DNA of 64,000 nt, from NCBI RefSeq assembly GCF_002305875.1, contig NZ_CP022098.1, positions 3,968,001-4,032,000 of the forward strand, read 5' to 3'. This stretch comes from Cystobacter fuscus. Lineage in GTDB: Bacteria > Myxococcota > Myxococcia > Myxococcales > Myxococcaceae. The notes beneath the pieces are model-generated. The model was not told the origin of the DNA and ran no database searches. It saw nothing but the letters and a program-made list of their open reading frames with translations. Below, in pieces: positions 1-64,000 of this stretch; position 1 is the first letter of the stretch, and each line of letters begins with the position of its first letter. The position numbers and the translations under genes are program-made.

Positions 1-586
1 CCAGCCGCACCGCGCCCGTCACCGCGAGCTTCACCGCCAGCGGGTACAGCCGGTGCTCCTCCTTGAGGATGCGCGCGGACAGGGCCGCCTCGTCATCCCC
101 GGCGAGCACGGGCACCGCCGCCTGCGCGATGATGGGGCCCGTGTCCATGCCGGGATCCACGAAGTGCACCGTGCACCCGGCCACCTTCACGCCCCTGTCC
201 AGGGCCTGCCGCTGGGCGTGCAGCCCGGGGAAGGCCGGCAGCAGCGAGGGGTGGATGTTGAGCACCCGGCCCGGAAAGCGCCCGAGGAAGTCCGCCCCGA
301 GCAGCCGCATGAAGCCCGCCAGGCACACCCACTCGACGCCGACGGCCTCCAGCGCGTCGCCCAGCGCCTTCTCGAAGTCCGCGCGCGAGCCGAACGTCTT
401 GTGATCCAACACCCGCGCCGCCACGCCCGCCGTGCGCGCCCGCTCCAGGGCGAAGGCGGTGGGCACGTTGGAGACCACCAGGGCCACCTCGGCCGGGTAG
501 TCCGAGCGGGCACACGCATCGAGCAGGGCCTGCAGGTTGCTGCCACTGCCCGACACCAGCACGCCCAGCTTCGCGCGGCCACTCAT
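1..586 (-). CDS. purN: Phosphoribosylglycinamide formyltransferase PurN (3' end beyond window)
   Basis: Cytosolic enzyme of purine biosynthesis that transfers a formyl group from 10-formyl-THF to GAR. The minus-strand frame opens at an ATG (584-586) and stays open to base 1, giving about 195 residues, so only the C-terminal end is cut off by the window. The N-terminal Rossmann glycine motif VSGSGSNLQ and the catalytic stretch LNIHPSLLP (Asn110, His112), then DPGMDTGP with the conserved Asp, are all readable. Its ATG overlaps the purM stop by 4 nt (ATGA), so the two genes are translationally coupled. Identity is firm from motifs and context. Confidence 0.95.
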
Positions 587-1620
587 GGGTGGATGACCGC
601 CGTGGCCTCGCCCTGACCGGCCTCCACGCGGCCCACCTCGCTGGCCTCCACGCCGCGCGCGTGGAGCACCGACAGCGCCGCCGCCACGTCCTCCTTCGCC
701 ACCACCGCGATGAGGCCCAGGCCCATGTTGAAGGTGTTGTACATCTCCTCCCGCGCCACGTTTCCGAGCTTCTGGATGAGCTCGAAGAGGGCGGGGCGCT
801 TCCAGGCCTTCTCGTCGAGCACGGCGCGCGTGCCGTCCGGCAGGCAGCGCGGCAGGTTGCCCGGAATGCCGCTGCCGGTGATGTGCGCCATGCCCTTCAC
901 CTTCACGGCCTTCATGAGCGCCAGCGCGTCCTTCACGTAGATGCGCGTGGGCTCCAGCAGCGCGTCGCCGAGCGGCCGGTCCAGCCCCTCGGGCACCGCG
1001 TCCAGGGCGAGCTTCGCGTCCTCCAACAGCACCTTGCGCGCCAGCGAGTAGCCGTTGGAGTGCAGGCCCGAGGACGTCAGGCCGATGAGCGCGTCACCGG
1101 GCGCCACGCTCTTGCCGTCGATGATCTCCGAGCGCTCCACCACGCCCACGCAGAAGCCCGCCAGGTCGTACTCGCCCCGCGCGTAGAAGCCCGGCATCTC
1201 CGCCGTCTCCCCACCCAGCAGCGCGCAGCCCGCCTGCTCGCACCCCACGGCGATGCCCTTGACCACCTCGGCCGCGGCGTCCACCTCCAGCCGCCCGGTG
1301 GCGAAGTAGTCCAGGAAGAAGAGCGGCTCGGCGCCACAGGTGAGGATGTCGTTCACCGACATCGCCACCAGATCGATGCCCACCGTGCCGTGCCGGCCCG
1401 CCTGGAAGGCCACCTTCAGCTTGGTGCCCACCCCGTCCGTGCCCGCCACCAGCACCGGCTCGCGGTACTTCCCCGGCGGCAGGGCGAAGAGGCCTCCAAA
1501 GCCTCCCACTCCCGCCACCACCTCCGGCCTCATCGTGCGCGCCGCGTGCGGCTTGATGCGCTCGACGAAGGCGTCCCCGGCCTCGATGTCCACTCCCGAC
1601 TGCTTGTAGGTCGTTCCCAC
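583..1620 (-). CDS. purM: Phosphoribosylformylglycinamidine cyclo-ligase (AIR synthetase) PurM
   Basis: Full-length 345-residue AIR synthetase, the ATP-dependent step that closes the imidazole ring in purine biosynthesis; acts in the cytosol as a dimer. GTDGVGTK at about residues 60-67 and GGETAEMPG at about 136-144 are the family signature segments, and the length matches the usual 340-350. It is the first gene of a purM-purN operon, its TGA overlapping the purN ATG. The opposite strand carries a long open frame over the same bases that is only a codon-bias shadow. The 193 nt upstream is shared with the divergent CRP-like gene. Confidence 0.97.
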
Positions 1621-1774
1621 GCGGCGCCTTCTACCGGCTTTGCCCCGCCCCTGTCTCGGCCCATGCCTGCCCGCCGTCTCATTCTTCGGGGCGGTGAACC
1701 GTTTCCACTCGGGCTCCCCGGGGTAGGCGTCCAGGCGACATGGCGGGGGGACGACAGGGGAACTCAGTCTGAAT

Positions 1775-1803
1775 TTGACCCTGTCGACAGGGAGGGCTTA
1801 ACT
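1775..1803 (+). promoter_or_regulatory. Candidate promoter with a 14-bp perfect palindrome
   Basis: TTGACC (1775-1780), 17 nt, then TTAACT (1798-1803) resembles a weak sigma-70 promoter. The perfect dyad CCCTGTCGACAGGG (1779-1792) overlaps the -35 and spacer, where a repressor would bind. The following ATG at 1814 has no good Shine-Dalgarno at normal distance, so the transcript could be nearly leaderless. All of this is inference from the bases. Confidence 0.35.
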
Positions 1804-1813
1804 CGGCTCCGCG

Positions 1814-2464
1814 ATGGGCGCCGAGGAAACCCTCTTTCAGCGTTTTGGCAAGGAGTTCTCGAAGGGCACGGTTCTCTTCCGCGAGGGAGAGGCGGGTCGG
1901 GAGATGTTCGTCCTGCAATCAGGGCGGATCGCCATCTCCAAGCGCGTGCGCGACGAGGAGAAGATGCTGGCGGTGCTCGGGCCCGGCGAGTTCTTCGGGG
2001 AGATGGCCATCATCTCCAACCGGCCTCGCAACGCCACGGCCACCGTGAGCGAGGACGCCAAGCTGCTGGTGATCGATCCCAAGACGTTCGAGGGGATGAT
2101 CCGCGGCAACGCGGAGATCGCCGTGCGGATGATCAAGAAGCTGGCCGAGCGCCTGTCGGAGGCGGACGCGCAGATCGAGAACCTGCTGCACTCGGATCCG
2201 GCCAGCCGCGTGGTGCACCACGTGCTCCAGACGTGCCGCACGCGGGGGCGGCCCACGGAGGAGGGGATGGAGATCGATCTGCCCCTGCGCGAGATGCCCC
2301 AGCAGATCGGCGTGGGCGAGCCGGCCATCCGGCACGTGTTGGACAGGTTGGAGCGGGCGGGATTGCTGGAGCGCGCGGGTGACAGGGTCACCGTGCAGGA
2401 TACGGCGCGCCTGCACGACTTCCTCCAATACCTGGAGATGAAGTGGAAGTTCGGAGACCTCTAG
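1814..2464 (+). CDS. CRP/FNR-family cyclic-nucleotide-binding transcriptional regulator
   Basis: 216-residue regulator with an N-terminal cyclic-nucleotide-binding beta-roll (about residues 10-115; phosphate-cassette-like FGEMAIISNRPRNAT) joined by a long dimer helix to a C-terminal Crp-type winged helix (about 160-205, recognition-helix segment around GVGEPAIRHVLDRLERAGLL). It lacks the Cys cluster of FNR. It is not recognisably MrpC, the myxobacterial developmental CRP-like regulator. One base separates it from a gene for a putative cyclic-nucleotide phosphodiesterase, which supports cAMP or another cyclic nucleotide as ligand and suggests receptor and ligand-destroying enzyme are co-expressed. 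A palindrome just upstream could be an autoregulatory site. Confidence 0.85.
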   Translation: MGAEETLFQRFGKEFSKGTVLFREGEAGREMFVLQSGRIAISKRVRDEEKMLAVLGPGEFFGEMAIISNRPRNATATVSEDAKLLVIDPKTFEGMIRGNAEIAVRMIKKLAERLSEADAQIENLLHSDPASRVVHHVLQTCRTRGRPTEEGMEIDLPLREMPQQIGVGEPAIRHVLDRLERAGLLERAGDRVTVQDTARLHDFLQYLEMKWKFGDL

Positions 2465-2465
2465 C

Positions 2466-3221
2466 GTGAAGCTTCACGTCCTTGGCTGCCATGGTGGCGA
2501 GCTGCCCGCGTGCCGCACCACGTGCTTCCTCGTGGACGACGTGCTCGCGCTGGACGCGGGCGCGCTCACGAGCACGCTGTCGCTGGAGCAGCTGTGCAAG
2601 ATCGATGACATCATCGTCGGCCACAGCCATTTCGATCACGTGAAGGATCTGCCGCTGATGGCCGATCTCATCATCGGCCGGCGCGACACGCCCGTGACCA
2701 TCCACGCCTCGCGCGAGTGCGCCCGGGCGCTGCGCGACAACATGTTCAACAACGCGCTGTGGCCGGACTTCACGCGCATTCCCACGCGCAAGGAGCCGGT
2801 GCTGCGCATCAAGCCCTTCCGCGCCGGCAGCACCTTCCAGGTGGGCCCCTACACGGTGCAGTCCATCCCGGTGCACCACCCGGTGGAGTCCTGCGGCTTC
2901 GTCATCACCCGGGGCCGCACGTCGCTGGCCATGAGCGGGGACACCGGCCCCACGGACAAGCTGTGGAAGGTGCTCAACCAGACGCCCACCCTCAAGGCGC
3001 TCCTCATCGAGACGAGCTTCCCCAACGCGTTGCAGCAACTCTCCGACGTCTCCGGCCACCTCACGCCCCGCACGCTCAAGAGCGAGCTGGCCAAGTTCGA
3101 GCGCGACGGGTGCACCGTGCTGCTCTACCACCTCAAGCCCGCCTTCGTTCAGCAGGTGAAGAAGGAAGTGGCCGACATGCCCGTCGAGGTCCTGGAACTC
3201 GGGGATACCTTCGAGTTCTAG
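2466..3221 (+). CDS. Class II 3',5'-cyclic-nucleotide phosphodiesterase-like metallo-beta-lactamase-fold protein
   Basis: 251-residue metallo-beta-lactamase-fold hydrolase. HSHFDH at residues 53-58 is the zinc-binding HxHxDH motif; later come a conserved His after PVHHPVES, the Asp of SGDTGPTD and the His of HLTP, an order that fits class II phosphodiesterases (yeast PDE1/CpdP type) better than glyoxalases or RNase Z. It starts at GTG one base after the stop of the CRP-like regulator, so the pair is one operon. Inference: it lowers the cyclic nucleotide sensed by its neighbour. Substrate is not proven by sequence. Confidence 0.75.
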   Translation: MKLHVLGCHGGELPACRTTCFLVDDVLALDAGALTSTLSLEQLCKIDDIIVGHSHFDHVKDLPLMADLIIGRRDTPVTIHASRECARALRDNMFNNALWPDFTRIPTRKEPVLRIKPFRAGSTFQVGPYTVQSIPVHHPVESCGFVITRGRTSLAMSGDTGPTDKLWKVLNQTPTLKALLIETSFPNALQQLSDVSGHLTPRTLKSELAKFERDGCTVLLYHLKPAFVQQVKKEVADMPVEVLELGDTFEF

Positions 3222-3269
3222 CATGGGAGTTGACGGCCCCCGGGCAGTTGGGATTAACCGGGCCCTCCC

Positions 3270-4115
3270 ATGGCCTGGTTCTCGAAGAAGCCCCGTATCG
3301 CCACCGCTCCCGAACCCGTCGAAGCCCCCAGCCGCATGCAGGGCCTGTGGGCCAAGTGCGAGAACTGTGACGAGATCCTCTACCGGCAGGAGTTGGAGAA
3401 GAACCTCAACGTCTGCCCGCACTGCGATCACCACCTGCCCTGGCCCGCGCGCACCCGCCTCGCCACGCTGTTGGATCCCGACAGCTTCGAGGAGTTCGAC
3501 AAGGAGCTCGAGCCGCAGGATCCGCTCGGGTTCACCGACTCGAAGAAGTACAAGGATCGGCTGAAGTCCACGCGCAAGGCGCTCGGGGAGAACGACGCCT
3601 TCATCTCCGGCGTGGGGCGCATCGATGGCAAGCAGGTGTCGGTGGGCTGCTTCGTGTTCGAGTTCATGGGCGGCTCCATGGGCTCGGTGGTGGGCGAGAA
3701 GTGCACGCGCGTCTTCGAGCGCGCGCACGAGCTCAAGTGCCCCGCCATCGTCTTCTCCGCCTCGGGCGGCGCGCGCATGCAGGAGGGCATCTTTTCCCTC
3801 ATGCAGATGGCCAAGACGAGCGCGGCCATCGCCCGCTTCCGCAACGTGGGCAAGCCCTACATCTCCGTGCTGCTGCACCCCACCACGGGCGGCGTGGCGG
3901 CCTCGTTCTCGTGGCTGGGGGACGTGATGCTCGCCGAGCCCAAGGCGCTCATCGGCTTCGCCGGCCCGCGCGTCATCGAGCAGACCATCCGCCAGAAGCT
4001 CCCCGAGGGCTTCCAGCGCTCCGAGTTCCTCGTGGAGCACGGCATGCTCGACGCCATCGTCGCGCGCAGGGATCTGCGCGCCAAGCTCGGGCAGATCATC
4101 GGGCTGCTCGGCTAG
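3270..4115 (+). CDS. accD: Acetyl-CoA carboxylase carboxyltransferase subunit beta
   Basis: 281-residue beta subunit of the carboxyltransferase that transfers CO2 from biotin-BCCP to acetyl-CoA, the committed step of fatty-acid synthesis; works with AccA in the cytosol. The N-terminal zinc ribbon is intact: Cys30, Cys33, Cys49, Cys52. The crotonase-like core includes the SGGARMQEG oxyanion loop and the TTGGVAASF segment. Length is typical. folC follows 21 nt downstream, the accD-folC order found in many proteobacteria. Confidence 0.97.
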   Translation: MAWFSKKPRIATAPEPVEAPSRMQGLWAKCENCDEILYRQELEKNLNVCPHCDHHLPWPARTRLATLLDPDSFEEFDKELEPQDPLGFTDSKKYKDRLKSTRKALGENDAFISGVGRIDGKQVSVGCFVFEFMGGSMGSVVGEKCTRVFERAHELKCPAIVFSASGGARMQEGIFSLMQMAKTSAAIARFRNVGKPYISVLLHPTTGGVAASFSWLGDVMLAEPKALIGFAGPRVIEQTIRQKLPEGFQRSEFLVEHGMLDAIVARRDLRAKLGQIIGLLG

Positions 4116-4136
4116 TCGTCCCTTCCGCGCCGCGCC

Positions 4137-5438
4137 ATGCTCCCCCGGACGCCCGCCGAGGCCCTGGAGTTCTTCTCCCGGCTGAGCCCCTCCAGCATCA
4201 AGCTCGGCCTCGAGCGCGTGGAGGCGGCCCTGGAGGCGCTCGGCCATCCCGAGCGGCGCTTCCCCGCGCTGCACGTGGCGGGCACCAACGGCAAGGGCAG
4301 CACCTGCGCGTTCGCCTCGGCGGCCCTCCACGCCGCGGGCCACCGGGTGGGGCTCTACACCTCACCCCACCTGGTGCGCGTCAACGAGCGCATCCGCGTG
4401 GACGGGGTGGAGATCTCCGACGAGACCTTCGGTCAGCGCATCCTCGAGGTGCTGGAGCGCCACCCCGAGGCGGCCACCTCGCTCACGTACTTCGAGTTCG
4501 GCACCGTGGTGGCCTTCTGGCACTTCGCGCGCGAGGCCGTGGACGTGGCCGTGGTGGAGGTGGGGCTCGGAGGCCGTCTGGACGCCACGCGCGCCTGTGT
4601 GCCGCTCGTCACCGCCATCACCCCGGTGTCCTTCGATCACATGGAGTACCTGGGCAACACCCTGGGGGCCATCGCCGCGGAGAAGGCGGGCATCCTCAAG
4701 CCGGGCGTGCCGGTGGTGCTCAGCCGCCAGGCGCCCGAGGCGCTCGAGGTCCTCGAGCGTCTGGCCCGGGAGCGTCAGGCTCCCGTGCTCCTGGAGGGCC
4801 GTGACTTCCACCTGGGGCAGCGTCCCGGAGGCGGCCTCGCCTACGAGGGGAGCGGACTGTCGCTGGAGGGCCTGTCCCTCAGCCTGCGGGGCGAGCATCA
4901 GTGGCAGAACGCCGCGGTGGCCCTGGCCGCGCTGGAGCAACTCTCCGCGCGGGGCGTGCGCGTCCCGCCCGAGGCCCTGCGGACCGGGCTTGCTGGAGCC
5001 CGCTGGCCTGGACGCCTGGAGGAACTCGGTGGCTCGCCCCCCGTGTTGCTGGATGGCGCACACAACCCCGCGGGGGTGGGCGTGCTGCTCGAGGGCCTGC
5101 GCTCGCTCTATCCTGGGCGCCGGGTGCACTGCGTCTTCGGTGTGGTGGCCGACAAGGACCGGGGCCCCATGTTGCGCGCGCTCCTTCCCGCCTGTTCCTC
5201 GGTCCACTTGACGCCGCTGGACACCCCACGCTCGCTCTCTCCCGAGAGCTACCTCGACAAGGCCCGTGCCTTGTGCGAGAATGCCTACTCCTACGCCTCC
5301 CTGGACGCGGCGCTCGCGGGGGCACTCGCCCAAGCCGCACCCTCGGACGTACTCCTGTGTACGGGTTCACTGTTCCTGGTGGGCTCGGTCCGCGCCAAAT
5401 GGGGCGGAAACCTTGGCGCGTTGCATCAGCATTCGTAG
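4137..5438 (+). CDS. folC: Bifunctional folylpolyglutamate synthase/dihydrofolate synthase
   Basis: 433-residue Mur-ligase-fold enzyme that joins dihydropteroate to glutamate and extends the polyglutamate tail of folates. P-loop GTNGKGST at residues 49-56, central ligase segment VEVGLGGRLDAT, and the C-terminal domain with LDGAHNPAG and VFGVVADKD are all present. Directly follows accD and precedes a hydrolase gene by 9 nt, so it lies inside a plus-strand operon. Length and motifs are normal. Confidence 0.96.
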   Translation: MLPRTPAEALEFFSRLSPSSIKLGLERVEAALEALGHPERRFPALHVAGTNGKGSTCAFASAALHAAGHRVGLYTSPHLVRVNERIRVDGVEISDETFGQRILEVLERHPEAATSLTYFEFGTVVAFWHFAREAVDVAVVEVGLGGRLDATRACVPLVTAITPVSFDHMEYLGNTLGAIAAEKAGILKPGVPVVLSRQAPEALEVLERLARERQAPVLLEGRDFHLGQRPGGGLAYEGSGLSLEGLSLSLRGEHQWQNAAVALAALEQLSARGVRVPPEALRTGLAGARWPGRLEELGGSPPVLLDGAHNPAGVGVLLEGLRSLYPGRRVHCVFGVVADKDRGPMLRALLPACSSVHLTPLDTPRSLSPESYLDKARALCENAYSYASLDAALAGALAQAAPSDVLLCTGSLFLVGSVRAKWGGNLGALHQHS

Positions 5439-5447
5439 ATTACACCT

Positions 5448-6728
5448 ATGCGCTTGCCGGATTGGAGAGCGGCGACTCCAACGGGTCCCCACACACCGAC
5501 GGTCGACGAGGTCGACTTCCGGTCGCTCTACCAGAAGACGAAGTACGTCGTGGAGACCGCCGATGGCTGGTCTCTGGTCATCACCCGCTACCGCCCCGTC
5601 AAGCAGCCCTTCGCGCAGCCCCTGTTCGGTGAGCCACTGCTCCTGGTTCATGGCTTCTCGCAGAACCGCCACGCGTGGACGAGCGGCCAGTTCGTCAAGA
5701 ACCTGCTGTTCTTCGGTGTGGACATCCACATCCTGGAACTGCGCGGCCACGGCAAGAGTTCCATCGAGTTCCAGAAGGATCGCGCCGCGCGCTTCCGCCG
5801 TCCGCTGCCCGCGGACCTGGACTACGGCTGGGACATCGACAGCTACTTTCTCTATGACCTGCCGGCCGCGGTGTCGGGCGTCAAGCGCATCACCCGGCGC
5901 GAGCGCATCTTCTACTGCGGCCACTCGATGGGCGGGATGCTCGGCTACGGGTACGCGGGCATCCACGATGACTTCGAGGGCCTCATCACCATCGGCTCCG
6001 CGGCGGACCTGGGCCGGGGCACGATGCTCCTGCGGATGCTGTCGATGTGGACGGGAGTGATCGGCTCGAGCATCGACCTGGCGTTCGCGGGGCGCAACCT
6101 GGAGGAGCGCGTGGGGTACGAGGGCCGGCGGTTGCTGGCGCGCGGCGTCGCGCCCCTGCACGAGGGCCTGTCCCAGTGGCTCAGTCCGAAGGAGGCTCCG
6201 CGCGAGCGCCAGTTCCGCGCCATTCCAGTGGATGACTGGCTGAAGTTCGCCGAGCGGCAGCTCGCCCGCGCCGAGGAGTACCCGCTCGTCAACCGCATCA
6301 CCACGCGCATCAACCGGCTGAGCAATCCGGCGCGCGCCAGCGCCAAGGACGTGCGCTGGCTGCTGCGCGAGGGCGGGGAGCGCGAGCCGCGCAAGGTGGT
6401 GGAGCAGTTCGCCTCGTGGATCCGCCGCGGGGAGATGGTGTGCTACCGCACGGGGTTCGACTTCAAGCGGGGCTTCTCGAAGATCCACATCCCCATGGCC
6501 ATCATCTTCGGGGACATGGATCCGCTGGCGTCGCTGGAGTCCACACGCAGCGTGTACCACGCGGCCAAGAGCGAGTACCTCCTCTGGCGGCCGGTGAAGG
6601 GCAACAGCCACCTCGAGCTGACGATGGGGCACGACATCCGGCAGATCTGCTACGACATCAAGAACCTCATCGAGTACGCGCGCACCCACCGTACGCGCGG
6701 GCCCGCGCTGCCCCGGATAGAGAAGTAG
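5448..6728 (+). CDS. Alpha/beta-hydrolase fold lipase/esterase-like protein
   Basis: 426-residue protein with an alpha/beta-hydrolase core: oxyanion HG in LLLVHGFSQNR (about 66-76), nucleophile elbow GHSMGG (158-163, Ser160), an acid candidate in IFGDMDPLAS and a late His in GNSHLE or MGHDI. A roughly 130-residue insertion after the elbow is rich in charged residues and could form a lid or cap. There is no signal peptide. The substrate is not recognisable; lipid or polyester hydrolysis is possible. It sits 9 nt after folC and before an exported AMIN protein, so it may be co-transcribed with folC without sharing its pathway. Confidence 0.75.
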   Translation: MRLPDWRAATPTGPHTPTVDEVDFRSLYQKTKYVVETADGWSLVITRYRPVKQPFAQPLFGEPLLLVHGFSQNRHAWTSGQFVKNLLFFGVDIHILELRGHGKSSIEFQKDRAARFRRPLPADLDYGWDIDSYFLYDLPAAVSGVKRITRRERIFYCGHSMGGMLGYGYAGIHDDFEGLITIGSAADLGRGTMLLRMLSMWTGVIGSSIDLAFAGRNLEERVGYEGRRLLARGVAPLHEGLSQWLSPKEAPRERQFRAIPVDDWLKFAERQLARAEEYPLVNRITTRINRLSNPARASAKDVRWLLREGGEREPRKVVEQFASWIRRGEMVCYRTGFDFKRGFSKIHIPMAIIFGDMDPLASLESTRSVYHAAKSEYLLWRPVKGNSHLELTMGHDIRQICYDIKNLIEYARTHRTRGPALPRIEK

Positions 6729-6803
6729 AGCGGACGTTTCCGGCGGCTTCAGGACGAGGGAAAAGTTGGAGCCTTGACGTCGCGTGTTAGCGTCGGGTGT
6801 GTC

Positions 6804-8117
6804 ATGCGTTCGTCCACCATCAAGTCGTCTCCGAGTGCCTTCGTCCTCCTCTTGATCACGTGCGTGCTGGGATCGGCCCGGGCGCTGGCGCAGGAGTCGG
6901 GCGCGGGCAATCTCAACTCCATCTCCAGCGTGAACGTGAGGGGAGGGACGGTGGAGATCGTGGGCACGAAGAAGCCCAACTTCACCACCTTCACGCTGAC
7001 GGATCCGCCGCGGCTCGTCATCGACATCTCCGAGGCCGTCTTCTCCGGCGTGAAGGAGGACATCACCGTGGGCAATGGCACCATCACCGCCATCCGCACG
7101 GCGAGCTATGGCTCGGATGAATCGGCCATCGCCCGGGTGCTCATCGGCTACGAGCGCGAGGTGGACACGGACATCCAGGCGCGGGGCAACTCCCTGGTGG
7201 TGAGCGTGGCGGGGGGCACGGCGGCCCAAGCGGCGGCTCCCTCCGGCCCGGCGCCGACGACGGACGCTGCGCCCGCGGCCACCGGCACCGACACGCAGCA
7301 GGCGGGCGCGTCGGCACAGGCGGCACAGGAAGAGCAGAAGCGGCAGGAGGCCGCCGCGGCCCAGGCCGCCCAGGCGGCGCAGGAGGAGCGCAAGCGGCAG
7401 GAACTCGCCGCGGCCCAGGCCGCCGAGCAGGAGCAGGCGGAGGCGCGGCGTCAGGCCGAGGCTCGAGCCGCGGCCGAGCGCAAGACCGAGGAGGAGCGCG
7501 CCCAGCAGGAGCGCGCGACCCAGGCCGCCGAGAAGCAACGGCAGCAGGAGGAGGCGCGGGCCGCGGCCGACGCCCGCCGGGAGTCGGAGGCCCAGGCCTC
7601 CGAGGCGAAGCGGCGCCAGGCCGCCGAGGATCGGGCCCGCCGGGAGTCGGAGGCCCAGGCCGCGGCCGAGGAGCGGCGGCGCCAGCAGGAGGAGGCCCGG
7701 GAGGCGCGCGCGGCGCGTGTCGCCCAGGCGGAGACGCCCCGGAGGGAACCGGCACGACAGGAGGGTCCTCCCTCCGTGTCCTCGCGCCGCAAGACGATGA
7801 CGTTGGTGGGCTTCAAGCAGGAGCGGGGGGCCTCGCGCGTCTTCGTGCGCACCAACGAGCCCGTGCGCTACTCCGTCTCGCCCGCGGGCGACAAGCTGGT
7901 GGTGGTGGAGCTGGAGAACACCGTCATCGCCGAGGAGAACAACACCCGCGCGATGGACACCTCCTTCTTCAACACGGCGGTGGCCTCGGTGGACGCCAAC
8001 CCGGGCCCCTCGCGCTCGGTGCGCGTCTCCATCCGGCTCAAGCAGCAGGTGCCCTACGAGACACGTCAGGAGGGCAACGAGCTGTCGATCGAGTTCCAGC
8101 GCCCGGCCTCCCGTTGA
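6804..8117 (+). CDS. Exported AMIN-domain protein with two AMIN modules and a TolA-like Ala/Gln/Glu/Arg linker
   Basis: I start this gene at the ATG at 6804, where a signal peptide begins (hydrophobic AFVLLLITCVLG ending near ARALAQ); a TTG ten codons upstream is possible. A first AMIN-type beta domain (about residues 25-130) is followed by about 180 residues of nearly pure Ala, Gln, Glu and Arg, predicted as a long coiled coil like TolA, and then a second AMIN-like domain at the C-terminus. AMIN domains bind septal or periplasmic peptidoglycan regions in PilQ and AmiC. The protein lacks the secretin and amidase domains, so it may be a spacer or adaptor across the periplasm. It lies 14 nt before lptD. 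Confidence 0.75.
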   Translation: MRSSTIKSSPSAFVLLLITCVLGSARALAQESGAGNLNSISSVNVRGGTVEIVGTKKPNFTTFTLTDPPRLVIDISEAVFSGVKEDITVGNGTITAIRTASYGSDESAIARVLIGYEREVDTDIQARGNSLVVSVAGGTAAQAAAPSGPAPTTDAAPAATGTDTQQAGASAQAAQEEQKRQEAAAAQAAQAAQEERKRQELAAAQAAEQEQAEARRQAEARAAAERKTEEERAQQERATQAAEKQRQQEEARAAADARRESEAQASEAKRRQAAEDRARRESEAQAAAEERRRQQEEAREARAARVAQAETPRREPARQEGPPSVSSRRKTMTLVGFKQERGASRVFVRTNEPVRYSVSPAGDKLVVVELENTVIAEENNTRAMDTSFFNTAVASVDANPGPSRSVRVSIRLKQQVPYETRQEGNELSIEFQRPASR

Positions 8118-8131
8118 TATAGGGGCGGGCC

Positions 8132-10681
8132 ATGAGCCTGCTGATGCCGGTGGCGGTCGTGCTGCTCGTCTCGGCACAGCTGCCCCTGTCCACCCCACTG
8201 CAACTGCCCACGGGAGAGACCGCGCAGCTGGCGGCCGATGACGTCTCCTACGCGCAGGAGCAGCGAGTGCTCACCGCGCGCGGACACGCGGTGCTCAGCT
8301 CCGGCCCCGTCGTGCTGCGCGCCGACGAGATCTCCTACGATCAGGCCCACGAGACGGCCGTGGCCCGGGGCAACGTCATGCTCGTCAACGGGCTGATGGC
8401 GGCCGTGGCGGACGAGCTGTCCGTGGACCTCGAGTCCTCCGAGGCCGTCGTCCAGGGGGGCCTCTTCATGGAGAAGCGTGGCGTCACGCCCCAGCAGCTT
8501 CTCCAGGCCCAGACGCCCCAGGAGTTGCGTGACCTGGGCGAGACGCCCGTGTTGATGAGCGGCAGGCGCATCAAGCGCACCGGCGACAACACCTACCAGG
8601 TGGAGGGAATTGCCCTGGCCCCGTGCTTGTGCGGGGAGAGCGTGCCCTCCTGGCGCGTGGAGGCCAGCAGCGCCCGCGTGGAGATGGGCCGGTATGCCTC
8701 GCTCACCTTGCCCGTGGTGTTCGTGCGCTCGGTTCCGGTGCTCGCGGTGCCCTGGTTGTACCTGCCCCTGTCCGAGCGCCAATCGGGTCTGCTCTTCCCC
8801 CGGCCCACGTCGAGTGCCATCTCCGGTTTCGGCCTGGAGCTGCCGGTGTTCATCACGCTCGGCCGGAGCTACGACCTCACCCTCTCGCCGGGCTTCTACC
8901 TGGGCGGCGGCGAGGTGGACGTCACGCGGAACATCGGCAACCAGGACATCACCCGCAAGGAGCCGCAGAGCTATGGCATCCGCGGCCCGCGTCTGCTCAC
9001 CGAGTTCCGCTACGCGCCCGCCGTGGGAACCGAGGGCCGTGTCTCCCTCGGTCTGCTCTATGATCTGCGGCCCGTGCGCAACCCCGTGACGGCGGGCTTC
9101 TTCCTCACGGACACGGGGGACCTCCTCCGCACGCCGCGCGGGCTGCGGGGCGAGGCGTCCCTGCAACACCGTCAGGACCTGGGCGGCGGGTGGTACGACC
9201 GCATCGAGGCCTTCGCCATCTCCGATGGGTTCTACACGCGCGACCTCACCGCCGACATCGTGGCCCGCGCGGCCCAGTACCTGAGCAGCTCCGGCGTCAT
9301 CTACCGCCGGGGCGAGGACCAGTGGGTGGGCCTGGAAGTGGGCCTGCGCCAGGACATCCGCTGGGGCTACGATCTCTTCGGGCGCTCCACGGTGCCCGCC
9401 GGGGCTTCGGGCTCCCCGGCCATCACCGCCGCGCCCCGTACCTTCCAGAAGCTGCCCACCCTGAGCTGGGTACTCGCCGAGCGGCCACTCGGTGGCAGCC
9501 GTCTCGTCGGGGGCATGCGGGTGGAGTTCACCCGGCTCTCTCCCCTGCTGTCGCTCTTCGGTGACGAGGGCCTGGACGGCCACTTCGAGTCCGATGGCCA
9601 GTGGGTGGTGCCGGGAGGCACCGTGCGCGAGCCCGACGTGGCCCAGGGCAATGGCATCTTCGATGGCGCCGATCGCGAGGCGCGCGACCGGGTGGATCTG
9701 CTTCCCCGCCTGTCCTCCTCCTTCGCCCTCGGCTCCTTCGCCCGGCTGTCCCCCGCGCTCTCCGTGCGTCAGGACTTCTACCTGGGCGAGGTGACGGGGC
9801 GCACCGCGCAGCGCGGCTATCCCATCCTGGACCTCGTGCTGGACTCGCGTCTCGGACGCACCTTCGAGCTGGGCGGCGTCTCGCTGCTCCACTCGATCGA
9901 GCCGTCCATCACCCTGCGCTACGTGCCCATCGTCTGGGGAGGCCTGCCCTCGCCGGGTGCCCTGCCCGACAGCCCGGGGCAGCCCTACGATGAGATCGAC
10001 TCCGCGCTGCCCTCGACGTCGGCGGGCGTGGCGCGCCGCTTCCTCCATGCCGTGGTGGAGTTGAACCAGACCCTCCACACCCGCCGGGGCTCCTCCCGCG
10101 AGGAACTCCTCCGGCTGAGCGTGGGGCAGGGCTTCGACCTGTCCCGGTTCGCTCCCTCGCCAGGCGGCGGCCCGAGCGAGAGCGACCAACCCCTCGCACG
10201 GGACACTTTTGGCCGCCTCAGCGCCCGGCTGGGTCGATTCAGCGGCACGGGGGTGCTGCGTTATGACCCGAACTCCCGGCAAATCACTCAACTCAGCGCG
10301 GATTTCCGGGTGGATGTGCCTCACGCCAACCTCTATGCCCGGTATGACGATCTGCTGGGCGAGGGCTCGGATCGCCTGCGCCGTGGCCTGGATGCCCTCG
10401 TAGGGCCTGCGCCAAGGAGTGCCCAGCGAGCACAGTTCCTCACAGCGGGGACCCAGGCGACCTTCGGCGTCGGGATTGGACTGCGGTACGAGGCGCTCCT
10501 GCAGCCTCAAACACGCACCGACTCCCCTCTCCTACAGCAGACATTTGGTGTATCCTACGGACCGGCGTGTAACTGCTGGCGTGTCGAAGGACTGGCCAGG
10601 CTCGCGAGGGGGCAAGCATGCCCCGAGTTCGGTCTGAACCTCACCGTGACCGGAGTCGGGACGTTTGGGACTGGGGGTTGA
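8132..10681 (+). CDS. lptD: LPS-assembly outer-membrane protein LptD
   Basis: 849-residue outer-membrane porin that inserts lipopolysaccharide in the outer leaflet with LptE. A signal-like N-terminus is followed by a periplasmic OstA/LptA-like beta-jellyroll (about 25-120) and a long beta-barrel region. Cysteines C165 and C167 (CLC) follow the jellyroll, and C813, C815 (CNC) and C830 lie near the C-terminus, a pattern that recalls the inter-domain disulfides of E. coli LptD. The preceding gene encodes an AMIN-domain periplasmic protein, only 14 nt away, suggesting an envelope operon. Length fits the family. Confidence 0.88.
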   Translation: MSLLMPVAVVLLVSAQLPLSTPLQLPTGETAQLAADDVSYAQEQRVLTARGHAVLSSGPVVLRADEISYDQAHETAVARGNVMLVNGLMAAVADELSVDLESSEAVVQGGLFMEKRGVTPQQLLQAQTPQELRDLGETPVLMSGRRIKRTGDNTYQVEGIALAPCLCGESVPSWRVEASSARVEMGRYASLTLPVVFVRSVPVLAVPWLYLPLSERQSGLLFPRPTSSAISGFGLELPVFITLGRSYDLTLSPGFYLGGGEVDVTRNIGNQDITRKEPQSYGIRGPRLLTEFRYAPAVGTEGRVSLGLLYDLRPVRNPVTAGFFLTDTGDLLRTPRGLRGEASLQHRQDLGGGWYDRIEAFAISDGFYTRDLTADIVARAAQYLSSSGVIYRRGEDQWVGLEVGLRQDIRWGYDLFGRSTVPAGASGSPAITAAPRTFQKLPTLSWVLAERPLGGSRLVGGMRVEFTRLSPLLSLFGDEGLDGHFESDGQWVVPGGTVREPDVAQGNGIFDGADREARDRVDLLPRLSSSFALGSFARLSPALSVRQDFYLGEVTGRTAQRGYPILDLVLDSRLGRTFELGGVSLLHSIEPSITLRYVPIVWGGLPSPGALPDSPGQPYDEIDSALPSTSAGVARRFLHAVVELNQTLHTRRGSSREELLRLSVGQGFDLSRFAPSPGGGPSESDQPLARDTFGRLSARLGRFSGTGVLRYDPNSRQITQLSADFRVDVPHANLYARYDDLLGEGSDRLRRGLDALVGPAPRSAQRAQFLTAGTQATFGVGIGLRYEALLQPQTRTDSPLLQQTFGVSYGPACNCWRVEGLARLARGQACPEFGLNLTVTGVGTFGTGG

Positions 10682-10706
10682 GGAATCACAGCCGTGCGTG
10701 TGTAGT
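10678..10706 (+). promoter_or_regulatory. Candidate sigma-70-type promoter for the XRE regulator
   Basis: TTGAGG (10678-10683), exactly 17 nt, then TGTAGT (10701-10706), ending about 49 nt before the GTG start. It overlaps the lptD stop codon. Read directly from bases; function is inference. Confidence 0.3.
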
Positions 10707-10754
10707 TCTTCACTGCCTGAGGAAATCCCCTCTTTGAGGAGGACGAGGTCTTTC

Positions 10755-11105
10755 GTGTCGGAACTCGGAAAACGTATCGGACAGCGCATTCGTGAACTTC
10801 GCACCCAGCGCCCGGAGCGCTGGACCCAAGAAGAGCTCGCGGAACGGGCACAAATCAGCGTCTCCTTTCTTTCGATGATCGAAAGGGGAGAGCGGGTCGC
10901 CCATGTTGAAACCCTTGCCGCCCTGGCCAATGCCCTGGGCGTGAGTCTCGGCGAGCTCTTCGCCGGAACAGAAGAGACGCCGGCCCAGACGGAGGATCTG
11001 CTGCGGCCGTTGTCGGACTTCGCCCGCGCCCGGGGCCTGACCGCCCGGGACGTGGATCGCCTGCTGGGCGTGGCGCGCGCCATGTTCAACGGCTCCGTGG
11101 CCTGA
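10755..11105 (+). CDS. XRE-family helix-turn-helix transcriptional regulator
   Basis: 116-residue DNA-binding protein. The start is placed at GTG 10755 because a purine-rich Shine-Dalgarno (GAGGAGGACGAGG) lies 7-18 nt upstream and the HTH begins immediately; a longer frame runs back into lptD but has no such signal. The HTH spans about residues 5-65 with WTQEELAERAQIS and SFLSMIERGER as helices 2-3. The rest (about 50 residues) is an uncharacterised helical tail with no ligand domain. Target genes cannot be named; it stands alone between lptD and a lipoprotein gene. Confidence 0.8.
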   Translation: MSELGKRIGQRIRELRTQRPERWTQEELAERAQISVSFLSMIERGERVAHVETLAALANALGVSLGELFAGTEETPAQTEDLLRPLSDFARARGLTARDVDRLLGVARAMFNGSVA

Positions 11106-11233
11106 GCCTGGGCGTCTGCTGAAGTCGGTGCCCGTCGCTTGACGGGACGCCGGGGGGCCCGGGAAGATGGGACTGTTGGCTGCGCGTCACTGTCGCGTGG
11201 TCTTCATTCCCTCTGCCCCGGAGCCTTCTTCAG

Positions 11234-12775
11234 ATGCGTTTGGGTCTCGCCACGTTCGTGGCGCTCACGACAGGGCTGCTCGCGGCCTGCTCTTCTCCGC
11301 AGCCCGCTACATTGGAATTCGTGGACCAGTCTCCTGCCCAGCCCCGGCTGGGGGAGATCACCACGTTGCGCTTTCGCGCCATCGACTCGAGAGGTCTGCC
11401 GCAGGCCGGCGTGCAGATCAACTTCGAGGTCCAGGCACCCGTGCCCGGGGTGGAGCTCAACCCCACGGTGGCCGCCACCGACGTGAGCAACGGCATCGCC
11501 TCCACCCAGGTGGTGGCCAAGGGCGGCCGTGTGTCGTCCGTGGTGGTGATCGCTCGGGTGGGCGACAAGTCGGCCATCAGCCCGGCCGTCACCTTCGCCG
11601 GTTCCAACTCCACCTCGCGCCAGTTCACCTTCCAGTGCGGCACCCTCTCCGGCGAGGGCTCGGGTGGTGTGCACGCCATCAACGCCTATGACGATACGCG
11701 TCACCTCATCGCCGGCGTGAAGCTCGACTGCATCGCCCACGTGGCGGATCGCAACGGCGATGGCATCGCCGGCGCCCAGGTGTCCTTCCTCACCGAGGCG
11801 GGCACCATCGGCCCCAGCTCCGTCAGCGTCACCGACGTGGTGGGCAACGCCAAGGTCCTCTACAAGACGTCGCTGCCGCTGCCGGACGACGTGGCGCCAG
11901 GCACCTTCTCCTGGACTCCCGTCAATGACCTGACCCACACGGGCGAGTACCTCGCGCCGCTGTGGATGCACCCGTTCCAGTGGGTGGAGGATCCGGTCAA
12001 GAACTTCGGCGTCGAGGGCACCGGCGTGGAGCCGCGCCGGCCGGATCCCATCCGCAAGGACACCAAGGGCGTCGCGCTCACCAACAACCCGCGCGACAAC
12101 CTGGTCAGCATGATCGCCGTCACCTCGGGCGAGGAGGCGTTCGACGACCGCAACAACAACGGCACCTGGGACGAGGGCGAGCCCTTCGTCGATCTCACCG
12201 AGCCCTTCGTCGACAACAACGACAACGGCACCTGGGACGCAGGCGAGCGCTACGTCGACGCCAACGGCAATGGCCAGTGGGATGGCAAGAACGGCACGTT
12301 CGATCCCGTCACGCTCATCTGGGTCCAGGAGCGCATCCTGTGGACGGGCGTTCCGCACGCGGATGATCGCGCGACGATTGCCCGCAATCCCCGGCCCGTG
12401 GTCAATCCGATCACCCCGGCCACGGGGAACAAACTGGACAAGTTCGGCCAGATGCTCGCCGAGTTCATCGTCGCGGACCCCTGGTTCAACAGCATCGCGC
12501 GCAACGGGGATGATGACGGGTGCGAGGCGGGCGCGGTGGGCCCCGTGGAGGTGAGCAAGCTGACCACGGGCAGGGCCCTGACCTACCCGCCCTATACCGC
12601 GCTGCGCTACGTCATCAAGGATGTGCGCGATCCCACCAATACGACCGCGCCGGACTACCCCGCCAACACCATCAAGTGGTCGGTCACGGCCCGGTGCTCC
12701 TTCACGGCCTCGCCCGTGGATGGTTACGCCGTTCCGGTCGAGGCGCCTCCGGTGGCGGGTGACTTCCTGAAGTGA
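11234..12775 (+). CDS. Putative surface lipoprotein with Ig-like fold and calcium-loop-type Asp/Asn/Gly repeats
   Basis: 513-residue predicted lipoprotein: signal peptide ending in lipobox LLAAC (Cys19). The N-terminal half looks like one or two invasin-type (Big-1) Ig-like domains, with GLPQAGVQINFEV and DGIAGAQVSFLTEAG as matching strands. Around residues 300-355 there are three repeats of the pattern D-x-N-x-NG-x-WD-x-GE/K, acidic loops like those of EF-hand or thrombospondin type-3 calcium sites. The C-terminus is unassigned. The role may be an outer-surface structural or adhesive protein; none of this gives a specific function. It is a single gene with its own 128-nt upstream gap. Confidence 0.65.
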   Translation: MRLGLATFVALTTGLLAACSSPQPATLEFVDQSPAQPRLGEITTLRFRAIDSRGLPQAGVQINFEVQAPVPGVELNPTVAATDVSNGIASTQVVAKGGRVSSVVVIARVGDKSAISPAVTFAGSNSTSRQFTFQCGTLSGEGSGGVHAINAYDDTRHLIAGVKLDCIAHVADRNGDGIAGAQVSFLTEAGTIGPSSVSVTDVVGNAKVLYKTSLPLPDDVAPGTFSWTPVNDLTHTGEYLAPLWMHPFQWVEDPVKNFGVEGTGVEPRRPDPIRKDTKGVALTNNPRDNLVSMIAVTSGEEAFDDRNNNGTWDEGEPFVDLTEPFVDNNDNGTWDAGERYVDANGNGQWDGKNGTFDPVTLIWVQERILWTGVPHADDRATIARNPRPVVNPITPATGNKLDKFGQMLAEFIVADPWFNSIARNGDDDGCEAGAVGPVEVSKLTTGRALTYPPYTALRYVIKDVRDPTNTTAPDYPANTIKWSVTARCSFTASPVDGYAVPVEAPPVAGDFLK

Positions 12776-12833
12776 CGCGGCCCGCCAAGGGCATTGACCC
12801 CGGGCTCCCTCGTCCGTACCGTCTCCCCGGCCG

Positions 12834-13580
12834 ATGGCGGAATCATCCGCCGGGGAGAGACAGCGCGTGAGTCAGCGGCAGAGCAAGTCGGTGGAGGCAG
12901 GGAGCCGGGAGAACGAGCGCCGCCACACCATCCTGCGCGCGGCGATCGACGTGTTCGCCCGCAAGGGCTACCACGGCTGTCGCATCGCCGACGTGGCACG
13001 TGAGGCGGGCGTGGCCTACGGCCTCGTCTACCACTACTTCAAGAACAAGGACGAGCTGCTCGAGACCGTCGCCGAGACGGGCTGGGGCGGCTTCGTCTCG
13101 CGCATCCGCGCGGTGGCCGAGGAGGAGAGCAGCTCGCTCGAGGCCAAGGTGCGCGGCATCGCCGACGTGGCCTTCGAGGCCTACCGCGTGGATCCCCGCG
13201 CGGTGAAGGTGCTCATCCTGGAGATCGCCCGCAGTCCCGCGGGCGGCCATGTCGCCAGCCGGCAGCAGGCCTTCCTGGACGTCATCCGCATGGCGGCGGA
13301 CATGTTCGCTCGCGCCCAGGCCGCCGGGCAGCTGCGCCCGGAGCTGGATCCCATGCTCTGCGCCTCGCTCCTGTGCGGCGCCATCGAAATGGGACTCACC
13401 GCCTTCGTGTCCGGGTTGATGGAAGACCGCAGCCCCGAGGCCCTGGACCGGGCGAAGGTGCAGATCGCCGAGTCCTTTCTGCGCGGCGTGCTTCCCAGCT
13501 CCGCCCCGCTCACGGAGACGTCATGGAAGCAGGAGAGTCCGTCGTCCGGTACGAAGCCGAAGGTGGGCAAGCGCGTCTGA
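12834..13580 (+). CDS. TetR/AcrR-family transcriptional regulator
   Basis: 248-residue TetR-type repressor. The HTH occupies about residues 28-75 (helix segments TILRAAIDVFARKGYHG, IADVAREAGVAYGLVYHYF), and a longer helical ligand domain follows. The N-terminal 25 residues are charged and may be absent if an internal start is used. Its 3' end overlaps the enoyl-CoA hydratase gene by 58 nt in another frame, tying expression of the two; TetR regulators next to fatty acyl-CoA genes usually respond to acyl-CoA. By that analogy it may control a beta-oxidation step. Confidence 0.85.
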   Translation: MAESSAGERQRVSQRQSKSVEAGSRENERRHTILRAAIDVFARKGYHGCRIADVAREAGVAYGLVYHYFKNKDELLETVAETGWGGFVSRIRAVAEEESSSLEAKVRGIADVAFEAYRVDPRAVKVLILEIARSPAGGHVASRQQAFLDVIRMAADMFARAQAAGQLRPELDPMLCASLLCGAIEMGLTAFVSGLMEDRSPEALDRAKVQIAESFLRGVLPSSAPLTETSWKQESPSSGTKPKVGKRV

Positions 13581-14311
13581 TCATCCACCGGGAGCGGGCG
13601 CGCAACGCGCTCTCCCCCGAGGTGCTGCACGGCCTGCTCGAGGCACTCACTCGCGCCGAGGCGGACCCCACGGTGCGCGTGGTGGTGCTCACGGGCGCGG
13701 GGGAGCGGGTGTTCTGCGCCGGGGGAGATCTCGGGCAGCTCGGTGGGGAAGGGGGCTTTCTCGCCACGCACGAGGGGCGCCGCGCCTACGGCCAGTTGCT
13801 GCTGCGCCTGCAGGACGTGCGCAAGCCCACGGTGGCGCGCGTCAACGGGCATGCGCTCGCGGGAGGCCTGGGACTGGTGCTCGCGTGCGACCTGGCCGTG
13901 GCCGCCGAGCACGCCGAGCTGGGCACGCCGGAGATCGACGTGGGGCTCTTCCCCATGATGATGATGGCGCTCTTGCACCGGCACGTGGGCCGCAAGCGCG
14001 CCCTGGAGATGGTGCTCACGGGCGAGCGGCTGTCGGCGCGCGACGCGCTCGGGCTGGGCCTGCTCAACCGCGTGGTGCCCGCGGAGGGACTGGAGGCCTC
14101 GGTGGCCGAGCTGGTGGGCAAGCTCGCCGGCAAGAGCCAGGCGGTGCTGGCCCTGGGCCGCCGGGCCTTCTTCACCGCCGAGGATCTGCCCCTGCCCGCC
14201 GCGCTCGAGTACCTGTCCTCGCAGCTCTCGCTCAACGTGCTCGCCGAGGACGCCGCCGAGGGCATCAGCGCGTTTCGCGAGAAGCGGCCCCCGAAGTGGA
14301 ACGATCGCTAG
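13523..14311 (+). CDS. Enoyl-CoA hydratase/isomerase family protein
   Basis: 262-residue crotonase-fold protein, starting at the ATG at 13523, inside the tail of the TetR gene (58-nt overlap). Oxyanion-hole segments are recognisable: VFCAGGDLGQL and NGHALAGGLGL. One catalytic glutamate (typical Glu at the second position of the family) appears near LGTPEIDVGLFP. Acts on acyl-CoA, probably hydration of 2-enoyl-CoA in beta-oxidation, or a related isomerisation; sequence does not separate these. Its 3' end overlaps the convergent M23 peptidase gene by 47 nt. Confidence 0.82.
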   Translation: MEAGESVVRYEAEGGQARLIIHRERARNALSPEVLHGLLEALTRAEADPTVRVVVLTGAGERVFCAGGDLGQLGGEGGFLATHEGRRAYGQLLLRLQDVRKPTVARVNGHALAGGLGLVLACDLAVAAEHAELGTPEIDVGLFPMMMMALLHRHVGRKRALEMVLTGERLSARDALGLGLLNRVVPAEGLEASVAELVGKLAGKSQAVLALGRRAFFTAEDLPLPAALEYLSSQLSLNVLAEDAAEGISAFREKRPPKWNDR

Positions 14312-15176
14312 CGGTGAATTGGAGTTGGAGCAGCGTCGTGGGGTCCACCCACAGGTCGTCGATGCGAGCGCCCCAGTGCAGGTGGGGCCCGGTGACGCGG
14401 CCCGTGTTGCCCACCTTGCCGAGCAGCTGTCCGCGCTTGACGCGCTCGCCCTCCTTCACGGCGATGGCCGACAGGTGGAAGTAGGCCGTGTAGAGGCCGG
14501 CTCCGTGGTGGAGGAGCACCGTGTTGCCCGCGGCGTAGTTGTCGCGCGTCATCACCACCGTGCCCCCGTTGGCGGCGGAGACGGGCGTGCCCGTGCCCCC
14601 GGAGAGATCCGTGCCGAAGTGCTGGCTCTGCTTCTGCCCGTTGAAGGTGCGCAGGTCTCCATAGGGCGCGGTGACGCGCGCCTTGCGCGGCAGGACGAAG
14701 GCCTTGTCGAAGAGGGGGTCGGCGAAGGGCTGCGCGAAAGCCGTGCTGAAGGCGGCCTGATCCGCCTCCATGCGGGCCTCCACCTCGGGTGGGGGCTTCA
14801 CGAACTTGTTGGCCACCTTCAGGGTGCGCGTGCGCCAACCGGGCTCCCCCACGTCCAGCATGTGGGTGAGGCGCGTGGGCTCCGCGCCCGGCGCACCCGC
14901 CACCAGCACCGTCAACGGCAACTGTCCCGGCACCTGCTCCACGGGAAGGCCGATGAGGGCGGCGAAGCCCCCGGGGACGGCGAAGAAGCGCAAGGGACGC
15001 TCTCCCAGTGTTCCCGTGGGTGCCTCCTTCGGCCCGCGCATGGTGATGAGGACCGGGTCGCCCGGCCGGGCCCGGGAGGGCTGGAGGAGGAGTTGGGGCG
15101 AGGGCTCGGCGGCGAAGGCCGACAGACCGAGGACGAGCAGGACGAGGGGCAGACGCCGACAGGACAGGCTGAGCAC
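14265..15176 (-). CDS. M23-family (LytM) zinc metallopeptidase, exported
   Basis: I begin at GTG 15176, where a signal peptide (LPLVLLVLGLSAFA) starts; an open frame extends 39 codons further upstream but has no secretion or domain features. The product is about 303 residues: an N-terminal beta-rich Ig-like region (about 25-130), a linker, and a C-terminal LytM domain with the zinc ligands of HFGTD (His186, Asp190) and HLHWG (His265, His267). It is expected to cut peptidoglycan cross-links in the periplasm or act as a LytM-type regulator, though all zinc residues are present. Converges on the enoyl-CoA hydratase gene with a 47-nt 3' overlap. Confidence 0.88.
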   Translation of the reverse strand: MLSLSCRRLPLVLLVLGLSAFAAEPSPQLLLQPSRARPGDPVLITMRGPKEAPTGTLGERPLRFFAVPGGFAALIGLPVEQVPGQLPLTVLVAGAPGAEPTRLTHMLDVGEPGWRTRTLKVANKFVKPPPEVEARMEADQAAFSTAFAQPFADPLFDKAFVLPRKARVTAPYGDLRTFNGQKQSQHFGTDLSGGTGTPVSAANGGTVVMTRDNYAAGNTVLLHHGAGLYTAYFHLSAIAVKEGERVKRGQLLGKVGNTGRVTGPHLHWGARIDDLWVDPTTLLQLQFTASDRSTSGAASRETR

Positions 15177-15431
15177 GGCGGGGAGATATGCGCGGGCCGC
15201 CGGGGGGGCGTCAACGCGGGAGGACGGGCGGGCGGTGGCCCCCGCTCGCTGGCCCGGCCCCCTGGGCGGCTTCCGGGAGGCCGGGCGGGGCACGTCTCAT
15301 CTCCAGGAGGACAGGCGAGCGGGCAGGGCCCCGGTTGCGCCATCGTTCCCTCCGGCCGGGGGGCGACCTAGCTTCTGTCCATCCGTTTTCGAGGGGATTT
15401 TCAGGGCGTTTTCTGAGGGGGAGATAATCGG

Positions 15432-15893
15432 ATGCCGCGTACTTATCGCTTCGAGCCATTTACCGTTGCCAGGTCCACCCCGAGTCGGGGTCTTCGCCGC
15501 CGGGACAAGCAGCACCTGTCCGAGAAGCGCGCGTCGCAACGTTCGTCGGATTCCGCACCGCACTACGGCCGTGCCCACGCGGAGACAGAGGAGCTGTTCC
15601 ACGTGCGCGCGATGAACGCGCAGCTCGAGGCGTTGGCGGGACTGTCGGCGGATTCACCCCTCAAGCCCACGGCGACCAATCGGGGCCAGCCCATCGGGGC
15701 GCTGCCCCTGGCCGAGGTGCCGATGGTGGAGCGCGGCAAGAGCCTGCGCGACGTGTTCAGCGAGGCGCTGCGCCAGTTCCGCGCCGTCCAGTCGGGCATC
15801 GAGGACGCCACCCGGGCCACGGGGCGGCTCCTGTCCCTGCCCATGGAGGCGGCCCGCATGGCCGCCGCGCGCCTGCGGCTGGTCCAGGTCTGA
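15432..15893 (+). CDS. Conserved-looking hypothetical protein, 153 aa
   Basis: No family recognised. The N-terminal half is basic and low in structure (Arg/Ser-rich, about residues 1-45); the C-terminal half has amphipathic helices (around LRDVFSEALRQFRAVQSGIED and RLLSLPMEAARMAAARLRLVQV-like segments, read in part). No signal peptide or membrane span. A Shine-Dalgarno-like GGGGGAG sits just before the ATG. The next gene, an EEP-fold nuclease/phosphatase, starts 17 nt after the stop, so the two may be co-transcribed. The 255 nt upstream hold no gene that I can see. Confidence 0.6.
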   Translation: MPRTYRFEPFTVARSTPSRGLRRRDKQHLSEKRASQRSSDSAPHYGRAHAETEELFHVRAMNAQLEALAGLSADSPLKPTATNRGQPIGALPLAEVPMVERGKSLRDVFSEALRQFRAVQSGIEDATRATGRLLSLPMEAARMAAARLRLVQV

Positions 15894-15909
15894 GCGGGAC
15901 GGGGGCGCC

Positions 15910-16710
15910 GTGGGGCTGACGCTCGTCTCCTACAACATCCACAGTGGTATCGGGACGGATGGCCGCTTCGATCTGGAGCGGGTGGAGGAGGTGCTGCGTG
16001 AAGTCGACGCGGACCTCATCGCGCTCCAGGAAGTGGGGGACTACCGGGGCCTGACGCCCCGGGAGGATCACCCCGAGCACCTGGCCAGGCAGTTGGGGCT
16101 GCACCTGGCGTTCGGCTCCAACGTGGAGCGCGCTGGCCGCCGCTACGGCAACGCCATCCTCTCCCGCCTGCCCATCCTCCGCTCGCGCAACTACGACCTG
16201 AGCGTGGGCGACAACGAGCCCCGGGGCGCCCTGCGCTGTGATCTCGACCTGGGCGGGGGCCAGCAGTTGCACCTCTTCTGCCTGCACCTGGGGCTGGGCA
16301 TCCGCGAGCGCCGCCGGCAGGAGTCCCTGTTGCTGTCCTCCGACATCCTCCGCGACGCCGTGCGCAGCGTGCCGCTCGTGGTGTGTGGAGACTTCAACTA
16401 TTGGGGGCCCGGCGCGGTGCGCGGCCTGGCTCGTCAGGCCATCCACGACGCGGCCCTGGAGCTGGAGCGCCGTGATCGCACCTTCCCCTCCCGCTTTCCG
16501 CTGCTGCGGCTGGATCGCATCTACGTGGACGAGGGCGTGAGGCCGCTGTCGCTCCAGGCCCACCGCACCCCGCTGTCCGCGCTGGCCTCGGATCACCTGC
16601 CGCTCGTGCTGCGCTTCGAGACGCGGCCTCAGCCCCAGGTGTCCGACTCCGCTCCGGTGCAGCTCATCGGCCTGGGCGCCCCGGGCGCCGCTCGAGCGGG
16701 ACGAAGCTGA
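15910..16710 (+). CDS. Endonuclease/exonuclease/phosphatase-fold protein
   Basis: 266-residue protein starting at GTG. EEP-fold landmarks are in order: SYNIHSGIG near the N-terminus, the catalytic metal Glu of LIALQEVGD (about residue 40), HLGLG, GDFNYWG with Asp/Asn (about 155-160) and the C-terminal SDHLPLVL with Asp-His. The family hydrolyses phosphodiesters or phosphomonoesters in DNA, RNA or lipids. No signal peptide, so it is cytosolic. The substrate is unknown; similarity to bacterial 'YafD-like' EEP proteins is possible. Shares the plus strand with the preceding hypothetical. Confidence 0.8.
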   Translation: MGLTLVSYNIHSGIGTDGRFDLERVEEVLREVDADLIALQEVGDYRGLTPREDHPEHLARQLGLHLAFGSNVERAGRRYGNAILSRLPILRSRNYDLSVGDNEPRGALRCDLDLGGGQQLHLFCLHLGLGIRERRRQESLLLSSDILRDAVRSVPLVVCGDFNYWGPGAVRGLARQAIHDAALELERRDRTFPSRFPLLRLDRIYVDEGVRPLSLQAHRTPLSALASDHLPLVLRFETRPQPQVSDSAPVQLIGLGAPGAARAGRS

Positions 16711-16812
16711 TGGCCGGTGGACACATTGTCGCCATTGCCGTGTGTCGGGGTTGTGGCGGATGACGAGAGCACCCTAGGTTGCAGCCTCCGCATGAGAGCG
16801 ACTGGGGAGCAG

Positions 16813-17220
16813 ATGGCTGTGAGTAGCGAACAGACGGAGCGTGGGCTGGGCCCGCTCGTCGCGAGGTTGACAGATGGTCTCACCCGGCTGGTGTCGCAGC
16901 ACCTGACGCTGGCGCGCGCGGAGCTGGTGGAGGACGCGCGCCTGGTGGGCTCGGATCTGGCGCGCCTCGCCGCCTTCGTCCCCTTCGTGCTGGTGGGCTA
17001 CGGCTTCCTGTGCGCGGCGCTCGCCGTGGCGCTGGCGAACTGGCTGGGCTTCGCCGGGTCGCTCGCGCTGGTGGGCGGACTCAACCTCGTGGGCGGAATC
17101 GTGGGCGTGTCCCGCTCGGCCGCCCGCCTCAAGGCACATCGGGTCATGGACGAAACGAAGAACGAACTCAATCGCAGTGTGACGGCGCTCGCTCAGTCGG
17201 AGGGTCCTCATGGCCGCTGA
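16813..17220 (+). CDS. Phage-holin-superfamily (DUF1469/YqjE-like) membrane protein
   Basis: About 135 residues from ATG 16813 (an ATG at 16792 is an alternative). An amphipathic N-terminal helix containing LTRLVSQHLTLARAELVED precedes two adjacent membrane spans (AAFVPFVLVGYGFLCAAL and FAGSLALVGGLNLVGGIV). This is the layout of YqjE/holin-3-like proteins that sit in the inner membrane. It is the first of five small membrane protein genes; the next start lies 11 nt before this stop, so the two overlap. Role in general envelope stress is inferred from family and cluster only. Confidence 0.72.
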   Translation: MAVSSEQTERGLGPLVARLTDGLTRLVSQHLTLARAELVEDARLVGSDLARLAAFVPFVLVGYGFLCAALAVALANWLGFAGSLALVGGLNLVGGIVGVSRSAARLKAHRVMDETKNELNRSVTALAQSEGPHGR

Positions 17221-17431
17221 GCACAAGGCGCGCGCCACGCCGCGCACCCCCGAGGAGATCCGCGCGGAGATCGAGCGCACCCGCGCCGAGCTCAGTCACT
17301 CCGTGAGCGCCCTGCGCGAGGAGGTCGCCTGGCGCACCGACTGGCGCGAGTGGGTGATGCGCCGGCCCCTGGCGTGCGTGGGCGCGGCTTTCTTCATCGG
17401 ATTCGTCATCGGCAATAGCCAACGGCGCTGA
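17210..17431 (+). CDS. DUF3618-like small membrane protein
   Basis: 73 residues. The opening helix has the DUF3618 signature, EEIRAEIERTRAELSHSVSAL (read as a heptad-like amphipathic helix, residues 14-34), then a single C-terminal span ACVGAAFFIGFVIG. This family often lies next to phage-holin-superfamily genes and ElaB/YqjD-type genes, as here. It is probably tail-anchored with the helix on the cytoplasmic side. Its ATG overlaps the end of the upstream holin-like gene by 11 nt. Confidence 0.75.
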   Translation: MAAEHKARATPRTPEEIRAEIERTRAELSHSVSALREEVAWRTDWREWVMRRPLACVGAAFFIGFVIGNSQRR

Positions 17432-17485
17432 CACGCCCCACCTTTCAGAACCAACCCCGACACCTTTCACGAGGAAGGCGCTTCC

Positions 17486-17686
17486 ATGAACATCAATTCC
17501 CAGCAGTTGCAGGACAAGGCCCGTCAGATCCAGGACAACGTGCTGCCGCAGATCGACGAGGCGCGGCGCAACCTGGAGGATCTCAACGCGCGCACGGTGA
17601 GCTTCATCCGCGCCAACCCGGGCACGTGCCTGCTGGGCGCCGTGGCCGTGGGCTTCATCATCGGACGCATCGCCTCGCGCCGCTAA
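17486..17686 (+). CDS. ElaB/YqjD-like tail-anchored small protein
   Basis: 66 residues: an N-terminal amphipathic helix (about 5-40) and one C-terminal membrane span with two glycine-zipper steps, GTCLLGAVAVGFIIGRIA, ending in RR. This resembles ElaB/YqjD/DUF883 proteins, which anchor ribosomes or stress factors at the inner membrane in E. coli. A Shine-Dalgarno GAGGAAGG lies before the ATG. Third gene of the five-gene run. The family call rests on layout, so it is tentative. Confidence 0.6.
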   Translation: MNINSQQLQDKARQIQDNVLPQIDEARRNLEDLNARTVSFIRANPGTCLLGAVAVGFIIGRIASRR

Positions 17687-17721
17687 CCCGTGCCTCTTCC
17701 TCGACGACTCGGAGTTCTGAC

Positions 17722-18159
17722 ATGACGACCTTCCAGAGCAGCTCTGGCGACGGCGGTCCCTCGGGCAACGGTGGCCAGTCCTCCAACAACCAGGGCTCGG
17801 GATTCGGCCAGCGGGTGGATCAGATCGGCTCGGACGCCCAGCACCTGTGGGACAACGCGCGCGGCGCGGTGACGGACCTGCGTGACTCCATGGACCTGGC
17901 TGGCCGCGTGGAGCGCCATCCGTACCTGATGGTGGCCGCCGCCGTGGGCGTGGGCTATGTGCTGGGAGGCGGGCTGTTCACCCGCACCACCGGGCGGCTG
18001 CTGCGCCTGGGCGTGCGGCTGGCCGCGCTGCCCATGGTCAAGGACGAGCTGCTCGGCATCGCCGAGGCCGCCATGCGCGGCGTCGAGGCGGGCGCCAGCC
18101 GGGTGGCGGACATGCAGGGCTCGCCCTCGGGCGGCCCGGCGCGTTCCCAGGGCCACTAG
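17722..18159 (+). CDS. Small membrane protein with Ser/Gly/Asn-rich N-terminus
   Basis: 145 residues from ATG 17722 (GGAG 10 nt upstream). Residues 5-35 are Ser/Gly/Asn/Gln-rich and probably disordered; an amphipathic helix follows, then one membrane span (YLMVAAAVGVGYVLGGGLF) and a C-terminal helix with small residues. The glycine-zipper span resembles the preceding two proteins. No named family. Fourth gene of the cluster. Confidence 0.6.
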   Translation: MTTFQSSSGDGGPSGNGGQSSNNQGSGFGQRVDQIGSDAQHLWDNARGAVTDLRDSMDLAGRVERHPYLMVAAAVGVGYVLGGGLFTRTTGRLLRLGVRLAALPMVKDELLGIAEAAMRGVEAGASRVADMQGSPSGGPARSQGH

Positions 18160-18209
18160 GAGCCGTAGGTTTCATCCGTTTCTTCCTCTCGCCGCATACG
18201 GAGCCCCCC

Positions 18210-18485
18210 ATGTTCAATGCCAGTGATCTGAAGAACTTCAGCAAGGATGATGTGCTCGATCTGCTCGGGCTGGAGACCAAGAAGGGTCCCGCGGATTGGC
18301 TGCTGCCCACCCTGGGCGCCTTCTCCGTGGGCATCCTGCTGGGCGCGGGCCTCGGCCTGTTGATCGCCCCCAAGCCCGGCGCCCAGCTGCGCGATGACCT
18401 GCGCAACCGCCTGCGCGAGGGCCAGGACGCCCTGGCCAACGCCACCGGCCAGAGCCGCACCGAGGCCGCGACCCGCAACGTCTGA
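18210..18485 (+). CDS. YtxH-like membrane protein
   Basis: 91 residues. An acidic N-terminus with the segment SKDDVLDLLGLETKKGPADW is followed by a glycine-zipper span (LGAFSVGILLGAGLGLLIAP) and an amphipathic helix starting PKPGAQLRDDLRNRLREG, the YtxH pattern in which the span is capped by a Pro-Lys-Pro/Gly turn. YtxH proteins are general-stress membrane proteins in Bacillus. This is the last gene of the run, and an intrinsic terminator follows 50 nt after its stop. Confidence 0.75.
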   Translation: MFNASDLKNFSKDDVLDLLGLETKKGPADWLLPTLGAFSVGILLGAGLGLLIAPKPGAQLRDDLRNRLREGQDALANATGQSRTEAATRNV

Positions 18486-18535
18486 CGTCCAGGCACGTCC
18501 GGACGCCGCCAGCGCCACCCGGCTGGCGGCCATGG

Positions 18536-18577
18536 GAGGGGCGATCCGCTCGAAGCGGGTCGCCCCTCGGGCTTTTT
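18536..18577 (+). terminator. Strong intrinsic terminator after the small-membrane-protein cluster
   Basis: A 14-bp stem (18536-18549 with 18555-18568, one G-T wobble) closed by a 5-nt loop tcgaa, then GGGC and five Ts (18573-18577). This is a textbook rho-independent terminator on the plus strand and marks the right end of the five-gene run. Confidence 0.9.
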
Positions 18578-18595
18578 CATGCGAAAGGTCAGGGC

Positions 18596-19558
18596 GTGAC
18601 ATCGCGCGACGACGAAGAGCCTCGCCGGGATACCCCCAGGGAGCTGCCCCGGGTATCCCCCGCCCAGGAGCGGCTCCTGGCCCGGACCCATGGCCTGGAA
18701 ACGCTGGAGTCCGCCTACGACGCGTGGAGCGAGTCGCGGCGGGAATTCCTCGCCGAGCGCGAGCACTACCAGCGGGAGTTCGAGCGGCTGGATCAACAGG
18801 GCTCGTTCCTGGTGGGCGCGGTCCGGCAGGCCTCGACGCAGCAGGGCGCCGCGGTGGAGCCGGCCGCGGTGGAAGCGGCGCCCGCGGGGTCGGCGCTCGT
18901 GGCCGGGGAGGGCCCCCTGCGCGACTTCCTCGGACAGGCGGAGCAGAAGCTGGCGCGGGCGAAGGAGGCGCTCGCGCGGGAGCAGGCCGACAGCGAGCAG
19001 CGCCACCTCTCCGCCTTCGAGGAGTGGCGCACCACGGTGAGGGAGCGGGTGCGGCGCCACCTGGCCGCGGCGCCTCCGCGCTTGCGCCTGCTGCTGCGCA
19101 AGGTGGGCGCCACGCGCGCCGTCCTCCACGTGGAGCGCGTGAGCGGGGACACCCCCGTGCTCCTGCTCTACCTCTTCACCGGGCGCATCCCCTCGCGCCA
19201 CGGCTTTCTCTTCGACGACTCCACGGACGACGTGTCGCTGCCGCCCGCGCCGCTCTACGCGGAGGAGGGGGTGGCGCCCCACGAGGTGCGTCCGGAGCCG
19301 TCCGCCCTGGAAGCACGGCTGCGCTCGCCCGGGGAGGTGCTGCCCGTCAAGGGCTTCCTGCCCGTCTTCGTGCCCCGTCCCGGCGGCGGCGAGGACTTCT
19401 TCCGCCTGCTGCAGCGCGGGCCGGTGATGGAGGTGGAGGTGGCCGAGGGCGGTGCGTTCCGCGCCATCCTCTCGCGCGAGGAGTCCGAGCGCTTCGCCGG
19501 GCATCTGTTGCGGCTCAACCTCCAGGGCCAGATCGTGCTCGAGGTGGAGGCGGGCTGA
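18596..19558 (+). CDS. Hypothetical coiled-coil protein, 320 aa
   Basis: No family recognised. It starts at GTG with an AGGTCAGGG-type ribosome site. Residues 20-60 and 100-150 are charged helical/coiled-coil stretches rich in Glu, Arg and Ala, and a Gln/Ala-rich linker lies between them. The C-terminal 150 residues look like a compact alpha/beta domain (around LRLLLRKVGATRAVLHVERV and GFLPVFVPRP). No signal peptide or membrane span. The cyclase gene starts 61 nt downstream on the same strand, so it could be its partner; that is guilt by position only. Confidence 0.55.
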   Translation: MTSRDDEEPRRDTPRELPRVSPAQERLLARTHGLETLESAYDAWSESRREFLAEREHYQREFERLDQQGSFLVGAVRQASTQQGAAVEPAAVEAAPAGSALVAGEGPLRDFLGQAEQKLARAKEALAREQADSEQRHLSAFEEWRTTVRERVRRHLAAAPPRLRLLLRKVGATRAVLHVERVSGDTPVLLLYLFTGRIPSRHGFLFDDSTDDVSLPPAPLYAEEGVAPHEVRPEPSALEARLRSPGEVLPVKGFLPVFVPRPGGGEDFFRLLQRGPVMEVEVAEGGAFRAILSREESERFAGHLLRLNLQGQIVLEVEAG

Positions 19559-19618
19559 GCGTCCCGGTGCTCTTGCGGGCTGGGGTCGTGGGCGGGACGC
19601 GCTATCTTCGCGCCTCCC

Positions 19619-22192
19619 GTGCGCAGCCTTCCCATCTACTCCACCGGCCTCCGCTTCCTGCAACGGCTCGGCTATTCGCTCCTGCAGGCCACGCTCTTCG
19701 GCGTCATCCTCGGGCTGCTCGTCTACTACCGCGTCCCGCGCGCGCGGCTCTCCGAGGAAGCCCCTCCGCTCGCGCTGCTCGCGCGCCCGGCGTCGTGGCT
19801 CCAGGCCGCCGAGAACGTCACCTATGACTGGCGCGCGCGCTCGCTGGGCGCGCGGGGCTCGCGCTCGGATCGCGTGGTGGTGGTGGCGCTCGACGACGAG
19901 ACGCTCGCCGAGGCGCGCCAGGACGAGCACGCGGGCATCGACTCCTACCCCTGGTCCCGGGAGATCCTCGGGGGCTTGACGAAGCGGCTGCTCGACGAGG
20001 GCGCCGAGTTGGTGTTGCTCGATCTGCCCTTCACGGAGCGCAGTCCCCGCGCCCCCCTCTTGCCGGGCGCGCCGGGCCAGGAGGAGCGGGACGATGACCG
20101 GGTGTTCCGCTCGCTCCTGGACGAGGTCCCCCGGAAGTCGGTGCTGGCCTTCTCGTGGTCCGCGGATCGGGGCGTGCCGCCGGGCAGCCGGCTGTGGCCG
20201 TACCGCGTCCGGCTCGGCACCTCACCCACCGAGGCCGAGGCACGTGGCCGGGTGCAGAAGATCCTCGCCGACCAGCGCCCGGCGTTCCTCCTGCCCGGCA
20301 AGGACGGGGTGGAGGTGTGGGCGGGCGTGGCCAGCGAGCAGGAGGGCCAGCGGGTGGCACTGGCGCAGGGTGTTCGCGAGCCCCCGCGCATCCAGGAGCG
20401 GCGCATCTCCGACGACGTGTACCGGGTGGGGCCACTCGAGCTCTTCATCTCGCTCGCCGAGGTGAAGGTGGAGGGGCTGGACGCGTCGCAGCTGGCGGAG
20501 GTGCGGCAGGTGGAGCACCCGGTGGCGCCGCTGCTCGGCGCGGCGAGCCTCTATGGCGCCATCACCCTGCCGGCGGATCCCGACGGCGTGGTGCGGGCCG
20601 TGCCGCACCTGGTGAGCTACCGCAGCCGGGACGGCAACCGGCACGTGCTGCCCTCCATGCCCCTGGTGGCGGCGATGCTCCAGGCGAACACGCGCGAGCT
20701 GCGCTACGCGGACGGGCGGCTGTACGTGGGCGAGCGCTTCTCGTTGCCCATGGACGAGTCCGGCTACAGCCTCATCCGCTGGGACGCGGCGGAGGTGGGG
20801 CGCGGCTCGCGCGGCTCGGTGGCCCGGGCCATTCCCGCGTGGAACGTGCTGCTCAACTTCTTCGCCGTGAGCGAGGGGGTGCCGCCGCGCGCCGCCCACG
20901 ACATCGACGGTCGGCTCATCGTCTTCAGCAACACCTCGCGCCGGGCCATGAACTTCCTGCACACCCCCATTGGCGAGCACACGCCCACGGGCGCGGTGCT
21001 CGCGCAGTCGCTGGTGAACCTGTTGCAGTCCGAGAGCCTCTCGCGCGCCACGCGGCGGTGGGACCTGGGGTTGACGCTCGGCATGGCGCTTCTGGGCGCC
21101 TTCGTCGCGCTCACCGTCAACCGGGGCCTGCGCTCCTCGGGGGACGCGTTCCTGTACCTGTTCGTCATGGCGGCGGTGGGGGTGGGCTATGCCGTGGGGG
21201 CCTGGTACGTCTTCGTCCACCGGCTCTTGTGGGTGGCCATGGTGGGCCCGTTGCTGGCCATGGGCCTCACCTTCCTCTTCACCATCGTCCAGGCCTCGCG
21301 CAGCGAGCAGCAGCTGCGCCACTTCATCACCGACGTGCTCGGCCGCTACGTGAGCCCCGAGGTGGCGCGGCTCGTCACGCGCGACCTGCGCCAGCTCACC
21401 CGTCCGGAGCTGCGCGAGGTGACGGTCTTCTTCTGCGACCTGGACGGCTTCTCGCGGCTGTCCGGCGAGCTGCCCCCCGAGCGGCTCGTGCAGTTCCTCA
21501 ACGAGTACCTGACGGAAGTGACGGACGTGGTGCGCGCCACGCGCGGGCAGGTGGACAAGTACATGGGGGACGCGGTGATGGCCTTCTGGGGCGCGCCCGT
21601 GCGCACCGAGCGCCACGCCCACCACGCCTGCGAGGCCGCCCTGGTGGTGCGCTCCACGCTGCTCGCGCGCCAGGAGTACTGGACGAAGACGTACGGCCAC
21701 GCGGTGCAGTGCCGCATCGGCATCGACAGCGGCGAGGTGCTGGTGGGCGGCATGGGCAGCGCGCTCGAGTCGAAGTACTCGGTGCTGGGCCGCTCGGTGA
21801 AGTTCTCCATGTACCTGGAGGGGCTCAACCGCGGCTACGGCACCTTCGTGCTCGTGGGCGACGGCGTGGCGCGCCTGGCCCAGGACGGCTACGTCTTCCG
21901 CGAGGTGGATCGGGTCCGCCCCAAGGGGCGCACCGAGTCCACGCGTCTGCACGAGCTGGTGGGCCGCAAGGGCGAGGTGCAGGCCGCGGCCCAGGCCCAC
22001 CTGTCGCTGCACGAGCAGGCGCTCACCGCGTACCACGAGCGGCGCTTCGACGAGGCGCTGGCGCTGTTCACCCGGAGCGTGGAGGAGTTCCAGGATCCGG
22101 TGGCGCGTGTCTACATCGAGCGCTGCCGCGTCTTCGCCCAGAAGCGCCCGGCGGAGGACTGGGACGGCGTGTTCGTGCTCGAAGGGCCGTGA
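19619..22192 (+). CDS. CHASE2-domain class III nucleotide cyclase homologue with substituted catalytic residues
   Basis: 857 residues from GTG. One membrane span (about 20-38), a periplasmic CHASE2-type sensor (about 60-430), three spans (about 475-565), a class III cyclase domain (about 595-770) and a short helical TPR-like tail. Both metal-binding Asp positions are readable (FFCDLDGFS and DKYMGDAV). However, the usual G-D/T-x-V-N-x-x-x-R block reads GRSVKFSMY: the substrate-specifying Asp is Arg725, the transition-state Asn is Lys728 and the Arg is Tyr732. The frame is intact before and after, so this is substitution, not a frameshift. It may be catalytically weak, a pseudo-cyclase, or act on another substrate. 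Confidence 0.85.
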   Translation: MRSLPIYSTGLRFLQRLGYSLLQATLFGVILGLLVYYRVPRARLSEEAPPLALLARPASWLQAAENVTYDWRARSLGARGSRSDRVVVVALDDETLAEARQDEHAGIDSYPWSREILGGLTKRLLDEGAELVLLDLPFTERSPRAPLLPGAPGQEERDDDRVFRSLLDEVPRKSVLAFSWSADRGVPPGSRLWPYRVRLGTSPTEAEARGRVQKILADQRPAFLLPGKDGVEVWAGVASEQEGQRVALAQGVREPPRIQERRISDDVYRVGPLELFISLAEVKVEGLDASQLAEVRQVEHPVAPLLGAASLYGAITLPADPDGVVRAVPHLVSYRSRDGNRHVLPSMPLVAAMLQANTRELRYADGRLYVGERFSLPMDESGYSLIRWDAAEVGRGSRGSVARAIPAWNVLLNFFAVSEGVPPRAAHDIDGRLIVFSNTSRRAMNFLHTPIGEHTPTGAVLAQSLVNLLQSESLSRATRRWDLGLTLGMALLGAFVALTVNRGLRSSGDAFLYLFVMAAVGVGYAVGAWYVFVHRLLWVAMVGPLLAMGLTFLFTIVQASRSEQQLRHFITDVLGRYVSPEVARLVTRDLRQLTRPELREVTVFFCDLDGFSRLSGELPPERLVQFLNEYLTEVTDVVRATRGQVDKYMGDAVMAFWGAPVRTERHAHHACEAALVVRSTLLARQEYWTKTYGHAVQCRIGIDSGEVLVGGMGSALESKYSVLGRSVKFSMYLEGLNRGYGTFVLVGDGVARLAQDGYVFREVDRVRPKGRTESTRLHELVGRKGEVQAAAQAHLSLHEQALTAYHERRFDEALALFTRSVEEFQDPVARVYIERCRVFAQKRPAEDWDGVFVLEGP

Positions 22193-22199
22193 GCCGGCG

Positions 22200-22559
22200 C
22201 TAGCCTTCCGCTTCCTCGGGGTGGCCGAACAGCTCGATGACGGGCTTGTCCTGAGCGATGTGCTCGGCCACCACGCGCCGCATCTTCTCCGGCGTCATGT
22301 GTGAGTAGTACGCCTCGCCCTCCCAGCCCATGAGCTGGTAGTCCTCGGGCGAGAGGGGATCCCTCTTGCGGCCCGTCTCCTCGCGGATGACGACGTTGGG
22401 CCCCATGTGACAGAAGCCGTAGCAGCCCCCGCGGTAGAGTTCGCAGCGCGGCTGGAGGGAGCGGGCGGACAGCTCCTCGCGGGCGGCCTGGGCCACGGCG
22501 TCGGAGCCACCGGCCTTGCAACTCGAGCCCTTACACACGGAGAGGCGGTAGCGCTTCAT
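22200..22559 (-). CDS. Thioredoxin-fold [2Fe-2S] ferredoxin-like protein
   Basis: 119 residues from ATG 22559 (an open frame upstream has no domain). An early Cys pair (CKGSSCKAGG) and a later pair in the segment CELYRGGCYGFCHMGP match the four-Cys pattern of thioredoxin-like 2Fe-2S proteins related to the C-terminal domain of NuoE. It follows the nuo genes on the same strand, 153 nt after nuoI, and may supply or accompany the missing NuoE function, but lacks the NuoE N-terminal helical domain and is too short to be NuoE itself. Confidence 0.75.
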   Translation of the reverse strand: MKRYRLSVCKGSSCKAGGSDAVAQAAREELSARSLQPRCELYRGGCYGFCHMGPNVVIREETGRKRDPLSPEDYQLMGWEGEAYYSHMTPEKMRRVVAEHIAQDKPVIELFGHPEEAEG

Positions 22560-22642
22560 AGGAAGGCCCACCCTATGGGAGTTGCCGAGGTGGGGGAAAG
22601 GGCCGTGCGGCCGGCGAGGGGCTGCGCACGGCTGGAATGACA

Positions 22643-22685
22643 CCGGCCCGCCGTCCGCCGCGCGAGGGCGGAGGGGGCGGGCCGG
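22643..22685. repeat. Large GC-only hairpin between nuoI and the ferredoxin gene
   Basis: CCGGCCCGCC (22643-22652) pairs with GGCGGGCCGG (22676-22685), and TCCGCC (22654-22659) pairs with GGCGGA (22667-22672) inside it. There is no T-run on either side, so it is not a standard intrinsic terminator; it may protect a processed 3' end. Confidence 0.6.
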
Positions 22686-22712
22686 CGGAGGGCGCCTCTG
22701 GACGCCTGGGGA

Positions 22713-23474
22713 CTACTTGAGGAACTTCGTCACCGGCACGGGGCCGTCGTTGGAGACGACGGTGCGGCCGTTGGCGACGGGAGCCGGCTCCGCGTGGCCC
22801 GAGGTCAGCGCCTGCGCATGGGCCGGGTGGCCGTGATCGTGGCCCTCGCCGATGCGGGTGTGGGCCTCCTTGTGCGCGTGGGCCGGCTGCTTCGAGTCCG
22901 AGCGCTTGTTCCAGGGATCCGACGGGTGGGACACCGCGGGCCCCTTGAGCAGCTTGGGGATGTCGTAGACGAAGCCCTGCCGGTTGTACTCGGGCGGGGT
23001 GTGCACGTACGTGTCCATGCGGATGGCGTCCTTGGGGCACGCCTCCACGCACAGGCCGCACACGATGCAGCGCAGCTCGTCGATGACGAACTGGGTGGGG
23101 TACTTCTCGATGACGCGCGAGCTCTGATCCGCGGAGTCCACCGGGTACTCGCCCGCCTCGATGTAGATGCACTGGGCCGGGCAGACGGTGGCGCACATGT
23201 AGCAGGCCACGCAGCGCGGCTTGCCATCGTCGCGCGGCACCAGCCGGTGCAGTCCGCGGTAGCCCGGGGGATAGGGGATCTTCTCCTCGGGGTACTGCAC
23301 CGTGGTCACCAGGCTGGTGCCGGTGCGCTCCTCGAAGGGCGTCTGGGTCTCGCGCGTCCCGAAGAGGTTGCGGAGGAAGTGCCGGGTGGTGATGGCCAGG
23401 CCGCGGAGCAGCTCCGGCAGATAGGTCCGCTCGCGGATGTCGGTGCGGGGATCCTGGGATGCGTTGTAAGCCAT
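22713..23474 (-). CDS. nuoI: NADH-quinone oxidoreductase subunit I
   Basis: 253-residue complex I subunit carrying clusters N6a and N6b in the peripheral arm. Two Cx2Cx2Cx3C motifs are present: [12 protein letters not shown] and [12 protein letters not shown]. The ferredoxin domain ends near residue 165; what follows is an unusual tail of about 85 residues rich in His and Ala ([19 protein letters not shown] within it), making the protein longer than the usual 160-200. It lies 18 nt after nuoH in the nuoC-D-G-H-I operon. Confidence 0.95.
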
Positions 23475-23492
23475 GGTGACTGTTCGCTCCGA

Positions 23493-24917
<1,425 letters not shown>

Positions 24918-24919
24918 TG

Positions 24920-26800
24920 TCAGAGACCTCGAACCCTGGGAGCGCCGAACTCACGGTAGCCCGCTGGCCGACCGTCGGCACCGGACGGCAGCGGATTGAT
25001 GCCAGGCTTCTCCCGATCGGGCGGAGCCGCCTTGTCCCAGTCGAACGAGGCGAACTCGGGCACGGCCTTGCCCAGCTCGCGGAAGGCCTCGCGCGTGGTC
25101 GTCCAGGAGGTGCTGCCCCCCAGCTCCCGCGTGAGCTCCGCCACGAGCTGCGCGTGCGGCACGGCCTCGCCCTTGGAGGGGTAGGCCTTGCGGAAGCGCT
25201 GCACGAGCCCGTCCACCTGCACGAACGAGCCGTCGTACTCCACGTGCGCGGAGGCCGGCAGCAGCACGGTGGCCTGCGCGGTGAGGGGCGACTCGTTCGT
25301 CGCCTGCACCACGAAGGTGTCCAGCTTCGCCGCCGTCTGGGCGAAGGTGGCCTCGCTTCCGGGCACCTCGCTGCCCACGGCGTAGAGCGCCTTCACCTTG
25401 CCGCCGTCGATGCCCTGCACGAGCGCCTCGAACGGCTGGAGCTTGAGCTCCAGGCCCTGGGCGATGAGCTCCAGGCCCTTGCGGTTGGGGTTGCGGTCGG
25501 CCGTGAGCAGGTAGTGGTCGGCCTCGCCCTGCGGGCGGCCACCCACGTACACCTCACGCACGCCCAGCGTCGTCTTGGCGAAGGTGAGCGCGGCGAGCAG
25601 ATCCTCGTTGGAGGCCACGGGCGAGGCGAGCACGGCCACCTTGCCCTTGGCGTCCGCGAGCGCGCGGCCCGCGGCCTGGATGGCCTCCTTGCGCGCCACC
25701 TCGGGACGGGCGGTGCCGCCCTGCTGGCGGCCCACCACGGCGTTGAGCACGCGGCCCAGGTTGAGGCCCTTGTACGTGAGCCGGCCGTGGTCGCACATCC
25801 AGCTCTTGTTGACGGCCTCGTTCTCGCGCGGGCGGTAGCGGTACGTCTCCTGGCCCATGAAGTCCGCGTAGGTGTTGCAGCCGCGCGAGCACCCGGTGCA
25901 CACCGAGGGCGCGGCGGACTGGAACCACGTGCGGGCGCGGAAGCGGTAGTCGCGGCCGAGCAGCGCGCCCACCGGGCAGATGTCCACGGTGTTGAGCGAG
26001 TAGTTGCTGCTCAGCTCGCTGCCGGGGAACGTGTCGACGACCTCGTGGCTGCCGCGGCCGAAGATGCCCAGCTGCGGCTCCTTGGCCACCTCGTTCATGA
26101 AGCGCACGCAGCGGCTGCACAGGATGCAGCGCTCCTGGTCCATCACCACGCGGGGCCCGAGCACCTTGCGCTTGTTCTTCAGGACCTTCGCCCCCTCCAG
26201 ACGCGAGGGGCGGTAGTCGTAGCGCATGTAGTAGTCCTGCAGCTTGCACTCACCGGCCTGGTCACAGATGGAGCAGTCCACCGGGTGGTTGAGCAGCAGG
26301 AACTCCATCACCGCGCGCTGCTGCTCCTTGACCTTGGGGGTGTTGGTCTTGATGACCTGCCCCTCGGCGAGCGGCGTCTGGCACGCGGGCACCATCTTGG
26401 GGGCGTTGGACGCCTCCACGAAGCACATGCGGCAGTTGGCCGCGATGGACAGGCGCGGGTGGTAGCAGAAGTAGGGGATGATCGAGCCGACCTTGCGCGC
26501 CGCCTCGATCATGTTCGTGCCCGGCTTGGCGATGACTTCCTTGCCGTCGATGGTGCACGTGACGAAGCCCGGGTTCTTCGGCGGAGGCGGGCCGGGCGGC
26601 TTGGGCGCCGGAGGCGGCGCCGCGGCGGCCGGAGGCGGAGGGGTGGGGGCGCTGTGCGCGGCGGGCGGCGTGTCCAGCTTGGGGCCCGCGGGCGGATTGG
26701 AGGGCTCGGAGCCGATCTTCGCCGCGGGCGTGTCCGTGGGCGCGCCCTTGACGGGCGGCTGCGCGTCGCCGGTGGGCTTCTTGGTGTCGTTGTCGCTCAC
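24920..26800 (-). CDS. nuoG: NADH-quinone oxidoreductase subunit G
   Basis: 626 residues from a GTG that overlaps the nuoD TGA (GTGA). Residues 1-75 are a Pro/Ala-rich, probably disordered, extension not usual in NuoG. Then come the 2Fe-2S domain (CRMC and the surrounding Cys of NuoG N1b), the His-Cys cluster N3 (HPVDCSICDQAGECKLQ) and the 4Fe-4S ligands (CILCSRC ... CPVG), followed by a molybdopterin-oxidoreductase-like domain with the extra cluster (CTGCSRGC), which ends early compared with the 900-residue E. coli subunit. Directly upstream of nuoH. Confidence 0.95.
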   Translation of the reverse strand: MSDNDTKKPTGDAQPPVKGAPTDTPAAKIGSEPSNPPAGPKLDTPPAAHSAPTPPPPAAAAPPPAPKPPGPPPPKNPGFVTCTIDGKEVIAKPGTNMIEAARKVGSIIPYFCYHPRLSIAANCRMCFVEASNAPKMVPACQTPLAEGQVIKTNTPKVKEQQRAVMEFLLLNHPVDCSICDQAGECKLQDYYMRYDYRPSRLEGAKVLKNKRKVLGPRVVMDQERCILCSRCVRFMNEVAKEPQLGIFGRGSHEVVDTFPGSELSSNYSLNTVDICPVGALLGRDYRFRARTWFQSAAPSVCTGCSRGCNTYADFMGQETYRYRPRENEAVNKSWMCDHGRLTYKGLNLGRVLNAVVGRQQGGTARPEVARKEAIQAAGRALADAKGKVAVLASPVASNEDLLAALTFAKTTLGVREVYVGGRPQGEADHYLLTADRNPNRKGLELIAQGLELKLQPFEALVQGIDGGKVKALYAVGSEVPGSEATFAQTAAKLDTFVVQATNESPLTAQATVLLPASAHVEYDGSFVQVDGLVQRFRKAYPSKGEAVPHAQLVAELTRELGGSTSWTTTREAFRELGKAVPEFASFDWDKAAPPDREKPGINPLPSGADGRPAGYREFGAPRVRGL

Positions 26801-28062
26801 TGCTCGACCTCGCCGCCGATCATGTTGATCGTGTCAAACGTGGGAATCAGGTCCGCGAGCATGTTGCCCGTCACGATGGACGACACGGCGGACAGGATGG
26901 GGAAGCCCGGCGCGCGCACGTGGACCTTGTAGGGCCGGCCGCCGCCGTCGCTCACGATGTACCAGCCGAGCTCGCCGTTGGCGGACTCGGTGGCGTCGAA
27001 GACCTCGCCGGCGGGCACCTGGATGCCCTCCATCACCAGCTTGAAGTGGGAGATGACGCCCTCGATGGTGCCGTACACCTCGGGCTTGGGCGGCAGCGCG
27101 ATGCGCCAGTCGTCCACGATGATGGGCCCGGAGGGGATCTTCGCCAGCGCCTGGCGCAGGATGCGCTCCGACTGCTTCATCTCCTCGATGCGCATGAGGT
27201 AGCGGTCGTAGTTGTCGCCGTGCTCACCCACCGGCACGTCGAAGTCGAGCTGGTTGTAGACCCAGTACGGCCGCGTCTTGCGCAGGTCGTAGTCGATGCC
27301 GCAGGCGCGCAGGCACGGGCCCGTCCAGCCGTAGTCGATGGCGTCCTCGGCGCTGATGATGCCGGTGCCCTTCATGCGGTCCACGAAGATGCGGTTGCGC
27401 GACAGGAGCGATTCCACCTCGATGTTCAGCTCGCGGATCTTGTCCAGCGACTTGAGGGTCCGCTCGATCCACCCCTCGGGCAGATCGCGGTTGAGCCCGC
27501 CCACGCGGCCGAAGCTGGTGGTCAGCCGCGCGCCCGTCAGCTCGGCCACCCGATCCATGATGAGCTCGCGCGCCTCCATGGCGAAGAGGAAGGGCGCGAA
27601 GCCTCCGAGCTCCATGCCCGTCGCCGCCACGCACGTGAGGTGGTCATGGATGCGGTGCAGCTCCGAGCCGATGACGCGGATGTACTGGGCGCGCTCGGGG
27701 ATCTCCAGGCCGATGAGCTTCTCCACGGCGTTGAGGAAGCCGAAGTTGTTCATCAGCGGGGACGCGTAGTTGAGCCGGTCCGTATAGGGCAGGCACTGCG
27801 TCCAGGTGACGTTCTCGCAGCTCTTCTGGAAGCCGCGGTGCAGGAAGCCGATCTCGCAGTCGGCGTTCTTGATGATCTCTCCCTCCAGGTGCACCTTCAT
27901 GCGCACCGTGCCGTGCATGGCGGGGTGGGAGGGGCCCATGTTGATGAACATGGGCTTGGACTGCAGGTGCGCCTCCAGCTCCGACTCCTGGGCATAGGCG
28001 TCGGTGTCCGGGTTGGGCACGTCGGGGTGGGGATGGGCTGCGGGCTTGTGGGGGTCCGCCAT
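26797..28062 (-). CDS. nuoD: NADH-quinone oxidoreductase subunit D
   Basis: 421 residues from the ATG at 28062, which I choose because the complex I domain starts about 35 residues later and an upstream open stretch is Arg/Pro-rich shadow. Quinone-pocket signature MGPSHPAMHG, IGFLHRGFQKSCE and the YTDRLNY segment are present. The His/Pro-rich first 30 residues are an extra tail. Peripheral-arm subunit next to the membrane. Start of nuoG overlaps its stop by 4 nt; nuoC lies 38 nt upstream. Confidence 0.96.
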   Translation of the reverse strand: MADPHKPAAHPHPDVPNPDTDAYAQESELEAHLQSKPMFINMGPSHPAMHGTVRMKVHLEGEIIKNADCEIGFLHRGFQKSCENVTWTQCLPYTDRLNYASPLMNNFGFLNAVEKLIGLEIPERAQYIRVIGSELHRIHDHLTCVAATGMELGGFAPFLFAMEARELIMDRVAELTGARLTTSFGRVGGLNRDLPEGWIERTLKSLDKIRELNIEVESLLSRNRIFVDRMKGTGIISAEDAIDYGWTGPCLRACGIDYDLRKTRPYWVYNQLDFDVPVGEHGDNYDRYLMRIEEMKQSERILRQALAKIPSGPIIVDDWRIALPPKPEVYGTIEGVISHFKLVMEGIQVPAGEVFDATESANGELGWYIVSDGGGRPYKVHVRAPGFPILSAVSSIVTGNMLADLIPTFDTINMIGGEVEQ

Positions 28063-28100
28063 GATGTCCTCGAGGGCGTGGCCGGTGGAAGAGCGGGCGA

Positions 28101-28628
28101 TCAGGAGACGCCGCTGGTACCGGGGCCGCGGAAGATGTCCTTGATGGGCCGCTCGGGAATGAGCGGCTGCCGGTCGCGCAGGGCGTAGTCCTTGCGCAGG
28201 GGATGGCCCTGGAACTCCTCGTAGAGCAACACGCGGCGCAAGTCCGGGTGTCCGGCGAAGCGCACGCCGTAGAAGTCCCACACGAAGCGCTCCCACCAGT
28301 TGGCGCCCTTGAACACGGACACCAGCGAGGGAATCTCCAACTGCGATTCGCTCACCCGCACCTTGAGGCGCACGTGCTCGCGGCGCGACAGGGAGCTGAT
28401 GAAGTAGACGACCTCGAAGCGCGGATCGTTCTCCGCCAGGTGGAGCCGGTCCACCGCGTCGATCGACACGAAGAGCTTGAAGTCCAGCTCGTGCTTGAGG
28501 AAGGCGGCCACCTTGGGAAGGTGCTCCGCGTGGATGACGGCCCAGGCGCCGCCCGTGCGGTCCAAATAGCGCTCCGCCACCGCCTCCGGAAACTGGGCAG
28601 TGACCCTGTCGAGTGCGAAGGTGCTCAA
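28101..28628 (-). CDS. nuoC: NADH-quinone oxidoreductase subunit C
   Basis: 175-residue peripheral subunit, separate from NuoD (not the fused NuoCD of E. coli). The 30-kDa signature is clear: WERFVWDFYGVRFAGHPDLR and the following LLYEEFQGHPLRKDY. It starts at TTG with GAGG four nt upstream. It opens the nuoC-D-G-H-I operon; the gene before it on this strand is a cyclase, so nuoC is parted from nuoA-nuoB by about 2 kb. Confidence 0.95.
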   Translation of the reverse strand: MSTFALDRVTAQFPEAVAERYLDRTGGAWAVIHAEHLPKVAAFLKHELDFKLFVSIDAVDRLHLAENDPRFEVVYFISSLSRREHVRLKVRVSESQLEIPSLVSVFKGANWWERFVWDFYGVRFAGHPDLRRVLLYEEFQGHPLRKDYALRDRQPLIPERPIKDIFRGPGTSGVS

Positions 28629-28699
28629 GAGGCCTCGATGCTGGCTAGGGAATCCGGGGCGTTATAAGGACGCGCCTTGGGGGGCGTCAACGGAATCCC

Positions 28700-30037
28700 T
28701 TAGCCATCCTCGCCACTTACGCGAGACAGAAGCCGGCGCTCTCCGGATCGGGGCTTGCGGGCCGCCACCCCGGCGTTTTCCCGGGGGTCCAGGGGAATGA
28801 ACGTGGACACCGGCTCGCGCTTGCCCGCCACGGCCGTGGGGGGAAGCTCCTTCCACAGGAAGCCGTCGCCCGCCTGCTCGCGCGTCTCCCGGGACACCAG
28901 CACCGGCGTGCCGTGCCGCTTGGTGAGCTGCTCGATCCGACTGGCCAGATTCACCGTGTCGCCAATGGCGGTGTACTCGAGACGTCGGGCCATGGAGCCG
29001 ATGTTGCCCAACACCACCCGGCCGGTGTGCAGGCCCACCCCCATGCGCAGCACCGGCTCTCCCCGCGCCGCCCGCCGGGCGTTGACCACCTCCAGCTCCC
29101 GCACCATCTCCAGGGCACACGCCACCGCGCGCCGGGGATGCTCGGGCTCGGGCAGGGGGGCACCGAAGTACACCATGAGTGCGTCCCCGATGAACTTGTC
29201 GAGCGTGCCCCCATGGCGGAACACCACCTCCACCATGTGTCCGTAGTACTCGTTGAGCAGGGTGACCACGGCCTCGGGCGACAGCCGCTCGCTCAGCGCG
29301 GTGAAGTCGCGCAGGTCCGCGAACAGCAGCGTCACCTCGCGCAGCTCGGGCCGGGACGCGGGGGAGGCCAGGTCCTGCAAGCGCTCGGCGACGGCGGGGG
29401 CGAAGTAGCGGCCGAGCTGGGCGCGCTTGAGTTCCTCGCGCGTCAGCGCGGAGACGAGCACGTGGATGCGGTGGAAGAGGTAGCGCGAGGCCCCCGCCGT
29501 GAGCGCCAGCACCAGCACCGCCACCACCTGGGCGCCCGTGCCCACGCTGGCCTCGGTCTGCAGCCGCACCTCGGCCAGGGCCGCCACGGCCGTCACCGAG
29601 AGGAGCACCGCGAGGCGCATGGACAGGGCGGACAGGACGATGACGAACGCGTAGAGGCCGAGCGTGAAGCCCGCCACGCCCGCCGGGAAGGGGGAGACGG
29701 GCAGGGCGAGGTGCTGCAACCAGTAGATGGCGGGCACATCCACCACCGCCAGGGAGAGCCCGGCCCAGCTCGCCACCCGGGGCCAGCGCACCACCGCCGC
29801 GAGTGACGCGACGGTACACAGCCAGTAGGCGAGGAAGGGCGCGAGGTACACCCGCCAGTCCGCCAGCCCCCGCCCCACGCCCAGGTACACCGTGACGAGC
29901 AGCACGAGCGACACCCCGAGGCAGCGCAACTGCGCCAGTCGTACCGTGTTGTGCTGGCGTTCGGCCTCGAGCGCCCTGCCCACCGGCTCCATCAGGGAGT
30001 CGGCGAGCGGGGCGTGGGTCTGCCCGGATTCGTCCAC
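28700..30037 (-). CDS. Membrane-anchored class III adenylate/guanylate cyclase, canonical active site
   Basis: About 445 residues from GTG 30037 (GAGG just upstream; GTG 30079 and ATG 29992 are alternatives). About six spans form an N-terminal MASE-like region (about 35-190), then a class III cyclase domain (about 230-420). FADLRDFT and [13 protein letters not shown] give both metal Asp residues; [15 protein letters not shown] gives the Asp, Asn and Arg of catalysis. All expected residues are present, so it should make a cyclic nucleotide, cAMP more likely than cGMP. It interrupts the nuo genes, between nuoB and nuoC, on the same strand. A small basic C-terminal tail follows. Confidence 0.88.
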
Positions 30038-30150
30038 GAGACCTCGGAAGTAGGGAGGATGGCGCGGGCATCCTCTCACGGACGTCGGGCAGCGCGCATC
30101 TTTCAGGCGGACGCCCGCCCGCCCTGCGGCATGACTCTTAACGGAAGCGT

Positions 30151-30633
30151 ATGGTGGGTGCCATGTCCCCGACCTCCCCCGAGAGCCTCCAGGAACGCTT
30201 CGCTCCCCATCTGGCCTGCTTTGGTTGCGGCCCCGCCAATTCTCAAGGTCTGCGAATCCGCAGCATCGTGGAGGGGGATCGGGTCGTCGCCGACTGGACC
30301 CCCGCCGAGCACCACCAGGCCTTCCCCGGCGTGGTGAGCGGCGGAATCATCGGCACGCTGCTCGACTGTCACTGCAACTGGACGGCGGCCCACACGTTGA
30401 TGAAGGACCGGGGCCTGGACACGCCGCCCTGTACCGTCACCGCCGAGTACTCCATCCAGCTCAAGCGCCCCACGCCCCTGGGGCCCCTGCGCCTCGAGGC
30501 CCGCCCCGTGTCCCAGGAGGGGGACAAGGTCGTCGTCGAGGGCACCCTCACCGCCGGGGGCAAGGTGTGCGCGACGTGCCGGGGCACCTTCGTCGCGGTG
30601 AAGCCGGGCCACCCCGCGTACCACCGCTGGTAG
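30151..30633 (+). CDS. PaaI/YdiI-like hot-dog-fold acyl-CoA thioesterase
   Basis: 160-residue hot-dog thioesterase starting at ATG 30151. Conserved core [19 protein letters not shown] is present, with the helix that carries a catalytic Asp/Asn/Gln position (TLLDCHCNW). Cytosolic; would hydrolyse a fatty acyl- or aryl-CoA. Cys-rich near the N-terminus (CFGCG), a common feature of THEM4-like members. It lies alone on the plus strand inside the nuo region, divergent from the cyclase and facing the 3' end of nuoB. Confidence 0.78.
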
Positions 30634-30709
30634 ACATGACGAGGGCCCCGTCACCCTCCGGAGGGGAGGTTCACGAGGCCCGGGTCCGTCCGGCGCGGGC
30701 GCCGGGGTG

Positions 30710-31267
30710 CTACTTGGTCAGCGAGTAGTTCTGGGCCATCAGATCGTGCGGCGCGGTGCCGCGGTGGCCCACGCGGTGCGTCTGGTTGGCGATCTTGTCC
30801 TGCAAGAGCTTCAGGCCGTCGAGCACCTGCTCGGGACGCGGCGGGCAGCCGGGGATGTAGACGTCCACCGGGATGATGCGATCGATGCCCTGGAGCACCG
30901 CGTAGTTGTCGTAGAAGCCGCCCGACGAGGCGCACACGCCGAAGGCGACGACCCACTTGGGCTCGCACATCTGCTCGTACACGCGCTTGAGGATGGGCGC
31001 CTGCTTCATGTTGATGGTGCCGATGACCATCAGCATGTCCGCCTGCCGCGGCGAGAAGCGGGGGAACTCGGCGCCGAAGCGGGCGATGTCGTGCCGGGCG
31101 GAGGAGACCGACATGAACTCCATGCCGCAGCATGCGGTGGCGTACGGGTAGGTGAAGAGCGAGTATTTGCGCGCCCAGCCCAGGCCCTTGGACACCATCC
31201 GCTCGATGAAGCCCATGGCTTCGTCCCGGCGGGTGGTCAATACGGGTGCGATATCGGATTCAGCCAT
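30710..31267 (-). CDS. nuoB: NADH-quinone oxidoreductase subunit B
   Basis: 185-residue subunit that carries cluster N2 next to the quinone site. The N2 ligands are visible: CCGME, then [17 protein letters not shown] and PGCPPRPE. Length is usual. It lies 6 nt after nuoA; no nuoC follows directly. A short C-terminal tail after the last cluster segment is not conserved. Confidence 0.96.
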
Positions 31268-31273
31268 GGTTCC

Positions 31274-31660
31274 TCAGTGCTCCCACTCCAGAGCGCCCTT
31301 CTTCCAGACGTAGATAAGGCCCACCACGACGGTCGCCGCGAAAACCACCATCTCCGCGTAGCCGAACCAGCCGAGCGCCTGGAAGTTCACCGCCCAGGGA
31401 TACAGGAAGACCGCCTCGACGTCGAACACGATGAACAGCAGCGCCACCACGTAGAACTTCACCGCGAAGCGCTGGCGCGCCGTTCCGCTGCTCGCCGAGC
31501 CGGCCTCGAAGGGGGCGGACTTGATGGAGCTTGGCCGCTTGGGGCCCGCGAGGGCCGCCAGTTTCACGATGACGAGCGCCAGCACGCCCGCCAGCAGCAA
31601 CACGAGCGCCAGCGGCAGGTAGGAGCTCAGGGGATTGTTCGGATCAATCGCGGGGGTCAT
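31274..31660 (-). CDS. nuoA: NADH-quinone oxidoreductase subunit A
   Basis: 128 residues from ATG 31660, chosen over an upstream open frame because the first span (LPLALVLLLAGVLALVIVKL) starts soon after. Three spans; the conserved segment FEAGSASSGTARQRFAVKFY and FIVFDVEAVFLYPW, with the buried acidic residues, identifies NuoA. Inner membrane, proximal part of the membrane arm. Pairs with nuoB in a two-gene unit that heads the split complex I region. Confidence 0.95.
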   Translation of the reverse strand: MTPAIDPNNPLSSYLPLALVLLLAGVLALVIVKLAALAGPKRPSSIKSAPFEAGSASSGTARQRFAVKFYVVALLFIVFDVEAVFLYPWAVNFQALGWFGYAEMVVFAATVVVGLIYVWKKGALEWEH

Positions 31661-31873
31661 CAGTTCGCGGACCCTAGGGACAGCCGCGAGAGGTGTCAAC
31701 GTGAAACCCGGGAGCGCCAACCCCCGGACATGACAGCGAAAAGCCCGGGCGACCGCCGGGGCCTTCCCCCCCGCGCGCCAAGGAGGCACCTGGGCGGGGT
31801 TTGACGCTCCGCGCGCCGCCCCCTAGGGTCCTGGCCCGACGCGTCGTGCGATCAGACAGGAGCAGCGCCGGGC

Positions 31874-33457
31874 ATGTGGGGTCGGCTTAGTCTACGCTGG
31901 CAGGTGGCATTCGCGGTGCTGGTCCCCAGCCTCGCCGTGGCCGTGTTCAACGGCTTCTACTTTCCCGAGCAGCAGCGTGAGCAGGGGCTGCGGCGGCTCG
32001 AGGAACAGGCGCACGCGGTGGGCAGGCTCGCCGCGGAGGACGTCTCCTTCTTGTTGGAGGAGAGCGGGGCGCGTGGGATGAGCCCTCCTCCGCCCGTCCT
32101 CGAGCGCGTGAAGTCGCGGGTCTTCGATCGCGTGGAGCAGACGAGCCGGACGGGCGCCGTGTCCTTCCAGGCGATGCTCACGCCCGAGAGCGAGGTGCTG
32201 GCCGAGCGGGGCAACCTGCCGTCCGCGCGGACCTTGAAGGGCCTCTCCACCGTGAAGGAGGGGGACTGCGCGGAGAAGCGGCTGGCGGCGGGCCCCATGG
32301 CGTTCTGCGGGCTGCCCGGCGGCTACGTGTACGTGGTGGGCCTCAACGCGGCCGCGGTGATGCAGGAGGCGCGCGCCATGCGCTGGTCCAGCTTCTTCGT
32401 GTACCTGGGCGCCATGCTCACTGGCCTCTTCATCGCCTTCTTCATCGGGCGGGCCATCGCCGAGCCGGTGACGCGCATGACCCAGGCGGCGCGCGAGGTG
32501 GCCCAGGGCGACATGTCGCAGAGCGAGGTGGACGTGGCCTCGGCGGGCGAGGTGCGCATGATGGCGCACTCCTTCAACGAGATGCTCGGCACGCTGCGCG
32601 GCACGGTGTCCGAGCTGCTCACGCGCCTGGAGCAGCTCTCCAGCGCCTCGCGGGGCCTGTCGGGCGCGTCCGCGGATCAGGAGCACGTCATCAGCCAGCA
32701 GGCGGCGTACGCCCAGCAGATCGCCGCGACCTTCGAGGAGCTGAGCCGCACCGCGGAGCAGATCTCCAGCTCCACCGAGGTGGTGGAGTCCAGCGCGCGG
32801 CGCACGCACGAGGCGGTGGCCGAGGCCATGGCGGTGGTGGCCCAGGTGGTCGCGGGCATCAACGACATCCGCATGGAGTCCAAGGGCGTGGCCGACGCCA
32901 TCGTGGGCCTCAACCAGGATCTGCAGCAGGTGTCGAAGATCGCCCAGGTCATCAACCAGGTGGCGGAGCGCTCGGATCTGCTGGCGCTCAACGCGGCGCT
33001 GGAGGGCACCAAGGCGGGCGAGGTGGGCCGGGGCTTCTCGCTCGTGGCGGCGGAGATGCGCAAGCTCGCCGAGAGCGTGTCCGCGTCCGCGCGCGACATC
33101 GGGCGCATCGTGGAGAAGGTGCAGGACTCGGGCAACGAGGCGGCCACCAAGGCGCGCGTGGGCATGGCGACGAGCGACCGTGGCGTGGAGGTGGCCGAGC
33201 AGGCCTCGGCCGTGTTCCAGCGCATCGTCGAGCTGGCGCGCGGCACGAGCGAGGCGGCGCGGCAGATCACCATCGCCACGCGCCAGCAGCGCCAGTCCAG
33301 CGAGCAGGCCGTGCAGGGCGCGCGCAACGTGGCGGACCTGGTCAAACAGGGCGTGGACGCCACGGGGCGTACCACGCGCATCGCCCAGGATCTGCAGAGC
33401 GTGGCCGACAGCCTCAGCGTGCTCACCAGCAAGTTCAAGGTGGCACGCGATCGGTAG
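31874..33457 (+). CDS. Methyl-accepting chemotaxis protein
   Basis: 527 residues with an N-terminal span (about 10-28), a periplasmic domain of about 140 residues (no Cache or 4HB motif I can name), a second span (about 175-195), HAMP (about 195-250) and a signalling coiled coil with hairpin tip NQVAERSDLLALNAALEG. The tip differs from the E. coli consensus (E-x-T-N replaced by ERSD), a variant seen in other receptors. Membrane receptor feeding CheA/CheW. No che genes lie beside it, so it works with a remote cluster. It is not the cytoplasmic FrzCD, which lacks spans. Confidence 0.88.
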   Translation: MWGRLSLRWQVAFAVLVPSLAVAVFNGFYFPEQQREQGLRRLEEQAHAVGRLAAEDVSFLLEESGARGMSPPPPVLERVKSRVFDRVEQTSRTGAVSFQAMLTPESEVLAERGNLPSARTLKGLSTVKEGDCAEKRLAAGPMAFCGLPGGYVYVVGLNAAAVMQEARAMRWSSFFVYLGAMLTGLFIAFFIGRAIAEPVTRMTQAAREVAQGDMSQSEVDVASAGEVRMMAHSFNEMLGTLRGTVSELLTRLEQLSSASRGLSGASADQEHVISQQAAYAQQIAATFEELSRTAEQISSSTEVVESSARRTHEAVAEAMAVVAQVVAGINDIRMESKGVADAIVGLNQDLQQVSKIAQVINQVAERSDLLALNAALEGTKAGEVGRGFSLVAAEMRKLAESVSASARDIGRIVEKVQDSGNEAATKARVGMATSDRGVEVAEQASAVFQRIVELARGTSEAARQITIATRQQRQSSEQAVQGARNVADLVKQGVDATGRTTRIAQDLQSVADSLSVLTSKFKVARDR

Positions 33458-33475
33458 CCGGCCGCCGGGCCCGTC

Positions 33476-34846
33476 TCAGACGACGGGCACGAACTCGATC
33501 AGCGCCTTCTTGGGGGGCTGGCCGAAGGGCAGGTAGCGCAGCTTGGGCGGCGCGACTCCCGGCGCCAGCTGTGGCCGCACCCCACGGCGCGACAGCTCGC
33601 GCGCGAACGCCGTGGCGAACTGCACCACCTCCACCCAGGCCAGGTGGTAGCCCAGGCAGAAGTGCGGGCCACCGCCGAAGGGCGCCGTCTCGATGGAGGA
33701 GGGCGGGATGCGCCGGCCCATCCACCGCGAGGGATCGAACTTCTCCGGCTCGGGGAAGTTGGCCGGATCGTAGCCGTAGGTGCCCAGCGGAACGGTGATC
33801 ATCGTGCCCTTGGGCACGAGCTTGCCGTGCAGCGTCAGGTCCTCGGTCGCCTCGCGCGCCGTGGACGACACGGGCGGGTAGAGCCGGATCACTTCCCGGA
33901 AGAGCGCCTCGGCGAAGGGGTGGCGCTTGAGCTCCTCGGGCGAGCGGGGCAGGCCCGGCGCCGCCGTGGCCTCCTCGCGCAGCTTCTCCCAGAGGTCGGG
34001 CCGCTGGGCGAGCACGAGGCCCAGCCACGCCATCGTCGACGCGGTCGTCTCGTGTCCCGCCAGGGCCAGCAGCCGCAGGTTGCTGATGAGATCGTCCTCC
34101 TTGAGCGGCTGGCCTTCCGTGTCGCGCGCCGCCAGCATCGCCGAGAGCGTGCCCGGCATCTCCGGACGGCCCCGCGCCGCCGCGATGAGGCTGGAGAAGC
34201 GCGCATCCAGCCACGCACGCCCCCGGCGGGCGCGCCAGCGCGGCGAGTAGGGCAGGTCGAGCTTCAGCGGGAACGCCCCGAGGGTGAACTCGCGGTAGTT
34301 CGTGTTGAACTCCTGGATCTCCGAGCGGTCGATGCCCATGACGCGGAAGATGATGTCGAGGGCGAACTTCTGGGTCTCGGTGATCAAGGAGAAGGGGCGC
34401 GAGGCGGGCAGGCTGGCCACGCTCGCCTCGATGACCTCGGCGGACAGGGTGGCGGCGCCACTGGACGACAGCCCCCGGGGCGTGAAGGGCCCGCTCATGG
34501 GCGTGCGCAGGTTGCGGTGGCGGGCGCCATCCTGGGACAGGAGCGCGTCGCCGATGAACTCGGGCGCCTGCTCGCGGATGAACTCGCTGCTGGTCACCCG
34601 GTTCTTGAGCAGCTCGAAGCCGGGCTCGCCCATGCACACCAACTGCATCTCGGAGCCGAAGGAGCGCATCCAGAAGATGGGGCCCACCTTGGCCTCGGCG
34701 GCGCGCAGGAAGGTGAGGGTGTCGCCGAGGTTGAAGGGCGCGTGTCCCACCAGGGGCAGCCCACCCGGGAGGATGGGAATGCCGAGGCGGTGGGTCTCCT
34801 TCATCGGCAGGCGCTCCAGCATGTTGCTCAGGGTCTGCATTTGCAT
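33476..34846 (-). CDS. Cytochrome P450
   Basis: 456-residue P450. I-helix AGHETTAS, the ExxR pair (EVIR), and heme loop FGGGPHFCLGYHL with the Cys thiolate and His are all complete. The first 15 residues form a weak hydrophobic stretch, not a clear membrane anchor. Substrate cannot be told; myxobacterial P450s often act on fatty acids, steroids or secondary metabolites. It starts 5 nt after a PHP-domain gene on the same strand, so the two form an operon. No ferredoxin gene is nearby. Confidence 0.93.
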   Translation of the reverse strand: MQMQTLSNMLERLPMKETHRLGIPILPGGLPLVGHAPFNLGDTLTFLRAAEAKVGPIFWMRSFGSEMQLVCMGEPGFELLKNRVTSSEFIREQAPEFIGDALLSQDGARHRNLRTPMSGPFTPRGLSSSGAATLSAEVIEASVASLPASRPFSLITETQKFALDIIFRVMGIDRSEIQEFNTNYREFTLGAFPLKLDLPYSPRWRARRGRAWLDARFSSLIAAARGRPEMPGTLSAMLAARDTEGQPLKEDDLISNLRLLALAGHETTASTMAWLGLVLAQRPDLWEKLREEATAAPGLPRSPEELKRHPFAEALFREVIRLYPPVSSTAREATEDLTLHGKLVPKGTMITVPLGTYGYDPANFPEPEKFDPSRWMGRRIPPSSIETAPFGGGPHFCLGYHLAWVEVVQFATAFARELSRRGVRPQLAPGVAPPKLRYLPFGQPPKKALIEFVPVV

Positions 34847-34851
34847 GGTGT

Positions 34852-35688
34852 CTAGCTCGCGTGTGGGGACTGGCTCGTGGCCCGGGCGCGCAGTCTCGCG
34901 AAGTTCTCGGGAGGAGTGGGGGAGTCTCCGGGTCGTCGGCCTGGTGTCACCTGTTCCCCGTGGAAGTCGCTGCCTCCCGTGGGCACCAGATCGAACTCCT
35001 TCGCGTACTTCACGTACCGCTGCTGCACACTCGGGTTGTGGTCCGAATGTAGCGCCTCCAGCCCATCCAGGCCCGCCCGCGCGAGCTGTAGGATGTCGTA
35101 CCGTTCAATCTTGGAGCTGCCGGGGTGGGCCAGTGTGGCCGTGCCCCCCGCGCGGTGCACGAGCTGGATGGCCTCCGCTCCGTCCAGCTTGAACCGCTCC
35201 ACCCAGGCCGCCTTTCCCGCCCCCAGGAAACGGTCGAAGGCCTCCTTCACGTCCAGGCACCACCCGCGCTCCACCAACACCCGCGCCAGATGGGGTCTGC
35301 CGAGCTGCGCTCCCGCCGCCAGGGCGCGCACCTCCTCCATCCGGATGGGAAACCCGAGCCGTTGCATCCGCTCCACCATGAGCACCATGCGCTGCTCGCG
35401 CTCCACCCGCAGCCGCGACGCGTAGGCGGCCAGCTCCGGGAAGTCCGGCCGGACGAAGTGTCCCAGGATGTGCACCTCGCGCTTGTTCACGAACGCCGAC
35501 AGCTCGATGCCCGGTACCAGCTCCACGCCGTGCGCCCGCGCCGCCTCCGCCGCCTCCGCCAGCCCCTCCACCGTGTCGTGGTCCGTCACCGCCAGCGCCT
35601 TCACTCCGGCACTCGCCGCCAGGGCCAGCAGCCCGGTGGGCGAGTGCTGGCCATCGCTCGCGGTCGTGTGGGAATGCAGATCGATCAC
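34852..35688 (-). CDS. PHP-domain phosphoesterase (YciV/RNase AM-like)
   Basis: 278 residues. The PHP metal motifs are complete: HSHTTASDG, TDHDT, GIELS, HILGH, the His of GRPHLARV, AHPG and GSDFHG. The match in order and length (about 280) fits YciV, a 5'-3' exonuclease on short RNA and 3',5'-bisphosphate nucleotides (RNase AM), better than histidinol phosphatase or PolX. Cytosolic. It starts an operon with a P450 gene 5 nt later, for which I see no functional reason. Confidence 0.86.
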   Translation of the reverse strand: MIDLHSHTTASDGQHSPTGLLALAASAGVKALAVTDHDTVEGLAEAAEAARAHGVELVPGIELSAFVNKREVHILGHFVRPDFPELAAYASRLRVEREQRMVLMVERMQRLGFPIRMEEVRALAAGAQLGRPHLARVLVERGWCLDVKEAFDRFLGAGKAAWVERFKLDGAEAIQLVHRAGGTATLAHPGSSKIERYDILQLARAGLDGLEALHSDHNPSVQQRYVKYAKEFDLVPTGGSDFHGEQVTPGRRPGDSPTPPENFARLRARATSQSPHAS

Positions 35689-35779
35689 GGCTGACTCCAG
35701 GCCACTCGGGTTGAACCGTCGGGAGGGGCGTCCCTAGGATGATGGAGGATGCGTCACGGATGCACCAGCGGAGACCCCC

Positions 35780-36061
35780 ATGGCCAAGGAAGACACCATC
35801 GAGAACCGCGTCTACCTCTTCGAGTCCCTGGCGAGCAGCTATGTCTCCAGTGCCTCGGACCTGCTGTCCTCCGACGACGAGGCGGCGCGCGCCCGGGCGA
35901 GGAGGGCCCTGGCGGAGCTGGCCTTCGTCTCCTGCGTCGTCGCGGACACCGGGCACCTGCCCCCGGAGCAGGTGCGCGAGCGGCTCCTCGGAATCGCCCC
36001 GCCGCCTCCTGCCGAGGGCGAGGAGGGCAAGGGCAAGAGCAGGGACCGCAAGCGCAAGTGA
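35780..36061 (+). CDS. Hypothetical small protein, 93 aa
   Basis: No family recognised. Residues 1-60 look helical (segments RVYLFESLASSYVSSASDLL and RARRALAELAFVSCVVAD); the tail is Pro/Glu/Lys-rich and ends KSRDRKRK. No signal peptide or span. The ATG has GGAGACCCCC upstream. It lies 46 nt before the deoxyhypusine-synthase-like gene, on the same strand. Confidence 0.55.
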   Translation: MAKEDTIENRVYLFESLASSYVSSASDLLSSDDEAARARARRALAELAFVSCVVADTGHLPPEQVRERLLGIAPPPPAEGEEGKGKSRDRKRK

Positions 36062-36107
36062 ACCCGGGCCTCCCCTCGGCGCGTGGGTGGTGGTAGATCG
36101 GCGCGCC

Positions 36108-37319
36108 ATGGCCAAGACCCCCTCGAACTCGAAGAAGAATCTGCGCGCCCACTACTCGGGGGCACGCAAGGCCGACCCTCGCCCCATCACCGGCAAGGAG
36201 TCCCCCGCCGAGCTGCTCGCGCATGCCTTCTCGGCCTATGTGGGACGGCAGGAGCGCACCGCCTTCGAGCTGATGCGCCGCTCGATGGAAGTCGACGCCT
36301 CCGTCTTCCTCACCCTGTCGGGCGCGATGACGCCGGCGGGCCTGCACCAGAGCTGCATCATCCCGCTCATCGAGAAGGGCATCATCTCGGCGCTCACCAC
36401 CACCGGCGCCAACCTCTACCACGACGCCCACCGCATCATCGGCCACGCCATCCGCGAGGTGAACCCCAACGCGGGGGATTTGCAGTACCGCCTGGCGCGC
36501 ATCATCCGCATCTACGATCTGGGCTTCTGGGAGGAGGCACTGCTGGACACCGACCGGCTCTTCTCCGCGCTGCTGCGCCGCCCCGAGTTCCAGCGCAAGA
36601 TGACCACGCCCGAGTTCCACTACCTGCTCGGCAAGAACATCGCCGCCATCGAGAAGCAGCTCGGCGTGAAGCAGCCCTCGCTCCTGTCCACCTGCTACAA
36701 GCACGCGGTGCCCATCTTCGTGGGCGCCGTGCAGGACGGCTCCATCTTCCTCAACGCCGTCAAGCTCAAGCGCCTGCTGGGCGCCGAGTTCAAGTTCGAG
36801 ATCGACATCAACGACGACGTCTATTGGATGTCGGCGATCCAGCACTACTGCCGCCACCACTTCTCCAACAAGATGGCCATCTGGATCCTCGGTGGCGGCG
36901 TGCCCAAGAACTACACGCTGCAGGGCGAGCCGCTGTTGGATCAGATCCTCGGCGTGCCCACGGACGGCTTCGACATCGACGTGCAGTTCTGCGTGGACCC
37001 GGTGGACAACGGCGCGCTGTCCAGCTGCCCGGCGGGCGAGGGCCACACCTGGGGCAAGGTGTCCATGGAGGCCGTGGAGGTGGGCTCGATGTACGTCCAC
37101 ACCGACGTCACCGCCGTCTTCCCGTGGCTCACCCACGCGCTCTTGAGCGACACGAAGATGAAGCGCAAGCCGCGCCGGTTGATGGACGTGATGCAGGAGG
37201 CGGTGGCCTTCCTCGACCGGGACGTGAAGAAGCGCCACAAGTCCCTGCTCAAGACGATCGAGTGGAGCCCCGACGAGGCCAAACCCAACCCGGAGGAGCA
37301 CGAGACGTACGTGCGCTAG
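36108..37319 (+). CDS. Deoxyhypusine synthase-like protein
   Basis: 403 residues from ATG 36108. Eukaryotic/archaeal-type NAD-dependent deoxyhypusine synthase features: the NAD-site segment LSGAMTPAGLHQ, TTGANLYHD, and GGGVPKNYTLQ with the Lys that forms the enzyme-butylamine intermediate. Bacteria have no hypusinated eIF5A, so such homologues are thought to act in polyamine metabolism (homospermidine-type synthesis) or on other targets. It is well preserved and longer than human DHS (369). OsmC follows 29 nt later. Confidence 0.88.
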   Translation: MAKTPSNSKKNLRAHYSGARKADPRPITGKESPAELLAHAFSAYVGRQERTAFELMRRSMEVDASVFLTLSGAMTPAGLHQSCIIPLIEKGIISALTTTGANLYHDAHRIIGHAIREVNPNAGDLQYRLARIIRIYDLGFWEEALLDTDRLFSALLRRPEFQRKMTTPEFHYLLGKNIAAIEKQLGVKQPSLLSTCYKHAVPIFVGAVQDGSIFLNAVKLKRLLGAEFKFEIDINDDVYWMSAIQHYCRHHFSNKMAIWILGGGVPKNYTLQGEPLLDQILGVPTDGFDIDVQFCVDPVDNGALSSCPAGEGHTWGKVSMEAVEVGSMYVHTDVTAVFPWLTHALLSDTKMKRKPRRLMDVMQEAVAFLDRDVKKRHKSLLKTIEWSPDEAKPNPEEHETYVR

Positions 37320-37348
37320 CCGTTCCTCCCCCCGCAAGCCAAGGAGCC

Positions 37349-37795
37349 ATGACCATGAGCCAGCCCCCTTCCCCCACCGGCGTCGCGATGTCCGTCGAGT
37401 CCTCGCCGGGCTTCCACTGCAAGCTGGAGCACGGGCCGTCCGGCTCGCGCATCACCACCGAGGCCCCCAAGGACAACGGCGGCACGGGCATGTCCTTCTC
37501 TCCCACGGACCTGGTGGGCGCGGCGCTCGCCTCGTGCGTGCTCACCACCATGGCCCTGGCCGCCTCGCGCGAGAACATCCCCCTGGGGGATGCCCGCGCC
37601 CGGGTGGAGAAGCGCATGACGCCCCCGCCGCGCCGCATCGCCGAGCTGGTGCTGGAGGTGGAGATGCCCGCGGGCCTCTCCGCCGCGCACCGCACCCGCC
37701 TGGAGGAGGTGGCCCATGGTTGCCCGGTGTCGCGCAGCCTGCACCCGGACGTGAAGCTGCCCATGTCCTTCCGCTACCCGGACGCCGCCCGGTAG
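37349..37795 (+). CDS. OsmC/Ohr-family peroxide-resistance protein
   Basis: 148 residues with AAGGAG 4 nt upstream of the ATG at 37349. The two redox Cys are in place, LASCVLTTMALAA in the first long helix and HGCPVSRSL in the second; the FSPTDLVGAAL block is the OsmC hallmark. Cytosolic thiol peroxidase that reduces organic hydroperoxides. Sequence fits OsmC (YhfA-like) more than Ohr. Same strand as the deoxyhypusine-like gene, 29 nt apart. Confidence 0.9.
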   Translation: MTMSQPPSPTGVAMSVESSPGFHCKLEHGPSGSRITTEAPKDNGGTGMSFSPTDLVGAALASCVLTTMALAASRENIPLGDARARVEKRMTPPPRRIAELVLEVEMPAGLSAAHRTRLEEVAHGCPVSRSLHPDVKLPMSFRYPDAAR

Positions 37796-37914
37796 GACGC
37801 TCGAGCGCTTGATCCTCCGCCCGCTCCCCGGCCGCCTGGCCGGGCGGGCGCTGCACTCCAGGCCGCTCATGCCGACCTTCCCCCCGCAACGTGGGCGAAG
37901 ACGGGGAGAGCGGC

Positions 37915-38445
37915 GTGAACCTGGACCTTCTGCGCATCTATCTGAACGATCACCTGATGGGCTCCGTGGGCGGCCTGGAGCTGGCGAAGCGGGCTCGCGC
38001 GGAGAACGAGGACCACGCGGTGGGGGAGTACCTCGCGTCCTTGATCGAGGAGCTCCAGGCGGACCGCGCCACCCTGAAGAACGTGATGCGGGCGCTGGGC
38101 TTCAAGCTCGACCCGCTCAAGCAGGGCATGGCCTGGGTGGGCGAGAAGCTCGAGCGGCTCAAGCCCAACGGACGGCTCACGGGCTACTCCCCCTTGAGCC
38201 GCCTGGAGGAGCTGGAGTTGCTCTGCCTGGGCACCGAGGGGCGCCTGTCCATGTGGCGCACCCTCCGGGGACTGGCCGGCAAGGATGACCGCCTGGGCCG
38301 CTTCGACTTCACGGTCCACATCCACCGGGCCGAGCAGCAGCGGCGCGCCCTGGAGCGGTTGCGCCAGCGGGCCGCGGACGAGGCGTTCTCGGAGCCCGAG
38401 GAGCGCTCGGTCCTGCGTCTCACCCCCACGCGGGAGCCGGGTTAG
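37915..38445 (+). CDS. Hypothetical, possibly ferritin-like helical protein
   Basis: 176 residues from GTG 37915, chosen for its GGGAG 6 nt upstream over an ATG eight codons earlier. Two pairs of long helices can be read: residues 5-30 and 40-62, then 95-118 and 135-160, with His/Glu residues in the second pair (IHRAEQQRRALERL). This is the plan of ferritin-like four-helix proteins, but I do not see the full di-iron ExxH pair, so the family is a guess. A CorA-tailed protein gene follows 17 nt later. Confidence 0.5.
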   Translation: MNLDLLRIYLNDHLMGSVGGLELAKRARAENEDHAVGEYLASLIEELQADRATLKNVMRALGFKLDPLKQGMAWVGEKLERLKPNGRLTGYSPLSRLEELELLCLGTEGRLSMWRTLRGLAGKDDRLGRFDFTVHIHRAEQQRRALERLRQRAADEAFSEPEERSVLRLTPTREPG

Positions 38446-38462
38446 CGTCTATAAGGCGCTGC

Positions 38463-40787
38463 ATGGACGTGAAGTCGAGGCAGGTCGTGGAGTGGCTCCT
38501 GCGCGAGGAGCAGGTGGAATGGACCACCGAGAAACCACCTCCCGGTCTGGAGCCCGGGGCACGTGAACTCTTCATCAGCGTGGGCTCGCGCGGCGAGGCC
38601 CTGCCCGAGCACCCGCGCATGTTGGCGTGGAAGCTCCCCCAGTGGACCCGGCGCGCGGTGCGCTCCACCACGGCCACGGTCCTCCTCTCCGCCGAGCCGC
38701 TCGATGCCCTGTCCCGGCAGCTCCAGGAGGCTCCTCCCGGCGCGTCGCCTCCTCCCCTCACGTTGCGCGTCCACGAGCACACCCTCGACGTCGTGTGCGC
38801 CACGCTGCTGGTCGCCTGGCGGCTCTTGCACGGCGCCTGGCCCGAGGGCGTCGAGGTGCTCGCCGACTACGTGGGCGAGTGGGAGCAGGGCCACACCGAG
38901 ACGGTGGGCGAGTACGAGTGCGCGCTGGGCACCGTGTTCTACGCGGCGGTGAAGCTCTGGCCCTCGCTGTCGGCCCGGCCCTCGCGCGAGGTGCTGGAGC
39001 TCATGGCCTCCGTGCTGGAGACGGCGCGCGTGCCCGAGGAGCTCACGCGCCTGCCCCCGGCGCGCATCCCCCCGGCCGTCTCCCGGCGCCTCAAGGCGGA
39101 CGAGCTGCTCTACCGCGCCGAGCTGTCGCGCGCCCAGCGCGTGCAGCTCGACATTCCCCTGGGGGACGCGGAGGACGGGCCCATGCGGCGCGTGGACGCG
39201 CTCTTCCTGTCCTCCTTCCAGGACGTCACCGTCCTGCGGCTGCTCGCGCGCAACGACACGGAGAACACCCACTACGGCCAGGGCTTCGACTTCATGGCCA
39301 TCCACATCGCCCGGCCCGAGCAGTCCCGGCCCTGGCACTCCTTCTCCCTCACCCCCGAGCGCGCGGGCACCCTGGGAGACCTGGCGGGCACGCTGGACGA
39401 GCTCGAGGGGCCGCGGCTGCTGGATGGCACCCCGCGCAAGCGCGGACGGCGCTTCGAGCGCCAGCCCAACGACTACTCGGACCCGTGGTACTCGGATGGC
39501 TACGCGAGCCCCACCGGCCGCGCGACGATGGTGGCCGGCCCCTACTCGGGCACCCGGCTGTCGCGCCGCGAGCTGTGGGAGACGCTCTGGGACCGCTTCA
39601 ACGTGGGCCGCCACGTCCATGTCCTGCGCGCCCACACCATCTTCGCCCGGCCCTTCCTGTGGCGTGGGCCCGTGCCGGGCGCGGAGCTCGTGTCCCGGGG
39701 CTTCCAGCGGAGGGATCTCTCCAGCCAGGGCGCCACCTTCCACCCCGCCGTGGTCCTGTCCTTCCTCGGCGCCACGGAGGAGGCGGACGTGCTGCACTAC
39801 GAGAAGCCCGCCGGGGCCCACACCGTCCACGTCTCCGTCTACCCCAACCGGCTCGTCGCCGTCTGGGTGGAGCGGCCCCGGGCCGAGGCCACCTCGTTGT
39901 ACGCGCTCGCCCTGGAGCAGGAGGAGCTCGTCGAGGGCCGTGCGTTGTGGGAGCTGGAGCCGTTGCGCGCGCTCGCGCCGTGGCTGGCGCCGCTCGGCCC
40001 CGAGCGCTGGCTCGTCTATGGCGCCTATCGCGTGTCGCGTGGCCGCTCGTCCATGCTGGATGACTCGCGCTCCATGCAGGGGCTCTTCCACGCGCTCGCC
40101 TCCGGCACGCGGCCCTCCCTGGAGAAGCTGCCCTCGGAAGCCGCCGCCGAGAGCCGGCGCGTGCTGCGCGACGCCGCCGGGGAAACCGAGCACTGGCTGA
40201 CGTCCACGGGCGGGGCGCGGGTCGAGTTCCTCCTCGAGGAGGAGGAGCGCGGGCCTCTCGCGTGCGACCGCGATTTCTTCCTCTTCCTGCTCACCCTGGG
40301 CCAGCGCTACTCGGCCTTCGAGATCAGCCGGCGCATGGCCGAGGTGGAGCAGCGCTACCGCACCTCGCGCTGGCAGAGCCTGAGGCCCGCACGCAGCGTG
40401 CGCTCGGACGTGATGCTCTTCACCAACTCCCTCTGGCACACGCGCGTGAGCGAGGACCCGGACGTCAACGCTCGCTACCTCGCCTGGCACTCGCTGCACG
40501 GCCTGCAGGAGACGGTGACGTCCATGCGCGACCAGGCAGCCGAGCTGGACCAGTACAAGCGCGATCAGTTCGATCGCATGGTGGGCCTGCTCGTCTTCGT
40601 CTTCCTGCCGGTGAGCCTCGCCTGCGGCTTCTTCTCCGGCGCGCAGTTCCAAGACATGAGCCCCTCGGTGGGGATTCCGGGCGCCACCACCGGCTGGCTC
40701 ATCTTCCTGGGCTACACCGCCGCCTTCACCGTGCTTGTCTTTGGCACCGTGTTGTTCGCGCGGGTGATGAACTGGCGACGGCGATGA
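38463..40787 (+). CDS. Unrecognised 774-aa protein with divergent CorA-like C-terminal membrane hairpin
   Basis: The first roughly 640 residues match no family I know. The end does have a recognisable plan: a long charged helix (about 675-715), then span one in FDRMVGLLVFVFLPVSLACG, a short loop, and span two GWLIFLGYTAAFTVLVFGTVL with a basic tail, which is the CorA/ZntB transporter arrangement. The GMN motif after span one is replaced (SGAQF), so magnesium selectivity would not be conserved. It starts 17 nt after a small helical protein, probably in the same operon. Could be a divergent ion channel or a membrane-anchored sensor. Confidence 0.6.
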   Translation: MDVKSRQVVEWLLREEQVEWTTEKPPPGLEPGARELFISVGSRGEALPEHPRMLAWKLPQWTRRAVRSTTATVLLSAEPLDALSRQLQEAPPGASPPPLTLRVHEHTLDVVCATLLVAWRLLHGAWPEGVEVLADYVGEWEQGHTETVGEYECALGTVFYAAVKLWPSLSARPSREVLELMASVLETARVPEELTRLPPARIPPAVSRRLKADELLYRAELSRAQRVQLDIPLGDAEDGPMRRVDALFLSSFQDVTVLRLLARNDTENTHYGQGFDFMAIHIARPEQSRPWHSFSLTPERAGTLGDLAGTLDELEGPRLLDGTPRKRGRRFERQPNDYSDPWYSDGYASPTGRATMVAGPYSGTRLSRRELWETLWDRFNVGRHVHVLRAHTIFARPFLWRGPVPGAELVSRGFQRRDLSSQGATFHPAVVLSFLGATEEADVLHYEKPAGAHTVHVSVYPNRLVAVWVERPRAEATSLYALALEQEELVEGRALWELEPLRALAPWLAPLGPERWLVYGAYRVSRGRSSMLDDSRSMQGLFHALASGTRPSLEKLPSEAAAESRRVLRDAAGETEHWLTSTGGARVEFLLEEEERGPLACDRDFFLFLLTLGQRYSAFEISRRMAEVEQRYRTSRWQSLRPARSVRSDVMLFTNSLWHTRVSEDPDVNARYLAWHSLHGLQETVTSMRDQAAELDQYKRDQFDRMVGLLVFVFLPVSLACGFFSGAQFQDMSPSVGIPGATTGWLIFLGYTAAFTVLVFGTVLFARVMNWRRR

Positions 40788-40940
40788 ACCGTCCCATGCT
40801 CGCTCGCTCACCCTGCACTCGAGTGGACTCCTGTTGTTCGGGGCTTGAATCCAGGTCAGAATCGCCTGGAAGGCGGTAGAGACCCGGAGTGTCGGCGGTA
40901 CGCTGGAGGCACGTCCCTTTCGGCCTTGTCGAGGTTTTCC

Positions 40941-42122
40941 ATGGGTGAGAGCGGCGTGCAGGGAGAGCGGACGGAGAGCCAGTCGATCTCCGGCGATTTG
41001 TTCTGCATGCGGGGTTTTGGCATCGCACTGGTGGTCCTCGTGCACGTACTCGGCGTGGATGACCAGCACGGGGTGCGCAAGCTCTTCATCCCGGGACGGG
41101 CGGACCTGCGCATCGCGTACGATTTCATCCATAGCTTCAATATGGCCGTGATGTTGATCGCGGCGGGCGTGGCCGTGAGCGCCTTCGGGAAGGTGAACCG
41201 GTCGCTGATCGGCTTCCTGCGCAAGAAGCTGGATAAGCTCGTCGTCCCGATGCTCATCTGGGCGCCCATGCTGCTGCTCATGCAGGAGCTGTCGGCGGGC
41301 CTTCCCCACGGGGTGAGGGCGTGGGGGGCGCTGCTCGCGCGCGTGCCCACGGCGTGGTTCCCCGTGTACGCCATCTTCTGGTTCGTGCACGTGCTGGTGT
41401 GGTGCACCCTGCTGAGCTGGATCTTCCGGCGCTTCGCCGCGCCGCGGCTCGGCCGTTGGGCGTCCCTGGTCTACCTGGGCGCCGCCATCGTGATGCACGC
41501 CGCCCTGGTGGAGTGGGTGGGTCCCACGCCGTCGGTGATGGGCGAGTACGTGTCCCTGGTGACGTACTGGAACCGCTTCTTCGGCCTGGGCCTCTTCATC
41601 CAGCCGGCCCTGGCGGGCGCCTGCCAGGTGCTCTCACGGCGCTCCGCGCCGCGGCAGGTGCTGGTGTCCCTGGGGCTCGCCGCGGCGCTGGTGGCCGTGT
41701 ACGCGGGGATACCGGACTACGAGCTGGTGTGCGTCATCAACGGGCCGCTGGGCTTCTGCCTGTTGATCTCGCTCTCGGTCTTCCTGGGCAGCCGGGCGCG
41801 CGAGGGAGGCGCGGTGTGGAAGGCCCTGCGTGGGCGCTTCGCCACCGTGGGCTCCATCAGCATGCTCTTCTACCTCTTCCACATCTACTTCGTGTCGGGC
41901 ACGCGCCTGGTGCTCGAGCACCTGTCCCCGGGCATGCCGCTGGCGGTGCACCTCGTGGTCGGCTGGACGATGGGACTGCTCGGCCCCTGGGTCATCTACC
42001 TGCTCCTCAAGGATCATCCGCTCTTCCGCTGGAGCATCGGGTTTCCCTCGCGCAAGACCGGCCCGGAGTCCAGTGGCGAACAGCCGCGCCCCGAGCCCTC
42101 CGCAGTGTCCTCGGGCGTCTGA
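40941..42122 (+). CDS. Acyltransferase 3 family membrane protein
   Basis: 393 residues from ATG 40941. At least nine predicted spans. Family features: RGFGIALVVLVHV with the conserved Arg and His in span one, and a late FYLFHIYFVSGT. Acyltransferase-3 proteins move acetyl or other acyl groups onto sugars of LPS, polysaccharide or antibiotics at the inner membrane. The substrate is unknown. It has its own 150-nt upstream region, in which I see no clear promoter. Confidence 0.82.
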   Translation: MGESGVQGERTESQSISGDLFCMRGFGIALVVLVHVLGVDDQHGVRKLFIPGRADLRIAYDFIHSFNMAVMLIAAGVAVSAFGKVNRSLIGFLRKKLDKLVVPMLIWAPMLLLMQELSAGLPHGVRAWGALLARVPTAWFPVYAIFWFVHVLVWCTLLSWIFRRFAAPRLGRWASLVYLGAAIVMHAALVEWVGPTPSVMGEYVSLVTYWNRFFGLGLFIQPALAGACQVLSRRSAPRQVLVSLGLAAALVAVYAGIPDYELVCVINGPLGFCLLISLSVFLGSRAREGGAVWKALRGRFATVGSISMLFYLFHIYFVSGTRLVLEHLSPGMPLAVHLVVGWTMGLLGPWVIYLLLKDHPLFRWSIGFPSRKTGPESSGEQPRPEPSAVSSGV

Positions 42123-42287
42123 CCGGGGGGCCTGGACGGCCGTGCGTCGACGCCTCCGTGGGGACATGCGCGGCCGGGAGATGACGCCGCCCGTTTTCAC
42201 CGGGCTGTCACCCACGGGTTGTCACCCGCCAATGCTATGTGCCCGGATCTCTCGGGACGTGACGCGTCCCCTGACTGGGAGACTTCC

Positions 42288-43442
42288 GTGCACCCGCATT
42301 CCGCCTCTCGCTCTTCCTCGCGTTTCTCTCGCCGTCTGTTCGCCATGATGCCGCTCGCCCTGGCCGGCGCGCTCGCGCTGACGGGTTGTGACGACCGCAC
42401 GCCCGCGCTCGCCGACAAGCTCCTCGTGGTGGGCCACCGCGGTGCCAGCGCCCTGCGCCCGGAGCACACGCTCGCCAGCTACCGCAAGGCCGTCGAGGAC
42501 GGCGCGGACATCATCGAGCCGGATCTCGTGTCGACCCAGGACGGCGTGCTCGTGGCCCGTCACGAGAACGAGATCTCCGGCACCACCAACGTGGCGGACG
42601 TGGCGAAGTTCGCCTCGCGCAAGACCACGAAGATGATCGACGGCAAGCCGCTCACCGGGTGGTTCACCGAGGACTTCACCCTGGCGGAACTCAAGGAGCT
42701 GCGCGCGCGTGAGCGGATTCCCGCCGTGCGCCCGGGCAACACCCAGTACAACGATCAGTTCGAGATCCCCACGCTCACCGAGGTGATCGCGCTCGCCAAG
42801 GAGCTGTCGCAGAGTTCCGGCCGCACCATCCACATCTACCCGGAGACCAAGCACCCCACCTACTTCCAGTCCGTGAACCTGCCGCTGGAGGACAAGCTCA
42901 TCGAGGCGCTACGCGCGGATGACTTCACCCGTAGCACCGCCACCGTCTACATCCAGTCCTTCGAGGTGGCCAACCTCAAGGCCATCCGCGCGAAGCTCGG
43001 CACCTCGCAGCCCAACTGGAAGCTCGTGCAGTTGATGGAGGAGGGGTCCTTGCAGCCCTATGACTTCGTCGTCGCCAAGGACGCGCGCACCTACGCCGAC
43101 TTGATGACCGAGGCGGGCATGAAGGAGATCGCCACCTACGCGAACGGGGTCGGGCCCTACAAGCGCAGCATCATCGACGTGGACACCACGACGGGGGCCT
43201 TCCTGAAGCCCAGCAGCCTCGTGCGCAACGCCCACGCGGCCAACCTGACCGTGCACCCCTACACCTTCCGCCCGGAGAACAGCTTCCTGCCCGCTCCGCT
43301 CAAGGCCGAGGGGACGGACTCCACGCACAACGAGGCTGGCGCCATCAAGGAGATCCAGGCGTACCTCGATGCCGGCATCGATGGCTTCTTCACCGATGAC
43401 CCCGCCGTGGGTCGCAAGGCGGTGGATTCGTACAAGCGCTAA
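42288..43442 (+). CDS. Glycerophosphodiester phosphodiesterase lipoprotein
   Basis: 384 residues from GTG 42288 (GGGAG 6 nt upstream), ATG starts further up being less likely. Signal peptide ending in lipobox ALTGC, so it is a lipoprotein. GDPD/GlpQ signature: VVGHRGASALRPEHT with the catalytic His, the EPDL metal pair and ARHE with the second His. It cleaves glycerophosphodiesters to glycerol-3-phosphate and alcohol, in the periplasm. Its last 4 bases overlap the convergent MFS gene. Confidence 0.92.
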   Translation: MHPHSASRSSSRFSRRLFAMMPLALAGALALTGCDDRTPALADKLLVVGHRGASALRPEHTLASYRKAVEDGADIIEPDLVSTQDGVLVARHENEISGTTNVADVAKFASRKTTKMIDGKPLTGWFTEDFTLAELKELRARERIPAVRPGNTQYNDQFEIPTLTEVIALAKELSQSSGRTIHIYPETKHPTYFQSVNLPLEDKLIEALRADDFTRSTATVYIQSFEVANLKAIRAKLGTSQPNWKLVQLMEEGSLQPYDFVVAKDARTYADLMTEAGMKEIATYANGVGPYKRSIIDVDTTTGAFLKPSSLVRNAHAANLTVHPYTFRPENSFLPAPLKAEGTDSTHNEAGAIKEIQAYLDAGIDGFFTDDPAVGRKAVDSYKR

Positions 43443-44692
43443 TTCCGCCAGGTGAGCGGGGACCCGCCCAGCAGCAGGGGGACGGCGAGCAGGCCTCCCC
43501 CCGCGCCGATCCACAGGGTGGGCACCATCCCGAGCACGCCCACCAGGGGGCCCGCCAGCAACGCCCCCAGGGACAGCAGCAGCCCGGTCACCACGTGGAA
43601 GGTCGCGTTGGCGCGGCCCAGCACCTCGGAGTCCATGACCCACTGCCGGAGGCTGAGCGCGTGAATCACGTACGCGCCGAGCAGGGCATCCCCGAGCAAC
43701 TGCTGCAGGACGAGCAGGGGGATGCTCCACGCTCCCGCCTCCCTCGCGAGGGGAATCAGCAGGTTCGCGCCTTGTCCCACGAGCAGTGAGATGCCCATCG
43801 CGGGGCCGAGGCCCCGGCGCACCATGGGCCGCGCGATCAACGCCCCCACGAAGGAGCCCACCCCTCCCACGCCGATGATGACGCCCACGGTGGCGGGCGT
43901 CAGGCCCAGCGTCTCCAGCGTGAAGACCATGTAGAGCGCGAGGAAGAAGCCGCCGAAGAAGTACATGACGGCCTCCGCGATCAACACCGGACGGATCAGC
44001 GGATGGGCGAGGCAGGCGCGAAAGCCCGTCACGATGTCGCCGAGGACGCTCACGTGGGCCCCGGTGGCCGCCGCGGGTGGCTCGGGGGTGCGGATCCGGC
44101 CGAGCCACAGGGCCGACCAGACATACGACAGCGCGTCCACCCCGATCGCCACCGGCGCCGTCAGCCACTGCACCAGCACGCCCGCCAGTCCGGGCCCGGC
44201 CGCCTCCGCGACGGACTCCGAGGCCTCCAGGCGGGCATTGGCCTCCACCAGCAGCGCCTTGTCCACGAGCGTGGGCAGGTAGCTGTTGTCGGCGATCTGG
44301 AACAGCGTCGTGGCGGCTCCGACCGCTGCCGCCACGAGGTAGAGCTGGGGCATCGACAGGGTCCCGAACCTCGCGGCCAGGGGCAGGGTGAGGAGCAACA
44401 GGGCCCTGACGACATCCGCGCCGATGAGGAGCGGCCGTTTGGCGTTTCGATCGACGTGCCCGCCCATGAACAGGCCCACGAGCAGACCGGGCGCGACCCC
44501 GAGCGCCGAGAGGAGGGCGATCTCGGTGGGCGTCGCCTGGAGCGTGAGCAGGGCGAGAATGGGCAGGGCGGTGCGGGTGATGCGGCTGCCGAACGCGCTG
44601 ACGATCTGCGCGCCCCAGAGCCGCAGGAAATCCGGGTGGCTCCAGAGCCCGCCGGAAGGCCACCCACGTGGAAGGACGCGCACGGTGTTCAA
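43439..44692 (-). CDS. MFS transporter
   Basis: 417 residues, 12 predicted spans. It starts at TTG overlapping the TRIC stop (TTGA), or at a GTG three codons in. Segment GGHVDRNAKRP after span 2 fits the MFS loop motif G-x-x-x-D-R-x-x-R/K. Resembles the DHA/EntS-like exporters. Substrate unknown. Last gene of a minus-strand operon LysR-TRIC-MFS, with 4-nt overlaps between each pair, and converges with the GDPD gene. Confidence 0.85.
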   Translation of the reverse strand: MNTVRVLPRGWPSGGLWSHPDFLRLWGAQIVSAFGSRITRTALPILALLTLQATPTEIALLSALGVAPGLLVGLFMGGHVDRNAKRPLLIGADVVRALLLLTLPLAARFGTLSMPQLYLVAAAVGAATTLFQIADNSYLPTLVDKALLVEANARLEASESVAEAAGPGLAGVLVQWLTAPVAIGVDALSYVWSALWLGRIRTPEPPAAATGAHVSVLGDIVTGFRACLAHPLIRPVLIAEAVMYFFGGFFLALYMVFTLETLGLTPATVGVIIGVGGVGSFVGALIARPMVRRGLGPAMGISLLVGQGANLLIPLAREAGAWSIPLLVLQQLLGDALLGAYVIHALSLRQWVMDSEVLGRANATFHVVTGLLLSLGALLAGPLVGVLGMVPTLWIGAGGGLLAVPLLLGGSPLTWRN

Positions 44693-45312
44693 CCTCGATA
44701 AAGGGGGAGGGCGAGCCCTCGGGTGATGGCGAGCGCCCGCAGGACGAAGCCGGCGGTGGCCGCGATGCCGGCGGCCAGGGGCATGGGGACGCCCAGGGAG
44801 CCGAGCCCGACGTACAGCGCGGCGGCGAGCGCGGCGGCGGTGACGTAGATCTCCGGACGCAGGAGGATGGACGGCTCACCCGCCAGCACGTCGCGGATGA
44901 TGCCCCCCATGCAGGCGGTGACGACGCCCATCACCACGGCGGGCAGGGCGGGGATGCCCAGGCTGCGTGCCTTGGCGGCGCCATAGACGGCATAGGCGGC
45001 GAGGCCGATCGCGTCGAACCAGTCGAGCGCCTTGCCCCTCCACAGCCAAGAGGGCGTGACCCAGACCAGGACCGCCATGCCCAGACTGACCGCGATCGCG
45101 CCCGAGTCATGCATCCAGAAGACGGGGGCGTCGAGGAGCAGATCCCTCACGGTGCCGCCGCCCGTGCTGGTGATGGCGGCGAAGAAGGCGAACGTGACGA
45201 GGTTCTGTTGGCGCCGGGCGGCGGCGAGTGCGCCCGAGGCGGCGAACACCGCGATACCGATGATGTTGAGCCAGACGAGCGCGGGGCCGAGTTGGGCGAG
45301 GGGGAGGTTCAT
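44689..45312 (-). CDS. TRIC/UPF0126-family inner-membrane channel protein
   Basis: 207 residues, seven spans in two three-span repeats plus one. Each repeat carries the Gly-Gly kink motif: [11 protein letters not shown] and [12 protein letters not shown]. This is the prokaryotic trimeric intracellular cation (TRIC, YicG/UPF0126) family, thought to pass K+ or other cations or glycine. Lies between LysR and MFS genes, ATGA overlap upstream and TTGA downstream. Confidence 0.9.
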
Positions 45313-46226
45313 GTGTCCGCTTCCAGCATCAACGCGTCGCGAAGGTGCTCGGCGAGATAATCGATCAACGCGCTCACGGGCGGCGGCAGACCCCGGCGGC
45401 TGGTGAAGACGAGGTGCACCGTTCCGTCCGGAGCGTGCCAGTCTGGAAACACCTGGACGAACTGGCCGGAGCGCAGGGCGAGCGCACAGGTATGGTCGGG
45501 CAGCAGGGACACGCCCAGCCCGGCGATCACCGCCTCCCGCAGGGCCTGGAAATCCCCGCAGGCCAGCCGAGGCTCATGACGCAGGGTGATCGTCCGCTGC
45601 TCGGGGCCGATGAGCTCCCAGACGTCCTGGCCCGGTTGCTCCGTCGGGCTCAGGGTTGGCACCGAGGAGAGCATCTCCACGTCCCGAGTGTCGCCGAGGC
45701 GCTCGGCCCACGTGGGGCTCGCCACGAGGATGCGGCGGCTCCGGGCGAGCTTGCGCACGGTGAGCGCCGCGTCGGTGTCGAGCGAGATGCGCACCCGGAG
45801 CGCGACGTCGATGCGCTCGGAGATGAGATCGACCCGCCGGTTGGTGGCCACCACCACCAGCTTCACCCGGGGATAGCGGTCCATGAAGCGTGCCAGGACG
45901 CCCGACACGGGCTCCATCATCCCCAGGGGACAGCTGAACCGGACCGTCCCATGGGGCTCGCCCTGGGTCGCGGCCACCGCCGCCTCGGCCCGCTTCACTT
46001 CCATCAACACGTTCTGGCAGTGCTCGTAGAAGGCCTGCCCGACGTCGGTGACGCGGAAGCGGCGCGAGGTCCGTTCGATCAGCCGGACACCCAGCCGCTC
46101 CTCGAGCTGCGCCACCCGGCGGCTGAGCTTCGACTTGGGTTGCCGCAGCACCCGTCCGGCCGACGCGAAGCCCCCGTTGGCGACCACCTCGGTGAAGAAG
46201 AACAGGTCATTCAAGTCCTGCATCAC
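45309..46226 (-). CDS. LysR-family transcriptional regulator
   Basis: 305 residues (GTG 46226, with ATG 46223 as an alternative). N-terminal LysR HTH (about 5-62: [35 protein letters not shown]), then the effector-binding domain. It heads a three-gene operon with TRIC and MFS genes and is divergent from an SDR gene across a 126-nt gap that holds repeated TCATCGTTCCA elements, its likely operators. The LysR target is therefore probably the SDR gene and its own operon. Confidence 0.92.
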
Positions 46227-46230
46227 GCCC

Positions 46231-46292
46231 TCATCGTTCCAAAAGAGGAACGCAGGTTCCCGAAAAGCCCAGCTATCGGATTCATCGTTCCA
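46231..46292. promoter_or_regulatory. Repeated operator-like sites between LysR and SDR genes
   Basis: TCATCGTTCCA occurs at 46231-46241 and again at 46282-46292. The first copy is also half of a perfect dyad CGTTCC-aaaaga-GGAACG (46235-46252). Such paired sites are what LysR regulators bind between divergent genes. Sequence is observed; binding is inference. Confidence 0.5.
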
Positions 46293-46352
46293 AATCTAGA
46301 TCTATCCCATCGCGACGACGAACTCCGCCGCCGCATCACAGGGAGAAAGACC

Positions 46353-47105
46353 ATGAGCAACAAACTTCAGGGCAAGGTGGCGGTCGTGACGGGTGGGACG
46401 TCGGGAATCGGGCTGGCCACGGCGAAGCGGTTCGCCGCCGAGGGCGCCACCGTCTTCATCACGGGCCGCCGCCAGGCGGAGCTGGATGCCGCGGTGAAGT
46501 TGATCGGCCCCAGCGCCACGGGGGTTCGGGCGGATGCCTCGAACCTGGCCGATCTCGACCGCCTCTACGAGGTGGTGAAGCAGAACAAGGCCCCCCTCGA
46601 CATCCTCGTCGCCAACGCGGGAGGCGGTGAGTTCGCCCCCCTGGGCTCCATCACCGAGAAGCACTTCGACGACACCTTCGCCACCAACGTCAAGGGCATG
46701 CTGTTCACGGTGCAGAAGGCCCTGCCGCTGCTGCGCGACGGCGCCTCCATCATCCTCACGGGCTCGACGGCGGGCATCCAGGGCACTCCGGCGTTCAGCG
46801 TCTACTCCGCGACCAAGGCCGCCGTGCGCAGCTTCGCCCGCAATTGGATCCTCGATTTGAAGGACCGCCGCATCCGCGTCAACGTCATCAGCCCGGGCCC
46901 CATCAAGACGCCCGGTCTGCATGGGCTCGCCCCGAATGAGGAGGCGGCGCGGGCGCTCTTCGAGCAGATGGCCACCACCATTCCCCTGGGCCGGCTGGGC
47001 GACCCGGACGAGGTCGCCAGGACGGCGGTGTTCCTCGGCTCGGAGGACAGCAGCTTCGTCAACGGAGCCGAGCTCTTCGTCGACGGCGGCGCGGCGCAGA
47101 TCTGA
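46353..47105 (+). CDS. SDR-family NAD(P)-dependent oxidoreductase
   Basis: 250 residues from ATG 46353 with GGGAG upstream. Classical SDR motifs: TGGTSGIG (nucleotide binding, about 14-21), NAGGG, catalytic Ser in [14 protein letters not shown] (Tyr/Lys) and the SPGPIKTPG loop. GRR after the second strand suggests NADP preference. Substrate unknown; a quinone/aldehyde detoxifying role would fit divergent LysR control. Two repeated operator-like sites lie upstream. Confidence 0.92.
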
Positions 47106-47163
47106 AGCACACCCGCCCCGGGGCAAGGGCCCGTGCCCTCGACCCCGGGGAGCAGGCCGAGTC

Positions 47164-50100
47164 TCAGACCCGCTCGACGCGCACACGCGCGGGCAGCCCG
47201 TTGAGGCTCACTTCCTCCTCGGTGGTGAAGCCCTCGGGGCCCACGTTCAGCTCCGAGGTGAGCGTCTCCCGGGAGATGAGCTCACGCGCCTCCTGGGTCA
47301 CCTTGCGCACGCGCGCGTCTCCGTCCACCCACAGGCGGATGCGATCCGTGTACCCGAGCGCCATGTCCTTGCGCGCCGCCTGCACGCGGGCGAGCAGCTC
47401 GCGCACCAGGCCCTCGTCCACGAGCGCCTCCGTGAGCTCCGTGTGGAGCACCACCACGCCCACGCCCGAGCCCGCGGCGGCATAGCCCGCGTTGGCCTCC
47501 ACGAGGACTTCGAGCTCCTCGGCGGGGAACACCATGGCCTCGCCGCCCACCGTCAGGGCCACCTTGCCCTCGCGGGCGAGCTCCGCCTGGAGCAGGCGGC
47601 TGTCGGCGGCGTCGAAGGCCTTGCGCACCGGGGCGAGCTTGGGGCCCAGGCGGCTGCCCATGGTGCGCAGGTTGGGCCGGACCTTGTAGCGCACCACGTC
47701 CGCCTCCTGGCCCGCCTCGAGGAAGCGCACCGTGTGCACGTTCAGCTCGTCGGTGAGCAGGTGCTCGTAGTGGGCCACGCGCTCGCGCAGCTCGCGGCGC
47801 GCGAGCACCACGTCCACGCGCGAGAGCGGCTGGCGCACCTTGAGACGGTTGTCCGTGCGCACCTTGAGGCCGAGCGACACGAGCTCGCGCACCGCGCCCA
47901 TCTCCGTGGAGAGCGCCTCGTCGATGAGGCTCGCGTCCGCTTCCGGGTAGTGGCCCAGGTGGACGCTCTCCGGCTGGGTGGTGGGCCAGGGCTGGCGCAC
48001 GAGGTTGCCCCACATCTCCTCGGAGAAGAAGGGCGTGAAGGGGGCGCTCATCGCCGCGAGCGTGGTGAGCACCTCGTACAGGGTGAAGTACGCGTCCTGC
48101 TTGTCCTGCTCCAGGCCCGGCGCCCAGAAGCGGTCCCGGCTGCGGCGCAGGTACCAGTTGGACAGGGCGTCCACGAGCGCCACCATGCGCTGGGCGGCGT
48201 CGTACACCTGGTAGGTGTCCAGGCCCCGGGTGACGTCGCGCAGGGCGAGCTGCACCTCGGAGAGGATCCACCTGTCCAGCACCGGACGCTGGGCGGGGGG
48301 GCGCCAGCCGGTGCTCTTCTGGATGGCGCGCCAGGGCACCTCGGTGGCGTCCGGGTTGCCCTTGGCCGGAGAGAAGCCGTCGATGTTCGCGTAGATGGTG
48401 AAGAACGAGTAGACGTTGCGCAGCTTGACCTGGAAGTCCTTCTGCAACATGCGCACGTTGCTCAGCGAGTGGCGCGTGTTGGACCAGGTGGGGCTGGCGG
48501 CGAAGAAGAACCAGCGGAAGGCGTCCGCGCCGGGGGCCCGGCTGGCGGGGTCCTTGAGCACCACGCGCTCGTCGGGCGGCAGCCGGGGCACCTCCACCGG
48601 CATCACCTCCGCGCCGCGCGCCGGGGGCTTCACGCCCAGGGCCGCGAGGTCCTTCGCGGCGAGCAGCACCACGCGGCGCTTGAGCTTCTTGTGCACCTTG
48701 ACGGTGAGCGTCAGCGCCTTGTCGGGCGCGTCCGGACGGAACACCTGGAGCTTGGCGCCCTCCTGGAGATCCAACCCCTCGAGGTCCTCGCGGGCGATGA
48801 GCGCCTCGCCGGGCACGCCGGGCACGCCCGCGCGCGCGTCGTCGAGCACGGCGAAGTCCATGCGCACTTCATCGAGGATGATCTCCGGCGGGGTGTAGTT
48901 GCCCTTGGACTTGGACTCCTTCTTGCCCTCCTTGTCGGAGACGTGGCCGAGCACGATGCAGTTCTTGTAGGGCAGGGGGTAGTCGCGCGCGGGCGCAATC
49001 CCCTGGCGTGCCTGCGTCTCCTCGTCGAAGACGAGCGTGCTGATCATCAGCAGCGAGTAGAACCAGCCGCGCGTCTGATCGATCGCCTCGGAGATGAAGT
49101 CCGCGGGGAAGGCGCGGGTGAACTTCTCGTGCGAGCCGGGCGCGTGGGGGTAGCCCCACTGGGCGAAGGGCATGCACCCGGAGTCGAACCACACGTCCAC
49201 CACCTCGGGCACGCGCACGAAGCGACCGGGGGTGCCGGGCTTCTCGTAGGTGACCTTGTCGATCCACGGCTTGTGGACGATGAGGTGCTCGGCGCCGGCG
49301 GACTCGGGCTTGCTCGCGAGGAAGGCCTTGAGCTCGGCCTCCACGGCGCCAAGCGTGCTGCCGGGCTTGCCGCGCAGGGACTCGAGCGACGCGTGGGCCT
49401 CCACTTCGCCCGTCTCCGAGTGGACCCAGAGGGGCAGGGGTGTGCCCCAGTAGCGCTCGCGCGAGAGGGCCCAGTCCACGTTGTTGGCGAGGAAGTCGCC
49501 GAAGCGGCCCTCCTTGATGTGGTCGGGGACCCAGTTGACCTGGCGGTTGTTGGCGATGGCCTTGTCCTTCACGGACGTGGTGCGGATGTACCAGGCGGGC
49601 CGGGCGAACTGGATGAGCGGGTCGTCATCCGCGCGCCAGCAGAAGGGGTACTCGTGGCGGTACTGCTCCATGAGCACGAGCCGGCCGCGCTCCTTGAGCT
49701 CGCGCTGGATCTCCTTGTCCGCGTCCTTGACGAAGCGCCCGGTGAGCGAGGGGAAGTCCTCGCCGAAGGTGCCGTCCGGACGGATGGCGCAGAACATCTC
49801 CAGGGGCTGGGTGAAGCGGGTGCGCTCGCGGCGGAAGGCCTCGTAGTCGTCCTCGCCGAAGGCCGGCGCGACGTGCACGATGCCCGTGCCGCTGGTGAGG
49901 GTGACGAAGTCCGCGCCGATGACGCGCCAGGCGGGCGCCTCGGTGCCACCCTGGGCGAGCGGCAGTTGGGTGTCGCCCACGCGCTGGACGTAGACGTCGT
50001 AGGGCGGCAGGTAGCGCCGGCCCACCAGCTCGCTGCCCTTGAGGGTGGCGAGCACGGGCAGGTCCTTCTTGAGCTTCTTGGCCAGCTCCTCGCGCAGGGC

Positions 50101-50892
50101 CGCGGCGACGATGAGCTTGCGCTCGCCCGCGTCCACGGTGACGTAGTCCACGGTGGGGTTGACCGCGGCGTACATGTTGGAGGGCAGCGTCCAGGGCGTG
50201 GTGGTCCAGATGAGCAGCGCGGTGTCGGGCGTGTCGCGCAGCGGGAAGGCCACGTAGGCGCTGGGATCGTCCACGGTGCGGTAGCCCATGCCGACCTCGC
50301 CCGAGCTGAGCGCCGTGCCGCCCTGGGGCCACCACCAGACGATTTTATGGCCGCGGTAGAGCAGGCCCTTGCGGTACAGCTCGGCGAGCGCCCACCAGAC
50401 GCTCTCCACGTAGCCCCGGTGGTAGGTGACGTAGGCGTCCTTCAGGTCCACCCAGAAGCCGATGCGCTCGGTGAGCCGCTCCCACTCGGAGGTGTAGCGG
50501 AAGACGGACTCGATGCAGCGCTCGGTGAAGGGCTCCACGCCGTAGCGCTCGATCTCCGCCTTGCCGTGGATACGCAGCTCCTTCTCGACCTCCACCTCGA
50601 CGGGCAGGCCGTGCGTGTCCCAGCCCGCCTTGCGGGGGACGCGGTAGCCGCGCATGGTCTTGTATCGGGGGAACAGGTCCTTGATGACGCGCGTGAGGAC
50701 GTGGCCGTTGTGGGGCAGGCCGTTGGCGGTGGGCGGGCCCTCGTAGAAGACGAAGCCGGGAGCGTTGTCCCGTCCCTGGAGCGTCCGCTCGAAGATGCGG
50801 CGCTCCTTCCAGAAGGAGAGGACGCGGCGTTCGTCCGCGGGGAAGTCCAGCTCCGCGGGAACGGCGGTGAACAGGGCAGAGGGAGGAGGCAT
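47164..50892 (-). CDS. ileS: Isoleucyl-tRNA synthetase with an inserted domain after KMSKS
   Basis: 1242 residues from ATG 50892 (a GTG six codons upstream is also open). Class I synthetase that charges tRNA-Ile and edits valine. HIGH reads HNGH (residues 61-64) in the eukaryote-like style of IleS2, and KMSKS reads KESKS (about residue 660). Right after it a segment of about 105-120 residues comes before the normal GADAFRWFF helix; ordinary IleRS has the two nearly adjacent. The protein is also longer than E. coli (938) or the eukaryote-like type (about 1050). The CP1 editing region and anticodon-binding tail are recognisable. Faces the SDR gene with a 58-nt gap. Confidence 0.95.
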   Translation of the reverse strand: MPPPSALFTAVPAELDFPADERRVLSFWKERRIFERTLQGRDNAPGFVFYEGPPTANGLPHNGHVLTRVIKDLFPRYKTMRGYRVPRKAGWDTHGLPVEVEVEKELRIHGKAEIERYGVEPFTERCIESVFRYTSEWERLTERIGFWVDLKDAYVTYHRGYVESVWWALAELYRKGLLYRGHKIVWWWPQGGTALSSGEVGMGYRTVDDPSAYVAFPLRDTPDTALLIWTTTPWTLPSNMYAAVNPTVDYVTVDAGERKLIVAAALREELAKKLKKDLPVLATLKGSELVGRRYLPPYDVYVQRVGDTQLPLAQGGTEAPAWRVIGADFVTLTSGTGIVHVAPAFGEDDYEAFRRERTRFTQPLEMFCAIRPDGTFGEDFPSLTGRFVKDADKEIQRELKERGRLVLMEQYRHEYPFCWRADDDPLIQFARPAWYIRTTSVKDKAIANNRQVNWVPDHIKEGRFGDFLANNVDWALSRERYWGTPLPLWVHSETGEVEAHASLESLRGKPGSTLGAVEAELKAFLASKPESAGAEHLIVHKPWIDKVTYEKPGTPGRFVRVPEVVDVWFDSGCMPFAQWGYPHAPGSHEKFTRAFPADFISEAIDQTRGWFYSLLMISTLVFDEETQARQGIAPARDYPLPYKNCIVLGHVSDKEGKKESKSKGNYTPPEIILDEVRMDFAVLDDARAGVPGVPGEALIAREDLEGLDLQEGAKLQVFRPDAPDKALTLTVKVHKKLKRRVVLLAAKDLAALGVKPPARGAEVMPVEVPRLPPDERVVLKDPASRAPGADAFRWFFFAASPTWSNTRHSLSNVRMLQKDFQVKLRNVYSFFTIYANIDGFSPAKGNPDATEVPWRAIQKSTGWRPPAQRPVLDRWILSEVQLALRDVTRGLDTYQVYDAAQRMVALVDALSNWYLRRSRDRFWAPGLEQDKQDAYFTLYEVLTTLAAMSAPFTPFFSEEMWGNLVRQPWPTTQPESVHLGHYPEADASLIDEALSTEMGAVRELVSLGLKVRTDNRLKVRQPLSRVDVVLARRELRERVAHYEHLLTDELNVHTVRFLEAGQEADVVRYKVRPNLRTMGSRLGPKLAPVRKAFDAADSRLLQAELAREGKVALTVGGEAMVFPAEELEVLVEANAGYAAAGSGVGVVVLHTELTEALVDEGLVRELLARVQAARKDMALGYTDRIRLWVDGDARVRKVTQEARELISRETLTSELNVGPEGFTTEEEVSLNGLPARVRVERV

Positions 50893-50958
50893 GGGGGTGC
50901 GTCGTAGCACGAAGGCGGTGGGAGGCTCCCGGGCGATCTTTTCCGACGGTCCGTGGCT

Positions 50959-51729
50959 CTAGGGCTGGGCGGATTGCGGCGGGCGGCCCCGGTCCTTGGC
51001 GACGGGCAGGTAGCACTTGCCCTGGTACTCGGCCTGGACGTCCAGGCAGGGGGGACGCTGGTCCAGGGCCATCCAACACCCCTTGTTGATCTCCTCCTCC
51101 CACAGTTCGGGTTTGCAGGGGGTGATGGCTTGATTCCGGAAGGGCTTCTTGGGCAGTGGATAAGCGAGGGAGGTGGGGGCCGGTGGGGCCGAGCCGGTCA
51201 AGAGCGGCGCATCCACCTTGGAGCGGATGTCGGACAGCTCGACTGGAGAGGGGGACGGCGGGTGTCCGGGCCAGCCAGCCAGCAACAGCCCGGCGCCCAT
51301 GCCCAGTGCGAGCAGGGCGAGACCCGCGGCGGCGAGCATTCCCCTGGAAGGTGAGGGGGAGACGGGGGCGGGGGGTCCCGGTGGTGCCGAGAGGTGGCTC
51401 TGGACCTGGGGACTGTCCTCGACGGCTTGGACCGAGGCGCTCGTCAGCGCGAGGATGTCCGCCAGCTCCGTCAGGGGGACGCCCGCGGGGGCCTGCTCCG
51501 GTCGAATGGTGACGGATGGCGGCGTGGGCCGGCAGAGGATCCGGACCTCCCAGGAGCCCGAGGGTTGCCACTCCACGTGCTCGCCGGGCATCAGCGTCAG
51601 GGCCGGCTGCCCCGTGCCCGTGTCCCTCGATTCATAGAGGCGTCCCAGGTTGGGCTCCACCTCCTCGCACCGCCTGCCGAGCTGGAACGGTCCCAGCCCG
51701 CCGTCTTTGTCGCTCTTCTCGTTCGCCAT
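50959..51729 (-). CDS. Single-span membrane protein with Cys-rich C-terminus, kinase-accessory-like
   Basis: About 256 residues from ATG 51729 (an upstream frame start at 51753 is possible). An N-terminal region with two antiparallel-strand-like stretches (FQLGRRCEEVEPNLGRLYE), a Pro-rich linker, one span (MLAAAGLALLALGMGAGLLLAG, read in part) and a C-terminal segment with four spaced Cys, containing INKGCWMAL and PPCLDVQAEYQGKCYLPV. I recall similar N- and C-terminal pieces in myxobacterial Ser/Thr kinase-linked proteins, but that is memory, not proof. No kinase motifs are seen here. It follows ileS on the same strand after 66 nt. Confidence 0.5.
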   Translation of the reverse strand: MANEKSDKDGGLGPFQLGRRCEEVEPNLGRLYESRDTGTGQPALTLMPGEHVEWQPSGSWEVRILCRPTPPSVTIRPEQAPAGVPLTELADILALTSASVQAVEDSPQVQSHLSAPPGPPAPVSPSPSRGMLAAAGLALLALGMGAGLLLAGWPGHPPSPSPVELSDIRSKVDAPLLTGSAPPAPTSLAYPLPKKPFRNQAITPCKPELWEEEINKGCWMALDQRPPCLDVQAEYQGKCYLPVAKDRGRPPQSAQP

Positions 51730-51863
51730 GAGCCTTCCCTTCGTGGAAGCCACTCCTCACGGAAACGGATTCGACTTTTCAAGTCAAGTGGAATGACGGG
51801 TCTTGTTGGGTTCGACGAATCAAAGACAGGGGGCAGCCGCGGCGCCTCTCGTGTGCATGTCCC

Positions 51864-52517
51864 TCAGAGGTCCTCTTGGCGCAGGCGACCTTGGCGCCGG
51901 AGTTCGGATGCCACGAACGGAGCCCGCCGCTCGAGATAGGAGAGCTCGATGTCTCCCCGCTCGTAGCAGGTGACGTACTCTTCACGCGCCTTGAGGCACT
52001 CGGGCATGTTGAGCACGAGGAGGGTTTCCTCGATCTCCTTCGCCTTGCGCGTGGGAGCCTTGGGGCCGCGAATGACCTGGAATGCCACGAGTTCCAAGGC
52101 GAACCAACCCTTGGCCACCTCGAAGGGGTCCACCAGAGAGGTCAGGTCGTTCTTCTTCGCGTTGATGAGCGCGGCGCAGAGCCGGTAGTTCGACCACTCA
52201 TAGACCTGGTCCCACGCGCGTGACTTCGGAAGGACGTGGTCGATGGTCGGGTTGCCCGTTGCATGCTCGAAATAGAGCGCCAGGTAGGCACAGCGGCGCT
52301 CATAGGCCTCCAGCATGTCCGGGAGGGCGTCACGCCAGAACGGGGGGAAGGCGTCGGCGGGAATGTCGGCCTCGCGGGCCGCGAGCTTCTTGCGGCGAGG
52401 GCCCCGGCGCTCGAGACGCGGCTTTCGGCCGACCAGCTCATCAATGGCGGACAGCCCCTTCTTGCGAACCTTCTTGTCGAAGTGGGGCGGCTCCTTCGCG
52501 GGCGTGACCGGTATCAC
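51864..52517 (-). CDS. HNH-type nuclease, PtuB-like (candidate Septu defence)
   Basis: 217 residues from GTG 52517, which overlaps the ATPase TGA (GTGA); a GTG further up at 52565 is less likely. HNH-like core: Cys76, TIDHVLPKSRAWD with Asp93-His94, EWSNYRLC with Asn110, then NAKKND (Asn119). The zinc CxxC pair of many HNH proteins is incomplete. This TIGR02646/PtuB-like layout is found beside AAA ATPases in Septu anti-phage systems and some retrons. Cytosolic; would cut nucleic acid when the ATPase senses infection. Tentative in subtype. Confidence 0.72.
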   Translation of the reverse strand: MIPVTPAKEPPHFDKKVRKKGLSAIDELVGRKPRLERRGPRRKKLAAREADIPADAFPPFWRDALPDMLEAYERRCAYLALYFEHATGNPTIDHVLPKSRAWDQVYEWSNYRLCAALINAKKNDLTSLVDPFEVAKGWFALELVAFQVIRGPKAPTRKAKEIEETLLVLNMPECLKAREEYVTCYERGDIELSYLERRAPFVASELRRQGRLRQEDL

Positions 52518-53764
52518 CGCTTGCCTCGCTTCGCTGGCTTGCGCTCCTCGACGAACTGTCCCCACCGGACCCAGAACGGATCAATGTCCGGAAGCCCCGC
52601 GGCGCGCAGTTTCTGGTCCGCGGACTCCACGTCCTGCCATTTCGGGTCCTTCTGACGGAGCAGCGCCAGCGCGGTCTCGATGGCGGACTCGGCTTCGAGC
52701 GACCGGGCCTTCCTCAAATCGAAGGCCTCGCTGGTGAGCCAGTTGGAGACCTCTCCCCGGCGCACGAACTCGCGCTTGCGCAGGACGACCCGGGCCTCTT
52801 CGAGGTCCAGGTCGAACCATGCGTCCTTCTTGACGTCGAAGAGTGGCTCCACGGAGGCCAGCACCAGGGGGGAGTGCGTCGCCGTGATGAGCTGGACGCG
52901 GGAGCGGTGGCTCCCGGTGAGCGCGTCCATCACGTTGAGCACGGCCGGTACGATGCGGCGCTGCCACTGGGGATGGAGGTGCGCTTCGATCTCATCGATG
53001 AGGAAGATGATCTCCCGGGCGGGATCGTCGCCACGAACCTCGGCCGCCGCGAGGTGTTCCTGCCAGGCCCAGATCAGCAGGTAGGTCAGGGCGATGATGC
53101 GCCGCATGCCCGCCGACGAGTGGGTCACGGCGACATCCTGGCCGTAGGGCATCCGCAGTGTCGGGTAGCGCTTCGGATCTTCCACGGTGAGCTTCCGCAG
53201 CTCCCCTGGGACCAGCGGCTTTCCCCCGGGCGGGGACAGCACCTGGAGAACCTTGGTCAGCATGTTGAAGGCCTCACCGTTCTCGCGCTGCCACGACGCC
53301 CAGTCGCGAATGAGCCCTTCACAGTGCGCGTTCCCCTCCCACACTTCGTGAGGCGCGAAGAGATAGGAGCTGGGACGGTCCGGCGTATCGGTCTTCCAGT
53401 AGTTGCGCGCCGGATCCCACACGGAGAAGCCACCGTCGACCTGCGCGTAAAGCACGAGCCCCGGAATCGCGGGCCGACCATTGTTGACGGACCAGCGCTC
53501 GGCCTTGCGGTCATACCTGCTCTCGTACGAGTAGCTACGAGGCGTGGACTTCGTGTAGCTGTACGCGATCCTGGGCTTGCCCTGCGAGGGAGAGGGAAGG
53601 ACCAGATAGCGTGCCCAGGTCCTGGTCAGGGCCCACCAGGCGATGTCCAGCAGGAAGCTCTTGCCCAGCCCGTTGTCGCCCGTGATGAGGTTGAGCCGTT
53701 GCGCGAGCCTCAGCTCCATCTCGGGCGCGGGTCCGACATTTTTCAGGTGCATCGACTCAAGCAT
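52514..53764 (-). CDS. AAA/ABC-type ATPase, PtuA-like (candidate Septu defence)
   Basis: 416 residues from ATG 53764 (a TTG at 53785 is an alternative). SMC/OLD-like single-gene ABC ATPase: Walker A GDNGLGKS (29-36), a signature-type SSAGMRR in the second half, Walker B IIFLIDEIEAHLHP and a switch His in TATHSP. It has no TOPRIM nuclease domain, so it is not an OLD protein. The HNH gene follows with a 4-nt overlap, matching the PtuA-PtuB order of Septu. The 5' end lies beside a relic of an immunity gene and a toxin gene on the other strand. Confidence 0.75.
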   Translation of the reverse strand: MLESMHLKNVGPAPEMELRLAQRLNLITGDNGLGKSFLLDIAWWALTRTWARYLVLPSPSQGKPRIAYSYTKSTPRSYSYESRYDRKAERWSVNNGRPAIPGLVLYAQVDGGFSVWDPARNYWKTDTPDRPSSYLFAPHEVWEGNAHCEGLIRDWASWQRENGEAFNMLTKVLQVLSPPGGKPLVPGELRKLTVEDPKRYPTLRMPYGQDVAVTHSSAGMRRIIALTYLLIWAWQEHLAAAEVRGDDPAREIIFLIDEIEAHLHPQWQRRIVPAVLNVMDALTGSHRSRVQLITATHSPLVLASVEPLFDVKKDAWFDLDLEEARVVLRKREFVRRGEVSNWLTSEAFDLRKARSLEAESAIETALALLRQKDPKWQDVESADQKLRAAGLPDIDPFWVRWGQFVEERKPAKRGKR

Positions 53765-53838
53765 CGACTTTGCCTCTCCGGGCAAGGGCTCTGGAGGAAG
53801 CTATGCCAATTCGGTCCGGTCAGAGCCGAAAACAGCAT

Positions 53839-53889
53839 CGCGAGTTGCTCGACCGGGCGGGCCTCATCGAACGTCCGGAACCCGGGTAG
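53839..53889 (+). pseudogene. Relic of the 3' end of an Imm52-like immunity gene
   Basis: Forty bases (53846-53885) are identical to 56154-56193 in the last codons of the downstream immunity gene; including seven bases upstream the match is 45 of 47. The reading frame here gives RELLDRAGLIERPEPG then stop, the same peptide as the end of the intact gene. Upstream sequence does not continue the gene. It marks a former copy of the toxin/immunity unit. Confidence 0.85.
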
Positions 53890-53914
53890 ACTCGCGAGTG
53901 ACACGAGGGACACC

Positions 53915-55453
53915 ATGCACCTGGATTCGCAGCCGCTCACCACGGCGACGTCTTGCCTCCCGAGCCTCCACTTCCGCGCGGTCCTCCTGGCTGCATCCGT
54001 GGCCTTGCTCATCCAAGGATGCGCCACGGTCCGCCACGACGCCGGGCCGCGACAGCCCGTTGCCACTCCCGCGAACGAGGCGGCGGTAGGCGGCTCCGGC
54101 GGCTTCTTCGAGCAGGAGGTGGTGGACCCATTCCAACTGGTACAGGCGGCCAGTGGCCTGGAAGAAGAGGACTGGCACCCGGCGGGCGCCGCGCTCTACC
54201 TGGGACAGGCGCGCCAGTTGCTGAGCGAGTTGGCGAAGCGGCCCGTGACCTACAAGAGCATCGCCCCGCGCCGGGTGCTGTGCTGGCTGCTGCGCGAGGT
54301 GCTCGAGGGCGGCGAGCGCGTGGAGTACGCCGACTTGAAGTGGCGTGTCGAGCGCTTCTGGCCCCTGGTGCTGGTGCGCCCGGACGGCTATCTGGTGGCC
54401 GTGCTCACCGGCACGCCCCTTCAGCGCATGGGCCCACTCCAACTCGTGGAGGGCGAGTGGAGGGTGGGGCGCCTCGTGGTGGGCGACTTCTACTTCTCGA
54501 GTGGGGGAGTCTTCTATCCGGTGAACGCCGCCTTGCGGCGCGCGGACAGTCTGCCCCTGACCGAACTGGGCCTGGGTAGGGATCCACTCAACGCGGCGCT
54601 CGATGGAGCGCAGGACGCCCTGGGGGAGATGGCGGTGGCGCTGGCCTCGTCCCTCCTCCATCCCATCCGGACCGTGGAGGACCTGGCCCAATTGCCCACG
54701 ACGGTGGCGTTGCTCATTGCCTCCTCGCCGGAGTACTTCGCGCGTTATGGGGCCATGTCCCGGGAGGACCAGATACGGGAGGCGGCGCGCCTGTCCACGC
54801 ACGTGCTCATGATGCTCGGGGGCGCGGAGGCCACGGTGGGACGTGTGAGTGGACTGGGGGCCGCACTGCCGGAGCTGTCACTCACGGCGAGGGGGGAGAT
54901 GGTGGTGGGTGGAGTCGTGGTGGGAGGCACGATGAGCACCACGGTGGGGATGGACCTGGGAGCGTTCTCCGTCCTGCACATGGCGGCAAGGAGCCCGGGA
55001 CGTACCAGCGGTGCGGGCGCCAAGGCGGGGAAGTCCACCCAGACGGCCGCGGCGAAGGGGCCCGGCAAGTGGACACACAAGACGCCCACGACCGAGTCCA
55101 CGCAAGCCTTGGACTATCAGGAGCAGGTAACACAGCGGCCCGCCTGGTATGTGTACATGGTGGATGAGGTGGAGTTCGACGGCTTCAATGGCAAGGAATT
55201 GCTCGAAGCCAAGGGCGCTAGCTACAAAAAATTTCTCAAGAAAGACGGTGCAATTCAACCCTGGTTTGAAAATGGAAAGGGATTCTGGGCTTTGAGGGAG
55301 CAGGCGAGACGACAATCAGAGCTTGCCAGGACGTTGAATGTGCCGGTGGTCTGGCACGTGGCCGAGTTGGAATTCGCGAATTTCCTTCGTGCTTTCTTCG
55401 AAGAAAATGAATGGACCAATATCACCGTTCGCTATACGCCGCCGACGCGATGA
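53915..55453 (+). CDS. SitA-like lipoprotein toxin with Tox-REase-5-like nuclease tip
   Basis: 512 residues from ATG 53915. Signal peptide ending in LLIQGC (Cys36), so an outer-membrane lipoprotein, then about 360 residues of no named family, a basic linker (about 370-395) and a C-terminal restriction-endonuclease-fold tip: DEVEFDGFNG (Asp422), LLEAKGAS (Glu431, Lys433), REQARRQSELA. This matches Tox-REase-5 in polymorphic toxins. The tip is much poorer in G+C (120 of 240 bases, 55201-55440) than the body. An Imm52-like gene follows 9 nt later. The plan recalls SitA toxins traded by outer-membrane exchange in myxobacteria; that link is inference. Confidence 0.8.
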   Translation: MHLDSQPLTTATSCLPSLHFRAVLLAASVALLIQGCATVRHDAGPRQPVATPANEAAVGGSGGFFEQEVVDPFQLVQAASGLEEEDWHPAGAALYLGQARQLLSELAKRPVTYKSIAPRRVLCWLLREVLEGGERVEYADLKWRVERFWPLVLVRPDGYLVAVLTGTPLQRMGPLQLVEGEWRVGRLVVGDFYFSSGGVFYPVNAALRRADSLPLTELGLGRDPLNAALDGAQDALGEMAVALASSLLHPIRTVEDLAQLPTTVALLIASSPEYFARYGAMSREDQIREAARLSTHVLMMLGGAEATVGRVSGLGAALPELSLTARGEMVVGGVVVGGTMSTTVGMDLGAFSVLHMAARSPGRTSGAGAKAGKSTQTAAAKGPGKWTHKTPTTESTQALDYQEQVTQRPAWYVYMVDEVEFDGFNGKELLEAKGASYKKFLKKDGAIQPWFENGKGFWALREQARRQSELARTLNVPVVWHVAELEFANFLRAFFEENEWTNITVRYTPPTR

Positions 55454-55462
55454 GGAGCATGC

Positions 55463-56209
55463 ATGCAGGGGAAGTTCTACGTCGGAGCCTACTGGGGACC
55501 GCGCAAGGAGACGGCGCTGGAGTGCGCCCGGCGCGCGGAACTCTTCTTCCACATGTTGGCACGGTACGACCCAACGTTCGTCCAATGGTACCGAAGGGGA
55601 CGCGGAGCCCCTCGCGAATTGCCGGGCCACCCCGTCCGCCAGGACGTGGAAGAGTGGGAGCAGTTGTTCCTTCGTGGCATGAACCGCACGGATGCCACCA
55701 GGAGAGTCATCGAGGACCTGGGGTTTAGCGCAGATGTGTGGAATGCGAAGACCAGCGAACGGACCCGCATCGAGCTGCACTGCGGTGAGTACTCGCCCTT
55801 TGGGCCGGGAAACACCTGCCTGTTCTATCCACCTCACGAGGGCCCGTCTCGGGAGCGGATACTGAGCGCCTCCGTGCTGAGCGGAGTGCTCACCAGCATT
55901 GCCACCACATGGGACCCCGACTTCGCGATGGCCACCTCATCGGCCATGCTGGAACTCATCAAGAAGCGCAAGCGGGAGGTGAGGGTGGGCTGGCTGACCT
56001 ACCTGTCACGCCGTCTGGGCACGGTTCCTCCGCTGCCCGCCCCCGTGCGCATCGAGCCGGTGGGCACCCTGGGATGGCTGCTCATCCTCTCTCCCGAGCC
56101 CATGACGGCGAGCAACCCCGAGCACGTGGCCTTCACCGACCGCATTCGCGAACTGCTCGACCGGGCGGGCCTCATCGAACGTCCGGAACCCGGTCCGGTC
56201 CGCGAGTAG
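55463..56209 (+). CDS. Imm52-like immunity protein
   Basis: 248 residues. Starts KFYVGAYWGPRKETALECA, which fits the Imm52 family that pairs with Tox-REase-5. The rest is mixed alpha/beta with no signal peptide or span, so it is cytosolic and would block the nuclease. Follows the toxin by 9 nt. Its last 47 bases have a relic copy at 53839-53885, evidence that this gene was duplicated. Converges on the sigma factor gene with a 23-nt gap. Confidence 0.82.
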   Translation: MQGKFYVGAYWGPRKETALECARRAELFFHMLARYDPTFVQWYRRGRGAPRELPGHPVRQDVEEWEQLFLRGMNRTDATRRVIEDLGFSADVWNAKTSERTRIELHCGEYSPFGPGNTCLFYPPHEGPSRERILSASVLSGVLTSIATTWDPDFAMATSSAMLELIKKRKREVRVGWLTYLSRRLGTVPPLPAPVRIEPVGTLGWLLILSPEPMTASNPEHVAFTDRIRELLDRAGLIERPEPGPVRE

Positions 56210-56232
56210 TCCGGCACTCGCCCACGCTCATT

Positions 56233-57510
56233 TCAGGTCGACGTCCGAGAAGAGGCACGGGCGCGATCGAGGAGCAACTTGCGCTCGCGTTCGTTGTGCG
56301 TGAGCGATGCCGCGCGCTCGAACTCCGCACGGGCCTCGTCGAGGCGGCCGAGCTTCACCAGGAGGTCTCCGCGCACGCTCGGCAGGAGGTGGTAGTCCTC
56401 GAGCGAGCGCTCCGAGAGCAGCGCATCGACGATCTCGAGCCCCGCTGCTGGGCCGAACGCCATCGAGACGGCGACCGCACGGTTCAGCTCCACGACGGGT
56501 GATGGCACCAACTGGACGAGCGCCTCGTAGAGCGCCGCGATGCGCATCCAGTCCGTCTCGGCCGGCGTACGGGCTCGTGCGTGACAGGCGGCGATCGCGG
56601 CCTGCGAGGTGTACGGACCCCGTGCGCCGCCGAGTGCCTCGGCCCGTTCGAGTGCCGCGAGACCCCGGCGGATGAGGAGTTGATCCCACCGTCCCCGGTT
56701 TTGATCGAGCAACAGGACGGGCTCTCCCGACGGGCCGACCCGTGCCCTCAGCCGCGATGCCTGGAGTTCCATGAGCGCGACGAGGCCGTGGACTTCCGGC
56801 TCTTTTGGAACGAGCCCGGCCAGGATCCGTCCGAGCCGGAGCGCATCCTCGCAGAGCGCGGGTCGCACCCAGTCGTCGCCGGCGGTGGCCGAGTAGCCCT
56901 CGTTGAAGACGAGGTAGATGACCTGGAGCACCGACGAGAGACGGGCCTCGAGCTCGGCCCCGCGGGGAACCTCGAAGGGGACATGCGCCTCGGAGAGGGT
57001 CCGCTTGGCTCGGACGATTCTTTGGGCGACGGTCGGCTCCGGGACGAGGAACGCGCGCGCGATCTCCCCGGTCGTCAGACCTCCGAGCAAGCGCAGCGTG
57101 AGCGCGACACGGGCCTCGGTCGAGAGAACCGGATGACAGGCCGTGAACATGAGGCGCAGGAGGTCATCGCCGACGTCATCGTCGAGCGCGGCGTCGAGTT
57201 CCGGCACCGTGCGCGCTTGCTGTGCCTCGAGTTCGAGACCGAGCTCCTCGTGCTTGCGCTCGAGCCTCTTGTTCCGGCGAAAGAGGTCGACCGCGCGATG
57301 CTTCGCGGTGGCCATGAGCCAGGCGCCCGGGTTGTCTGGGATGCCCGACTCCGGCCACCGCTCGAGCGCGGCGACGAGCGCGTCCTGCGCGAGCTCCTCG
57401 GCGAGACCCACGTCGCGCACGAGTCGCGCGAGACCGGCGATGAGTCTGGCGGACTCGATCCTCCAGATCGCGTCGATGGCGCGCTGCGTAGCGGAAGCCG
57501 TCACGGCCAC
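56233..57510 (-). CDS. ECF sigma factor, ECF42-like with long C-terminal extension
   Basis: 425 residues. Sigma region 2 (about 20-85: DVGLAEELAQDALVAALERW, PDNPGAWLMATAKHRAVD) and region 4 (about 125-180: LLGGLTTGEIARAF, VPEPTVAQRIVRAKRTL), followed by an approximately 230-residue TPR-like helical extension, as in ECF42. ECF42 factors lack an anti-sigma factor and pair with DGPF/YCII proteins; such a gene lies 49 nt upstream on the same strand. Directs RNA polymerase to stress or detoxification genes. Good match by layout. Confidence 0.88.
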   Translation of the reverse strand: MAVTASATQRAIDAIWRIESARLIAGLARLVRDVGLAEELAQDALVAALERWPESGIPDNPGAWLMATAKHRAVDLFRRNKRLERKHEELGLELEAQQARTVPELDAALDDDVGDDLLRLMFTACHPVLSTEARVALTLRLLGGLTTGEIARAFLVPEPTVAQRIVRAKRTLSEAHVPFEVPRGAELEARLSSVLQVIYLVFNEGYSATAGDDWVRPALCEDALRLGRILAGLVPKEPEVHGLVALMELQASRLRARVGPSGEPVLLLDQNRGRWDQLLIRRGLAALERAEALGGARGPYTSQAAIAACHARARTPAETDWMRIAALYEALVQLVPSPVVELNRAVAVSMAFGPAAGLEIVDALLSERSLEDYHLLPSVRGDLLVKLGRLDEARAEFERAASLTHNERERKLLLDRARASSRTST

Positions 57511-57559
57511 CGACTAGAGCAGCTTCATCCGCCAGCGCAAGGCCGGGCCCGCGCCAGGA

Positions 57560-57994
57560 CTAACGGCCCTTCGACTCGGTGCGCTCACGGAGCTGCCGCT
57601 CCTTCTCCATGAGTTCGCCCGTGGGGTCGCTGGGAGCGAAGTCCTCCGACTCGAATACCTGGCGGATCTCGATCTCGGACTCCGTGCCGGGCATGGGATC
57701 GGGGCAACGCTTGACCCACTCGATCGCCTCTTCCTTCGACTTCACCTGCCACAACCAGAAGCCGGCGATCAGCTCCTTCGTCTCGGCGAAGGGCCCGTCG
57801 ATCACGGTGCGCTTGCCTCCGGAGAATTTGACGCGTGCTCCCTTCGCGCTCGGGTGGAGCCCCTCGCCCGCGAGCAGGATTCCCGCCTTCACCAGCTCCT
57901 CGTTGTACTTCCCCATCTCGGTGAGCAGCTCCGTGCTCGGCAGGACGCCCGTCTCCGAGTCCTTGGTGGCCTTGATCAGGATCATGAATCGCAT
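57560..57994 (-). CDS. DGPF/YCII-domain protein, ECF42 partner
   Basis: 144 residues from ATG 57994. The DGPF motif (VIDGPFAETKELIAGFW) is intact, with the opening MRFMILIKATKDSE typical of YCII-related proteins. This fold is a ferredoxin-like dimer; the function is unknown though suggested to be enzymatic or regulatory for the neighbouring sigma factor. Same strand, 49 nt upstream of the ECF42-like gene, so they form one operon. The acidic C-terminal 35 residues are extra. Confidence 0.9.
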   Translation of the reverse strand: MRFMILIKATKDSETGVLPSTELLTEMGKYNEELVKAGILLAGEGLHPSAKGARVKFSGGKRTVIDGPFAETKELIAGFWLWQVKSKEEAIEWVKRCPDPMPGTESEIEIRQVFESEDFAPSDPTGELMEKERQLRERTESKGR

Positions 57995-58173
57995 CGTCGT
58001 GTCTCCTCCGGAGTGGAAGCCGGGTCTGGCCCGGGCTCTACTCTCACGTCGAACGTGGGGGCGCGAGATCGACACGGCGAACGATTTTTTTCGCGGAACC
58101 GCCAACCCTCTGAAAGGACTGGAGCTCCCAGGGGAGGCAGCACCTGGTTGCCTGGTAGCCCGAGGGGGCGCCT

Positions 58174-59019
58174 TCAGCGCCGGAACATGAAGCGCAGTGC
58201 CTTGGGCAGCCGGCGCCTCCATGCCTTTTCGTTGTGTCCGGCGTTCTGATCCGGGCGCCACATGAGCCCACCTTCCGGGTAGCCCTTGCGCTCGAGGACG
58301 TGGTGCATCTCCTCGGCGACCGCGAGCATGCGGCCGCCGCCCTCGCGCCCGCCGCAGTCGATGTACACGCGGCTGATGAGCGGCTTGGGACGGCTGTCCA
58401 CGAAGGGGAAGAGCGCCTTGTCCCCCACGGAGAAGGCGGGCGACATGGAAATGGCCCCGCCGATGGCGTGCGGGTAGCGGTAGTGGGCCCAGAGTGCCGC
58501 CAGGCCCCCCATGGACGAGCCACCCACCACCGTGTGCAGGGCCCCGCCCGTCAGTCCGAAGGTGTGCTGCACGTGCGGCATGAAGTGGTGCACCACCCAG
58601 TCGAAGAAGTGCTCCGCGTGTCCGCCGCGGCCCGGCGTCATCTCCCACGGGGACAGCTCGTCGATGCGCCGGTCTCCACCGTGCTCGAGCCCCACGACGA
58701 CGGGCGCGCGGAAGGTGGGGCTGCCCACGAGTTGCTCGACGGCCTCGTGTGCGTACCAGCCGCCCGAGTAGCTCCCCCAGTCCGTCCAGCAGTTCTGGCC
58801 GTCGAAAAGGTAGAGCACGGGCCGCTCGTGGAGCGGCACGTCGTCTCCGCTCGGTACGTACACGTGCGCTCGACGGGAGGGGAATCCCGGGACATCGAAC
58901 GGCCCGAGCGAATGGAACTGTCCGGGCCAGGCCCAGGAGGTGTCAGCGGTTGCGTTCACGATTCCGGCCTGAAGAAAATTCTTCCATGGATGGTCGCGCT
59001 CATGCTGACGGATCGTCAC
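58174..59019 (-). CDS. Esterase, alpha/beta-hydrolase fold (enterochelin esterase-like)
   Basis: 281 residues, or 261 if GTG 58959 is used. Core features: VLYLFDGQN after strand 3, nucleophile elbow GGSSMGGLAAL and the late His in QNAGHNEKAW. Putative esterase family (esterase D/Fes-like) acting on acyl esters of sugars, siderophores or other small molecules. No signal peptide visible. Divergent from the GH92 gene with a 13-nt dyad in between. The esterase substrate is unknown. Confidence 0.82.
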   Translation of the reverse strand: MTIRQHERDHPWKNFLQAGIVNATADTSWAWPGQFHSLGPFDVPGFPSRRAHVYVPSGDDVPLHERPVLYLFDGQNCWTDWGSYSGGWYAHEAVEQLVGSPTFRAPVVVGLEHGGDRRIDELSPWEMTPGRGGHAEHFFDWVVHHFMPHVQHTFGLTGGALHTVVGGSSMGGLAALWAHYRYPHAIGGAISMSPAFSVGDKALFPFVDSRPKPLISRVYIDCGGREGGGRMLAVAEEMHHVLERKGYPEGGLMWRPDQNAGHNEKAWRRRLPKALRFMFRR

Positions 59020-59024
59020 CTGGC

Positions 59025-59037
59025 GTCAAGTCTTGAC
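59025..59037. promoter_or_regulatory. 13-nt perfect dyad upstream of the esterase and GH92 genes
   Basis: GTCAAG-T-CTTGAC reads the same on both strands and lies 5 nt upstream of the esterase start, inside the divergent gap. A candidate operator; no other support. Confidence 0.3.
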
Positions 59038-59131
59038 AATGCCTGCCCCAAACATGGATTCCACGAAATTCAGTCAGGCGCGACCGCATCGTGATCATCT
59101 CGTCATGAGGCTCGCGCCGGTGGAGAGATTC

Positions 59132-61933
59132 ATGACGAAGTTCTTGCAGCGCGCTGTACTCACCTATGGATCATGTCTTCTGCTGGCGCTCTCGGCGGCC
59201 GGCTGCCGCGACGACGGCCTGGCGGCTCCTGACGCCGGAGGCGACACCCCCGATTCCGGCGTCGAGACGGACGGAGGCGTGGGCGAGCCCGACGCCGGTT
59301 CGCCGCCTCCCGCAGCGGATCTCGCGAAGCACGTCGACCCGTTCATCGGCACCGACGACAGCAACTCGCCCTTCCCGGTGCCGGGCGGCGCTGGCGGCAG
59401 CACCTTCCCGGGCGCGACCGTGCCCTTTGGCATGTTGCAACTCAGTCCCGATACGCCGACCGCCTCGCCCTCGGGCTACCGCTACAGCGACTCGCTCATC
59501 GAGCACTTCAGCCTGACCCACTTCAACGGCGCGGGCTGCCCCAACAACGAGGATCTGCCGTTCCTGCCGCACGTTGGCGCGCTCACCACGTCGCCCGCGA
59601 CTGACTGGAAACTCTTCCGCACCGGCTACAAGAAGGAGACCGAGGCGGCCTCGCCCGGCTACTACCAGGTCACGCTCGACGGCGACCTCAAGGTGGAGCT
59701 GACCACGACCACGCGCACCGGCATGGTGCGCCTGCACTACCCGGCCTCCACGGTCGCCCAGTTGCTCCTCCACACGGGCCGCAACGCGACCAACGGCAAT
59801 ACGCGCAGCGGCAACGTGCAGATCGTCGGCAAGGACAAGATCCGCGGCAGTGCCACCGCGGGCGGCTTCTGTGGCTCGAGCAAGACCTATCAGATCTACT
59901 TCGCGGCGCAGTTCGACCGCCCGTTCACGGCCTCGGGCACCTGGCTGGGCAATGCGCTGTCGCCGGGCAAGCTCACCGCGAGTGGCACCAGATCGGGCGC
60001 CTTCGTGACCTTCGACACGACCCAGGAGCCGGTCGTGCAGATGAAGATCGGCGTCTCCTTCGTCAGCATGGCCAACGCCGAGGCCAACCTGGCCGCCGAG
60101 AACGCCGGCTGGGACTTCGACGCCGTGCGCACGGCCGCGCGTGACCGGTGGAACCAGGTGCTCAACCGCGTCGAGATCACTGGCGGCGGCGACGCGGACC
60201 TCGAGCAGTTCTACACCGCGCTCTACCACGTCTTCCAGAACCCCAATGTCGCCAGCGACGTGAACGGCCAGTACATGGGCTTCGACGGCTCGGTGCACAT
60301 GGCCGACGGCTGGACCGTGTACCAGAACTACTCCGGCTGGGACATCATCCGCTCGTGGACGCACCTCATCAGCGCCATCGCGCCGGAGGCGCCGGACATC
60401 ATCCGCTCGATGGTCGACGACGGAGAGAAGGGGGGTCTGCTGCCCTTCTGGTCGCACCAGAACGTCGAGGTCAACGTCATGGTCGGCGACCCTGGCTCGG
60501 TGAACGTCGCCAACGCCTACGCCATGGGCGTGCGCGGCTTCGACACCGACTCGGCGCTGCAGCTCATGCTCAAGTCGGCGAGCAACCCGGAAGACACGCA
60601 GCGCTTGGGTCTCTCCGACTGGCTCACGCACCACTACGTGGGAGGCAACGCGGCCATCTCGCTCGAGTACGCCATGGCCGACTTCGCCATCTCGCGGTAC
60701 GCCGGTGCGCTCGGCAACACCGCGGTGCGTGACGAGTACCTCACGCGCTCGCACTATTGGACCGAGAGCTGGAACCCCGCCAGCAAGCTGATCGAGCCGC
60801 GCGCGGGCGAGCTGCAGCCGGGTGCGGCCGCCGCGCGCATCTACGAGGTGCAGGTCCATGGCACCGCCGTGCCGGCCACCAACCTGGCGCTCAACCGTAC
60901 CGCCACCGCGAGCGCTTCCTGTGGCGATGACGAGAACCCGTCCAAGGCGGTGAACGGCACGACCAACGGAGGCTACAGCGACAAGTGGTGCGACAACACC
61001 AGCCAGGACAAGTGGTGGCAGGTCGACCTGGGCAGTGTGCAGTCGATCGACAAGATCATCATCTCCCACTCGGGCGCGGGCGGTGAGTCGACCGACTGGA
61101 ACACCCAGGACTTCACGCTCAGCGTGAGCACCGACAACGTGACCTTCGAGACCGTCGCCACGGTCACCGGAAACACCGCGAACGTCACCACGCACAACTT
61201 CACCGCGCGCGAGGCCCGCTACGTGAAGCTCTCCATCCAGACGGCCATCAAGGCCGATCCTCTCGGTGCGTGGGCCTGCCAGCCTGTCGATGTGACGAAG
61301 GATTGCGGCTACATCGAGGGGAACGCGGTGCAGTACGTCTGGATGATCCCGCACGACCTGGAGGGCCTGTTCACGCACATGGGCGGCCACGCCGAGGCCG
61401 ACAAGCGCCTCGACGACCTCTTCACCGAGCTCAACGCGGGCACCAAACGGCCCCACTTCTACATCGGCAACGAGCCCGAGCACGGCACGCCCTGGATCTA
61501 CAACTTCGCCCAGAAGCCCTGGAAGACGCAGGCGATCGTGCGTCGCATCATCGACGAGACGTTCTATGGCGGCCCGGGCGGCCTGCCCGGCAACGATGAC
61601 CTGGGCTCGACCTCGGCCTGGCTCGTCTGGAGCTACCTCGGCATGTACCCGGCCATTCCTGGCACCGACGTGCTCGTGATCAACGGCCCGCTGTTCCCCA
61701 GCGCCAAGGTGCACCTCGCCAACGGCCACGTCGTGACCATCGAGGGAGAGGGTGCTGGCCCGGCCTCGAAGTACATCCAGGGCCTGGCCATCGACGGCAA
61801 GGCGAGCACGAAGACCTTCGTCCGCTTCGCCGACATCGCCCCGGGTGCCACGCTGAAGTACGTCATGGGCGCCACGGCCAACGAGTCGTGGGGCAGCGGC
61901 GAGGGGGATCGTCCGCCGAGCTTCGCGCCGTAA
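59132..61933 (+). CDS. GH92-family glycoside hydrolase lipoprotein with inserted F5/8-type (discoidin) domain
   Basis: 933 residues from ATG 59132 (GGAGAG upstream). Lipobox LSAAGC, then an Asp/Gly/Pro-rich spacer and GH92 N-terminal domain (VDPFIGTDDS, PGATVPFGM). The catalytic domain runs to the end, with YIEGNAVQYVWMIPHD, EPEHGTPWIYN and GLPGNDDLGSTSAW. Around residues 583-715 an F5/8 type C domain (NLALNRTATAS, WWQVDLGS, FTAREARYVKL) is spliced into the barrel. GH92 enzymes are calcium-dependent alpha-mannosidases on surface glycans. A surface lipoprotein that may feed on or remodel mannans. Confidence 0.9.
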   Translation: MTKFLQRAVLTYGSCLLLALSAAGCRDDGLAAPDAGGDTPDSGVETDGGVGEPDAGSPPPAADLAKHVDPFIGTDDSNSPFPVPGGAGGSTFPGATVPFGMLQLSPDTPTASPSGYRYSDSLIEHFSLTHFNGAGCPNNEDLPFLPHVGALTTSPATDWKLFRTGYKKETEAASPGYYQVTLDGDLKVELTTTTRTGMVRLHYPASTVAQLLLHTGRNATNGNTRSGNVQIVGKDKIRGSATAGGFCGSSKTYQIYFAAQFDRPFTASGTWLGNALSPGKLTASGTRSGAFVTFDTTQEPVVQMKIGVSFVSMANAEANLAAENAGWDFDAVRTAARDRWNQVLNRVEITGGGDADLEQFYTALYHVFQNPNVASDVNGQYMGFDGSVHMADGWTVYQNYSGWDIIRSWTHLISAIAPEAPDIIRSMVDDGEKGGLLPFWSHQNVEVNVMVGDPGSVNVANAYAMGVRGFDTDSALQLMLKSASNPEDTQRLGLSDWLTHHYVGGNAAISLEYAMADFAISRYAGALGNTAVRDEYLTRSHYWTESWNPASKLIEPRAGELQPGAAAARIYEVQVHGTAVPATNLALNRTATASASCGDDENPSKAVNGTTNGGYSDKWCDNTSQDKWWQVDLGSVQSIDKIIISHSGAGGESTDWNTQDFTLSVSTDNVTFETVATVTGNTANVTTHNFTAREARYVKLSIQTAIKADPLGAWACQPVDVTKDCGYIEGNAVQYVWMIPHDLEGLFTHMGGHAEADKRLDDLFTELNAGTKRPHFYIGNEPEHGTPWIYNFAQKPWKTQAIVRRIIDETFYGGPGGLPGNDDLGSTSAWLVWSYLGMYPAIPGTDVLVINGPLFPSAKVHLANGHVVTIEGEGAGPASKYIQGLAIDGKASTKTFVRFADIAPGATLKYVMGATANESWGSGEGDRPPSFAP

Positions 61934-61965
61934 GTCGGGTGGGGCCCGCTCGGCGCGGGTCGGGC

Positions 61966-61992
61966 GGCGGGTTCGATTCCCGCCGCGTCCAC
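61966..61992 (+). other. tRNA/tmRNA 3'-end-like fragment, candidate integration scar
   Basis: A T-arm can be read: stem GCGGG (61967-61971), loop TTCGATT, stem CCCGC, then CGCGTCC and A, the layout of a tRNA or tmRNA 3' end. No matching 5' half (GGACGCG) is found in the 100 nt upstream, so this is only the 3' part. Such remnants are left when elements integrate into tRNA-like genes; chance is not excluded. Confidence 0.4.
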
Positions 61993-62001
61993 ACTCAGAA
62001 G

Positions 62002-62037
62002 CTCAGCAATCCCGAGGGGTTGCTGGGCTTTTTCTTT
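62002..62037 (+). terminator. Intrinsic terminator after the tRNA-like end
   Basis: CTCAGCAATCC (62002-62012) pairs with GGGTTGCTGGG (62017-62027, two wobbles) around a 4-nt loop, then C and TTTTTCTTT (62029-62037). Strong rho-independent terminator shape on the plus strand. Confidence 0.85.
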
Positions 62038-62234
62038 GCCCTCGTTTCCGCATGTGCCCTCAGTGTGCGTGCGCCGTGAAGGTGCACTTGACCAGCGGGT
62101 GGAAGTCCCGCCCGAGGAGGAGGTCGACCCCCTCGGTAGCTATCTGGCGGGGACGAGGGGTGACCCTCGGACTCGAAGCCCAGAGACAGAAGGCCTCGAA
62201 AGGAGGTCGAGCGAGCTTGCAGGCCGCAACGTGA

Positions 62235-62576
62235 GTGAAGCCCGAGCAGGCCCCGAAAGGGCAATCGTGGGAGCCCACGGGCGAGACCCACCCGGCAAGC
62301 GTGGCTGTGCGGCTGCTCTTCAATAACCCCGGCACCGAGCCCTGGACGCTGGCGGGGGCGGCGTTGGTGGACTCGGCGGGGGAACAGGTGGGGCTTGCCC
62401 GTTGGCCACTGGCGTCCATCCCCGCGAATGGGGCCGGTGCCGTCGTGGTGGGCATCGAGGGGGCGCGCGCGCAGCTCGGCTGCCCCTGCACCCTCAAGCT
62501 ATGGGAAGCACAGGGGCCGCGCACCTTCACCCTTGAGAACGTCACCTTCCCCGAGGGGAAAGCGAAGGGGCCCTGA
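62235..62576 (+). pseudogene. Truncated C-terminal piece of a DUF2381-family protein
   Basis: About 95 residues match the C-terminal third of DUF2381, a myxobacterial paralogous family of roughly 290 residues: the strands VAVRLLFNNPGTEPWTLAGA, a loop, and CTLKLWEAQGPRTFTLENV. The N-terminal two-thirds and signal peptide are missing, and an in-frame stop (62232-62234) lies just before it. No good start. Such genes often sit near kinases in complete form. 62038-62234 holds nothing I recognise. Confidence 0.65.
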
Positions 62577-62604
62577 GCACGGCCAGCGCGAGCCGTGCCG
62601 AGTC

Positions 62605-63369
62605 TCAAGGGGCTGCGCGCCCGCCAATCTCCGGGAAGCGCTCGTAGGCCCGTTTGAGCGCGTCCAGGTGGGCGGGGTTGTCCAGGTCGAGCGGCGCATC
62701 AGTGAGCTGCACGACCCACCCACCCGTCGCGGTACGCCGTGAGCGTGACAGCAGCTCCGCGTCGCGGACCGGGTCCGGAAACCCTATGGCTTCTGCGGCA
62801 GCGGGCGACCAGTAGTTCAGCCACCCGAGGCGAGCCGGAATCACAGGCGCGCGGATGTCCTCCCGGAGTTTGAGCGCTGGCAGCCCCCGTGGGGGTACTC
62901 CCGGCTTGCGCACTGGATGGCGTGTCTGCCGCGAAATCTCCACGCCCGCGTTAAATGGCGTCGCGTGCCCCCAGAATGCGCGAGCACCCTCCGCTATGGC
63001 CTCCAGCACTTCTACTGCCGCCGCGATGCCGGTTGCGTCGAGCGGCAGGGCTGCATGAATTTCAAACTGTGCCTGCCCTCCTGGGGAGATCCCTGCCGGG
63101 CTGTTCCATCCAGACACCGTTACCCGGAAGCTCTCGTCGCCATTGCAAATGAGCCGAAACCCCCTTCCGGTCGGCCTTCCTTGGGCGAGCCATGCCTCGC
63201 GCTGCGGTAGCCGGATCAGCTTGCCCTCGTCAGAAATCGTCCACCCCAGGTGCAAGCCAGGGAATGCGCGTTCCATTCCATGAACAACAGCCAAGGGGCG
63301 GCTGTCGGCGCCCACGAGCGCAGGCGCGTATACGATAATGCCAATGTCAGTTTCTTGCGTTGCGGGCAT
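62605..63369 (-). CDS. DUF5953-like protein, candidate immunity partner
   Basis: 254 residues starting at ATG, one base after the stop of the upstream DUF6310-like gene. No signal peptide. Alpha/beta with short conserved-looking segments (GWTISDEGKLIRLPQR, LGWLNYWSPAAAEA). I match it to DUF5953 from memory, and such genes accompany DUF6310. By layout (nuclease-like lipoprotein then cytosolic protein) it may be an immunity protein. Function unproven. Confidence 0.62.
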   Translation of the reverse strand: MPATQETDIGIIVYAPALVGADSRPLAVVHGMERAFPGLHLGWTISDEGKLIRLPQREAWLAQGRPTGRGFRLICNGDESFRVTVSGWNSPAGISPGGQAQFEIHAALPLDATGIAAAVEVLEAIAEGARAFWGHATPFNAGVEISRQTRHPVRKPGVPPRGLPALKLREDIRAPVIPARLGWLNYWSPAAAEAIGFPDPVRDAELLSRSRRTATGGWVVQLTDAPLDLDNPAHLDALKRAYERFPEIGGRAAP

Positions 63370-63370
63370 T

Positions 63371-64000
63371 TCAGCACCAGTTCATCACGACAATTTCGAG
63401 GGTCTCATCTGCTAACTCCAGTGCAGCTTTGTGCGCGGCGCTGCGCACGCCGACCTTGAAGTCAAATCCGCAGGCCAGAGCAAGGGCGCGCTCGTACTGC
63501 AACTTCGGCAGTTGTTCCTCAATCACAATTCTCCGAAGTTCGGGCGGGTACGTGTCGAAGTTGTCGGTCTTGACTTCCCAGAGCGTGCGCGTGGCCAGTT
63601 GCAGCGCGTCGAAGTCCTTCCCATTCACGAACACATCCCCACCTGGGTTAATGTTATTCGGAATTCTGTCGGCGCACTTGTTGTGCAATTTATTGCCGCC
63701 ACGGTGATAATTTTTCGGTATGGGCTCGCACCTGTTGCGATCTCGCTCCGAGGTTTCGGGTGGCTCCCCAGGGGGAAAATCTGGCCCCTTTGGCTCCGGC
63801 TTGGGTCTTTTTGTCGGCGAGGGTTTCTGCGGGGCGGGCTTCGTTACAGGCACGGGCTTCGTTACAGGCACGGGCTTCACTTCAGGCACGGGCCGCGCTT
63901 CCGGCACCGGCTGCGTCTCCGGCACCGGCTGCGTCTCCGGCACCGGCTGCGTAGGCGGCCGAACCTGGGGACGGCCCCTCTTCTCGTAAGCCTCCAGGGC
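63371..64000 (-). CDS. DUF6310-like nuclease-tip protein, N-terminus beyond window
   Basis: At least 209 residues; the frame is still open at base 64000, so the start lies outside. Contains a Pro-Val-Pro hexapeptide repeat region, then a Pro/Lys linker and a C-terminal domain with HNKCADRI, GKDFDAL, LWEVKTDNFD and ACGFDFKVGV. Glu-Val-Lys with an upstream Asp suggests a PD-(D/E)xK nuclease. Related DUF6310 proteins that I recall begin with a lipobox, so it may be a secreted toxin. Parts are AT-rich (27 G+C of 60 bases at 63661-63720). Partner gene one base downstream. Confidence 0.68.
   Translation of the reverse strand, partial: ALEAYEKRGRPQVRPPTQPVPETQPVPETQPVPEARPVPEVKPVPVTKPVPVTKPAPQKPSPTKRPKPEPKGPDFPPGEPPETSERDRNRCEPIPKNYHRGGNKLHNKCADRIPNNINPGGDVFVNGKDFDALQLATRTLWEVKTDNFDTYPPELRRIVIEEQLPKLQYERALALACGFDFKVGVRSAAHKAALELADETLEIVVMNWC
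63840..63947 (-). repeat. Six 18-bp tandem repeats coding a Pro-rich hexapeptide
   Basis: Six consecutive 18-bp units (63840-63857, 63858-63875, 63876-63893, 63894-63911, 63912-63929, 63930-63947); the first two and the last two are identical pairs. In the minus-strand frame they code variants of TQPVPE/TKPVPV. Length is a multiple of three, so copy-number change keeps the frame. Confidence 0.9.

Follow-up and report, generated by a model that had tools for sequence, protein, structure and literature searches.

Domain searches score proteins of the P0001 type as adenylate/guanylate cyclases. Is such a protein still an enzyme when residues at the heart of its active site have been replaced? 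If it is not, what could its cyclase-like domain be doing at the end of a membrane receptor? These questions are raised by P0001, a receptor of Cystobacter fuscus encoded in the window, as we call the whole stretch of 64,000 nucleotides analysed here.

P0001 has the architecture of a CHASE2 receptor: one transmembrane helix precedes the CHASE2 domain and three follow from the end of that domain onward, as indicated by both hydropathy and the predicted model. Its parts are arranged along the gene as follows.

19619..22192, + strand: P0001, CHASE2 receptor with a degenerate class III cyclase domain, 857 amino acids (translation, GTG start; Pfam; orthologue match in 95/96 family genomes)
19667..19723, + strand: first transmembrane helix, residues 17-35 (hydropathy; AlphaFold model helix 9-36)
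19775..21094, + strand: CHASE2 extracytoplasmic sensor domain, residues 53-492 (PF05226, E 9.1e-29, 101.2 bits)
21062..21265, + strand: three transmembrane helices after CHASE2, residues 482-549 (hydropathy; model helices 479-499, 507-535, 542-575)
21266..21406, + strand: helical linker or transducer to the cyclase domain, residues 550-596 (model helices 542-575, 580-594)
21407..21967, + strand: class III cyclase homology domain, residues 597-783 (PF00211; Foldseek)
21968..22189, + strand: C-terminal helical tail, residues 784-857 (model helices 789-806, 810-824, 827-841)

Membership of the class III nucleotidyl cyclase fold family is supported by both the Guanylate_cyc domain and the fold. 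In Pfam, Guanylate_cyc (PF00211) matches residues 597-773 with an E value of 2.4e-16 and 60.3 bits against a cut-off of 21.9, and a search of NCBIfam gave one weak TOMM_kin_cyc match only, far below the cut-off of that family. The AlphaFold model has a mean pLDDT of 82.8 and a pTM of 0.62, being weak at residues 712-719 and at 577-595, the latter a low-confidence part of the linker, in which an alignment reveals a conserved block of the LGRYVSPEVARLV type. The modelled cyclase domain resembles CyaB (3r5g, TMt 0.86) and CyaC (1wc1, TMt 0.83) in Foldseek (TMt range 0.79-0.86), and Pseudomonas aeruginosa CyaB (3r5g) is also the best PDB sequence match to P0001 (E 7.8e-22).

In a class III site, a pair of Asp residues binds the metals, a Lys and an Asp serve the purine, and an Asn and an Arg hold the ribose in position and stabilise the transition state. 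Alignment places the corresponding residues of P0001 as follows.

21437..21439, + strand: metal Asp 1, D607, kept (alignment)
21557..21559, + strand: substrate (purine) Lys, K647, kept (alignment)
21569..21571, + strand: metal Asp 2, D651, kept (alignment)
21791..21793, + strand: R725 replacing the purine Asp, codon CGC (alignment; Arg also in active P. aeruginosa CyaB)
21800..21802, + strand: K728 replacing the transition-state Asn, codon AAG (alignment; K in 11/11 clade members)
21812..21814, + strand: Y732 replacing the transition-state Arg, codon TAC (alignment; F in seven and Y in four of the 11 clade members)

Thus both metal-binding Asp residues are present and the transition-state N...R pair is not. 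The preliminary description of this locus had numbered Arg725, Lys728 and Tyr732 of the GRSVKFSMY block exactly and had rightly stated that metal Asp residues are kept. It had also called all three replaced positions key, and here a distinction is needed: the replacements are real, but neither R725 nor the loss of Asn by itself is decisive. The purine pair of P0001 consists of the kept K647 and R725, and CyaB of P. aeruginosa, which controls cAMP synthesis according to the available part of its description (PMC3535393), likewise has Arg at the position of 725 (GREVNLASR). It differs from P0001 in keeping N and R, where P0001 has K728 and Y732, and it is active. Position 725 also varies among R, Q, E and G within the clade of P0001. 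Arg can evidently stand there in an active enzyme, and the idea of three disabling replacements is rejected as regards R725. Other class III cyclases resemble P0001 in lacking the Asn and differ from it in being active: Ma1120 of Mycobacterium avium, which has Ala there and retains Arg, loses activity drastically when Asn is put in, as the accessible part of the report states (PMC4215837), and Rv1900c with His is described, in the portion available, as an active enzyme (PMC4886424). A dead site can therefore be argued only from the loss of Asn and Arg together, because known enzymes tolerate R at 725 or the loss of Asn alone. Judged from the residues, the loss of Arg (Y732) is the serious change and the main argument for a predicted silent site in P0001, although not a conclusive one.

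Could the replacements be an accident of one genome? The receptors of G074 and G073, which are 97% and 96% identical to P0001, carry the identical R/K/Y, which makes a sequencing error unlikely. In a tree of 89 rows, from which the fragments L099 and L108 and four loci of G000 were omitted, 80 family sequences form one clade (SH-aLRT 100) and P0001 belongs to an 11-row clade within it (SH-aLRT 100), all 11 members of which have Lys plus Tyr or Phe in place of N...R. The alignment with other myxobacteria that the preliminary description had proposed thus shows Lys plus an aromatic residue to be conserved throughout this clade, and a lone mutation or sequencing error is rejected. Among the named records, three Archangium sequences fall in the Lys-plus-Phe group and the receptors of Myxococcus, Corallococcus, Pyxidicoccus, Citreicoccus and Hyalangium in other groups. 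Fixation does not mark K728 as a specially constrained site: of 39 cyclase sites at which the remainder of the core clade shows four or more different residues, 14 are likewise invariant in the window clade.

The receptor itself is nearly universal in the family, with orthologue matches (E<=1e-60) in 95 of the 96 genomes of family f1 and in 100 of the 145 of the order. A second receptor match, found in five of these 100 genomes, represents a separate gene in G084, G105 and G139 and a split gene in G058 and G089. We could read 81 orthologous cyclase domains from the 95 matched genomes, twelve genomes and G050 (an N-terminal match only) being left out and the G089 piece lacking the domain. Writing the site in the order metal 1, Lys, metal 2, Asp, Asn, Arg, the commonest signatures are DKDDGR (28), DKDEAR (18), DKDEKF (5) and AKDRNR (4), followed by DKDRKY and DKDDGW (3 each), by DKDDNR, DKDENR, DKDGKF and DKDDSR (2 each), and by twelve others found once each; a named record, L139, reads DKDEGR, and the orthologue of Myxococcus xanthus reads DKDDGR. 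Asn is kept in only 10 of the 81 domains, Asp in 36 and Arg in 62, as against 76 and 78 for metal Asp 1 and 2 and 78 for Lys. The four AKDRNR receptors are those of four genus g7 genomes, which have lost metal Asp 1 and kept N...R. In the Corallococcus orthologues L120, L121 and L132 (named records), which read DTDDGR, the substrate Lys has gone too. Three members of the same family with genomes of 2.1-2.7 Mb (G125-G127) keep the receptor as DKEEAK, DKEESK and NKEEAK (L093, L095 and L096); each has three cyclase domains, the other two being canonical.

Controls from the same family show how unusual this is. The canonical signature DKDDNR is found in 2/81 receptor domains, as opposed to 50/50 orthologues of P0003, a second cyclase of the window, and 48/50 orthologues of a canonical CHASE2 paralogue, so that 79/81 domains of one orthologous receptor are non-canonical versus 0/50 and 2/50 in the two cyclase groups; these are counts of genomes within one bacterial family and not of independent events. 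For the first control, 50 loci were read of 60 genomes matched; for the second, 50 loci (the 30 best and 20 chosen deeper ones) with 88 genomes matched. The non-canonical state of the receptor orthologues exceeds chance. Degenerate cyclase domains are not rare in the source genome, because of the 18 Guanylate_cyc matches in C. fuscus nine read DKDDNR and several others are degenerate (L007 was not aligned by the catalytic-site profile). The exceptional feature is that a nearly universal receptor should be non-canonical in almost all of its orthologues. Outside the window, the same genome encodes a third CHASE2 protein (L015/L258, G000:C1:12175492-12177228, - strand) whose cyclase domain, with all six catalytic positions replaced (WSESDQ), is more degenerate than that of P0001, and a 1413-amino-acid frame (L017, G000:C1:6035263) with two cyclase-like domains reading DHD--- and RQDRNR, which from these signatures may be a tandem pair with each half keeping part of the site.

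How did the sites come to differ? When the six catalytic columns are left out of the tree building, parsimony over the 89 rows counts seven changes at Asn, five at Arg, six at Asp, two at metal 1, one at metal 2 and one at Lys, as steps between kept and lost with loss and gain not told apart. The canonical members L030 and L031 sit inside the clade, which makes several independent losses the simplest reading. All rows outside the family clade are canonical except L100, from another bacterial family, which reads DKDEGR, and given this row an early departure from the canonical site is possible too. Of the 19 tree rows lacking Arg, 16 retain both metal Asp residues; in the remaining three, site 2 is Glu, and in one of these site 1 is Asn as well. 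The preliminary description had suggested a pseudo-cyclase sensor or an enzyme for a different substrate. The replacement of N...R, its fixation in 11/11 members of the clade and the loss of Arg or a metal Asp elsewhere speak for the former, and no support was found for the latter. The silent-site conclusion covers the window clade and the other Arg-less lines, not the whole family: since Ma1120 (Ala) and Rv1900c (His) work without Asn, many of the Arg-keeping orthologues (62/81) may, by analogy, be active.

If P0001 is silent, which protein might it act on? The neighbourhood offers two candidates, listed here with a synteny anchor.

18596..19558, + strand: P0002, conserved upstream neighbour, 320 amino acids, possible partner (AlphaFold model; genome matches)
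22713..23474, - strand: nuoI, convergent downstream synteny anchor (tblastn synteny)
28700..30079, - strand: P0003, canonical multi-transmembrane cyclase, in-window control and candidate heterodimer partner (GDTVNLASR = DKDDNR)

In 60 of the 82 family loci fetched, P0002 lies upstream of the receptor gene and in the same orientation. Many of the loci also have, downstream and in the opposite orientation (tblastn), the gene that we take from its sequence to be nuoI; 26797-28296, which neighbours it, is Complex1_49kDa by family search. P0003 had been named beforehand as a canonical control, and its GDTVNLASR agrees. It has matches in 60 of the 96 family genomes (E<=1e-100), and in 54 of these 60 its orthologue starts 7.8-13.1 kb from the receptor (start coordinates), which makes it a reasonable candidate partner. 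No fixed partner emerges: 36/96 genomes gave no P0003 match, including G047, whose receptor nevertheless has a K...F site. Nor is a CHASE2:CHASE2 heterodimer with the canonical paralogue (G000:C1:7119561) a general rule, as G044, again with a K...F site, has a single CHASE2 protein at E<=0.001, the receptor itself. Other canonical cyclases were present in the ten genomes surveyed. In two genomes with a canonical receptor site, the neighbouring canonical cyclase is absent or far off, there being no match in G042 and one 49 kb away in G083; these are two genomes only, and no link is drawn from them.

An outline of how P0001 could work is as follows. The CHASE2 domain would sense some extracytoplasmic signal and pass it by way of the final transmembrane helices and the linker to a cyclase-like domain that probably still folds as class III and retains the metal Asp residues and the Lys at the nucleotide site. 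A P0001 homodimer would make little or no cyclic nucleotide, because the ribose-orienting and transition-state Asn and Arg are Lys and Tyr, and the output would be carried by the state of the dimer and by nucleotide binding. Most concretely, P0001 would pair with a canonical membrane cyclase, donating its metal Asp pair to the one site that works, and the degenerate half of P0001 would then make up a regulatory site; alternatively, it would dampen the canonical cyclase. That P0001 is a regulatory pseudo-cyclase, acting most concretely by dimerisation with or against a canonical cyclase, is the account towards which we lean, with confidence a little above even. It starts from the observed residues, their fixation in the clade, the near-universal presence of the receptor in the family and the retention of both the predicted fold and the metal pair; what we infer from there is that P0001 is inactive, dimerises, binds nucleotide and pairs in trans. 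A bolder extension, which we hold to be distinctly unlikely, would make these proteins bacterial obligate heterodimer-forming CHASE2 receptors of which different lineages keep different halves of the site, the window clade the metal half (DKD[RQEG]K[YF]) and four genomes of g7 the N...R half (AKDRNR), so that the two kinds would complement a canonical cyclase from opposite sides, in either case with a second, nucleotide-gated regulatory site left over.

Other explanations must be weighed against this. P0001 might be a stand-alone receptor whose domain binds nucleotide or simply alters its shape, passing the signal on to a partner that is not a cyclase, such as P0002, with no canonical cyclase involved, which we consider unlikely but by no means negligible. 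P0002 ends 60 bp before P0001 in the window, is found once each in 90 of the 96 family genomes and in none of them without the receptor, shares a contig with it in 77 of the 90 at a distance of less than 6 kb between starts (about 7 kb in one more), and accompanies the orthologue L100 even in another bacterial family. Against such a partnership, P0002 and the receptor lie on different contigs in 12/90 genomes, including all seven of genus g26, and five receptor-bearing genomes have no P0002 match. Moreover, an opposite-strand gene, lipoprotein-like by its start, stands between the two in both relatives examined, L109 (947-1825, - strand) and L117 (5031-6074, - strand), so that co-transcription is not general, and the case for P0002 as an operon partner is weakened. 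In the model of P0002 (pLDDT 85.7), an alpha/beta part comes after two long helices; no Pfam or NCBIfam family and no PDB fold match at E<=0.001 was found for this protein, and its contact with the receptor is putative. Altered chemistry would instead keep P0001 active, K728, one helical turn before the lost Arg, supplying a positive charge for the alpha-phosphate. Lys728 and an aromatic residue at 732 do occur together in 11/11 clade members and Lys728 with Arg732 in none of the 81 domains, and Ma1120 shows, in the part of the report available, that an Asn at this position, although the "right" residue, may not suit a particular enzyme (PMC4215837). Yet the 11 rows descend from a single ancestor, and the window clade is invariant at 111 of its 187 cyclase columns, so the pairing may be simple inheritance. 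The other losses of Arg are accompanied at 728 by Gly (Trp at 732, three rows), Asn (Ala, one row) or Ala/Ser (Lys, four rows) and never by Lys, and NeoR, which carries Lys where the Arg would be, shows no activity by itself (PMC12264004). We regard this chemistry as improbable.

It is also conceivable, though very improbable, that P0001 is a slowly decaying relic without function. Catalytic positions have changed several times, the receptor is broken in two genomes (a stop inside that of G090, a split between two frames in G089), and divergence is faster in its cyclase domain than in the corresponding domain of the CHASE2 control, with medians of 0.184 versus 0.086 in the window clade (faster in 26/28 genome pairs) and 0.16 versus 0.079 in genus g19 (15/15 pairs). 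This faster divergence also fits plain relaxation. However, one internal stop and one frame break are all that was seen in a receptor matched in 95/96 family genomes and retained even in those of 2.1-2.7 Mb. Compared with the canonical P0003, the receptor domain diverges faster in 28/36 pairs in the window clade (0.176 versus 0.128) but in only 1/120 pairs in genus g19 (0.144 versus 0.204). Median dN/dS is below 1 in every region and clade tested, being 0.30 for CHASE2, 0.53 for the linker, 0.36 for the cyclase domain and 0.56 for the tail in ten window-clade genomes (NG86, a rough method at 72% G+C). From these comparisons the cyclase domain looks constrained, less tightly than in the canonical CHASE2 paralogue.

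What would a regulatory pseudo-cyclase mean? Repertoires of cAMP enzymes would be over-counted, and myxobacteria would hold a natural series of one receptor (canonical, Asn-less, Arg-less and metal-less) that shows which class III residues are needed for signalling as opposed to catalysis. Among the literature matches listed, there was no paper on a P0001-type receptor or on myxobacterial pseudo-cyclases.

Among the closest known systems are CyaD1, CyaD2 and CyaK of Sinorhizobium meliloti, which like P0001 combine a CHASE2 domain with a class III cyclase. They differ in that their cAMP synthesis rises with sensing, in response to a plant protein sensed via the outer-membrane protein NsrA (PMC13001267), whereas P0001 is predicted to be silent. 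The chytrid fungal NeoR/RGC system resembles P0001 in joining a membrane sensor to a class III domain without NxxxR. As far as the accessible text of its description goes (PMC12264004), NeoR lacks this motif (T455, K459); the NeoR catalytic domain shows no activity by itself, and NeoR enters heterodimers that are active and have a single working site; the transition-state Arg is discussed there as crucial. Restoring N and R in NeoR regained no activity, and the RGC2 domain is inactive alone although its motif is present (PMC12264004, same portion), so the motif is not the whole story. The systems differ in several respects: NeoR/RGC is fungal, with a rhodopsin sensor, GTP-type base residues and a known partner, while P0001 is bacterial, with a CHASE2 sensor and candidate partners only.

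The silent-half pattern of NeoR and C1, NxxxR lost and metal Asp kept, is found in P0001. The C1 half of mammalian adenylyl cyclase, too, keeps the metal Asp pair. The absence of NxxxR from one half of the mammalian transmembrane enzyme is noted in the available part of the same source (PMC12264004), and P0001 is like it in presenting a putatively silent half, the difference being that the mammalian silent half is fused to the other half in one chain. If P0001 is indeed one half of a heterodimer, bacteria would possess an arrangement of the C1/C2 or NeoR kind of their own.
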